From positions 16,457 through 46,781 of IMG/VR virus record IMGVR_UViG_3300030390_001570: a DNA stretch of 30,325 nt; one strand, 5' to 3'. Within the stretch, counting starts at the first letter, position 1. The number at the start of each line of letters is the position of its first letter. This DNA comes from a virus. The position numbers and the translations under genes were made by a program. Below are positions 1 to 30,325 of this stretch, piece after piece. Below the pieces are notes generated by a model. The model ran no database searches, was not told the origin of the DNA, and saw only the letters and a program-made list of their open reading frames with translations.

Positions 1-7
1 AAATTAA

Positions 8-1003
8 ATGGCGTTTAAATTAAACGATAGGGTTAAAGAATCCAGTTCGACTACTGGGACAGGTACGTTTACACTTGGCGGTGCGGTAACAGGTTTTGAA
101 ACTTTTGCTGCAGGTATTGGTGGAAGTAATACGACATACTATTGTATTTTTCAAACGGGTACAAATAATTTTGAAGTAGGTTTTGGAACTTTAAACGGAG
201 GAGCAAGTACTTTAGCTAGAACTTACATTATCTCCAGTTCTAATAGCGATGCTGCTGTAAACTTTGCAGGTGCAACAGAGGTATTCTGTACCGTACCTGG
301 TGCAAAGATAGGTTTACCAAATCCTGAAGAATACGGTTCTTCATCAGCGCCAAGAATAATCACAGTTAAAGTTGCTAGTAAATCTGGTAATCACCCATAT
401 CAAGGTGTGGGTTCCGGTAATGCATATTATCTAGATGGATTAGAAGCACCAGCAATTAAATTTTCAGGGGCAGATGCATCTTACAAATATTACTACAGAT
501 TTGATCAATCTAATTCTACAAACAACGGTCACCCATTAAGATTTTATTTAGACGCTGCTAAAAATACAGCTTACACTACGGGTGTAACTACAAGCGGAAC
601 TCCAGGAAACTCTGGAGCATATACTCAAATAGCAGTAGATATTAATACACCTAATGTTGTTTATTACCAATGTTCAAGTCACGCTTACATGGGTAATTTT
701 GCAAACGTAATATCTAATTATATAAATGGTGATCTAAATGTAGGTTCATTATTAAAGATGCCGGATAATACATCTGCTAAAATATTAGTAGCAGATGGTA
801 CAAGTTATCAAGAATCAGCAGTATCAGGCGATGCAACAATTGCATCTGGCGGAGCATTGACTTTAGCTAACTCCGGAGTAACTGCTGCAACATACACAAA
901 TTCAACAGTAGCTGTTGATGCAAAAGGAAGAATAACGTCAGCTTCAAGTGGGGCTGCAGGAGTAACAGCAGGATTCGTAACGGCGATGGCCATTGCGTTA
1001 TAA
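8..1003 (+). CDS. Tail fibre/structural protein with cupredoxin-like segment
   Basis: 331 residues. The N-terminal ~100 residues (TGTGTFTLGGAVTGF, later LARTYIISSSNS and EVFCTVPG) are a module I recognise as common in marine phage fibre proteins. The middle (about 130-235) is a beta-rich segment ending in VYYQCSSHAYMGN. C222, H225 and M228, with upstream H175, match the order and spacing of a type-1 copper ligand set (His, Cys-x2-His-x2-Met). The C-terminus carries the fibre repeat VDAKGRITSASSG. It starts a same-strand series of adhesin genes. Only seven bases (aaattaa) precede the ATG in the window, so its ribosome site and any upstream extension cannot be judged. Fibre class is well supported; metal binding is inference. 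Confidence 0.8.
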   Translation: MAFKLNDRVKESSSTTGTGTFTLGGAVTGFETFAAGIGGSNTTYYCIFQTGTNNFEVGFGTLNGGASTLARTYIISSSNSDAAVNFAGATEVFCTVPGAKIGLPNPEEYGSSSAPRIITVKVASKSGNHPYQGVGSGNAYYLDGLEAPAIKFSGADASYKYYYRFDQSNSTNNGHPLRFYLDAAKNTAYTTGVTTSGTPGNSGAYTQIAVDINTPNVVYYQCSSHAYMGNFANVISNYINGDLNVGSLLKMPDNTSAKILVADGTSYQESAVSGDATIASGGALTLANSGVTAATYTNSTVAVDAKGRITSASSGAAGVTAGFVTAMAIAL

Positions 1004-1028
1004 TAAAAAATAGTTTATAAGGATAATT

Positions 1029-1367
1029 ATGGCACAAGATTTTGAACGATATGGGTTAAACGCAGTAGGCGCATCAGCAGTAGCTGTTCACACAAGTAAT
1101 TCTGATGATGCAATTATTTCTGTACGTTTAGCTAACATAACAACATCAACAATAAATGCAGATGTATTTATTACATCTTCAGTAACAGGTGGTTCTCAGA
1201 ACCATTATTTAATTAAAAATGCACCAATCGTTTCGGGCGGATCGCTTGAGCTAATAGACGGTGGAAGTAAAATAGTACTTGAATCAGGAGACGTGGTTAA
1301 GGCACAATCAGACACAGCAAGCTCATTAAGTGTTTGGATGTCTGTTGTTGATGCAATAAGTACGTAG
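1029..1367 (+). CDS. Small beta-rich virion protein, function unknown
   Basis: 112 residues with no Cys and alternating hydrophobic strands (AIISVRLANITTS, LELIDGGSKIVLESGDVVKA). AAGGA lies upstream of the ATG, 25 bases after the preceding fibre gene. The overall pattern of strands, a turn, then E-x-GDxVK and a final SVWMSVVDAIS strand resembles the protein at 12043-12372, suggesting two distant paralogues of one small beta-sandwich virion protein. Proteins of this kind occur next to fibre genes in marine phages, but I know of no demonstrated role. It could be a minor tail or head decoration protein. Real gene: confident. Function: not known. Confidence 0.75.
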   Translation: MAQDFERYGLNAVGASAVAVHTSNSDDAIISVRLANITTSTINADVFITSSVTGGSQNHYLIKNAPIVSGGSLELIDGGSKIVLESGDVVKAQSDTASSLSVWMSVVDAIST

Positions 1368-1375
1368 GATAAATT

Positions 1376-2341
1376 ATGGCTTATTTAGGAAACGCACCGG
1401 CAAGAAGTTTTATAAGTTTCGAAAGACAGGTATTTACTATTGTTAATTCTCAAACTGCGTATGCTTTATCTCATAGTGTTGCAAACGAAAATGATATTAG
1501 ACTTGTTGTAAATAACGTAGTCCAAGAGCCTGGTTCAGGAAAAGCTTATACTGCAACAGGAACAGCTCTTACATTATCAGCGGCATTAACAAATGGTACA
1601 GATGAAATGTACTGTGTATTTTTAGGTAGAGCAACTGCAACAAGTGCACCTGGTGCAGGATCTATAGGCACTGCACAATTAGCAGATAATGCAGTAACGA
1701 CTGCAAAAATTTTAAACTCAAATATAACTGTTGGAAAAATGGCTGCAAATTCTGTAGACTCTGATCAGTATGTAGACGCATCAATTGATGCAGCTCATTT
1801 AAATTCAAATACAATTACAGGACAAACAGCAGAAACTTCTATCGCAACAGATGATTTAATTTTATTATCAGATACTTCTGCTTCTGGGGCCTTGAAAAAA
1901 ATGACTAGAGCAAACTTTGTATCTGGTGTTGGAGAAACTAATACACCAATGTTTTTTGTAAGTGGTAGTAATCAAACAATCTCTCATAACACTAATACTA
2001 AAATGACAATTGATTCAGAGGCTTTTGATACAGGTAACTGTTTTGATTTAGCTGGAACTAAAAGATTTGTTCCAAATAAAGCAGGGAAATATTTTTTTAC
2101 ATTAAGTCTATTCTCACCAAGTACTGACGATATAGATTATTGGACAGCAAACATTAAAAAAAATGGTGGTTCTGGAGGTGGTTTTTCTGGAGTACAAAGA
2201 AATTATAATAATGTTTGTTATAATGGTATATTAACAGCAAATGGAAGTAGCGATTATTTTGAGGCATATTGTGAACAAGAAAGTGGTTCTAACCGAACAA
2301 TTAATGTAAGTGAATTTAGTGCATTTTATATAGGTAATTAA
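1376..2341 (+). CDS. Tail fibre/adhesin with C1q-like C-terminal domain
   Basis: 321 residues. Residues 1-95 form an N-terminal fibre module beginning MAYLGNAPARSF and containing NNVVQEP...AYTATGTALTLS, related to the protein at 3449-3901. Residues 96-150 contain repeated A-D-x-A-(V/I)-T-x-x-K-I units (QLADNAVTTAKI) typical of trimeric fibre shafts, and 155-184 contain DDLILLSDTSASGALKKMT. From about residue 188 to the end there is a C1q/TNF-like jelly-roll pattern (PMFFVSGSNQTI, EAFDTGNCF, RFVPNKAGKYFF, NGSSDYFEAYC). C1q-like tips generally form trimers and bind surface ligands, so this is probably a receptor-binding protein. Its start lies in the repeated context TAAATTATGGC with AGGA just upstream. 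Confidence 0.82.
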   Translation: MAYLGNAPARSFISFERQVFTIVNSQTAYALSHSVANENDIRLVVNNVVQEPGSGKAYTATGTALTLSAALTNGTDEMYCVFLGRATATSAPGAGSIGTAQLADNAVTTAKILNSNITVGKMAANSVDSDQYVDASIDAAHLNSNTITGQTAETSIATDDLILLSDTSASGALKKMTRANFVSGVGETNTPMFFVSGSNQTISHNTNTKMTIDSEAFDTGNCFDLAGTKRFVPNKAGKYFFTLSLFSPSTDDIDYWTANIKKNGGSGGGFSGVQRNYNNVCYNGILTANGSSDYFEAYCEQESGSNRTINVSEFSAFYIGN

Positions 2342-2359
2342 AATTAAGGAAAATAAATT

Positions 2360-3034
2360 ATGGCAATAGATAAAATAACAACACCCGCAGTAACTGATGC
2401 AAATATTACAACTGCAAAAATTACTAATTTAAATGTGACAAGCGGAAAAATAGCTGACGACGCAATCACATTAGCGAAGATGGCTAGTGGTACAGATGGA
2501 AATATTATTTCTTATGATGCATCTGGTAATCCTGTAGCAGTCGCAACAGGAAATGACGGTCAAGTATTAACTTCTACTGGTGCTGGATCACCTCCAGCTT
2601 TTGAAGATGCTGCTGGTGGAAATAATAAACCAGCATTTTATGCTTATCAAACTAGCGCACAATCAATAGGTAATGGATCAAATGTTAAAATTACTTTTAA
2701 TACAGAGTTATATGATACAGATAATAAATTTGCTTCAAGTCGTTTTACCCCAACAGTTGCTGGAACTTATGTAGTAGCTGGATCAGTCAGAACAGCTTCA
2801 ATGTCAAGTAGTATTTCTTGTGAAATTATTTTATTTAAAAATGGTTCTGTTTATGCAAAAAGTAAAGATTTTGCTTATGACGCTGATCTTCCAACTTGGA
2901 AAATATATAGTCATGTAGTAATGGACACAGATGATTATGTAGAGTTATATTTTTACAATGGAGATAATGGAGCAGTTAATTCTAATAGCTCAGATAAATT
3001 TTGTAATTTTAATGCATTTAAATTAATAACATAG
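2360..3034 (+). CDS. Tail fibre/adhesin with C1q-like C-terminal domain
   Basis: 224 residues. The N-terminal ~45 residues are a short shaft of (I/L)-x-x-x-K-I/M units (ITTAKITNLN, IADDAITLAKMASGT). The following segment, about 47-88, includes GNDGQVLTSTGAGSPP, a linker often seen in marine phage fibres. Residues 90-224 are C1q-like (PAFYAYQTSAQSI, ELYDTDNKF, SRFTPTVAGTYVV, DDYVELYFYNG). It lacks the MAYLG-type N-terminal module of its upstream neighbour, so the same tip sits on a different stem. The start is in the TAAATTATGGC context with AAGGA upstream. Probable receptor-binding protein; the ligand is unknown. Confidence 0.82.
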   Translation: MAIDKITTPAVTDANITTAKITNLNVTSGKIADDAITLAKMASGTDGNIISYDASGNPVAVATGNDGQVLTSTGAGSPPAFEDAAGGNNKPAFYAYQTSAQSIGNGSNVKITFNTELYDTDNKFASSRFTPTVAGTYVVAGSVRTASMSSSISCEIILFKNGSVYAKSKDFAYDADLPTWKIYSHVVMDTDDYVELYFYNGDNGAVNSNSSDKFCNFNAFKLIT

Positions 3035-3049
3035 GATAAATAACTAGAA

Positions 3050-3071
3050 TTTTAACACATATGTGTTAAAA
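3050..3071. repeat. Perfect 22-nt palindrome between fibre and accessory genes
   Basis: The half-site TTTTAACACAT is followed directly by its exact reverse complement. As RNA it could fold into a 9-bp stem with an ATAT loop. No U-run follows on either strand, so it is not a standard intrinsic terminator. It lies 15 bases after the stop of the fibre gene and 25 bases before the start of the 3097 gene. An operator, an RNA processing site or a weak transcription pause are all possible. Confidence 0.7.
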
Positions 3072-3096
3072 ATAACAACAACAAAGGAAACAAAAA

Positions 3097-3438
3097 ATGG
3101 CATCACTATCAAGCAAAATCACGGCATATGCATCTTCAAACGGTGTATCTTCTGTTGACTTTATGAAAGACGTTAGCCTTCAGGATGATTCAGACGGAAA
3201 AGGTCCATACATAAAATCATGGAACCTAGCTATCTCTCAACCTACAGACGCTGAATTGACAGCAGCAGAGACTGCAGCAGACGCTGCGGAAGCTCTAGCA
3301 GCAGTTCACTCAGCTAGAAGACAAGCTTACGGATCAGTGGAAAGCCAGTTAGACATGCAGTACCACGACAATGTTGACGGTACTACTACATGGAAAGATC
3401 ATGTAGCAAAAGTCAAAACTGACAATCCAAAAAGTTAA
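3097..3438 (+). CDS. Small accessory protein with fibre-assembly-like C-terminus
   Basis: 113 residues. The C-terminal half contains QAYGSVESQLDMQYHDN...TTWKDHVAKVKTDNPKS. This follows a signature (Y-x-S-x-x-x-Q-L-D-M-x-Y-H-D ... K-x-D-N-P) widespread in small proteins beside phage tail-fibre genes and in fibre-assembly chaperone-like proteins. The centre is an Ala/Glu-rich helix (ELTAAETAADAAEALAAVHS). The leader is unusual for this window: an unstructured AAC repeat with AAAGGA before the ATG, downstream of a perfect palindrome. Codon choice is also visibly more GC-rich than in the neighbouring fibre genes. It probably helps assemble or anchor fibres; the exact role is unknown. Confidence 0.72.
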   Translation: MASLSSKITAYASSNGVSSVDFMKDVSLQDDSDGKGPYIKSWNLAISQPTDAELTAAETAADAAEALAAVHSARRQAYGSVESQLDMQYHDNVDGTTTWKDHVAKVKTDNPKS

Positions 3439-3448
3439 GGAGTAAATT

Positions 3449-3901
3449 ATGGCTTACGTTGGTAAATCGCCCTTAACAGGTGCGTATCAAGTTCTGGATA
3501 ATATTGCATCCGGGTTCAATGCTTCTGCGGTAGCATTTAACTTAACGGTGGGCGGCAGTGCTGTGTCTCCAGGAACCGAAGCCAATTGTACAATTTCTAT
3601 TTCAGGTGTAATTCAAGATCCATCAGCCTATACAATAGCAGGAAATCAAATTACATTTTCATCAGCGCCAGCATCATCAGATACTTTTTTTGGAACCATT
3701 CTTGGTGACACATTTGATATTGGAACACCAACAGATGCATCGGTTACAGCTGGTTCTTTAGCATCAACTTTTTTCGTGAAAAATTCACAAACATGGAGTA
3801 GTATATCTATGGCTGGATCTACAAACGGAGCCTTGGTTGGACCCGTTACAGTTTCAGGCACAATAACAATACCATCAGGGAGTACATTCGTAATTTTATA
3901 A
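3449..3901 (+). CDS. Short tail fibre protein
   Basis: 150 residues. The N-terminal module (MAYVGKSPLTG; ISGVIQDPSAYTIAGNQITFSSAP; FFGTILG) corresponds to residues 1-85 of the protein at 1376-2341: both have a hydrophobic strand, V-I/V-Q-x-P, AYT, then a D-x-(Y/F) strand ending in LG. The C-terminus, TVSGTITIPSGSTFVIL, is a common terminal strand motif of marine phage fibres. No C1q domain is present, so it may be a stem or connector rather than a tip. The start has the TAAATTATGGC context with AAGGAG upstream. Its stop overlaps the next start as TAATG at 3899-3903. Confidence 0.78.
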   Translation: MAYVGKSPLTGAYQVLDNIASGFNASAVAFNLTVGGSAVSPGTEANCTISISGVIQDPSAYTIAGNQITFSSAPASSDTFFGTILGDTFDIGTPTDASVTAGSLASTFFVKNSQTWSSISMAGSTNGALVGPVTVSGTITIPSGSTFVIL

Positions 3902-4545
3902 TGAGTAAATTAGAAACAAACACAGTAGATAGTATTTCAGGAACTAGTACACTTACTTTAGGTGGCAGTAACGCTTCTGTTGTTTCAGCAGGAACAGAAG
4001 TAAGATCAAATAAATTATCACCTGCTTCAGGAACTGCTTTGCAAATTGGAGACAGTGGAGATACTATTACTATTCCATCTGGTGCAACGATTGTAAACTC
4101 TGGAACTCAAACAGGTTTTGGCGGTGTTAACACTCCAGCTTTTTTTGCTTATCAAACTAGCAATCAAACTATAGCTAACGCTACAAACACAGTTGTTTCT
4201 TTAGATACTGAAGCATTTGATACAGATAATGCTTTTGCGTCAAATACATTTACAGTACCAGCTGGAGAAGGTGGCAAGTATTTTTTTACTATTGGAATAA
4301 GAAAAAATGATTTTACATCTACTAGATTTAATCTCTATTTAGAAAATCAATCTGCAGTAAGTCTACTTAGTTTAGAACATGGTACTGATTCATCTTATGG
4401 TACAGCTAATGGAAGCACTATTGTAAATTTAAGTGCTGGAAACACAGTAGTAATGAAAATTTACCAAAATCAAGGTGGTAGTCAAACCACATTACAAGGG
4501 ATACATCAAACATTTTTTGGTGGATACAAATTAATCGGAGTTTAA
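3901..4545 (+). CDS. Tail fibre/adhesin with C1q-like domain (shares stem with 5121 gene)
   Basis: 214 residues. Residues 1-30 are a short N-terminal strand module (KLETNTVDSISG, TLTLGGSN). Residues 31-75 (EVRSNKLSPASGTALQ ... TITIPSGATI) are nearly identical to residues 39-83 of the protein at 5121-5783. From about residue 77 the protein is C1q-like (TPAFFAYQTSNQTI, EAFDTDNAF, GKYFFTIG, FFGGYKLIGV). It begins within the stop of the upstream gene (TAATG), so it is probably translated by coupling; there is little Shine-Dalgarno sequence of its own. The family says adhesin tip; the receptor is unknown. Confidence 0.82.
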   Translation: MSKLETNTVDSISGTSTLTLGGSNASVVSAGTEVRSNKLSPASGTALQIGDSGDTITIPSGATIVNSGTQTGFGGVNTPAFFAYQTSNQTIANATNTVVSLDTEAFDTDNAFASNTFTVPAGEGGKYFFTIGIRKNDFTSTRFNLYLENQSAVSLLSLEHGTDSSYGTANGSTIVNLSAGNTVVMKIYQNQGGSQTTLQGIHQTFFGGYKLIGV

Positions 4546-4548
4546 ATT

Positions 4549-5121
4549 ATGGCAGACGGAATTTTAAAAGTAGGAACAATAACAACGAGCTCTGGATCAG
4601 GGACCATTACTCTTGGTCAATCTGGGGAGACTGTTGATATGGCTAATGGATCTATTACTTTAAATAGTGATATGAAAGCAACTCCAGCTTTTCAAGCATT
4701 TTTATCAGCTAATCAAACATTAGCAGATAATACACAAGTAAAAATTCAAGCTAACACAGAAAGTTTTGACACAGATAGTGCTTACGATAATTCTACAAAT
4801 TATAGATTTACACCTCAAACATCTGGTAAATATGTTTTTTATGCTAATGTAAGAACAAGTGCTGGAGATGGTAACAATGCTTCTACATCAGGTTCTATTT
4901 ATAAAAATGGATCAATAGCTGCTCAGTTACAACAACATACTCACATTCCTGCAGAAGCCGCAAATATCTCTGCAGGTAATTTAATTATTTTAGAAGCAAA
5001 TGGTTCAAGTGATTATTTTGAATTTTTTGGTCTTTGTAATGATACATCAGGAGATGGAGTAGCAATAGGTTCTTCATATCCAATAACATATTTTGGAGCA
5101 TACAAGGTAATAGGAGCATAA
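4549..5121 (+). CDS. Tail fibre/adhesin with C1q-like C-terminal domain
   Basis: 190 residues. A short N-terminal stem (GILKVGTITTSSGSGTITLG) resembles the N-terminus of the 5121 protein (ILKVDTIQDTAG). The C1q-like domain runs from about residue 45 to the end (TPAFQAFLSANQTL, ESFDTDSAYD, YRFTPQTSGKYVFYA, NGSSDYFEFFG, YFGAYKVIGA). Of the four C1q proteins this has the shortest stem. GGAG in the tail of the previous gene serves as ribosome site and the start has the TAAATTATGGC context. The stop overlaps the next start (TAATG). Confidence 0.82.
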   Translation: MADGILKVGTITTSSGSGTITLGQSGETVDMANGSITLNSDMKATPAFQAFLSANQTLADNTQVKIQANTESFDTDSAYDNSTNYRFTPQTSGKYVFYANVRTSAGDGNNASTSGSIYKNGSIAAQLQQHTHIPAEAANISAGNLIILEANGSSDYFEFFGLCNDTSGDGVAIGSSYPITYFGAYKVIGA

Positions 5122-5783
5122 TGACAGCAATTTTAAAAGTAGACACAATACAAGATACAGCGGGTAATAACATTATCAACGAGAGTTCTGATACTATTAC
5201 TATTGGAGCAGCTGGTGATACAGTTACTGTGCCAGGAACAGAGGTAAAATCAAATAAATTATCACCTGCTTCAGGAACTGCTCTTCAAATTGGAGATAGT
5301 GGCGATACTATTACAATACCTTCGGGTGCAACAATAACTAATAGTGGGACTGCAAATGGTTTTGGTGGTGGAAAAATTTTACAATTAGTATCAGCGACAG
5401 ATACATCTGTTAGATCAACAACTTCAGCTTCATATACAAAAGCTAGTAATAGTTGTGATGTTGCAATAACACCATCAGCAAGTAACTCAAAAGTTCTTAT
5501 TATGTTAAGTTCTGGTGGAGGTGTAGGTGCCTCTGGAAACAGAGGATTTTTTTCATTTTTTAGAGATAGTACAGATTTGGCTCCAACTGGAGATGGAATT
5601 AGAACTATTGAAAATACTGGAGCTACTACAAGTGAAACTCCTTTTGTTGTTTATTTTTTAGACACACCTAATACCACATCTCAAGTTACTTACTCAATAC
5701 AGATGAAAACTCAAAATGGTAACTCACTATATTTTAATCAAAAAGGTGTATCAACAATGACTTGTATGGAGATAGGAGCATAA
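5121..5783 (+). CDS. Tail fibre/adhesin, non-C1q tip (shares stem with 3901 gene)
   Basis: 220 residues. Residues 1-38 are an N-terminal stem (ILKVDTIQDTAGN, DTITIGAAGDTVTV). Residues 39-83 duplicate the EV(R/K)SNKLSPASGTALQIGD module of the 3901 protein. From about residue 85 the tip is not C1q: KILQLVSATDTSVRST, VAITPSASNSKVLIM, FFRDST, VYFLDTP, TCMEIGA. The same tip occurs in the 6055 protein, and I recognise the type from marine phage fibres, but its structure and ligand are unknown to me. Translation is probably coupled by TAATG with the previous gene. Confidence 0.8.
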   Translation: MTAILKVDTIQDTAGNNIINESSDTITIGAAGDTVTVPGTEVKSNKLSPASGTALQIGDSGDTITIPSGATITNSGTANGFGGGKILQLVSATDTSVRSTTSASYTKASNSCDVAITPSASNSKVLIMLSSGGGVGASGNRGFFSFFRDSTDLAPTGDGIRTIENTGATTSETPFVVYFLDTPNTTSQVTYSIQMKTQNGNSLYFNQKGVSTMTCMEIGA

Positions 5784-5784
5784 T

Positions 5785-6051
5785 ATGGCAACAACAGAAG
5801 CAATATATAGAGCAGTAAAAATTATAAATTCAAATGCTACACTTTCTATTTCTGAAAATAATTTAGATAGTATTACTTGGGAAGATGAAACAACACCTAT
5901 TTCTAAATCGGATATTGAAGCCAAATTAACACAAGCACAAAATGAATTAGATGAAGAAGCACAAGCAGCAATAAACAAAAAAGCCTCTGGTAAACAGAAG
6001 CTAAAAGATTTAGGATTAGACGACGCAGAAATTAAAGCGTTGATAGGATAA
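5785..6051 (+). CDS. Small fibre-associated protein (XkdW-like N-module)
   Basis: 88 residues. The N-terminal half reads AVKIINSNATLSISENNLDSITW...TTPISKSDIEA, a pattern (N-x-x-A-x-x-x-I/V-x-x-x-x-x-x-x-I-x-W ... TPI-x-K-x-D-I-E-A) typical of small XkdW-like proteins next to phage fibre genes. The C-terminal half is a helical segment ending SGKQKLKDLGLDDAEIKALIG. It is a clear paralogue of the 6573 protein and follows the same kind of fibre gene, so the fibre and accessory gene appear to have been duplicated as a pair. Ribosome site: ATAGGAG at the end of the upstream gene. Likely a fibre assembly or attachment helper; not proven. Confidence 0.72.
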   Translation: MATTEAIYRAVKIINSNATLSISENNLDSITWEDETTPISKSDIEAKLTQAQNELDEEAQAAINKKASGKQKLKDLGLDDAEIKALIG

Positions 6052-6054
6052 ATT

Positions 6055-6576
6055 ATGGCAATAACTAGAATAGGACCAAATCAATCAATAAACCTTGCAA
6101 GTAATATTACAGGGACATTGGCTACAGGTAATGGCGGTACAGGTGCAACTAGCTTTGCACCAGGTAAAACTTTACAAGTCGTATCTGCTATAAGAGCAAC
6201 AGAAATTGCAACAAATAGCCAAAGTTATCAAACAACAAATTGCACAGCTTCTATAACTCCAAGTGCGTCATCAAGTAAAGTATTAGTTATGATTACTGGT
6301 TCTGGTAGAGAAGATGCTGCTGGAAATACTGCTAAATACACAATTTTTAGAGATAGTACAGCTTTGGGTTCAAATACAGCAAATGGTTTTAGTGAACAAA
6401 GTTCAGATGCAGATTTAATTAAAGCACCTTATTCTATGATTTTTTTAGATTCTCCTTCAAGCACTTCATCAGTTGCATATACTCTTTTTATGAAAAATCA
6501 AAATGGTAGTGGGAGTTGTAAGGCTTGTCATAATAATACTAATACTACAGTAACTTTAATGGAGATAGCTGGATGA
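6055..6576 (+). CDS. Tail fibre/adhesin, non-C1q tip (paralogue of 5121 gene)
   Basis: 173 residues. The N-terminus (QSINLASNITGTLATGNGGTGATSF) contains the TG(T/N)L-x-TGNGGTGATS linker common in marine phage fibres and differs from the stem of the 5121 protein. From residue 38 on it is a paralogue of that protein's tip: KTLQVVSAIRATE, ASITPSASSSKVLVM, IFRDSTALGS, MIFLDSP, TLMEIAG. A CKACHN pair of cysteines near the C-terminus is not present in the paralogue. The start is in the TAAATTATGGC context. The stop overlaps the next start as ATGA. Confidence 0.8.
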   Translation: MAITRIGPNQSINLASNITGTLATGNGGTGATSFAPGKTLQVVSAIRATEIATNSQSYQTTNCTASITPSASSSKVLVMITGSGREDAAGNTAKYTIFRDSTALGSNTANGFSEQSSDADLIKAPYSMIFLDSPSSTSSVAYTLFMKNQNGSGSCKACHNNTNTTVTLMEIAG

Positions 6577-6821
6577 TATTAGAAGCAATACTTAAAATAA
6601 ATCCTAATGCGATAGTTACTGTTAGTGGAACAGATATTAATACTTGTACTATTGAATGGTTAGAAGGAACAACACCTATTCTCAAAGCTGATATAGAAGC
6701 TATGATTCCTATTGTAGAAACTGAAATAGAAAATGTAGCAAATGAAAAATCTTCTGGTAAACAAAAACTTAAAGATCTAGGATTAACCGACGCCGAGATA
6801 AAAGCATTAACGGGAGCATAG
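6573..6821 (+). CDS. Small fibre-associated protein (XkdW-like N-module), paralogue of 5785 gene
   Basis: 82 residues. The N-terminal part (AILKINPNAIVTVSGTDINTCTIEW, then TTPILKADIEAM) and the C-terminal tail (SSGKQKLKDLGLTDAEIKAL) align along the whole length with the protein at 5785-6051. It starts inside the stop codon of the upstream fibre gene (ATGA), consistent with translational coupling and a function tied to that fibre. The family is common around phage tail-fibre genes; its biochemical role is not established. Confidence 0.72.
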   Translation: MILEAILKINPNAIVTVSGTDINTCTIEWLEGTTPILKADIEAMIPIVETEIENVANEKSSGKQKLKDLGLTDAEIKALTGA

Positions 6822-6824
6822 ACC

Positions 6825-7268
6825 ATGCTCGGACTAACTACTTTATCCGGTGCTCCAATATCGACATCGTTCTTTAACCCCAATGTTTTAGTTAATGTAA
6901 CCGGTAATCAACTATCTATTAGTGTTGGAACCGCAATAGCAACTACAAATGCTGACGCTTTACCTAGTGGTTCTAGAGTAACTCTTGGGACAGGTACAGT
7001 AACTGTTACAGGGACAGCAGTTGTAAATCCTACTGGATCACAAGTATCATTAGGCATAGGAACTGTAGTAGTTTCAGCAAATGCAAACGTATCCGTTACT
7101 GGAAACTCATTGACCTTATCGACAGGAAGTGTTACAGTAACAGGAACAGCATTAGTGAATCCAACGGGTTCACAAGTAACGGCAAAAACAGGAGAGGCAG
7201 GGATTATAACTTGGAATGATATAGTACCAGGTGTTAATATGACTTGGACAAATATAGATCCCTATTAA
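6825..7268 (+). CDS. Beta-repeat fibre-like structural protein
   Basis: 147 residues built from short valine/threonine strands. V(N/S)VTGN(Q/S)L(S/T)(I/L)S...G and TVTVTGTA(V/L)VNPTGSQV each occur twice. Such repeats (V-x-V-T-G-x-x-L-T-x-x-x-G-x-V-x-V) are a familiar beta-helical or beta-prism shaft pattern in marine phage fibre proteins. The C-terminus, WNDIVPGVNMTWTNIDPY, is a common closing motif of the same group. GGAG precedes the ATG. No receptor-binding domain is seen. It probably forms a shaft or collar component. Confidence 0.75.
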   Translation: MLGLTTLSGAPISTSFFNPNVLVNVTGNQLSISVGTAIATTNADALPSGSRVTLGTGTVTVTGTAVVNPTGSQVSLGIGTVVVSANANVSVTGNSLTLSTGSVTVTGTALVNPTGSQVTAKTGEAGIITWNDIVPGVNMTWTNIDPY

Positions 7269-7274
7269 TAAATT

Positions 7275-8006
7275 ATGGCATCATCTTTTTCAACAAACTC
7301 AAAATTAGAATTAGTCACTACCGGTGAAAAAGCTGGTCTATGGGGCACAATTACTAATACAAACTTACAGGTACTAGAACAATTATCTACAGGTTACTTG
7401 TCCTCTGCACAGCTTGCAAGTGGTGACCTTACTTTAGCATTAGATAATGGTGCAACATCTACAGGAAAAAATTTATATATAAAACTAACAGGTACATTAG
7501 GTGCAAATAGAAATGTAACTATTCCAAGTGGTGCTGAAAGAGTAATAATTTTTGAAGATGCAACAACTAGAGGAGCTTCTTCTTCTTTTTTTACAATAAC
7601 AGTTAAAACAGTTTCAGGATCTGGAGTTGTATTACCTATAGGATCTACTTCTTTAGTTTATTCTGACGGTACAAATGTTAGTTTAGGATTACGTCAACAA
7701 GGTTATGTAACATTAAACTCCTCAGCAATTACTGCGTACACTGCAGTTGATGGTGATCAAATTTTAGCAAACACAACAGCTAACCCAATTACAGTAACAC
7801 TACCAGCTTCACCTGCAACAGGTGCTGAAGTTTTATTTGTTGATGCTAGAGGCACATTTGCCAATAACAATTTAATTGTTAATAGAAACAGTCAACCTAT
7901 TAATTCAGGGACAAGTAATTTAACTTTAACAACTAGTGGCCAAGCCTTTTCATTAGTCTACGTAGATTCAACAAGAGGTTGGGCTTATAAAACCAACACA
8001 GCATAA
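7275..8006 (+). CDS. Tail fibre/tail-associated structural protein
   Basis: 243 residues. It opens MASSFSTNSKLELVTTGEKAG, then LWGTITNTNLQVLEQL, which I recognise as a widespread marine phage structural protein N-terminus (the S-T-N-x-x-x-E-L-x-x-T-G-E-x-x-G-x-W-G-x-x-T-N-x-N pattern). The rest is beta-rich (ALDNGATSTGKNLYIKLTG, ANTTANPITVTLPASP) and ends with WAYKTNTA. It lies between the beta-repeat protein and the nozzle-like protein, suggesting a component near the tail tip. No clear Shine-Dalgarno sequence precedes the start, which again has the TAAATTATGGC context, so coupling to the gene ending six bases upstream is likely. Confidence 0.77.
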   Translation: MASSFSTNSKLELVTTGEKAGLWGTITNTNLQVLEQLSTGYLSSAQLASGDLTLALDNGATSTGKNLYIKLTGTLGANRNVTIPSGAERVIIFEDATTRGASSSFFTITVKTVSGSGVVLPIGSTSLVYSDGTNVSLGLRQQGYVTLNSSAITAYTAVDGDQILANTTANPITVTLPASPATGAEVLFVDARGTFANNNLIVNRNSQPINSGTSNLTLTTSGQAFSLVYVDSTRGWAYKTNTA

Positions 8007-8018
8007 GGAGCATGAATC

Positions 8019-10244
8019 ATGGCTCTTATTGATTTTAAAGTCTTACCTGGAATAGATAAGCAAGACACAACATCTGGAGCAGAAAACAGATGGGTTGATT
8101 GTGATAATGTTAGGTTTAGATATAACTTACCAGAAAAAGTTGGTGGCTGGTCTTCATTAATATCAGATAGTATTGTAGGAGTTGCAAGACGTGAGTTTGC
8201 TTTTGTAGATTTAGAAGGTAATCGTTATGTTGCAATAGGAACTGACAAATTTTTACTTTTATATTTTGAAGGTCAAATATTTGATATCACTCCTATAAAA
8301 ATACCTTTAGCTTCTTCAACAATAGCAACTGTACAAAATTCCGCAGTGTGTACAATTACAACTGCTTCGACACATGGTTTTGAACCAGGAGATATTGTTT
8401 TATTTAATAGTGTAACTTTACCAAATAGCACTGGATATAATGCATCTGATTTTGAAAATAAATTATTTCAAGTAACTTCAACACCAACTTCAGTTACATT
8501 TACAATTACTCAAAGCTTTAATGCAACAGGTACAGTATCAACGGGTGGTAGTATATCTGTTATACCTTATGAAAAAATTGGACCTGCTGCACAATCATAT
8601 GGTTATGGTTTTGGTACAGGTCAGTATGGTGGAACTATTGCAGGTGCACAACAAACTACTTTAAATGGTTCATTAACTGCAGACACTGCAGGTACAGGTG
8701 GATCAGGAACTGTTATTAACGTTACATCAAACACAGGTTTTCCAACAGCAGGAACTATAGCTGTAGCAAACGAATTAATTACCTATACTGGAAAAGGAAC
8801 CAATACTTTAACAGGTATTACTAGAGGAGCTTTTGGAACTGCAACTGCAGGTACTTCAAATGGTCAAGCTCATTCAACAGGTGCAACGGTTACAGATGCA
8901 TCAAGCTTTACAGGTTTTGGAAGTGCCGTGCAAGCATCTAACGTGACTCTAGAACCAGGCCTCTGGAGCCTAAGTAATTTTGGTCAAGTTTTAGTTGCAA
9001 CTATTGCAAATGGTAAAACATTTACATGGAATGCAGGAGCAGCATCACCATTAACAGTTAGAGCTTCAACCGGTACTTCAGGTTTTTCAACAGCAAGTAA
9101 CCCAACTGCAACAAGAGTTACATTGGTGTCCCCTACAACACGTCACTTAATTCATTTAGGTACTGAAACAACTATTGGAGATACTACTTCTCAAGATGAT
9201 ATGTTTATAAGATTTTCTGATCAAGAAGATATAAATGATTATACACCAACAGCTATTAACAGCGCTGGATCACAAAGACTTCAAGATGGAACAAGAATTA
9301 TAGGTTCATTAAAAGCAAAAGAAACAATTTTAGTTTGGACGGATAATGCATTGTACACTATGAAATTTATTGGTGCACCTTTTACATTTGGGTTTGAGCA
9401 AGTTGGTACTAACTGTGGATTGATTGGAAAAAATGCAGCTGTTGAAATTGATGGTGTTGCATTTTGGATGAGTACAAATGGTTTCTTTATGTTTGATGGT
9501 ACAGTTAAATCACTACCATGTAGTGTTGAAGATTATGTTTATGATCAAGCAGATACAACTAAAGGTCAACAAGTAGCAGCAGGTATCAACAATTTATTTA
9601 CAGAAGTTGTTTGGTATTACCCCTCAACTAGTTCTGAGTATAATGATCAGTATGTAGTATTTAATTATGGAGAACCTATAAAAGGTGGTACTTGGTACAT
9701 TGGAACAGAAGCAAGAACTTCTTGGATTGATGCAAGTGTATATCAAAAACCAATAGCAACTAAATTTAATTCAACATCTAACGGAACTTTCCCTGCAATT
9801 ATAGGTCAAGATGGATTGGGCCAAACTCAATTATTTGAACATGAAGTAGGTACAGATCAAATTAATCAAGACGGAAGTACAACAACAGTTACATCATTTG
9901 TAAAATCATACGATTTTGATATACAGTCAAGACAAAAAAATGCACAAGGTAAATCAACAGGACCTGGTATATCTGGAGAAATATTTTTAGCTATGAGAAG
10001 ATTTGTACCAGATTTTAAAGACTTACAAGGTAATGCAAAAGTAACACTTGCTGTTAAGCGTTATCCTCAACAATCAGATACAAACACTTCTTTAAGCCCC
10101 TTTACAATTAACTCAAGTACTGATAAAAAGGATACAAGAGCCAGAGGCAGGTTTGTTAACATTAAGATAGAAAATACAGATGTTAGTGAATCTTGGCGTT
10201 TTGGTACTTTACGAATTGACATACAACCAGACGGAAAAAGATAA
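8019..10244 (+). CDS. Tail nozzle/stabilisation-like virion protein with FCCH-like insert
   Basis: 741 residues. The N-terminus (LPGIDKQDTTSGAENRW ... DNVRFRYNLPEKVGGWSS) and C-terminus (RGRFVNIKIENTD ... WRFGTLRIDIQPDGKR) match a family I recognise as podovirus tail-nozzle or DNA-stabilisation-type proteins. The core has repeated propeller-like strands (LWSLSNFGQVLVAT, MFIRFSDQEDINDYTP, TILVWTDNALYTMKF). Residues about 101-180 carry an FCCH-like module (CTITTASTHGFEPGDIVLF). A second module at about 222-296 contains GFPTAGTIAVANELITYTG. Both kinds are recurrent insertions in phage structural proteins. A strong AAGGAG precedes the ATG. The nozzle assignment rests on pattern recognition; the family is more certain than the exact position in the tail. 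Confidence 0.72.
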   Translation: MALIDFKVLPGIDKQDTTSGAENRWVDCDNVRFRYNLPEKVGGWSSLISDSIVGVARREFAFVDLEGNRYVAIGTDKFLLLYFEGQIFDITPIKIPLASSTIATVQNSAVCTITTASTHGFEPGDIVLFNSVTLPNSTGYNASDFENKLFQVTSTPTSVTFTITQSFNATGTVSTGGSISVIPYEKIGPAAQSYGYGFGTGQYGGTIAGAQQTTLNGSLTADTAGTGGSGTVINVTSNTGFPTAGTIAVANELITYTGKGTNTLTGITRGAFGTATAGTSNGQAHSTGATVTDASSFTGFGSAVQASNVTLEPGLWSLSNFGQVLVATIANGKTFTWNAGAASPLTVRASTGTSGFSTASNPTATRVTLVSPTTRHLIHLGTETTIGDTTSQDDMFIRFSDQEDINDYTPTAINSAGSQRLQDGTRIIGSLKAKETILVWTDNALYTMKFIGAPFTFGFEQVGTNCGLIGKNAAVEIDGVAFWMSTNGFFMFDGTVKSLPCSVEDYVYDQADTTKGQQVAAGINNLFTEVVWYYPSTSSEYNDQYVVFNYGEPIKGGTWYIGTEARTSWIDASVYQKPIATKFNSTSNGTFPAIIGQDGLGQTQLFEHEVGTDQINQDGSTTTVTSFVKSYDFDIQSRQKNAQGKSTGPGISGEIFLAMRRFVPDFKDLQGNAKVTLAVKRYPQQSDTNTSLSPFTINSSTDKKDTRARGRFVNIKIENTDVSESWRFGTLRIDIQPDGKR

Positions 10245-11893
10245 TGGCAAAAACTTTATTTGAATTAGCACAAGAATACTTAAATCAGGGAATGCCTGAT
10301 ATAACTCAAACCCCGAGAGTGGTTACACCACCAGCTACTACGATGCCTGTACCAATTCCTCCTGGAGGTTCACCTACAGCACGTATATTACCCATGCCTC
10401 AAGGAGGAGGCGGAGGTGGTTTTGGTGTTTATAATGCTGATCCTAATTCTACAAGAACACAAAGTAATTATAGTCCTTATGCTTATAGACAAGCTTTTGG
10501 AAAAACTGATTACCAGGATTTTAATCCAAGTAGTACATACGCTGCCAAACAAATGGAAATGAATCCAGAATACTATGAAGGTAAACAACTAACAGGTATA
10601 CCAGGCGCAGCTGCTAATTATTTAAAAAATAGTTTTCTAGGTAAAGGATTAAGTGCTTTAGGTGATAAGCTTCCCGTTAATAGAAGAGCTATATTAGAAA
10701 ATGAATTATTAGGTGCAGGAATGCAATTAAACGATATTGGACAATTTGTATCTGATGGTGGAGATATAAATAAAGCAGATGGGTCAAATATTATGGCGGG
10801 ATATAATGCTGCCAAAGTAACTCAAGAAACTTTTGATAAAAGAAGAGCTACAATTAATGCTAAAATGAAAGACCCTAAACAAAAAGCAGCGAAGTTAGCA
10901 GCTTTGGATGCAGCAGAAGAAAGTTTCTTTGGTGCAAAAACTAAAGCAGATATGGTTTTTGATGATAAATCTTTAACTAAAAATCCTGATTACGTATCTC
11001 AAAAAATTATAGATCAAAAAATAAAAGAAGCTGTAGAAGGTGAAGATGATAGCGATGATGATATAGATAGCTTTGATCCTTTAAATCAAATTGATTTTAT
11101 GCCAAGTTTTGCTGGTATGAATGCACCAAGTACTTTTACTTTAACTGCTCCACAGTATGGAGATTCTTTTGGTCAAGGCTATGGTTCAGGATATGGAAAT
11201 AATTCAATAATAACTGGAGGAACAAATCAAAATGATTTTGATGGACTTGGACCTATTACTGGAGGAACAAATCAAAATGATTTTGATGGACTTGGACCTA
11301 TTACTGGAGGAACAAATCAAAATGATTTTGTTGGACTTGGACCTATTACTGGAGGAACAAATCAAAATGATTATTCTGGTGGTGGATATAATGCCGGAAG
11401 TGGTTACAATACTACAGGTCAAGGTGGCCCTGCAGGTCAAGGAAGTATAACAAATCCTTCAAACTATGGAACAGGTAGTGGTAATTTAGGTGATTATCAA
11501 ATGCAACCTTCAACACCTACTTATCAAACTGGAACAACTCAAAGACCTGGATCAGGCGGTGGCGGCGGAGGTGGCGGCGGTGGCGGTGGCGGCGGCAAGA
11601 TAGTCTGCACCATGATGAATGAATCATATGGCTTTGGATCATTTAGAAATAAAATTTGGTTAAAACATTCAAAAGGTTTAGCACCTGAATATCAAAAAGG
11701 TTATCACAAATTATTTTTACCTTTAGTTAAATTATCTAAAACAAATAAAGTAGTTAGAAAAATATTAGAACACATTGCAGTTCACAGAACTATAGACATA
11801 CGTCAGGAATCAAGAGGCAAGGTACATTTACTAGGTAGATTATATAGAAAAATATTAGAACCTTTATGCTATTTGGTAGGTAAACATGGCTAA
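10244..11893 (+). CDS. Gly-rich virion protein with 45-bp repeats and conserved C-terminal domain
   Basis: 549 residues. The N-terminal region is Pro/Gly-rich (about 20-55), followed by a helical, charged middle (about 95-285). Then come 3.6 copies of the 15-residue unit TGGTNQNDFDGLGPI, a low-complexity Tyr/Gly/Gln region, and 14 consecutive glycines. The final ~97 residues (KIVCTMMNESYGFGSF ... HKLFLPLVKLSKTN ... GRLYRKILEPLCYLVGK) form a separate domain that I recognise from many marine phage proteins. Its function is unknown to me. The start overlaps the previous stop (TAATG). The flexible Gly hinge suggests a tethered, swappable terminal domain. Virion location is inferred from neighbours. 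Confidence 0.75.
   Translation: MAKTLFELAQEYLNQGMPDITQTPRVVTPPATTMPVPIPPGGSPTARILPMPQGGGGGGFGVYNADPNSTRTQSNYSPYAYRQAFGKTDYQDFNPSSTYAAKQMEMNPEYYEGKQLTGIPGAAANYLKNSFLGKGLSALGDKLPVNRRAILENELLGAGMQLNDIGQFVSDGGDINKADGSNIMAGYNAAKVTQETFDKRRATINAKMKDPKQKAAKLAALDAAEESFFGAKTKADMVFDDKSLTKNPDYVSQKIIDQKIKEAVEGEDDSDDDIDSFDPLNQIDFMPSFAGMNAPSTFTLTAPQYGDSFGQGYGSGYGNNSIITGGTNQNDFDGLGPITGGTNQNDFDGLGPITGGTNQNDFVGLGPITGGTNQNDYSGGGYNAGSGYNTTGQGGPAGQGSITNPSNYGTGSGNLGDYQMQPSTPTYQTGTTQRPGSGGGGGGGGGGGGGGKIVCTMMNESYGFGSFRNKIWLKHSKGLAPEYQKGYHKLFLPLVKLSKTNKVVRKILEHIAVHRTIDIRQESRGKVHLLGRLYRKILEPLCYLVGKHG
11213..11372 (+). repeat. 45-bp in-frame tandem repeat, about 3.6 copies
   Basis: The units start at 11213, 11258, 11303 and 11348; the last is partial. 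The first two copies are identical and the third differs by one base (Asp to Val). They encode the unit TGGTNQNDFDGLGPI in the middle of the Gly-rich virion protein. Near-identity at DNA level, including third codon positions, indicates recent expansion by slippage or unequal recombination. Confidence 0.92.
11555..11596 (+). repeat. Poly-glycine codon tract (14 GGN codons)
   Basis: Fourteen consecutive GGN codons, mostly GGC and GGT, form a very G-rich island inside an AT-rich genome. It is the hinge between the low-complexity region and the conserved C-terminal domain of the surrounding gene. Such a tract is likely to vary in length. Confidence 0.9.
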
Positions 11894-12050
11894 AGTAGTA
11901 GTTAGATTACCTGAGCCTAAAGAAGAGTACGACTTTTCTAACCAAAAACAAATTAATAGAGCAATTGCTTTGATTGTAGAACAATTAAATTCTACATTTT
12001 TAAACGAACAAAAACAAGAACAAGAAAGGTTTGCGTGGTTTAATGGCTAA
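11886..12050 (+). CDS. Small conserved phage protein, 54 residues, overlapping both neighbours
   Basis: The reading frame begins MAKVVVRLPEPKEEYDFSNQ, continues with a helix containing INRAIALIVEQLNSTFL, and ends ERFAWFNG. It overlaps the end of the upstream gene by 8 bases and the start of the downstream gene by 8 bases, the tight packing expected for a real coupled gene. The composition (charged N-terminus, amphipathic helix, aromatic end) is like small proteins found at this position in marine phages, sometimes annotated only as hypothetical. Without it, the 149 bases between the neighbours would be empty, which is unlike the rest of this region. Function unknown; a head-tail or ejection accessory role is conceivable. 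Confidence 0.72.
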   Translation: MAKVVVRLPEPKEEYDFSNQKQINRAIALIVEQLNSTFLNEQKQEQERFAWFNG

Positions 12051-12372
12051 CATATATACAAATGCAAAAGTAGATTTAAATACAACAAATGCTACTACAT
12101 TATATACAGCACCTAGTAACTCTAGAGCAATTGTAAAATCTTTATTGGTATCAAATGATGCTGGAAGTGCAGCAACATTAACAGCAACGTTAACTAATGC
12201 AGCTGCTGCTGTATTTAGTTTATTTAATGTAAAATCAATAGCTTCTAATACTACCGAACAATTATTAACAGAACCATTGGTATTATTAGAAAATGAAATA
12301 TTGAAAGTTACTGCATCTGATGCTAATGAATTACATGTGGTAGCATCAATATTAGAAATAAATAGAGATTAA
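12043..12372 (+). CDS. Small beta-rich virion protein, function unknown
   Basis: 109 residues from the ATG at 12043 (MANIYTNAKVDLNTTNATTL). A TTG four codons upstream is less likely as a start: the ATG is preceded by AAAGG at usable distance and gives the typical N-terminus. The protein is mostly strands (RAIVKSLLVSNDAGSAATLTATL, LLENEILKVTASDANELHVVAS). The topology resembles the protein at 1029-1367, with a closing strand after a GD/NE turn. Proteins of this type are common in podovirus and cyanophage structural blocks; the role is not established. It overlaps the small gene upstream by 8 bases. Confidence 0.75.
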   Translation: MANIYTNAKVDLNTTNATTLYTAPSNSRAIVKSLLVSNDAGSAATLTATLTNAAAAVFSLFNVKSIASNTTEQLLTEPLVLLENEILKVTASDANELHVVASILEINRD

Positions 12373-12374
12373 AT

Positions 12375-12620
12375 ATGTCATTTATAGAAACAGAAGCATC
12401 AGTAAGATACGAAACAGTTAATGGTAAAAAGACCATGATTATCACACCTAAATGTGAGGTTACCTTAACTAATATGAAAACAGGTCAAGAATATATGTCA
12501 GACTCAGAATCAGATGCTGATGTAAACAATGATGAAACAGAAACTAAGAGAGAAGATATACGTAGAGACGTTAAAATAACAGTAGAAGAATTTAACCTAG
12601 GAGCCGGTTCTGAGTTGTAA
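12375..12620 (+). CDS. Small acidic protein, unknown function
   Basis: 81 residues beginning MSFIETEASVRYETVNGKKT, with a strand-rich first half (MIITPKCEVTLTNMKTG) and a very acidic middle (SDSESDADVNNDETET), then RRDVKITVEEFNLGAGSEL. It starts two bases after the previous stop and lacks a clear ribosome site, so it is probably translated by coupling. I have the impression of a small conserved marine phage family but cannot name a domain. It is followed by a promoter-like sequence, so it may end a transcription unit. Confidence 0.68.
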   Translation: MSFIETEASVRYETVNGKKTMIITPKCEVTLTNMKTGQEYMSDSESDADVNNDETETKREDIRRDVKITVEEFNLGAGSEL

Positions 12621-12643
12621 AAAAACTCATTTTCCTGTACAAT
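12615..12643 (+). promoter_or_regulatory. Sigma70-like promoter immediately before 12649 gene
   Basis: TTGTAA (12615-12620) and TACAAT (12638-12643) are separated by 17 bases. The -10 box ends only five bases before the ATG at 12649, and no Shine-Dalgarno sequence is present. Transcription would begin at or within a base or two of the start codon, giving a leaderless mRNA. AT-richness makes chance matches common, so this is moderate support. Confidence 0.5.
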
Positions 12644-12648
12644 AAATT

Positions 12649-14019
12649 ATGCCAATTTCAAGAATGCAAAATCCAAGACAACTTTACGGACTAGGAAGTA
12701 TTGTTAAATCCATAGGTAAAGGTGTTAAAAGTATTATAAAATCACCTATAGGTAAAGCAGCCATATTAGGTTTTGGTGCTAATGCTCTTATGGGTGGAGG
12801 TGGTTTAGGTTCTATCTTGGGTAAAATGGGAATGACACAACCAGGATCTGGTTTTGGTGGTGGTTCAGGATTAATGGGTTTATTTGGTAAGGCTAAAAAT
12901 TTTATAGGTGGTTTATCTGGTACACAAAAATTAATAGGGGGTGCTGGTATCTTGGGTCTTGGAGGAGCTTTTGGAGGTATGGAAGATGAACAAGTAGAAG
13001 AATTAAAAGGAAACCCTGAAGCATTGAAACAATATTTAGCACAATACTATTCAAATTTAAATAAGAACGCTACACAAGCAGAAGTAGATAAGTTTGTACA
13101 AACTAACACATCAGAATACGCAATGGGTGGCAGAGTAAAATATGCAAGTGGTAGTGAACCTATGATATTACCTAAAGCTAAACCAAGAGAAAGTGATGGT
13201 AAAAGAGTATTAGATCTTTTAGCTAAAAATAAAAAAGCTTCTCAAAACACTTTAGGATCAAAAACTTTATTTAATCTAGTAGGACAAAATGCAGCTAAAG
13301 CATATAAAGCAGGAGACATTAGTAAGTCTCAATATGATAGTATGATGAAACCTTTCTTTGGTGAGCCTAGTGAGAGATTAAGTAAAAAAATATCAGAAGA
13401 ACAAAAAGAATTAAGAGCCAATGGTGGTAGAATAGGTTTTAATGAAGGTAGTTTAGATCCAAAAATTCGTGAAATAGTAATAGATCTTATGGACAATGAA
13501 GGTTTTGAATTTGGTCAAGCGGTTGAAGAAGCTTATAAAAGAATTGAAAAAACTAAACCTGGTAAAGCTAACGGTGGTAGAATAGGTTTTCTAGCAGGTG
13601 GTGATACTAAGTATAATTCAATGGTAACTAAAATGTATATACAAGCCGGTGGTGAAGAAGGCACAGGAATGGATATAGATAAATTTGCAAAGGAATATTT
13701 TAAAAAATTTAATAAAGGTGGTAGAGTACGTTATGCTTATGGGTCAGATGAGATCGTGGATCAAGCCTCAGGGATCATGGGTTTACCTCAAAGAACTAAT
13801 AGTGAGGGTATAAAAGAACTAGATTTAAGAGATAGTGGTGGATTTATTCCTCCAGTTGGTGTAAAAGAAAAGGCAGATGATGTTCCAGCAATGTTATCTA
13901 ATAACGAATTTGTAATGACTGCTGATGCTGTTAGAGGTATGGGCGGTGGTGATGTAAATAGAGGTGCACAACGTCTATATGATCAAATGAAAATGCTTGA
14001 AAAAGGAGGCAGAGTATAA
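12649..14019 (+). CDS. Putative internal/ejection virion protein with GGR motifs and tape-measure-like C-terminus
   Basis: 456 residues. Residues about 35-110 hold two Gly-rich hydrophobic stretches (AAILGFGANALMGGGGLG, LIGGAGILGLGGAFGG) that could enter a membrane. Five GGR(I/V) motifs occur at 160, 259, 309, 357 and 453. The middle three read NGGRIGFNEG, NGGRIGFLAG and KGGRVRYAYG. Near the end, DDVPAMLSNNEFVMTADAV (about 410-427) follows the VPAML-x-x-x-EFV motif known from the C-termini of tail tape-measure proteins. Such GGR-rich proteins are frequent in marine phages beside internal virion genes. A direct role in DNA delivery is inferred from context. No Shine-Dalgarno sequence precedes the start; see the promoter entry. 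Confidence 0.72.
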   Translation: MPISRMQNPRQLYGLGSIVKSIGKGVKSIIKSPIGKAAILGFGANALMGGGGLGSILGKMGMTQPGSGFGGGSGLMGLFGKAKNFIGGLSGTQKLIGGAGILGLGGAFGGMEDEQVEELKGNPEALKQYLAQYYSNLNKNATQAEVDKFVQTNTSEYAMGGRVKYASGSEPMILPKAKPRESDGKRVLDLLAKNKKASQNTLGSKTLFNLVGQNAAKAYKAGDISKSQYDSMMKPFFGEPSERLSKKISEEQKELRANGGRIGFNEGSLDPKIREIVIDLMDNEGFEFGQAVEEAYKRIEKTKPGKANGGRIGFLAGGDTKYNSMVTKMYIQAGGEEGTGMDIDKFAKEYFKKFNKGGRVRYAYGSDEIVDQASGIMGLPQRTNSEGIKELDLRDSGGFIPPVGVKEKADDVPAMLSNNEFVMTADAVRGMGGGDVNRGAQRLYDQMKMLEKGGRV

Positions 14020-14834
14020 TGGCCATAAATGAAACAAGAGTATTACCTGCAGAGTATATTGAAGCCGGTGGTAAAAGTTATTTAAATGATCTAACTACAG
14101 CAGTAGGTGATTATAAAGCAGCAGACCTTTCAAAAGTTTACGGTTCACAATTTGTAGCAGGACAAGATCCTTTACAAGCAGAAGCTGTTAAACAAGCAAC
14201 ACAAGGTATAGGTTCATACCAACCTTTTTTAAATGCAGCGCAAGCAGCAACGGGACCTCAAGGTTATCAACCTTATATGTCTCCATACCAACAAGAAGTC
14301 ATTGATCAAACTTTATCTGGTTTTGATCTTCAAGCACAAAAAGGTTTAGGTTCATTTGCAGATAATGCTTATACTGCGGGTGCATTCGGTGGAGCAAGAC
14401 AAGGTGTTCAAGAAGCAGAATACATGGCAGGTTCAGATAGAAACAGAGCAGCGCTACAAGCTCAACTATTAGGTCAAGGATTTAATCAAGCTCAGAACTT
14501 AGCTCAAAATCAATTTAACCAACAATCCGCTATGGCTAATCAAGTTCCTAACTTACAAGGTCAACAAGTTGCTGGTCTACAAACTTTAGGTTCAGGTCTA
14601 CAGACACAAAGACAAGCTGAATTAAGTGCACAACAACAGTTAGCTACACAAAATTTAAATCAAGGTTTAACAGCAGCTCAACAATACGGTGCAGGTGTTA
14701 CAGGATTGATTGCAGGATACCCTGGAAAAACAGTTCAAGAAGTAACTCCTAATGCAAGTCCTATGGCTAATTTATTAGGTACAGGTACTACGCTAGCTGG
14801 AATATACAGAGCATTCAACCCTTCAAAAGGATAA
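14019..14834 (+). CDS. Putative internal virion protein, Gln-rich
   Basis: 271 residues. I recognise the pattern YMSPYQQEVIDQTLSGFD ... AYTAGAFGGARQGVQEAEY as characteristic of a family located among internal virion genes of marine podovirus-like phages. The second half (about 140-235) is a long Gln/Ala/Leu-rich helix-forming region (LLGQGFNQAQNLAQNQF, SAQQQLATQNLNQGL). The C-terminus is Gly/Ala-rich and mildly hydrophobic. AAGGAGG lies just upstream and the start overlaps the previous stop (TAATG). By position and composition it is likely a core or ejection protein; no enzymatic motif is seen. Confidence 0.74.
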   Translation: MAINETRVLPAEYIEAGGKSYLNDLTTAVGDYKAADLSKVYGSQFVAGQDPLQAEAVKQATQGIGSYQPFLNAAQAATGPQGYQPYMSPYQQEVIDQTLSGFDLQAQKGLGSFADNAYTAGAFGGARQGVQEAEYMAGSDRNRAALQAQLLGQGFNQAQNLAQNQFNQQSAMANQVPNLQGQQVAGLQTLGSGLQTQRQAELSAQQQLATQNLNQGLTAAQQYGAGVTGLIAGYPGKTVQEVTPNASPMANLLGTGTTLAGIYRAFNPSKG

Positions 14835-14835
14835 C

Positions 14836-16218
14836 ATGAGTAAAGTATTTAAAAGACCTATGTTCAGAAGAGGCGGGAACGTTGGAACAGGCATCATGAC
14901 TGGTATCGTAGATAGATCTATGCATGCTGAAAATCCTTTTGTAATGGGTAATGCAGGAATGAATCCAGACGGTTTAGGTTTTAAAGAAACACCTGTTGAA
15001 GATGTAGTACTTCCAAATTCTAATCAAACATCTAATAATGTTGAAGATGCATTTAACACTGAATCTTTTAGAAGTACAGCTAGTGCAGGAACTCCTACTT
15101 CAGTAGAAGATTATATTTCACAAATAAAAGCAGGGGCTGGTGAATATGGAGGAATGGATCCTTTAACTTCTTATTTATTAACAGCTGGACCACAAATAGC
15201 CAAAGCAACATCTTTTGGTGATGCTATATCAAGATTAGAAAAACCTAATGCAGCTTTAATAGAATCTCAAGGTAAAAAAGCAGCTTATGATAGAGATTTA
15301 AGATTAGCTGCAACTAAAATGGGTATAGCCGATAAAAATAAATTTGAAGACAGACAATTTCAATTAGATGCACAAGCTGATCAAAGACGTTTTGATAGAT
15401 TAATTAAAACTGATGATAGAGAATGGAAATCTATGTTAATAAAAGATGAGAGAGATTACTTAGATTCTACTAAATTAGACGATAGAGAATGGAAAAAATA
15501 TTTAATTGGTGATGCAAGAGATTATGAAAAAAGATTATTAACAGATAGAAGAGATTATGAAAAATTAACTTTAGGTGAGAAACAAGCATATGATGAGAAA
15601 CTTTTAGGTGAAGCTAGATCATACCAAGATATGAAGGACTCAGAGAAAAGAGAATATGAAAAAGGATTAATTGCAGATGGTAGAATTTTTGAATTAGAAA
15701 AAATTACACGTAAAGAAAAATTTGAAGAGAAATTGATTGATAAACAATTAGATCAAGCTAAACTACGTACTTCAGATAACTATTTAGAATTTTATGGTAG
15801 AAGTGATGTTAAAGCATCAAATAGAGCAGACTATGAAAATAATAGAACAGAAGCTAAATTATTAGAATTGTTTGGAAAAGATAGCGCAGGTTTAATTGGT
15901 GGCGACAAACATGGATCTATTGAATCAATAATAAAAGGTAAGAAAAAGAAAAACATAGGTAAAGTTTTCTTTGATATAACAGATGGAACAACTAAAAGAA
16001 TTAGAAAAAATACAGATGGTAGTTTTGGTATTGAGATTATAGATCCTAATACTTTTGTAAAAGAAGTACCTATTAGTGATAAAGAAGTTTTATTAAATAA
16101 AAAAGAAAAAGATGAAAAAGAAAAAGAACGATTAGAAAAAGCTTACGGATTTCACATTCCAACTGTTATTGATGAAATACAAAAAAATAGTAAAACAAAA
16201 GAAGATATAAGTCCATAG
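14836..16218 (+). CDS. Putative internal virion protein with twelve 11-residue repeats
   Basis: 460 residues. The N-terminus, FKRPMFRRGGNVGTGIMTGI, is a motif (MF-R-x-GG-x-x-x-x-GIM-x-G) that I associate with marine phage structural proteins. Residues 171-302 are twelve uninterrupted 11-residue units with consensus (D/E)-x-R-x-(F/Y/W)-x-x-x-(L)-(I/L)-x, for example DDREWKSMLIK, DARDYEKRLLT and EKREYEKGLIA. This predicts a long, highly charged alpha-helix of hendecad type. The remaining C-terminal part is basic/acidic mixed (KGKKKKNIGKVFFDIT). AAAAGGAT precedes the start. It sits between the Gln-rich protein and the 1396-residue protein, so a role in the virion core or ejection conduit is plausible but unproven. 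Confidence 0.75.
   Translation: MSKVFKRPMFRRGGNVGTGIMTGIVDRSMHAENPFVMGNAGMNPDGLGFKETPVEDVVLPNSNQTSNNVEDAFNTESFRSTASAGTPTSVEDYISQIKAGAGEYGGMDPLTSYLLTAGPQIAKATSFGDAISRLEKPNAALIESQGKKAAYDRDLRLAATKMGIADKNKFEDRQFQLDAQADQRRFDRLIKTDDREWKSMLIKDERDYLDSTKLDDREWKKYLIGDARDYEKRLLTDRRDYEKLTLGEKQAYDEKLLGEARSYQDMKDSEKREYEKGLIADGRIFELEKITRKEKFEEKLIDKQLDQAKLRTSDNYLEFYGRSDVKASNRADYENNRTEAKLLELFGKDSAGLIGGDKHGSIESIIKGKKKKNIGKVFFDITDGTTKRIRKNTDGSFGIEIIDPNTFVKEVPISDKEVLLNKKEKDEKEKERLEKAYGFHIPTVIDEIQKNSKTKEDISP
15346..15741 (+). repeat. Coding 33-bp (11-residue) periodic repeat, 12 units
   Basis: Twelve contiguous 11-codon units can be laid out without gaps, each beginning with Asp/Glu (once Arg) and carrying an aromatic residue at position 5 and usually hydrophobic residues at positions 9-10. 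DNA identity between units is moderate, so the array is old and kept by selection on the protein pattern rather than newly expanded. Confidence 0.88.
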
Positions 16219-16226
16219 GAGAATAA

Positions 16227-19200
16227 ATGGCGGAACAATTTGTACCCTTAAACTCAGCAGAACAAGATAGTGAAACCTCTTGGTACACTGCAGCAGCAGC
16301 AGGAATTATATCCGGTATTATAAAAATACCTGAAGGAATAGTATCTCTTGGAGCAGAGTTAATTGATCTAGGTGCAGGAAGTGATACAGCAGCAGGTGTT
16401 GAACAATTTTTTGATAAATTAAATCCCTTTGAAGAAGTAGCTGAAGAAAGAGGTATAGGTAAACTTACAGAAGCTATAATGCAAATAGGTGTACCAGGAA
16501 CTATTGGTCTTAAAGTAGCTAGTAAAGCCGCAAGGAATTTAACTGCTAAAGCTTTAAAAGCAAAACGTGCTGGAGCTTATGCTCAATTAGGAACGCCACA
16601 ATTTAAACAAGCTTTAAATAAAGTAGGTGAGTTAAATAAAAAATTAAAAATTCCAAGATATGCAGCAGGTGTTATGGGTGGCGCAGCAGGAGAAGTGTTG
16701 GTTGCTGATGTTGAAGGTATTGGTACTTTTGGAGATATGTTTGATGGCGGACCTACTAAACTAGATAGAGAAGAAACTACTGGAAGAGATGAAGCTGGAA
16801 GAAAAATATTAAACAGATTAAAATTTGGTTCTGAATCTTTGTTAGTAACTCCTTTTGTTTATGGCGCAGGTAGAGGACTTAAAGAATTAGCTAATAGAGG
16901 TAAAGACGCAGCTTATAGTAAGTCTGCAATTATTAGAGCTTTAGATAAATACGTTAGAGCTCCTTTTGTACCTGAAGGAAATTTAGGTAAAGAAATATTT
17001 GATTCTGAAAATATGAAAGAAGCTTTAAAAGCTACAGATATAGGAAGAGCAAAACAAATAGTAGACAACCTTACTAGAGAAGTAGATGCTATATTTCCAG
17101 ATATTAAAGTTGCATTTGATGCAGGTTTAAAAAATGAAAAAACAGAATTTATGAGAAAGTTAGATGATATTCTTTTTGAAGGAGAACTTGGACAAGTTAT
17201 AGATCGTAAAAAAATAGATGATCTTTTAGAAACAATGAAAAAAGGTAATGTTAAAGAAGATTCAAGACAAGCTATAATTGGCGGATTAAATAATGCTAGG
17301 ACTGAATTTGTAGAGTTAATGGGTATGTTGGATAAATCTCTTGTTGGTAAAGTTACACCTAAAGGTAAAACACTTTCCAAAGGTCAAACAGAGTTAAAAG
17401 GTCTTTTATCTAAAAGAGTTAATAACTGGGTAGGGGGATCATATAAAATGTTTGAAGAACCTAAAGGATTATTTAAATTTATGAAAAGATATAAACCAAC
17501 ACAAGAAGCTAATGATAATGCAGTTAGATTTTTTAGAGAACAAATAGCTAAAGAAAATGGTGATAAAACATTTGACATAGCTAGCAATAAATACACTTTT
17601 GAAGCACAGGAAATAGTTGATAAATTTATTAAAGAAGGTGCAAAAAGAAAAAAACCAGCGCCTCTAGCTTTAAAAGAATTTGTTAATAAAACTATGGAAG
17701 GTAAATCTGGAGCTGAATTTATAAAAGAAGCTATGAAGACTGGTAATATTCCACCGCCAGCTATTAGAGAACTAATGGGAGAAATTAAAGATCCTAGATA
17801 TTCTATTTATAATGCTATGACTAGTTTATCTTCTGTTACAAGAACAGCAGCATATCTTAAAGATGTTTCTGCTAAAAATGATGCTGTACAATTAGGAGGA
17901 CAAAGAGGATTTTTTTGGCCAACTAAAAATGCTGCCGAAAATGCTGTTGATTTTAAAAATACAGGAATTGAATTAGTAGCTATAGACGATATTATAAAAC
18001 AAATGCCTGGAGCAGGTAAAATTGCTAATCCACTTGCAGGTAAATATACTACTAAAGAAATTGCAGAAGCAATTGGAAATGCTAATGGTATAGATACTTG
18101 GCTTCAAGGTTTTGTTAGAGGAGAAGGTAAAGAAGGAGCGGAAGCTGCAGCGAGTTGGTTTTATAGAAATTTATTATTATTTCCAAAAGGTATTTCACAA
18201 ATGTCTAAAACAATATTTTCTGCACCTACACACATACGTAATTTTTTAAGTGCTTTTGGTTTTGCCGGAGCTAATGGTAATTTATTTGAACCTGAATTTT
18301 ATACTAAAGCATTTGGGGAAGGTGTAGATGTTGCAGGTTTAGCTAAACTTGGTCCAACTAGTCCAAAAATGCAAACAGCTTATAGAGAACTACAAGAATT
18401 TGGTCTGGTAAATCAACAAATTCAAGTAGGAGATATGAAAGGTATGTTCGAACAAATTCAAACTCTTGGCATATCACCTAATGTAGATGGCGTGTTAGGA
18501 GCAATGATGAAAAAATTAAAAAAAGTAGGTCAGTTTGCTCAAGGAAAATATATTCAAGAAGATGATACTATTAAAGTGGCAAGTTATATAACTGAGATGG
18601 GTAAATTAAAAAGAGGGTACGCTAAAGCCGGAATGCAAGTACCCCAAGATATATTAAAATTTGTTCCTGAAGAACAATTGCTTAAAAAATATGATGATTT
18701 AATGGAAGCTGGTTATAATAAAACATACAAAGAATTTAAACAAACAGAATCTTTAAAAAGAATGGCTGTAGAGATTGTTAAAAATACTGTTCCCAATTAT
18801 GCTTACGTTGGGTCAGCTGTTAAAACAGCAAGGTTATTACCTATAGGTAATTTTATGTCTTTCCCATCTGAAATGATAAGAACTACAACTAACATTGCAG
18901 AGCTAGGAATAAATCAATTAAAACATTCAGGTAAAACTAAAGGAAGTAACATTCTTCCAATGGTATTTGATGTAGAAGCTAATGCTTTTGTTAAAAATGA
19001 TAATCCTTTTTACGGAGATGGAATGAAAAGATTATTGGGTTTAGCTACATTTACTACAGCTGCACCTATTGCAATAACTGAAGGAGCAAAAGCTTTATAT
19101 GATGTAACTCAAGATGAGTTAGATGCTTTAAGAAGATTTGTACCGGATTGGTCAAAAAATTCTACTTTAATTCCAGTTAGAGATGATGAAGGAGAATTAA

Positions 19201-20417
19201 GATATATAGATTTTAGTGGTAGTAATGCTTACGATGTTGTTGCTAAACCTTTAAGAACAGTAATAAATAATATTCAAGATGGTAAAATGACAGATCAAGG
19301 TTTATTAGAATCGTTTGTGACTGGTGTTAATGAAGCAGGCGCTCAATTATTAAATCCATTTATATCAGAATCTATTTGGATAGAAGCGGCTAATGATTTA
19401 GTTGTAAGAGGTGGAAGAACAGATGATGGTAGACTTTTATACACAGATCAAACTTCAGCAGGAGATAAAGCAGCAATTAGATTTCAACATTTAGGTAAAG
19501 CCCTTCTTCCAAGTATTAATCCCTACAGAAGACTATTTCAAGCAGCTACAGATACTCCTACTAAATCAGGTCAAGAGTTAGATATAGGTTCTGAGTTAGC
19601 AGGATTTATGGGTATGAGACCTATTAAAGTTGACCCTTTAAGAACAATGAATTTTAAAATTGCCAATTATCAATCTGGTATTAGGAATGCTAGAAAAGAA
19701 TTTACAGGAGGTTTTTTTGGATTATTGAAAGGTGGTCCTGTTGAAGAAGAAGATGTAATTAAAAGATTTATTGCTTCTAACAAAGCAAGATTTGGAGTTC
19801 AACAAGAAATGTTTAGAGATTTAAAAGCTGCCGAAGAATTAGGTGTGGAAAGATATGAATTAAATAATTCATTTAAAGAAAGACAATTAAGTGATGACGC
19901 TTTCTATTCTTTAATAAATTCAAGATTTACTCCGTATTTTCCTTCTGAAGATATTGAAAATAAATTTAGAGAAATTGCAAACAATTTAGATATAGAAAAT
20001 CCTTATTTATCTGCAAAAAATGATTTAAATTCTATTAGGGCTCAACTTAGACAATTAGGTTTTGATCAAAAATTTAGAAATGAGTTTGCTATAGGGGGAC
20101 ATGTTGAATCTACTGCTTTTACAGAATCCATAACAGGTATCGTTCCTGTTTTAAAAAGATTAGATTATGCTATGGGTAATATGAATTTGGAAGAAAGTTT
20201 TGACGAACAAGTAGATCTTTCAGATTTTATAGATACATCAGAAAAAATGCCTACACCACCTTTACCAAATACCCCAATGCCTAACCAAAATGTTATACAG
20301 GCAAGTATCAAGGCTCAAGCAACAGAACCTTTGAATGATGGATTAACCAACACCGAAAACGCATTATTATCTCAAGAAGAAAAAATGATTAGATTAAGAC
20401 AGAGAGGTTTAGCATAA
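16227..20417 (+). CDS. Very large putative internal virion/ejection protein
   Basis: 1396 residues, the largest protein here. Residues about 20-60 are Ala/Gly/Ile-rich and amphipathic (YTAAAAGIISGIIKIPEGIV), and 145-175 are also hydrophobic (AAGVMGGAAGEVLVADVEGIG). The central part is long, mixed alpha-helical and Lys/Glu-rich. Hydrophobic patches recur at about 945-965 (ATFTTAAPIAITEGAKALY). Near the C-terminus, FAIGGHVES echoes the GG-motifs of the two upstream structural genes. No protease, lysozyme or polymerase motif is visible. Size and position match the large ejection proteins of podoviruses (compare T7 gp16 by role only). AGGAG precedes the ATG. A virion role is likely; the activity is unknown. 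Confidence 0.72.
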   Translation: MAEQFVPLNSAEQDSETSWYTAAAAGIISGIIKIPEGIVSLGAELIDLGAGSDTAAGVEQFFDKLNPFEEVAEERGIGKLTEAIMQIGVPGTIGLKVASKAARNLTAKALKAKRAGAYAQLGTPQFKQALNKVGELNKKLKIPRYAAGVMGGAAGEVLVADVEGIGTFGDMFDGGPTKLDREETTGRDEAGRKILNRLKFGSESLLVTPFVYGAGRGLKELANRGKDAAYSKSAIIRALDKYVRAPFVPEGNLGKEIFDSENMKEALKATDIGRAKQIVDNLTREVDAIFPDIKVAFDAGLKNEKTEFMRKLDDILFEGELGQVIDRKKIDDLLETMKKGNVKEDSRQAIIGGLNNARTEFVELMGMLDKSLVGKVTPKGKTLSKGQTELKGLLSKRVNNWVGGSYKMFEEPKGLFKFMKRYKPTQEANDNAVRFFREQIAKENGDKTFDIASNKYTFEAQEIVDKFIKEGAKRKKPAPLALKEFVNKTMEGKSGAEFIKEAMKTGNIPPPAIRELMGEIKDPRYSIYNAMTSLSSVTRTAAYLKDVSAKNDAVQLGGQRGFFWPTKNAAENAVDFKNTGIELVAIDDIIKQMPGAGKIANPLAGKYTTKEIAEAIGNANGIDTWLQGFVRGEGKEGAEAAASWFYRNLLLFPKGISQMSKTIFSAPTHIRNFLSAFGFAGANGNLFEPEFYTKAFGEGVDVAGLAKLGPTSPKMQTAYRELQEFGLVNQQIQVGDMKGMFEQIQTLGISPNVDGVLGAMMKKLKKVGQFAQGKYIQEDDTIKVASYITEMGKLKRGYAKAGMQVPQDILKFVPEEQLLKKYDDLMEAGYNKTYKEFKQTESLKRMAVEIVKNTVPNYAYVGSAVKTARLLPIGNFMSFPSEMIRTTTNIAELGINQLKHSGKTKGSNILPMVFDVEANAFVKNDNPFYGDGMKRLLGLATFTTAAPIAITEGAKALYDVTQDELDALRRFVPDWSKNSTLIPVRDDEGELRYIDFSGSNAYDVVAKPLRTVINNIQDGKMTDQGLLESFVTGVNEAGAQLLNPFISESIWIEAANDLVVRGGRTDDGRLLYTDQTSAGDKAAIRFQHLGKALLPSINPYRRLFQAATDTPTKSGQELDIGSELAGFMGMRPIKVDPLRTMNFKIANYQSGIRNARKEFTGGFFGLLKGGPVEEEDVIKRFIASNKARFGVQQEMFRDLKAAEELGVERYELNNSFKERQLSDDAFYSLINSRFTPYFPSEDIENKFREIANNLDIENPYLSAKNDLNSIRAQLRQLGFDQKFRNEFAIGGHVESTAFTESITGIVPVLKRLDYAMGNMNLEESFDEQVDLSDFIDTSEKMPTPPLPNTPMPNQNVIQASIKAQATEPLNDGLTNTENALLSQEEKMIRLRQRGLA

Positions 20418-20485
20418 TGGATTATTTGGGAGGTTTGATAAGCTGGTCTTATCGGGGTTTGAATGTAGCGGGGGTTACATTCTAA
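20417..20485 (+). CDS. Putative 22-residue microprotein, TAATG-coupled at both ends
   Basis: The frame starts MDYLGGLISW and ends NVAGVTF. Its ATG overlaps the stop of the 1396-residue gene (TAATG at 20415-20419), and its stop overlaps the ATG of the holin-like gene in the same way (TAATG at 20483-20487). Two junctions of this kind around such a short frame are unlikely by accident. The peptide is Gly-rich and mostly hydrophobic with an internal Trp and Arg. Being directly before a membrane lysis-type gene, it could be a lysis-related or leader peptide. The alternative is a purely structural RNA spacer, since the DNA also forms two perfect hairpins. Confidence 0.45.
   Translation: MDYLGGLISWSYRGLNVAGVTF
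20437..20482 (+). other. Two tandem perfect stem-loops between virion and lysis-type genes
   Basis: Stem one pairs GATAAG (20437-20442) with CTTATC (20448-20453) around a 5-base loop. Stem two pairs GAATGTA (20461-20467) with TACATTC (20476-20482) around GCGGGGGT. Neither is followed by a U-run, so neither is a standard terminator. The second ends directly at the stop/start junction, so it could control reinitiation at the 20485 start or set an RNA processing site. Confidence 0.5.
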
Positions 20486-20679
20486 TGAGTAAAAATTTAG
20501 CTTTAATTAAAATAGAATCACACGAAAAACTTTGTAGAATAATGCAGAAACAAACTCAAACAGATATTAAAAATTTACAAATTCAAATCAACAGAATTGA
20601 AAAAATATTATTAGTTTGTGCAGGTACTTTATTAGCTGGTATGGCCAGTGTTATTTTAATGTTACTTGATAAAATTTAA
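20485..20679 (+). CDS. XhlA/holin-like small membrane protein
   Basis: 64 residues. An amphipathic helical N-terminal half (TQTDIKNLQIQINRIEKI) is followed by one hydrophobic segment, about residues 42-61 (LLVCAGTLLAGMASVILMLL), and a short DKI tail. This layout, coiled coil plus a single C-terminal membrane span, matches the XhlA (haemolysin/holin accessory) type of small phage lysis proteins. No endolysin is seen nearby, so the lysis role is inferred from the fold and position. It starts in the stop codon of the microORF (TAATG). Its stop overlaps that of the - strand helicase: the four bases TTAA at 20676-20679 serve both. Confidence 0.65.
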   Translation: MSKNLALIKIESHEKLCRIMQKQTQTDIKNLQIQINRIEKILLVCAGTLLAGMASVILMLLDKI

Positions 20680-22109
20680 ATCCACTCTTTAAAATCTTCA
20701 TCCATAATTGCATTAGCAATATTAACTTTATTACGTAAAGCTTTTACAATTCTTTCATCAATAGTATCCTGAGCCATGATATCAATATAAGTCATTTTTT
20801 GTGTTTGACCTATACGATCTATTCTAGCTTCTGACTGTTGACGTTTCTCTAAGTCATAACCATTAGAGAAATAAACCATGTTACTTCCAGCAGTAAGTGT
20901 AATACCATAACCACCAGTGTGAGTAGTACCTACAAAGAATCTACAAGCATCATCATTCTGAAACTTTTTAATATTCTTAGATCTTGCATCAGTGTCTGTT
21001 GCACCATAGTAATCAACAACAGAGTCTTCACCATATACTTTTTTTATTTCTTTAATTATTCTTCTAACATCATGAGTGTAGTGAGACCAGATAATAGTTT
21101 TACCTTCTATATTTTCTAGTATACTCATTAATTCATTTAGCCTGCTGCAAGGTAAATCTTTTATAGTACCATCATCAGAAGTAAAATGACCACAAGTAAT
21201 TTGATGTAGTCTCATAAGTTGAGTCATAACAGTTGCAGAGGATTGCATTTTACCTTCTAAGAAAGCTACTGCTTCTTTTTTCATCTGTTGGTAAACTGTT
21301 TTTTGTTCTTTAGTTAGTTCTACATAATGTTTAACAAAAGTTTTTTCTGGAAGATCTAAACAATCTTCTTTTAATATTCTGTTAGAGAAAGGTTTTATTT
21401 TATCAGACAGTTCACCCAGGTTCACGTAGCCTGTAACAATTTCTATTCTTCTACCATTGACTTCAATCTTTCTCATGTTGGCATATCTAGATCGAAACGT
21501 GTAGTAAGAATCATGCCCCAGGAGCCATGGATCAAGAAAGGCACATTGACTAAATAAATCTAATGGAGATTTAGTAACAGGAGAACCTGTTAAAATTCTT
21601 CTATACTTTGCACTGCCTCTTAATGCTAAAATATTTTTAGTTCTATTTGATGTTGGAGTTTTAATTGTAGTAGATTCATCAATTGCAATCATTGCTTTGT
21701 GACAAGATAAAAATTTAGCTGCAAAAGCTGCACCATCACCTGTAGAAAAAGTTTCTACATTCATAATTAAAATATGTAGATCAGTTCCAGTTTCAAATAA
21801 CGTATTTAAAATTTTTCTTTGTTTAACTGTTTTGTCAGTTGTTTTCCAAAGTACTACTTTTTTTTCTATATGATCTGGTAAGTGTGTAGGAATTTCTGAG
21901 TCATACCAATTTTTATATACACCTTTAGGTGCTATCAATAATAGACCATTTATATCGCCTCTATCATAGAGAATAGCGGCATTATCTAATAATACTTTAG
22001 ATTTACCTGTACCCATTTCCATGAAATAAGCGAAGTTTTCTTTGTCCCAAGACTCTTCTAATGCTTTGAGCTGATGCTCGAAAGGCTTCGTTTTAAATTT
22101 ATAGTTCAT
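20676..22109 (-). CDS. SNF2-type DEAD/DEAH superfamily 2 helicase
   Basis: 477 residues, the only convincing - strand gene. SF2/SNF2 motifs appear in order: Q-like FEHQ (10-13), motif I MGTGKS (32-37), Ia LLIAPKGVYKNW (57-68), II DEST (144-147, in place of DEAH/DEGH), III LTGSP (173-177), V GTTHTGGYGITLTAG (394-408) and VI QSEARIDRIGQT (425-436). These predict an ATP-dependent DNA translocase. Similar stand-alone SNF2 helicases occur in replication regions of many phages, where they probably aid replication or recombination. It has no accessory DNA-binding domain. It is transcribed from the symmetric promoter region at 22113-22162. The ribosome site is AGAAAG/AAAAGC-like and weak. Confidence 0.9.
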   Translation of the reverse strand: MNYKFKTKPFEHQLKALEESWDKENFAYFMEMGTGKSKVLLDNAAILYDRGDINGLLLIAPKGVYKNWYDSEIPTHLPDHIEKKVVLWKTTDKTVKQRKILNTLFETGTDLHILIMNVETFSTGDGAAFAAKFLSCHKAMIAIDESTTIKTPTSNRTKNILALRGSAKYRRILTGSPVTKSPLDLFSQCAFLDPWLLGHDSYYTFRSRYANMRKIEVNGRRIEIVTGYVNLGELSDKIKPFSNRILKEDCLDLPEKTFVKHYVELTKEQKTVYQQMKKEAVAFLEGKMQSSATVMTQLMRLHQITCGHFTSDDGTIKDLPCSRLNELMSILENIEGKTIIWSHYTHDVRRIIKEIKKVYGEDSVVDYYGATDTDARSKNIKKFQNDDACRFFVGTTHTGGYGITLTAGSNMVYFSNGYDLEKRQQSEARIDRIGQTQKMTYIDIMAQDTIDERIVKALRNKVNIANAIMDEDFKEWI

Positions 22110-22112
22110 AAT

Positions 22113-22162
22113 TTGCTTTTCTTTCTATAGATGATATATATGTGGTTAAAATAAAAAGTCAA
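22113..22162. promoter_or_regulatory. Symmetric bidirectional promoter between helicase and replication block
   Basis: On the + strand TTGCTT (22113-22118) is 16 bases from TATATA (22135-22140). On the - strand TTGACT (22162-22157) is also 16 bases from the same TATATA, which is its own reverse complement. The two divergent genes start at 22109 (-) and 22162 (+). One palindromic -10 box could therefore serve RNA polymerase in both directions. Other AT-rich hexamers in the 52-base gap could also act as -10 boxes, so the exact start sites are uncertain. Confidence 0.5.
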
Positions 22163-22500
22163 TGAGCAAAGTATATTTAACACAGGAGATTCCTGTAGAC
22201 AGAGACACAGGACAGCCTAAATACAATGTATTGGGGGCTTCTAAGTATGGCGACATAGTGACGCTGCTTCCTATGTATTCACAAATTATATTATCTCCTG
22301 GCCCATTAATTTTAAAACTTAGAACTCTTCTAAAGAGCTACAAACCTGAAGATTATTTACTACTCTCAGGCGATCCCGCAGTTATTGGAGTTGTTTGTTC
22401 CGTTGTTTCAGATATAACTAATGGAAAATACAAGCTTCTTAAATGGGACAGACAAGAAAAAACATATTACCCGATCGAAATAAATATTTTTCAAAACTAG
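22162..22500 (+). CDS. Small conserved phage protein at head of replication block, unknown function
   Basis: 112 residues. I recognise the pattern: (M)SKVYLTQEIP-x-x-x-x-TG-x-P-x-Y-N at the start, KYGDIVTLLP near residue 30, DYLLLSGDPAVIG near 75 and NGKYKLLKWDRQEKTYYPI at the end. It resembles a small family found beside replication genes in marine phages, annotated there without function as far as I know. It is first in the rightward block and divergent from the SNF2 helicase. No good Shine-Dalgarno sequence precedes the ATG (only AAAAAG), and an AT-rich -10-like TAAAAT ends nine bases upstream. Likely an early gene. Confidence 0.75.
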   Translation: MSKVYLTQEIPVDRDTGQPKYNVLGASKYGDIVTLLPMYSQIILSPGPLILKLRTLLKSYKPEDYLLLSGDPAVIGVVCSVVSDITNGKYKLLKWDRQEKTYYPIEINIFQN

Positions 22501-22502
22501 TA

Positions 22503-22530
22503 TTGACAAAAATTATAAAACTCCTATATA
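22503..22530 (+). promoter_or_regulatory. Strong sigma70-like promoter before 22561 gene
   Basis: Consensus TTGACA (22503-22508) is followed after 16 bases by TATATA (22525-22530). A GAGGA ribosome site (about 22546-22551) lies ahead of the ATG at 22561. The 60-base gap exists only here in the block, consistent with a dedicated promoter for the next two genes, which are ended by the terminator at 23947-23977. Confidence 0.72.
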
Positions 22531-22560
22531 TCTTTGATATGAAAGCGAGGAATATAAACT

Positions 22561-23106
22561 ATGTCAATTAACTTAAGAGAAGACGCTCCGGATCAGAGCA
22601 ATATAATCGATCCAAAAAAACTATCTGAAGAAGTTGAAAAATTAGTATCAATTCAAAAACAGATAAAATCCAACGAAGATAAAATAAAAGATTTAAAAGA
22701 AGACGAGAAACATTTTAGTACAATCGTTATTCCAAAATTAATGGAAGAGATGAATCTAAAAAGTTTAAAATTACAAGATGGTTCTGAACTGTCTGTAAAA
22801 AAAATCTTCAGCACCACTATGAAAGCGGATAGAAAAGGTGAGTGCGTACAATGGCTTCGAGACAACGGTTTGGGTGATATTATAAAAAATAATATTACAG
22901 TATCATTCGGTCGTGACGAGGAAACCAAGGCTGCAGAATATGCTACCCTTGCAAAGGGACAGGGCTATGAACCTACTCAAGAAGAGAAGGTTCACCCGTC
23001 CACTTTAAGAGTAGTGATGGAGGAAGTTCATACCAAAGGTAAAGAAATTCCTGCTGATCTATTTTGGACGTTTGACGGAAGTCAGACTAAAATAAAAAGT
23101 AAGTAA
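22561..23106 (+). CDS. Coiled-coil phage protein of replication block, unknown function
   Basis: 181 residues. Residues about 18-65 form a charged coiled coil (KKLSEEVEKLVSIQKQIK, EDKIKDLKEDEK). Then comes IPKLMEEMNLKSLKLQDGSE, a two-strand segment, and ECVQWLRDNGLGDIIKNNI. The end is PADLFWTFDGSQTKIK. This order (helix, L-x-x-x-x-L-x-DG-x-x-(I/V)-x-(V/I), WLR-x-x-G-x-x-x-(I/L)-I-K-N) is familiar from podovirus and siphovirus replication regions, always next to a protein like the one at 23135. The pair may act together on single-stranded DNA, but I know of no proof. A good promoter and GAGGA precede it. Confidence 0.75.
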   Translation: MSINLREDAPDQSNIIDPKKLSEEVEKLVSIQKQIKSNEDKIKDLKEDEKHFSTIVIPKLMEEMNLKSLKLQDGSELSVKKIFSTTMKADRKGECVQWLRDNGLGDIIKNNITVSFGRDEETKAAEYATLAKGQGYEPTQEEKVHPSTLRVVMEEVHTKGKEIPADLFWTFDGSQTKIKSK

Positions 23107-23134
23107 CATTAAACGATAACCCAATAGGATATAT

Positions 23135-23920
23135 ATGAGTACAGAAAGTACAATCGTTAAGAAAGATAATGCAGGAGCATTATCAACAATCAACCTAAGA
23201 GCAGACTCTGGTAAAGGAACTGAAGAGATGCAATCAAGTGATAGGTCAACACCTATCTTGAAAATCCTTCATCAATTATCTCCAGAATGCAATTCAAGAA
23301 GTGCAAAGTATGTTGATGGCGCTCAACCTGGAATGATTTATGCATCCAGTTTTGGTAGCTTAGTCAGCGGTGAGAAAGGTTTAGATATAATTGTATCTCA
23401 CTTTCAAACTAGGTACCCTGAATGGCAAGAAAGAGGAGATAGTACTGCTGCACCAGTAGGTACACACCTTAACCCACCAGCAGATGCTGTTGAGGAAAAA
23501 GGTGGTAGATATAGATTATCTAATGGTAATTATGTAGAGAAAACTATGTATTTCTACGTGATAGCTATTTTAGAAAATGGATCTAGATCTGCTGTAATAC
23601 CTATGAGATCATCTAACTTAACTCCAGGTAGAGATTTGAATGATATGATTTCAAATTTAAGAATGGAAGATGACAAAGGTTCATTTCAACCTGCATCTTT
23701 TACAGCTGTGTTTAAATTAAAAACAGCAGGTAAAAGTTGGGGAGATAAGAACTGGCATGTGTATAAGCCTTCTTTTGTTAAGATGCTAAATGTATCTGAA
23801 ACTAAAGATGCTGAATTATATCAAGCAGGTCAAAAGCTACAAGCTGAAGTATCAAAAGGTTCTACACAACCTAAGTACGAAAAAGTTGAAGCTGATAAAA
23901 CCAAAAAAGATATTATCTAA
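23135..23920 (+). CDS. Putative single-stranded DNA-binding-like protein
   Basis: 261 residues. The central region (PILKILHQLSPECNSRSAKY, DGAQPGMIYASSFG, GLDIIVSHFQTRYPEWQERG, YVIAILENGSRSAVIPMRSS) follows a phage family commonly placed between a small coiled-coil gene and primase/helicase genes and often annotated as putative SSB. A beta-rich core, the charged C-terminal tail (KVEADKTKKDII) and position fit an ssDNA-binding role, but no classical OB-fold signature can be read with certainty. AGGA lies about 6-8 bases before the ATG. It shares the 22503 promoter with the upstream gene, and a strong terminator follows, so the two are probably made in excess over the enzymes downstream. Confidence 0.62.
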   Translation: MSTESTIVKKDNAGALSTINLRADSGKGTEEMQSSDRSTPILKILHQLSPECNSRSAKYVDGAQPGMIYASSFGSLVSGEKGLDIIVSHFQTRYPEWQERGDSTAAPVGTHLNPPADAVEEKGGRYRLSNGNYVEKTMYFYVIAILENGSRSAVIPMRSSNLTPGRDLNDMISNLRMEDDKGSFQPASFTAVFKLKTAGKSWGDKNWHVYKPSFVKMLNVSETKDAELYQAGQKLQAEVSKGSTQPKYEKVEADKTKKDII

Positions 23921-23946
23921 TCCCTCTGAGGGACATTTGCAAGTGG

Positions 23947-23977
23947 AAGTGGCGATGGGAGACTATCGCCACTTTTT
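23947..23977 (+). terminator. Intrinsic terminator after SSB-like gene
   Basis: A perfect 10-bp stem pairs AAGTGGCGAT (23947-23956) with ATCGCCACTT (23965-23974) around the 8-base loop GGGAGACT. The stem ends in Ts and three more follow, giving TTTTT. It is the clearest terminator in the window. A smaller hairpin (TCCCT/AGGGA, 23921-23933) sits just before it, directly after the stop codon. Confidence 0.85.
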
Positions 23978-24003
23978 AAAAAAACAAACTTTGACAGGAT
24001 TGT

Positions 24004-25623
24004 ATGAAAGATTATTCAAAATATTTTGAAGGCTTAAAAAGAAATTATGGTGTTTGTAAAACCAATGAAGGTTTTATAGATGCAGAGACAGGTAAAAAAA
24101 GATATCCACACGAATGGTCTGGTATTCCTGTCAGTGAATTAGATTACCAAGAACATCTAAAAGGAAACAAATCTATTGGAATTCAACCTTGTACTGATGA
24201 AGGTAAAGCAAGATTCGGTGCTATTGATGTAGATAAGTATCCAATAGATAGACAATTTTATTTAAAAATTATTGAAGAGAAAAATCTCCCAATAATTCCT
24301 GTCCTGTCAAAAAGTGGTGGACTACATTTATATGTGTTCACCACTGAATTTGTTAAGGCGAAAGAGATAAGGGAATTTTTGGAACAGGTTTTATTCTTAT
24401 TCAAACTACCTATCAATACAGAAATTTTTCCAAAGCAAACTACTCTTGGAGAGAATGCAGATGGAGAAAAAACAAATGGTAACTTTTTAAACTTACCTTA
24501 CAACAATATGTCTAGAAGAGCATTACTTCCTACAGGAGAAGAGATGGACTTAGATATGTTTATCAAAGTAGTTATTGCTAATGCTCAAACTAAAGAACAA
24601 TTAAAAAATATTAATGAGAGAATTGTTAAAGATGAGTTAACCGGTGGGGACAAAGAGTTTGATGATGGTCCACCATGTTTAGGAATATTAACTAAAGAAA
24701 TTATGAAAGATGGTAGAGATAGATTTTTATATAACTACATGGTCTTTGCTAAAAAGAAATATCCAGACAAGTGGCAAGAGAAAATTATAGAAGCAGCAAG
24801 AAAGTATTTTGAATTTGATAGTAATTGGACAGACATTCATGTTAATGCAAAAGTAAAAAGTTGGAGTAAAGATACTAAAGGACATACTTGTAATGATCCT
24901 TTAATAGCACCTGTATGTGTTAAAGCAGTGTGTGTAAAAAGAAAGTTTGGTATTATATCTGACAATAAACCTAGATGGCCTATGTTATCTGCATTACAAA
25001 AATTAAATATAAAACCTACACCTGAATGGTATTTCACAATAGAAAAAGAAAATGGAGAAACTAAACAGGTACATGCTAAAAATATTCATAAAATAGAAAG
25101 TCAAAAAGAATTAAGAGCAGTTATAATGGAGCAAGCTCACGTAGTTCCACCTCAAATAAAAGGTAATGACTTTCATGAAATTATAAAATCTTTATTTGAA
25201 GGAAATAAAATAGATGTTATTGAACCAGCAGAAGGTACAAATCCGTCTGACATATTAAGAAATCATTTATATAGATATTTAAATGAACCTGCAGCTAAAC
25301 AATACAGTTCATTTCAAAGTGGTAGACCTTTGTTAGATGATGACCATGCTTATTTTTTATTCACATCTTTCTATGATGATATCAAAACTTATGAATGGAA
25401 AGAGTCTTCAGCAAAAACATCTTTGATGATTAGAGATTTATTCCCAAGTAAGAAACCTGAAGATGAAGCTAAGTTTGATCATAGTAAAAGATTTCCAGGT
25501 AAAGATTCAAAAGGTAAAATATTTCCACCACTAAAAACTTTAAGAATACCTTTGAAGTTTTTTAAAAAAGATGAAGACGTTCATGAGATGGTAGAGTTTA
25601 AAAGTGAAGACGATATTATATAA
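24004..25623 (+). CDS. AEP superfamily primase/prim-pol
   Basis: 539 residues. Archaeo-eukaryotic primase motifs are visible: FGAIDVDKYP (71-80, D75 and D77 as the metal-binding DxD pair), SKSGGLHLYVF (102-112, the SGG-x-H motif) and NTEIFPKQ (138-145, third acidic/basic motif), followed by GNFLNLPY. The arrangement is like prim-pol domains of phage and TOTE-type primases. After the catalytic part comes TCN...APVCVKAVC...RKFGI (about 296-316), a likely zinc-binding Cys cluster typical of these primases. The C-terminal ~200 residues have no motif I can name. It would make primers (possibly also extend them) for the polymerase at 27295. AGGA precedes the ATG; the stop overlaps the next start (TAATG). 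Confidence 0.85.
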   Translation: MKDYSKYFEGLKRNYGVCKTNEGFIDAETGKKRYPHEWSGIPVSELDYQEHLKGNKSIGIQPCTDEGKARFGAIDVDKYPIDRQFYLKIIEEKNLPIIPVLSKSGGLHLYVFTTEFVKAKEIREFLEQVLFLFKLPINTEIFPKQTTLGENADGEKTNGNFLNLPYNNMSRRALLPTGEEMDLDMFIKVVIANAQTKEQLKNINERIVKDELTGGDKEFDDGPPCLGILTKEIMKDGRDRFLYNYMVFAKKKYPDKWQEKIIEAARKYFEFDSNWTDIHVNAKVKSWSKDTKGHTCNDPLIAPVCVKAVCVKRKFGIISDNKPRWPMLSALQKLNIKPTPEWYFTIEKENGETKQVHAKNIHKIESQKELRAVIMEQAHVVPPQIKGNDFHEIIKSLFEGNKIDVIEPAEGTNPSDILRNHLYRYLNEPAAKQYSSFQSGRPLLDDDHAYFLFTSFYDDIKTYEWKESSAKTSLMIRDLFPSKKPEDEAKFDHSKRFPGKDSKGKIFPPLKTLRIPLKFFKKDEDVHEMVEFKSEDDII

Positions 25624-27056
25624 TGATTTATAAATACTATGGACCACCAGGAACTGGTAAGACCTACAAATTAATTAGTAGGGCTAAAGCTTATGCTAGG
25701 ACAGGTATACCTTTACATAAAATAGGATACTTTGCTTTCAGTAGAAAAGCAGCTGGAGAAGCAAAAAAAAGAATGCCCTCTGATGATAAAAATTTACCTT
25801 ACTTTCAAACTTTACATGCTTTTTGTTTTCATTTCTTAAAATTAAAAGAACAAGATATAATGCAGCCCTTTCATTATGAAAACTTTGGTAAAAAAATAAA
25901 TATAAAAGTTAAATACACAGACAAGTATAACAAAGACGAAGTAAATTTTTTAACTTGTGACAATCCTTACTTTCAAATCATTCATAAATCTATTAACAGA
26001 TGTACTTCTATCGAAGAAGAATACGATTTAAATGAACACAATGGTAAAGATATTAAGTGGGCTACTTTAAAATACATAAATGATAATTTAAAAAACTATA
26101 AAGAAAAAAAATCATTATATGATTTTAATGACATTGTAGATTTAACTATTAAGAAAAAAGATCACCCTGACTTTCCAACTTTTAAAGCTATATTTATAGA
26201 TGAAGCTCAAGATCTATCACCACTACAGTGGAAACTATTTGATGTATTAAAAACAAAAACAAAAGATATGTACTTAGCAGGAGATGATGACCAGGCTATA
26301 TTTGCTTGGGCTGGTGCAGATGTAGAGAGATTTATTAAAGAACCTGCAAAAGAAAGAGTTTTAAAGTATTCAAAAAGGATCTCTTTAAGGGTTCAGCAAG
26401 AGTCAGAGAAGCCTATTGAAAGAATTATGGGCATTCGTAAGCATAAAAACTATTTTCCTAGAGATTTTATTGGAGAATCTGATGAGATAGCTAACTTAGG
26501 TCAAGTAGATTTAACTCAAGGTAAATGGTTAATATTATCTAGAACCATATCCAGGCTTATGAAAATAGATGAAGAATTAAAAAAAAAAAATTTATTTTTT
26601 GAAACAAACAAAGGTAAAAGTTTTAAAGTATCTCTGTACAAGTCAGCTATGAATTATGATCTATGGACTAGAGGAAAAATTTTAGAAGATAAAGTTATAA
26701 AAGATATACAAGAATACACTGGAGAGGTTAAGTGGGATCATATGTTAAATTGGTATGATGCATTTAAATTAGCTGGTGAAAAAGAAAAATTATATATAAA
26801 AAATATGTTAGACAACGGAGAAAATTTAGATGAGCCAGCAAGAATTTGGTTGTCCACTATACATGCAGCCAAAGGTGGAGAAGAAGATAATGTAATTCTA
26901 TGTTTAGATATGGGAGATAAGATTCTTAAAGCAATTAAAAAGAGTCAAAACAAGCAAGATGAAGAACATAGAGTTTGGTACGTAGGAACCACTAGAGCAA
27001 GAAATAACCTATATAAATTAAAAGCAAAAATAAAACGTAAAGGATACCAGCTATGA
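25623..27056 (+). CDS. UvrD/Rep-like superfamily 1 DNA helicase
   Basis: 477 residues. SF1A motifs run in order: I GPPGTGKT (7-14), Ia FSRKAAGEAKKR (39-50), II DEAQD (193-197), III AGDDDQAIFAWAGAD (219-233), IV LSRT (305-308), V STIHAAKGGEEDNVIL (411-426) and VI WYVGTTRARNNLY (452-464). The length is compact compared with UvrD (about 720), meaning reduced 1B/2B domains, as in phage Dda-like enzymes. It probably unwinds DNA at the fork for the phage polymerase. It is coupled to the primase upstream by TAATG and to the next gene by ATGA, so primase, helicase and polymerase are made from one message. Confidence 0.93.
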   Translation: MIYKYYGPPGTGKTYKLISRAKAYARTGIPLHKIGYFAFSRKAAGEAKKRMPSDDKNLPYFQTLHAFCFHFLKLKEQDIMQPFHYENFGKKINIKVKYTDKYNKDEVNFLTCDNPYFQIIHKSINRCTSIEEEYDLNEHNGKDIKWATLKYINDNLKNYKEKKSLYDFNDIVDLTIKKKDHPDFPTFKAIFIDEAQDLSPLQWKLFDVLKTKTKDMYLAGDDDQAIFAWAGADVERFIKEPAKERVLKYSKRISLRVQQESEKPIERIMGIRKHKNYFPRDFIGESDEIANLGQVDLTQGKWLILSRTISRLMKIDEELKKKNLFFETNKGKSFKVSLYKSAMNYDLWTRGKILEDKVIKDIQEYTGEVKWDHMLNWYDAFKLAGEKEKLYIKNMLDNGENLDEPARIWLSTIHAAKGGEEDNVILCLDMGDKILKAIKKSQNKQDEEHRVWYVGTTRARNNLYKLKAKIKRKGYQL

Positions 27057-27298
27057 CACATAAAGATATGTTTGAAGATGCATTTCCACAAAATAAACAA
27101 ATCGGTGGATCACATTATAAGAAATTTAATATTCAACCTTATGAATTTATATCCAAGAACGACCTTTCTTTTTTTCAGGGGAATGTTATAAAATATGTTT
27201 GTCGCTATAAAAACAAATCGGGAATACAAGACCTTGAGAAAATAATTCATTATTGTGAATTACAAATTAAAACAATGAAAGACATTAATAAAAAATGA
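27053..27298 (+). CDS. DUF3310 family protein
   Basis: 81 residues. The pattern IGGSHYKKFNIQPYEFI (17-33), LSFFQGNVIKYVCRYKNK (38-55) and GIQDLEKIIHYCELQI (57-72) matches DUF3310, a small phage family often called nucleotide kinase-like. No Walker A motif is present, so kinase activity should not be assumed. It overlaps the helicase (ATGA at 27053) and the polymerase (ATGA at 27295), so it is embedded in the replication operon, consistent with a role in nucleotide supply or replication. Confidence 0.88.
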   Translation: MTHKDMFEDAFPQNKQIGGSHYKKFNIQPYEFISKNDLSFFQGNVIKYVCRYKNKSGIQDLEKIIHYCELQIKTMKDINKK

Positions 27299-29232
27299 TT
27301 TTACCTCAAACTGAATGGTTACTCCCTAAAGAATTTCCTGATCTAACAAAGCATAAAGAAATTGCTATTGATTTAGAGACAAGAGATCCAGATTTAAAGA
27401 GTAAGGGTTCAGGAGCCATTATAGGTAATGGTGAGATTGTAGGTATAGCAGTTGCCGTAGAAGGTTGGAAAGGTTATTATCCAATTGCTCATGAAGCAGG
27501 TCCTAACTTAGATCCTAAAAAAGTTATAGATTGGTTTACAAAAGTTTGTGAATGTCCGGCTACAAAAATATTTCATAATGCTATGTATGACGTATCTTGG
27601 ATACGTAATTTAGGTGTAAAAATTAATGGTTTACTTGTAGATACTATGATTGCATCATCTTTAATTGATGAAAATAGATTTTCATACACATTGAATTCAA
27701 TGTCATGGAAATATTTAAGTAAAGGTAAGAACGAAGCTTTACTAAACAAGGCAGCTAAGGAAAGAGGATTAGATCCAAAGGCAGATATGTGGAGACTTCC
27801 AGCTATGGAAGTTGGATCGTATGCAGAACAAGATGCAGTTTTAACTTTAGAACTTTGGCAGCAGTTAAAAAAAATAATGGCAGAACAAGATTTAGAAAAA
27901 ATTTTTAATCTGGAGACTGAGTTGTTTCCATGTCTTGTTGACATGAGGTTTTACGGTGTGAAAGTAGACGTTCAAAAAGCTCATACGTTGAAGACAGCAT
28001 TAGCATTAAAAGAAGAAAACTTAATCCACCAAATAAAAATAGAAACAGGAATAGACATTCAGTTAATGGCTGCAAGAACCATTGCACCACTTTTTGATAA
28101 ATTAAATTTAGAGTATTCCAAAACTGAGAAATCAGGTGAACCATCATTTACTAAAAACTTTCTTGTGAATCATAAACATCCAGTGGTTAGGATGATAGCA
28201 GAAGCTAGGAAAATAAACAAGGTTAGAACAACTTTTATAGATTCTATTATTAAACATGAACACAAAGGTAGAATTCATGCTGATATAAATCAAATTAGAT
28301 CTGATGATGGAGGAACTGTAACTGGAAGATTCTCATACTCTAATCCTAACTTACAACAAATTCCTGCAAAGGATCCGGAAACAGGCCCCTTGATTAGATC
28401 TTTATTTATTCCAGATGAAGGCTGCAAGTGGGGTACGTTTGACTACTCGCAACAGGAACCAAGGCTTGTAGCACATTACTCATTACAGTTTGAATTACCT
28501 TCTGTTAATACAATTGCAGATTCATATGAAAATGATCCTAATACAGACTTTCATAAGATTGTAGCTGAGATGGCGGAGATACCTAGATCACAAGCTAAAG
28601 TAATTAACTTAGGTCTTTTTTACGGTATGGGTAAAGCTAAACTTATGAATGAGTTAGATTTAACAAAAGATAAAGCTGAAGAATTATTTAAAAAATATCA
28701 TGAAAATGCACCTTTTGTAAAACAACTTACCAACAAAGCTATGAATGCAGCAGCTAGTAAAGGTGTAATTAAAACTATACTTGGAAGACGTTGTAGATTT
28801 CCTAAATATGAACCTGTACTTAGGGGCGATGATTGGGGAACTTATGTACCTGCAGAAGATGAAGAACGTATGAAAGAACTTCAAGATATGGGACCTGTAT
28901 TAAAAGATTTTGAAGAAAATATTATTAAAGATAAACAAGGTAAACCTAAGAAAAACTATTGGCATAAAAACCCAACAAGACGTGCCTTTACTTACAAAGC
29001 TTTAAATAAATTAATTCAAGGTAGTGCTGCTGATATGACTAAAAAAGCCATGGTAGAATTATACAAACAAGGATTATTAGCTCATATACAAATACATGAT
29101 GAGTTAGATTTTTCTGTTGAATCAGAAGAACAAGCAAAAAAAATAAAAAATATCATGGAAACTGCAGTTGATTTAGAAGTACCTAACAAAGTTGACTATG
29201 AATCTGGCCCTAATTGGGGTGAAATAAAATAA
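27295..29232 (+). CDS. polA: Family A DNA polymerase with 3'-5' exonuclease
   Basis: 645 residues. Proofreading exonuclease motifs: IAIDLETR (D26, E28), HNAMYD (D99) and YAEQD (Y176, D180). Polymerase motif A is FDYSQQEPR (382-390, catalytic D383), motif B RSQAKVINLGLFYG (431-444) and motif C HDE (601-603). The residue at the E. coli Pol I F762 position is Leu (L439). No 5'-3' nuclease domain is present, as in T7 gp5. Between motif B and QGSAAD (575-580) there are about 130 residues, against about 80 in E. coli Pol I, so an insertion of ~50 charged residues is likely around 505-560. This is the replicative polymerase of the phage, last in the overlapping primase-helicase-DUF3310 series. Confidence 0.96.
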   Translation: MILPQTEWLLPKEFPDLTKHKEIAIDLETRDPDLKSKGSGAIIGNGEIVGIAVAVEGWKGYYPIAHEAGPNLDPKKVIDWFTKVCECPATKIFHNAMYDVSWIRNLGVKINGLLVDTMIASSLIDENRFSYTLNSMSWKYLSKGKNEALLNKAAKERGLDPKADMWRLPAMEVGSYAEQDAVLTLELWQQLKKIMAEQDLEKIFNLETELFPCLVDMRFYGVKVDVQKAHTLKTALALKEENLIHQIKIETGIDIQLMAARTIAPLFDKLNLEYSKTEKSGEPSFTKNFLVNHKHPVVRMIAEARKINKVRTTFIDSIIKHEHKGRIHADINQIRSDDGGTVTGRFSYSNPNLQQIPAKDPETGPLIRSLFIPDEGCKWGTFDYSQQEPRLVAHYSLQFELPSVNTIADSYENDPNTDFHKIVAEMAEIPRSQAKVINLGLFYGMGKAKLMNELDLTKDKAEELFKKYHENAPFVKQLTNKAMNAAASKGVIKTILGRRCRFPKYEPVLRGDDWGTYVPAEDEERMKELQDMGPVLKDFEENIIKDKQGKPKKNYWHKNPTRRAFTYKALNKLIQGSAADMTKKAMVELYKQGLLAHIQIHDELDFSVESEEQAKKIKNIMETAVDLEVPNKVDYESGPNWGEIK

Positions 29233-29240
29233 TAAAATAC

Positions 29241-29269
29241 TTTTCCTATAAAACATTTTCTGATAAAAT
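29241..29269 (+). promoter_or_regulatory. Extended -10 promoter-like sequence before 29276 gene
   Basis: TGATAAAAT (29261-29269) is an extended -10 box (TG-n-TAAAAT), with a weak -35 (TTTTCC, 29241-29246) 17 bases upstream. The box ends six bases before the ATG at 29276. No Shine-Dalgarno sequence is present, so transcription would start at or next to the start codon. Support is moderate because of the AT-rich background. Confidence 0.45.
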
Positions 29270-29275
29270 ACCGGC

Positions 29276-29437
29276 ATGTTTGTAAAATGTAAAACTTGTG
29301 GCCATGGGTGTCACTGCGATGAAGATAAGATTGATTCAGGGCATTACTCACCTTTAATGGATATATGTGGATGTAAAAAATGTCTTCATGAAGCGGAAAA
29401 AGAAATTGAATACGAGGAGTGTTTATCATGTCAATAG
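29276..29437 (+). CDS. Small Cys-rich zinc-ribbon-like protein
   Basis: 53 residues starting MFVKCKTCGHGCHCDED and ending EECLSCQ. Nine cysteines (5, 8, 12, 14, 31, 33, 36, 49, 52) plus several histidines occur as C-x2-C, C-x-C, C-x-C-x2-C and C-x2-C pairs, pointing to one or two zinc sites. It overlaps the next gene by ten bases. Small zinc-binding phage proteins often bind nucleic acid or host proteins; no particular family can be assigned. The start is chosen because it is the first ATG after an extended -10 box and gives the cysteine pairs in frame. Confidence 0.68.
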   Translation: MFVKCKTCGHGCHCDEDKIDSGHYSPLMDICGCKKCLHEAEKEIEYEECLSCQ

Positions 29438-29727
29438 CAGAATTATTTAAGAAAAACTTTGTATTAGTACCTGTCATAGCATCCGTTCTTTTTGGAACAT
29501 TTACAGGCGTTAAATATATTGTCAATTTAACAGACACAATTAATTCTAATCAAACTCAAATAGTAAATCTTCAAAGAGATTTAACTGTAGCCCAAGAAAA
29601 ACTTACAGATCAAAACACAAGATTAACTTCTGCAGAATCTACGTGGCAGATGGCAGAGAATCTTTATCGACAGCTCGCCGATGAAGTACGGGAACATAGC
29701 TACGATATTAAGGATTTAAACAGGTAA
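29428..29727 (+). CDS. Membrane-anchored coiled-coil protein, spanin-like layout
   Basis: 99 residues from the ATG at 29428 (MSIAELFKKNFVLVPVIASV); a GTG three codons earlier is less likely because GAGGAG lies eight bases before the ATG. One hydrophobic segment (about 11-31) is followed by a polar coiled coil to the end (NSNQTQIVNLQRDLTVAQEK, EKLTDQNTRLTSAEST, DEVREHSYDIKDLNR). An N-terminal membrane anchor plus periplasmic coiled coil is the layout of inner-membrane spanins, but also of other small phage membrane proteins. The downstream gene encodes a secreted protein, which fits a membrane/envelope pair. The spanin idea is inference. Confidence 0.66.
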   Translation: MSIAELFKKNFVLVPVIASVLFGTFTGVKYIVNLTDTINSNQTQIVNLQRDLTVAQEKLTDQNTRLTSAESTWQMAENLYRQLADEVREHSYDIKDLNR

Positions 29728-29745
29728 TGTATGGAGACTCTCAGG

Positions 29746-30285
29746 ATGGATTACAGATTTACTGCACTATTAATTGTAATGTTTACACTTTTAACTTTGT
29801 TTGCAAAACCTGCGTATCCAAGAAACGAGTATTTAAATAATGGGACTAATAGCTGCAGAACTGGTGAAGTCGATGTTAGACTCCAAAAAGAAGACAGAAA
29901 CAACGACTATAGACATTTTAATAATGATAATAGTTATGATAATGATTCTGATAATGGTAGTATTAGCGTAACTTACAGACACTACATAGGTACAGCTTGC
30001 ACAAAAGAATTTAGACAAGTGCAGCAAGAGAACATGGAATTAAAACAACAATTAGAATTAATGAAAATGTGTGGTAGAGTTAACAGCAACCCTAGTCTTG
30101 CACAAAATGAAAACTTTAGATTATTGGTATCAAAGTGTACGGGTGTAACTCCAGTTAAATTAGATAACAGACCAGCAAATGGCAAAAGTAAATGGGATGA
30201 ATTAAAAGATAAATATAAAAAAGAAAACCCAAAACTTAAATTAATGGGTGATAAATTTTTAACATTACCTGTACCTAAAGAATGA
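29746..30285 (+). CDS. Secreted Cys-containing phage protein, unknown function
   Basis: 179 residues from the ATG at 29746, preferred over 29731 because GGAG lies nine bases upstream and the signal peptide then begins MDYRFTALLIVMFTLLTLFA. The AKPAYP that follows offers a signal peptidase site. The mature part has an Asn/Asp-rich stretch (RNNDYRHFNNDNSYDNDS), a helix (QVQQENMELKQQLELMKM) and four cysteines (SCRTGE, ACTKEF, MCGRV, KCTGVT) that could form disulfides in the periplasm. It follows a membrane/coiled-coil gene and may work with it at the envelope. No named domain recognised. Confidence 0.66.
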   Translation: MDYRFTALLIVMFTLLTLFAKPAYPRNEYLNNGTNSCRTGEVDVRLQKEDRNNDYRHFNNDNSYDNDSDNGSISVTYRHYIGTACTKEFRQVQQENMELKQQLELMKMCGRVNSNPSLAQNENFRLLVSKCTGVTPVKLDNRPANGKSKWDELKDKYKKENPKLKLMGDKFLTLPVPKE

Positions 30286-30325
30286 AAATAAACGAAAACA
30301 CATCAATAAGTATGCCAATGAAAAA
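30282..30325 (+). CDS. Start of a further small gene, cut by window end
   Basis: The ATG overlaps the previous stop (ATGA at 30282-30285). The visible frame reads MKINENTSISMPMK. This resembles the N-terminus (M-K-x-N-E-N-T-x-x-x-(M/L)-P-x-x-N) of small one-span membrane proteins seen next to such genes in marine phages. Only 14 codons are visible, so the call is tentative. Confidence 0.5.
   Translation, partial: MKINENTSISMPMK

Follow-up and report, generated by a model that had tools for sequence, protein, structure and literature searches.

Tip domains are exchanged beneath a nearly fixed order of stems in a fibre-type gene array of a probable pelagiphage

How do pelagiphages, which are among the most abundant viruses of the ocean, keep pace with the variable surfaces of SAR11 cells? 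The question is raised by a run of small fibre-type genes within a viral DNA stretch of 30,325 nt (the window, i.e., the whole stretch analysed). The window phage is a relative of the HTVC023P-type pelagiphage podoviruses: the gene order is homologous to theirs, and its stabilization protein gave full-length matches to those of 023Pt_psg01 (67% identity), HTVC023P and HTVC027P (46% each). The fibre content of these three phages differs from that of the window phage. The host is probably SAR11 (Pelagibacter), as judged from the cultured relatives. The cultured Pelagibacter phage HTVC115P carries the same array, its fibre genes being annotated as hypothetical, so that the predictions made from the array can be checked in the laboratory. 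The array was compared with 249 non-redundant loci.

The initial annotation described seven fibre-type genes at 1376–6576, and all seven open reading frames were recovered at those positions (Table 1; genes are named by their first nucleotide). The limits of the array are better set at 1376–6821. The array genes lie on one strand and abut or overlap. Homologues of the tail-fibre-annotated protein upstream flank the left edge of the arrays in relatives; the HTVC115P homologue of the 112-aa left anchor is gp65; the S4 protein is 69–98% identical among well-covered relatives; and the region of the phrog_31104 anchor shows 85–98% nucleotide identity to the closest relatives. Three XkdW-like genes inside the array (3097, 5785 and 6573), including tip-linked partners, had been overlooked in the initial annotation. 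Gene 3097 holds the same position in 17/17 complete C1q-type arrays.

Table 1. Features of the array and its flanks, with the match value or identity where one was obtained.
Coordinates	Strand	Feature	Match or identity
8..1003	+	tail-fibre-annotated protein (phrog_30742), conserved upstream anchor	1.2e-39
1029..1367	+	conserved 112-aa protein, left anchor of array	71-96% identical in 80 loci kept
1376..2341	+	slot S1: MAYLG stem (phrog_18673-like N-terminus), linker, C1q-like tip ~1910-2338	
2360..3034	+	slot S2: MAIDKI stem, C1q-like tip ~2621-3031	
3097..3438	+	XkdW-family protein, fixed place between block A and block B	PF09636 2.7e-15; phrog_9114 1.3e-25
3449..3901	+	slot S4: MAYVG tipless protein, block B base, conserved middle anchor	phrog_18673 5.5e-57
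3901..4545	+	slot S5: MSKLETN stem, SNKL linker 3989-4126, C1q tip ~4123-4542	
4549..5121	+	slot S6: MADGILKVG stem, C1q tip	
5121..5783	+	slot S7: MTAILKVDTIQD stem, SNKL linker 5233-5370, T2 tip ~5367-5780	
5785..6051	+	partner gene to S7 T2 tip, XkdW/phrog_9114-related, 88 aa	
6055..6576	+	slot S8: MAITRIGPNQSINL stem, T2 tip ~6163-6573, predicted TNF/C1q-like jelly-roll fold	
6573..6821	+	partner gene to S8 T2 tip, 82 aa	
6825..7268	+	conserved 147-aa protein, right anchor, end of array	
7275..8006	+	conserved protein (phrog_31104), right anchor	2.2e-117
8019..10244	+	phage stabilization protein, structural, lineage marker	phrog_3287 5e-117

Genes 1376, 2360, 3901 and 4549 share a C1q-like tip (mutual BLASTP E values of 2e-13 to 6e-19), and 5121 and 6055 share a second tip, T2 (39% identity, E 1e-27), in agreement with the division into four and two that was proposed at first. 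The product of 3901 passed the Pfam C1q gathering cut-off (PF00386; 32.3 bits versus 23.7, E 1.3e-7); that of 4549 matched below the cut-off (E 0.0075), and those of 1376 and 2360 gave no Pfam match, these three being called C1q-like because of their homology to 3901. The T2 tip is a predicted jelly-roll like the solved TNF-like trimeric lectins: fold matches of its AlphaFold2 model (mean pLDDT 79) to the lectins PLTL and BC2L-C ranged overall from E 2e-6 to 1e-4, the Foldseek values being 1.9e-6 for PLTL (target TM 0.76) and 2e-5 for BC2L-C. The T2 profile matched PDB entry 9efk, “orf22” (1.3e-21), for which a literature search found no paper. Among the further tip classes, the class 3 member tested has an S74 chaperone domain (Pfam).

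A small gene specific to the tip class lies downstream of T2 tips and of those of several further classes, but not of C1q or S74-chaperone tips. The partner gene was present downstream of 78/91 T2 tips and 1/265 C1q tips, a difference that was significant in four slots when each was taken singly (p 1e-10 to 7e-5). When tips were collapsed at 50% identity, 149 of 150 C1q clusters lacked a partner, and 49 of 58 T2 clusters had one throughout. Tips of class 4 were followed by partner P1 in 32/32 cases, there was no partner for any of 38 class 3 tips, and the C1q gene of slot S5 in the window is likewise without one. Some of the 13/91 T2 tips with no adjacent called partner have gaps of 161–275 nt. 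The single apparent C1q exception to the rule, at locus L242, clusters with tip class 2, which is normally partnered. In phage Lederberg, a single XkdW-like gene comes after three genes of the T2 type. Within T2, tip and partner distances were weakly correlated (Mantel r 0.22; 0.12 for divergent pairs), and the linkage is therefore claimed by class and not as one-to-one specificity.

Gene 3097 passed the Pfam XkdW threshold (PF09636; 56.3 bits versus a cut-off of 24.6); 5785 and 6573, 49% identical to each other and scanned against PHROGs only, matched phrog_9114 at about 1e-5, and a related partner at L293:9045-9335 had no Pfam match. The class linkage, together with weak fold matches (BFVD) of the partner to entries bearing the name tail assembly chaperone (E 0.016 and 0.14), may point to a chaperone function. 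Gene 3097 showed a weak match to phrog_8746, “tail fiber assembly protein” (0.12). The partner gave no significant match among PDB structures; its profile did match HSP70 entries there (0.0015), which we attributed to chance similarity of a helical stretch. As with Tfa-type chaperones, the gene lies directly downstream of the fibre gene and is inherited with it. The partner could instead stay permanently on the tip as a subunit or adaptor, as the gp38 adhesin does in T4-type phages; this would suit its class specificity and its place directly downstream of the tip, and gp38-like proteins are listed in the account of pelagiphage islands in PMC3909814. We consider it unlikely, if a serious contender, since the partner is predicted to be small and helix-rich rather than a lectin or polyglycine fold, and since class 3 tips, of which the member tested has its own S74 chaperone domain, have no partner. 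Both points are indirect; the latter fits a folding role better than a permanent subunit.

The MAY(L/V)G stem occurs with and without a C1q tip, as first noted: the N-termini of 1376 and 3449 both match that of phrog_18673 (3e-9 and 5.5e-57), and 3449 has no tip. The EV(R/K)SNKL segment of 3901 and 5121 is indeed carried on both tip classes (repeat D1; 82.6% DNA identity over 138 nt, E 1e-36, far beyond chance) and ends at the tip junction, but it had been taken for a stem, and at amino acids ~37–80 it is an internal linker rather than the extreme N-terminus. The N-terminal stem order S4-S5-S6-S7-S8 is nearly invariant across the lineage. Stem S4 preceded S5 in 37 instances (S4 counts are low, the S4 ORF being missing from some relatives, such as L249, probably through longest-ORF start choice), S5 preceded S6 in 66, S6 preceded S7 in 50, S7 preceded S8 in 56, S5 preceded S7 in 27 and S6 preceded S8 in 17; for the reverse orders, S6 before S5 and S7 before S6 were never seen, and S7 before S5 was seen six times. 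These counts rule out freely shuffled stems, and since complete arrays also have one of each stem apiece, only the tips move.

Some relatives carry the block twice, the two copies being in register. Block A stems had their best block B match in the corresponding slot (A1-S5 12/12, A2-S6 15/16, A3-S7 14/19), and so, reciprocally, did block B stems in block A (35/44, 36/55 and 27/27 for S5, S6 and S7). Four tip genes were present in block B in 17/17 complete C1q-type arrays, and arrays with 6–8 tips are common in the lineage, so the number of small adhesins, thought unusual in the initial annotation, is not. As one phage has several genes whose tips are alike, these might be alternative receptor-binding proteins, with only one or a few expressed or mounted at any moment. 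This is improbable: complete arrays hold one of each stem and not interchangeable copies; for the abutting and overlapping genes, promoter-like and terminator-like sites were not clearly more frequent than in shuffles; the region 1000–8100 has only short, imperfect inverted repeats; and no invertase or reverse transcriptase was recognised among the window ORFs examined. Alternative rather than co-assembled products, both of which had been offered at first, are thus disfavoured.

Under conserved stems one tip gives way to another, and tips also pass from slot to slot. In close relatives, stem DNA is often 80–99% identical under dissimilar tips. For pairs with a mean anchor identity of 84%, same-slot stem DNA averaged 86–87% identity (S6, S7) and 76% (S5), and the median same-slot tip identity was 26–30% at the amino acid level; stem DNA of different slots within one genome was 61% identical. 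Same-slot tips of near relatives came from different families in 121–217 of 287–328 pairs per slot. Different phages carried near-identical tips on stems that are unrelated to each other (98.9%, 96.5% and 95.7% DNA identity), the best cross-slot case being S6 of L025 and S5 of L248 (98.9% over 458 nt, tip only). The tip DNA of 4549 also occurs on another stem, in block A slot 3 of L226 and L227 (86.8% over 424 nt, tip only); the domain shuffling first proposed holds in that stems and tips recombine, but not for the order of the stems. In one case a tip and its partner moved between slots as a unit: S5 of L089 and an S7-like slot of L293 are 94.7% identical over 733 nt, from the tip start to about the partner stop.

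Could the array have arisen by tandem duplication and divergence within one lineage, with no tip exchange between phages? Blocks A and B are duplicated in register, 5121/5785 and 6055/6573 resemble a duplicated two-gene unit, and 72/224 C1q tips had their nearest relative in the same slot, versus 35 expected by chance. However, 72 is a minority, and the congruence of stem and tip trees that had been named as the result contrary to shuffling was not found. The cross-slot DNA matches, on which we reject pure tandem duplication, the tip-plus-partner transfer and the different tip families of near relatives make this reading very improbable. Capsid decoration, to which the “putative hoc protein” annotation of an S4 homologue in Synechococcus phage S-BM3 would point, is also very improbable: the locus is flanked by tail-fibre-annotated genes on one side and the gene for the stabilization protein on the other, phrog_18673 is a family of tail fibres, and a block A homologue of the S4 protein weakly resembles the T7 tail-fibre N-terminal domain (PF03906 0.012).

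We give a probability of roughly two in three to a multi-position receptor-binding complex in which docking segments are specific to their position and tips can be swapped, some tips having a cognate, probably assembly-related partner. The position-specific N-terminal segments (~25–35 aa) would, from their conservation, probably be docking addresses, each followed by a linker and, at the C-terminus, a predicted trimeric jelly-roll tip belonging to the TNF/C1q superfamily, which would probably bind surface glycans. The MAYVG protein, which has no tip, and its paralogue with the MAYLG stem would probably be bases resembling T7 fibre N-termini. Tips may be exchanged by homologous recombination in conserved gene-start DNA and in repeated SGDTITIPSG linkers, and the partners may help to fold, trimerise or cap their own tips. 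All array products would be co-assembled on the tail, in which event several adhesins would be displayed at once and host range would be changed by swapping one cassette. Such exchange may let the virus track changing hosts. Counting against this explanation, C1q and T2 tips both look TNF-like, yet the helper goes with only one of them. A bolder version, put forward tentatively and at a little under even odds, is a standardised scaffold: a five-position block (one base and four addressed fibres), sometimes duplicated in register, which draws upon a population-wide pool of tips and tip-partner pairs to display 6–8 different adhesins at once on each virion, in combinatorial sets. From the sequence one can read what is exchanged (tip, or tip plus partner), what stays fixed (the order of the stems) and where crossovers are likely (gene starts and linkers), and testable predictions follow as to host range and as to which small hypothetical genes are fibre helpers.

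The branched multi-tailspike systems of Ackermannviridae likewise encode several receptor-binding proteins per gene cluster, in which the N-terminal attachment parts are conserved and the receptor-binding domains exchanged. Those phages have few large tailspikes; in the present array the fibres are small jelly-roll proteins, 6–8 in number, their N-termini are tiny, blocks are duplicated in register and partner genes go with particular tip classes. The Tfa proteins of Mu, P2 and lambda are cognate tail fibre chaperones; here, in contrast, the partner is XkdW/phrog_9114-like, and no Tfa match was detected. With XkdW of the Bacillus prophage PBSX (PDB 2HG7), 3097 shares Pfam XkdW membership, its match to 2HG7 being weak (0.015), whereas 5785 and 6573 were linked to it only through phrog_9114 in the searches made. 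Hypervariable C1q genes of pelagiphages are already known: the metaviromic islands described by Mizuno et al. (2014, PMC3909814) hold C1q and tail-fibre genes, and XkdW with function unknown there, and like our array they comprise hypervariable host-recognition genes with conserved N-termini and variable C1q C-termini. The island passages of that paper treat single genes and under-recruitment, with no slot order, block duplication, cross-slot transfer or tip-partner linkage. No description of the slot order, the block duplication or the tip-partner rule turned up in the literature searched, and in PMC9599517, which deals with 80 uncultivated genomes of the HTVC023P type, no passage covers tail fibres, receptors or C1q. 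Closer to the exchanged pairs are the tail fibre and cognate chaperone modules of Alteromonas phages V22 and A5 (PMC10579305), in which a fibre gene is followed by a small helper and exchanged between phages as a module; unlike these and the Tfa modules, the array has several pairs, and its C1q tips have no partner. Lastly, the chimeric MAT fibres of Bdellovibrio bacteriovorus (PMC10769870) are phage-like trimers whose tips have diversified and include TNF-like and S74 forms, but these are bacterial predator proteins of ~1,000 aa, whereas the genes described here form a slot-ordered phage operon.

All seven fibre-type ORFs listed in the initial annotation were present in the window (16457-46781 of a 46,781-base uncultured virus record). 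The C1q-like tip (C-terminal domain) was supported by mutual similarity and, for gene 3901 (genes are named by start coordinate), by a Pfam match above cut-off; the second tip, T2, was likewise confirmed as common to 5121 and 6055 (39% identity), as was the SNKL segment common to 3901 and 5121 (82.6% DNA identity over 138 nt, stopping at the tip). Three XkdW-like small genes (3097, 5785, 6573), absent from that earlier list, turn out to be central to interpretation of the locus. In the window the left block of the array is reduced to 1376 and 2360, and the XkdW gene 3097 comes next.

Array genes of the window and of the cultured phage HTVC115P (locus L309, 8983-11911), by slot (S), with the N-terminal stem segment given as the pattern of that slot
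Source	Gene	Assignment	Stem	Remark
Window	1376	S1		
Window	2360	S2		
Window	3097	XkdW-like		
Window	3449	S4	MAYVG	
Window	3901	S5	MSxLETN	
Window	4549	S6	MADGxLKVG	
Window	5121	S7	MTxILKxDTIQD	
Window	5785	XkdW-like		
Window	6055	S8	MA(I/L)TR	
Window	6573	XkdW-like		
HTVC115P	gp65	left anchor		
HTVC115P	gp64	S1, C1q tip		
HTVC115P	gp63 + gp62	NGDM-type tip + gp62		placed by eye
HTVC115P	gp61	XkdW		
HTVC115P	gp60	S4		
HTVC115P	gp59	S5, C1q tip		
HTVC115P	gp58	S6, C1q tip		
HTVC115P	gp57	S7-type, C1q tip		
HTVC115P	gp56 + gp55	S8-type + gp55		placed by eye

IMG/VR was searched for relatives with four anchors (stabilization protein, T2 gene, 1029 protein and tipless 3449 protein) and gene 4549 as an additional query, regions of cultured phages were added, and the 305 sequences were reduced to 249 clusters (98.5% identity over 1,500 nt). 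Tips and partners (the small genes directly after tip genes) were assigned by iterated profiles; no gene of the collected loci was matched by both the C1q and T2 profiles. The stabilization protein gave full-length matches to 023Pt_psg01 (67%) and to pelagiphages HTVC023P and HTVC027P (46%), and the window phage, judged by its cultured relatives, presumably infects SAR11. Inspection of the ORFs in the upstream part of the record suggested terminase, portal and capsid proteins. A short stretch of ambiguous bases immediately before the window (XXXX in ORF L007:16217-16474; G000 about 16430-16460; region L007:15503-17000) points to a scaffold gap or masking. ORF 10244-11893, which contains a long run of glycines and roughly four tandem copies of GGTNQNDFDGLGPIT, had no match in a PHROG search. 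Annotated 2OG-Fe(II) oxygenase-type genes adjoin the fibre genes in relatives L004, L005 and L006; none was seen at the corresponding place in the window.

The order of the stems is nearly fixed, and in some relatives the block is duplicated in register. Transitions along the loci were S4>S5 37, S5>S6 66, S6>S7 50 and S7>S8 56, with skips S5>S7 (27) and S6>S8 (17), and the reversals S6>S5 and S7>S6 were never found in the loci collected; transitions outside this order include S8>S5 (22) and S4>S8 (25), as would be expected from the left block, which also contains S1- and S8-type genes. The right block had four tip genes in each of the 17 complete C1q-type arrays, and in seven of these the left block comprised a base without a tip (MSYLG), three C1q genes with stems corresponding in register to S5, S6 and S7, and an S8-type gene.

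Tips were replaced under conserved stems. In pairs of related arrays, whose anchors were on average 84% identical, stem DNA of the same slot averaged 86-87% identity in S6 and S7 and 76% in S5, compared with 61% between different slots of one genome; median same-slot tip identity was 26-30% aa. L240 and L093 (anchors 92% and 94% identical to the window) kept S6 and S7 stem DNA at 93-97% with tips at 23-39% aa identity. In BLAST comparisons only patches of roughly 90-130 nt at the start of genes were alike. Tips also move across slots: the L025 (S6) and L248 (S5) genes, whose stems differ, were 98.9% identical over 458 nt from the stem end to about the stop codon, tip DNA was 95.7% identical between L262 (S7) and L025 (S6) and 96.5% between L182 (S6) and L274 (block A slot 3), and the 4549 tip was 86.8% identical to that of L226 block A slot 3 over 424 nt.

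Partners are specific to tip class. An XkdW-like or GKQ-type small gene followed 78 of 91 T2 tips and 1 of 265 C1q tips, the sole C1q case clustering with tip class 2. This is not due to position or duplicate contigs, because the rule holds within slots S5, S6, S7 and S8 (Fisher p 1e-10, 1e-6, 3e-6 and 7e-5) and persists with tips collapsed at 50% identity. The remaining classes follow a comparable pattern: class 2 (tested member BclA_C-like) had partner type P0 in 45/50 and class 4 type P1 in 32/32; class 3 had a partner in 0/38, and its tested member contains a Pfam S74 chaperone domain (5e-10). In one instance tip and partner changed slots together, between L089 (S5) and L293 (S7-like), 94.7% identical over 733 nt, the shared DNA stopping within about 10 nt of the partner stop; the pairs L072/L284 (83%) and L010/L231 (75%) resemble it. 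In cultured Kolga, HTVC010P and HTVC106P the gene immediately after a T2-matching gene matches the partner. Phage Lederberg departs from the pattern of one partner for each tip: a single XkdW-like gene follows a row of three T2-type genes whose stems differ (L314 472-2452; classified by eye). No ORF was called in the 161-275 nt downstream of T2 tips in L249, L262, L276 and L072, where a partner gene may have decayed or may use a non-ATG start.

The T2 model (mean pLDDT 79) matched the TNF-like lectins PLTL and BC2L-C and Chlamydia Pgp3, and T2 is thus probably a distant C1q/TNF relative. The partner was modelled with confidence (pLDDT 91) as a long helix preceded by a short alpha-beta segment; it had no significant match in the PDB and only weak matches to viral proteins named tail assembly chaperone. 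The C-terminus (residues 458-658) of 'orf22', a solved 658-aa protein in the 18-chain entry PDB 9efk, matches the T2 profile (1.3e-21).

The initial annotation had left open whether the fibres are co-assembled or alternative. Co-assembly of all is favoured from sequence, because each array carries one of each stem, its genes, all on one strand, adjoin or overlap, internal promoter-like sites are not clearly in excess, and no long inverted repeats were clearly seen in the array. All fibres would then be mounted together, each docked by its stem at its own place; recombination may proceed via the conserved gene starts and SGDTITIPSG linkers, and partners may assist assembly of their cognate tips.

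No report of the slot order, duplicated block or tip-partner rule was found in the open-access papers searched. HTVC115P has its array in the same slot order, its fibre genes annotated as hypothetical. PMC3909814 describes pelagiphage C1q and tail fibre genes as under-recruiting and variable, and lists XkdW, of unknown function, in the islands that hold them. Exchange of fibre-chaperone modules among phages is known (PMC10579305), and Bdellovibrio is known to have trimeric fibres whose tips are TNF-like (PMC10769870).

Follow-up and report, generated by a model that had tools for sequence, protein, structure and literature searches.

Among the described systems closest to the locus reported here, the pilot protein H of phage phiX174 forms over residues 151-271 a decameric tube 170 Å long, in which residues 151-183 make up three hendecads that are followed by eleven heptads, and the lumen is mostly lined by Gln, Asn and Arg (available text of PMC7354561). 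Sf6 gp12 is described, in the accessible part of its report, as a decamer with a 25 Å channel, a tube-like stem and a predicted coiled coil at residues 223-293 (PMC4755594). SU10, a Kuravirus, releases five ejection proteins, gp20-24, from its head, as stated in the available sections of PMC9509320. Here we describe a 460-residue candidate ejection protein encoded at 14836..16218 (plus strand) of the window, by which we mean the whole stretch of 30,325 bases analysed (bases 16457-46781 of a source record of 46,781 bases). Like phiX174 H, as far as the available text on H goes, it is a candidate DNA-delivery protein with hendecads inside a long, here predicted, helix. Unlike H as described there, it carries twelve hendecads in which an aromatic and an Arg position are conserved, and it is known from its sequence and a single-chain model; no sequence match between the two proteins was found.

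The gene also resembles its counterparts in the P22 7-20-16 and Sf6 11-12-13 sets in being the middle one of three, and its product is of similar size. However, P22 gp20 and Sf6 gp12 themselves, whose families correspond to phrog_2534 and phrog_917, differ from the window protein in lacking a hendecad chain, although a member of these families in Vibrio phage D279 carries the first half of the hendecad motif, (D/E)-x-R-x-aromatic, hereafter the half-motif. Profile comparison of the window family with gp20/gp12 (hhalign, alignment A2 against A5) gave a probability of 0.6, no detectable homology, and membership of the P22 gp20 family was rejected on this ground; nor was there any PHROG match. 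The likeness to SU10 lies in the portal of the window phage, which matches SU10_portal. In Pelagibacter phage HTVC027P, gp84 (MN698241) occupies the orthologous position between gp83 and gp85 and has an N-terminus 68% identical over 31 residues, but unlike the window protein it has 279 residues and no repeats. Microvirus VP2 pilot proteins (Tortoise microvirus 70, bajarodmic virus 1064) share the 11-residue periodicity and the R-x-aromatic half-motif; in contrast to the window phage, however, microviruses are unrelated ssDNA phages, the rest of the protein is unrelated, and the aliphatic half of the unit is poorly kept. No description of the hendecad family or of its repeat was found in the open-licence phage and pelagiphage literature, as far as its available text extends.

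The phage and its gene cassette

HTVC023P-type pelagiphages are delimited, in the available text of PMC9599517, by a PolA at least 45% similar to those of cultured members. The PolA of the window phage is 72.3% identical to that of HTVC027P and 47.8% identical to that of HTVC023P, and lies within this limit. Judged by PolA, then, the phage is a short-tailed, HTVC023P-type pelagiphage, a type of virus whose hosts are the SAR11 bacteria of the ocean. The piece of the record upstream of the window (L091) encodes the terminase, the portal (Pfam SU10_portal, 3.5e-16) and the major head protein.

The 460-residue protein itself has no Pfam or PHROG family at E<=1, and a further PHROG search gave no match at E<=0.01. 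Directly upstream of its gene lies that of a 271-residue protein (14019..14834, plus strand) of the DNA ejection protein family phrog_4287, which is matched by 30 of 33 upstream homologues (best 1.9e-11) and by the window's own copy at E=0.015; profile comparison of this upstream family with P22 gp7 showed no homology. Ahead of the cassette stands a gene for a 456-residue protein (12649..14019, plus strand) with a weak tape-measure-like C-terminus (phrog_5448, E=2.5e-4). Directly downstream is encoded a 1396-residue protein (16227..20417, plus strand), homologous over its whole length, at 38% identity, to HTVC027P gp85, a 'putative structural protein'. The hendecad gene thus occupies the middle position between two other injection genes, the downstream of which is so classed by position only, since four of 22 downstream homologues match the virion structural family phrog_22602; Pfam gave nothing useful on these 22. 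This order is widely kept: of 80 loci, 77 have an ORF that stops just upstream of the gene, and a large ORF follows it in 54. The sequence-only reading had predicted an ejection protein, and the place of the gene in a cassette whose upstream homologues mostly match a DNA ejection protein family agrees with that prediction.

Several other features lie in the window and in the upstream piece. A GG(R/N)(V/I) motif occurs five times in the 456-residue protein and again at the N-terminus of the 460-residue protein (sites at 13126, 13423, 13573, 13717, 14005 and 14872, plus strand), as well as in a 117-residue protein encoded upstream of the capsid gene (L091:7283-7636). The window has 11 copies of its DNA form where 2.74 would be expected, a number that none of 100 shuffles reached, and from its sequence the motif could be a shared loading or binding tag. 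The 117-residue protein also contains one strong hendecad unit, DKRKYDQKLLK (score 16.7), and adjoins a 128-residue phrog_2524 protein with hydrophobic stretches. A 549-residue protein (10244-11893, plus strand) has near-identical GLGPITGGTNQNDFD repeats and a poly-glycine run ahead of its C-terminal part. The ORF at 29419-29727 (plus strand) weakly matches Rz-like spanins (E about 0.01), and together with that at 29731-30285 (plus strand) it may form a lysis spanin set.

The twelve repeats and their predicted helix

Residues 171-302 of the protein (15346..15741, plus strand) consist of twelve contiguous 11-residue repeats, as found by lag identity, a register scan and motif counts. Self-identity of this segment is 0.27 at lag 11 and 0.33 at lag 22, against about 0.04-0.14 at most other lags, and none of 20,000 shuffles attained the lag-11 value, whether lag 11 alone or all lags between 3 and 39 were considered. 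A register scan seeded with these units gave a chain score of 163 over exactly residues 171-302, whereas the best of 100 shuffles scored 16.7. The uninterrupted array of twelve units that had been claimed from the sequence is therefore confirmed. The motif then given for the unit, (D/E)-x-R-x-aromatic-x-x-x-L-(I/L)-x, proves looser than claimed: D/E stands at position 1 in 11 of the 12 units, R at position 3 in 10, an aromatic residue at position 5 in all 12, L at position 9 in six and I/L at position 10 in eight, and while the first half is present in 10 units, the complete pattern is found in just four. With a 33-base lag identity of 0.49, the repeats are old at the DNA level.

AlphaFold2, run on a 37-sequence alignment (mean pLDDT 69, pTM 0.29), predicts the repeats as one long, twice-kinked helix spanning residues 127-309 (15214..15762, plus strand), with short breaks at 244-245 and 265-267, so that the predicted helices 127-243, 246-264 and 268-309 contain nearly all of the repeat. 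This monomer prediction, proposed as a check in the sequence-only reading, supports the helicity that was favoured there. Values of pLDDT are mostly 70-88 in the long helix and fall to about 49 near residues 221-230, where a helix break is therefore possible. The conserved N-terminus, residues 1-36 (..FKRPMFRRGGNVGTGIMTGIVDRSMHAENPFV; 14836..14943, plus strand), has invariant columns in alignments A1 and A2 and is predicted to be disordered, residues 1-76 having a pLDDT below 50. A conserved segment at residues 105-134 (GGMDPLTSYLLTAGP..AISRL; 15148..15237, plus strand), in which D108, P109, T111, L114, L115, G118 and P119 are invariant in A2, is predicted to comprise a short helix (109-122) and the start of the long one (from 127). 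Behind the repeats, residues 324-402 (15805..16041, plus strand) make up a small conserved helix-strand C-terminal region, from predicted helix 324-335 to predicted strand 397-402, the elements of which are matched in order in the model of the repeat-free relative L089. In L089 (271 residues; pLDDT 61, pTM 0.35) the flanking elements have the same order and a 55-residue helix is predicted at 76-130, so that the repeats look like an extension of one helix. A fold search with the predicted structure gave no match at E<=0.001, the long-helix matches being judged meaningless, and sequence searches found no solved structure related to the family, to its repeats or to either neighbouring protein (best E 0.21-0.23, taken as chance).

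If helical, the 132 residues of the repeat would extend over about 20 nm at 0.15 nm per residue. On an 11/3 helix the aromatic position lies at 33 degrees (an aromatic residue in 95% of 287 units) and leucine-9 at 65 degrees (64% hydrophobic), while position 10 lies at 164 degrees (54% hydrophobic), about 115 degrees from the aromatic/leucine side. There are therefore two seams and not one stripe, the first made of aromatic-5 and leucine-9 and the second of position 10; positions 2 and 6 sit between them, position 6 being 82% acidic or amide. Such an angle would be expected of a helix flanked on two sides by others, like a stave of a barrel, and positions 2 and 6 would then face inward. What stands of the aromatic/leucine stripe first proposed is modest: the hydrophobic moment at the fixed 11/3 angle is reached by 92 of 20,000 shuffles, but with a free angle the moment, which peaks at 97.75 degrees, is below the 95th percentile of shuffles, and the overall amphipathicity of the repeat is weak.

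Repeat number and length among relatives

A scan with the protein as query found 7 relatives and a scan with alignment A1 found 194, 80 of which were kept; 63 distinct full-length relatives were read, which gives 64 proteins when that of the window is counted. The N-terminus RPMFRKGGNVG..IMTGIVDR and the DPLTSFLLTAGP segment are common to the family, a C-terminal region with NRAxYE and GKVYYD segments is common to the members aligned in A2, and the middle is variable. Repeat chains scoring above 25 in the register scan, of 4 to 12 units, were found in 29 of the 64 proteins, the others having short chains or none. Because the scan may miscount the units by about one where a chain begins or stops, we relied on length, measured in the A2 members between the Pro of the GP segment and the Asn of the NRA segment. 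This length is 210 residues in 3 proteins, 199 in 13, 188 in 2, 177 in 1 and 166 in 2, so that 21 of the 23 repeat-bearing members fall in whole 11-residue steps, the two exceptions measuring 178 and 184. Four of the six distinct lengths other than 210 are whole units away from it (P about 9e-4 if lengths were free, the proteins being related and thus non-independent). Among the 14 A2 members that have no repeat chain, one lies on the 11-residue series and the others are scattered, and whole-unit steps are also seen in L042 and L043, where the motif is mostly lost. Since unequal recombination between repeats would give like steps, the lengths show that the register is kept, not why. The unit DQRRFDRLIKT of the window is missing as a single clean 11-residue gap in four compared relatives of 400 residues. 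Judged by length, L023 is shorter than the window protein by one unit. The dN/dS of the repeats is 0.16-0.38 in eight pairs, below that of the rest of the gene in six and slightly above it in two, and by this measure the repeat codons are under purifying selection.

On a tree of 40 phages, built on the downstream protein by a quick method with a midpoint root, 10-12 units are found in nine phages, 2-7 in seven and none in 24, among them HTVC027P. At least five changes of repeat number are needed on this tree, and phages with 12, 7 and 2 units cluster on branches of about 0.01-0.05. Read from these sequences, repeat number turns over fast, and the cassette as such appears not to need repeats. 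When L042 and L043 are set against the closely related L032 and L033 and L023, L027 and L028, the downstream proteins are similar but the middle segments are very different, with 2, 7 or 11-12 units, which suggests frequent exchange of the segment. The comparison of repeat number among relatives, also proposed in the sequence-only reading, thus yields a range from 12 units to none within one orthologous cassette, and it does not favour the strut of envelope-crossing length suggested there, at least if that length is fixed: near relatives differ in unit number, and HTVC027P, which was isolated on SAR11, has zero, and a fixed envelope ruler was rejected for these reasons. With relatives carrying fewer units or none, the helix looks like a length-adjustable part of a DNA-delivery machine.

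The half-motif in other proteins and the role of the helix

A scan of 2303 distinct ORFs of at least 60 residues in loci L001-L093, which were chosen by similarity and are therefore no random sample, gave chains scoring above 30 in 36 ORFs. Thirty-four of these belong to the family, and the other two are VPHD279_0019 of Vibrio phage D279 and a protein of Tortoise microvirus 70 annotated as hypothetical. VPHD279_0019 matches phrog_2534 (4.8e-24, profile 203-401), as P22 gp20 and Sf6 gp12 do, and the gene after it matches phrog_770, as does P22 gp16. Its hendecads (48-102) lie at about the profile position of the coiled coil predicted for Sf6 gp12 at 223-293 in the available text of PMC4755594. 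In viral contigs, a scan for four consecutive half-motifs returned 43 contigs, of which 24 belong to the family (22 recognised by a sequence tag, the other 2 being variants), 11 hold other open proteins that fall into six groups, and eight were dropped as artefacts (L094, L095, L097, L105, L107, L114, L124 and L125). In group L121 the half-motif stands beside a P22 gp7-like match (1e-11), P22 gp7 matching the same phrog_598; three of the six groups lie near phrog_3287 virion structural/head-closure genes, namely L108 (tested for a six-contig group), L109 and L116; and L096 and L099 gave no informative match. The aliphatic half differs in some of the six groups. The annotated DNA pilot protein of bajarodmic virus 1064 has a lag-22 identity of 0.41 and a low family-profile chain score, 8.8.

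Two further candidates were dropped: in Bajarodmic virus 55 the ORF with the match carries a replication initiator annotation, and the pilot protein has no chain, and a Zymomonas match has 11-residue repeats of a different kind, with a chain score of 0. Up to about 17 consecutive hendecads of the ENRDYxRAxNE type were seen in phage proteins (L112:99-1727, L108:8805-10460, L111, L119, L132 and L098); that of L112 is followed by a giant protein of 1854 residues, and that of L108 is preceded by a phrog_3287 structural protein. Genome contigs, scanned for four half-motifs in a row, gave at least 116 stretches. Most of these were DNA repeated in tandem, frames read through stop codons, or proteins rich in Gly/Pro or in Arg, and by eye none of the stretches listed had the aliphatic half. 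Bacterial proteins with DRRDYRxDRR 11-residue repeats (L153, L200, L149, L197, L201 and L216), which we take to be possibly RcnB-like, share the half-motif and lack the aliphatic half. It is conceivable, though we regard it as doubtful, that the (D/E)-x-R-x-aromatic hendecad is a recurrent DNA-delivery block, a telescoping conduit in 11-residue quanta that arose independently in pelagiphage cassettes, in P22-type gp20/gp7, in other phages (up to about 17 units) and in microvirus pilot proteins.

For the window protein itself we tentatively favour, at somewhat less than even confidence, an ejected virion protein whose hendecads build a straight helix of variable length that is probably bundled into part of a DNA conduit. 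In its favour count the repeat and its register, the predicted helix, the whole-unit lengths, the purifying selection, the cassette, and the half-motif in a P22 gp20/Sf6 gp12-family injection protein, beside a gp7-like match and in a microvirus pilot protein. As the product of the middle gene of a three-gene DNA-ejection cassette in an HTVC023P-type pelagiphage, it would be a virion protein that is stored in the head and leaves it ahead of the DNA or together with it, as gene position and neighbours suggest. The predicted helix, nearly straight, would stand between an N-terminal helical part and a small C-terminal domain, and the length comparison shows that whole units are gained and lost with the 11/3 register unbroken. 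Several copies would most likely pack side by side via the aromatic-5/leucine-9 and isoleucine/leucine-10 seams, and the resulting bundle or tube would prolong the short tail so that it enters or spans the envelope, in the manner of the phiX174 H tube or the stem of Sf6 gp12. Repeat number would then set the length of this element, which would not be essential to the core function. Against a conduit it must be said that neither homology to gp20 nor a solved relative or fold match was found, that 24 of the 40 phages in the tree have no repeats, that amphipathicity is weak, and that a single-chain model of moderate confidence says nothing of oligomers; virion proteomics of pelagiphages were not found in the open-licence literature, as far as its available text extends.

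The long predicted helix, and a large variation in length that is tolerated down to none, would also agree with a plain coiled-coil rod, a dimer or trimer, ejected or internal, which serves as spacer or tether without a channel, for example by holding ejection proteins around the portal axis; P22 gp20, according to the available text of PMC4992974, is believed to be incorporated into the virion close to the portal barrel in dimeric or trimeric form. We consider such a rod rather unlikely, because two seams about 115 degrees apart fit two neighbours better than a simple dimer and because the analogues of known structure, as described in the available parts of their reports, are decameric tubes. 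Less probable again is a monomer whose repeat serves as a spacer in the form of a single charged alpha-helix (SAH, ER/K type): 52% of the residues are charged, and pairing of charges from i to i+3/i+4 is strong in L013 (5 of 5000 shuffles) and L016 (77 of 5000), but in the window the pairing is matched by 1809 of 5000 shuffles, no better than chance, 28% of the residues are hydrophobic and every unit has an aromatic, features that SAH helices are not known to have. Lipid-binding 11/3 helices occur in apolipoproteins, synuclein and perilipins, and an amphipathic helix of this kind that binds membrane lipid and disturbs the host membrane at entry would be in keeping with the 11-residue periodicity, the aromatic/leucine side and the moment peak; we think it improbable, since the moment with a free angle is not above shuffles and lengths are quantised in whole units even where the motif is mostly lost, as in L042 and L043. 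The slightest chance is that gene order misleads and the protein is part of a tail fibre or scaffold, a stalk outside the genome-delivery path, to which many short upstream genes in the window that we read as virion-surface-like and the weak match of one relative, L120, to a tail-fibre PHROG (E=0.016) might point, but the gene sits between the DNA ejection family gene and the giant protein in the examined loci, and the half-motif is also found in named injection and pilot proteins.

The family thus presents one helix with none to twelve units in phase-keeping steps, a natural length series with which one can ask if a tube is built by ejection proteins and if the length of such a tube is of consequence. 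The half-motif in a gp20-family injection protein and in a microvirus pilot protein would, in addition, make it possible to test unannotated phage proteins, from their sequence, for segments that form conduits.
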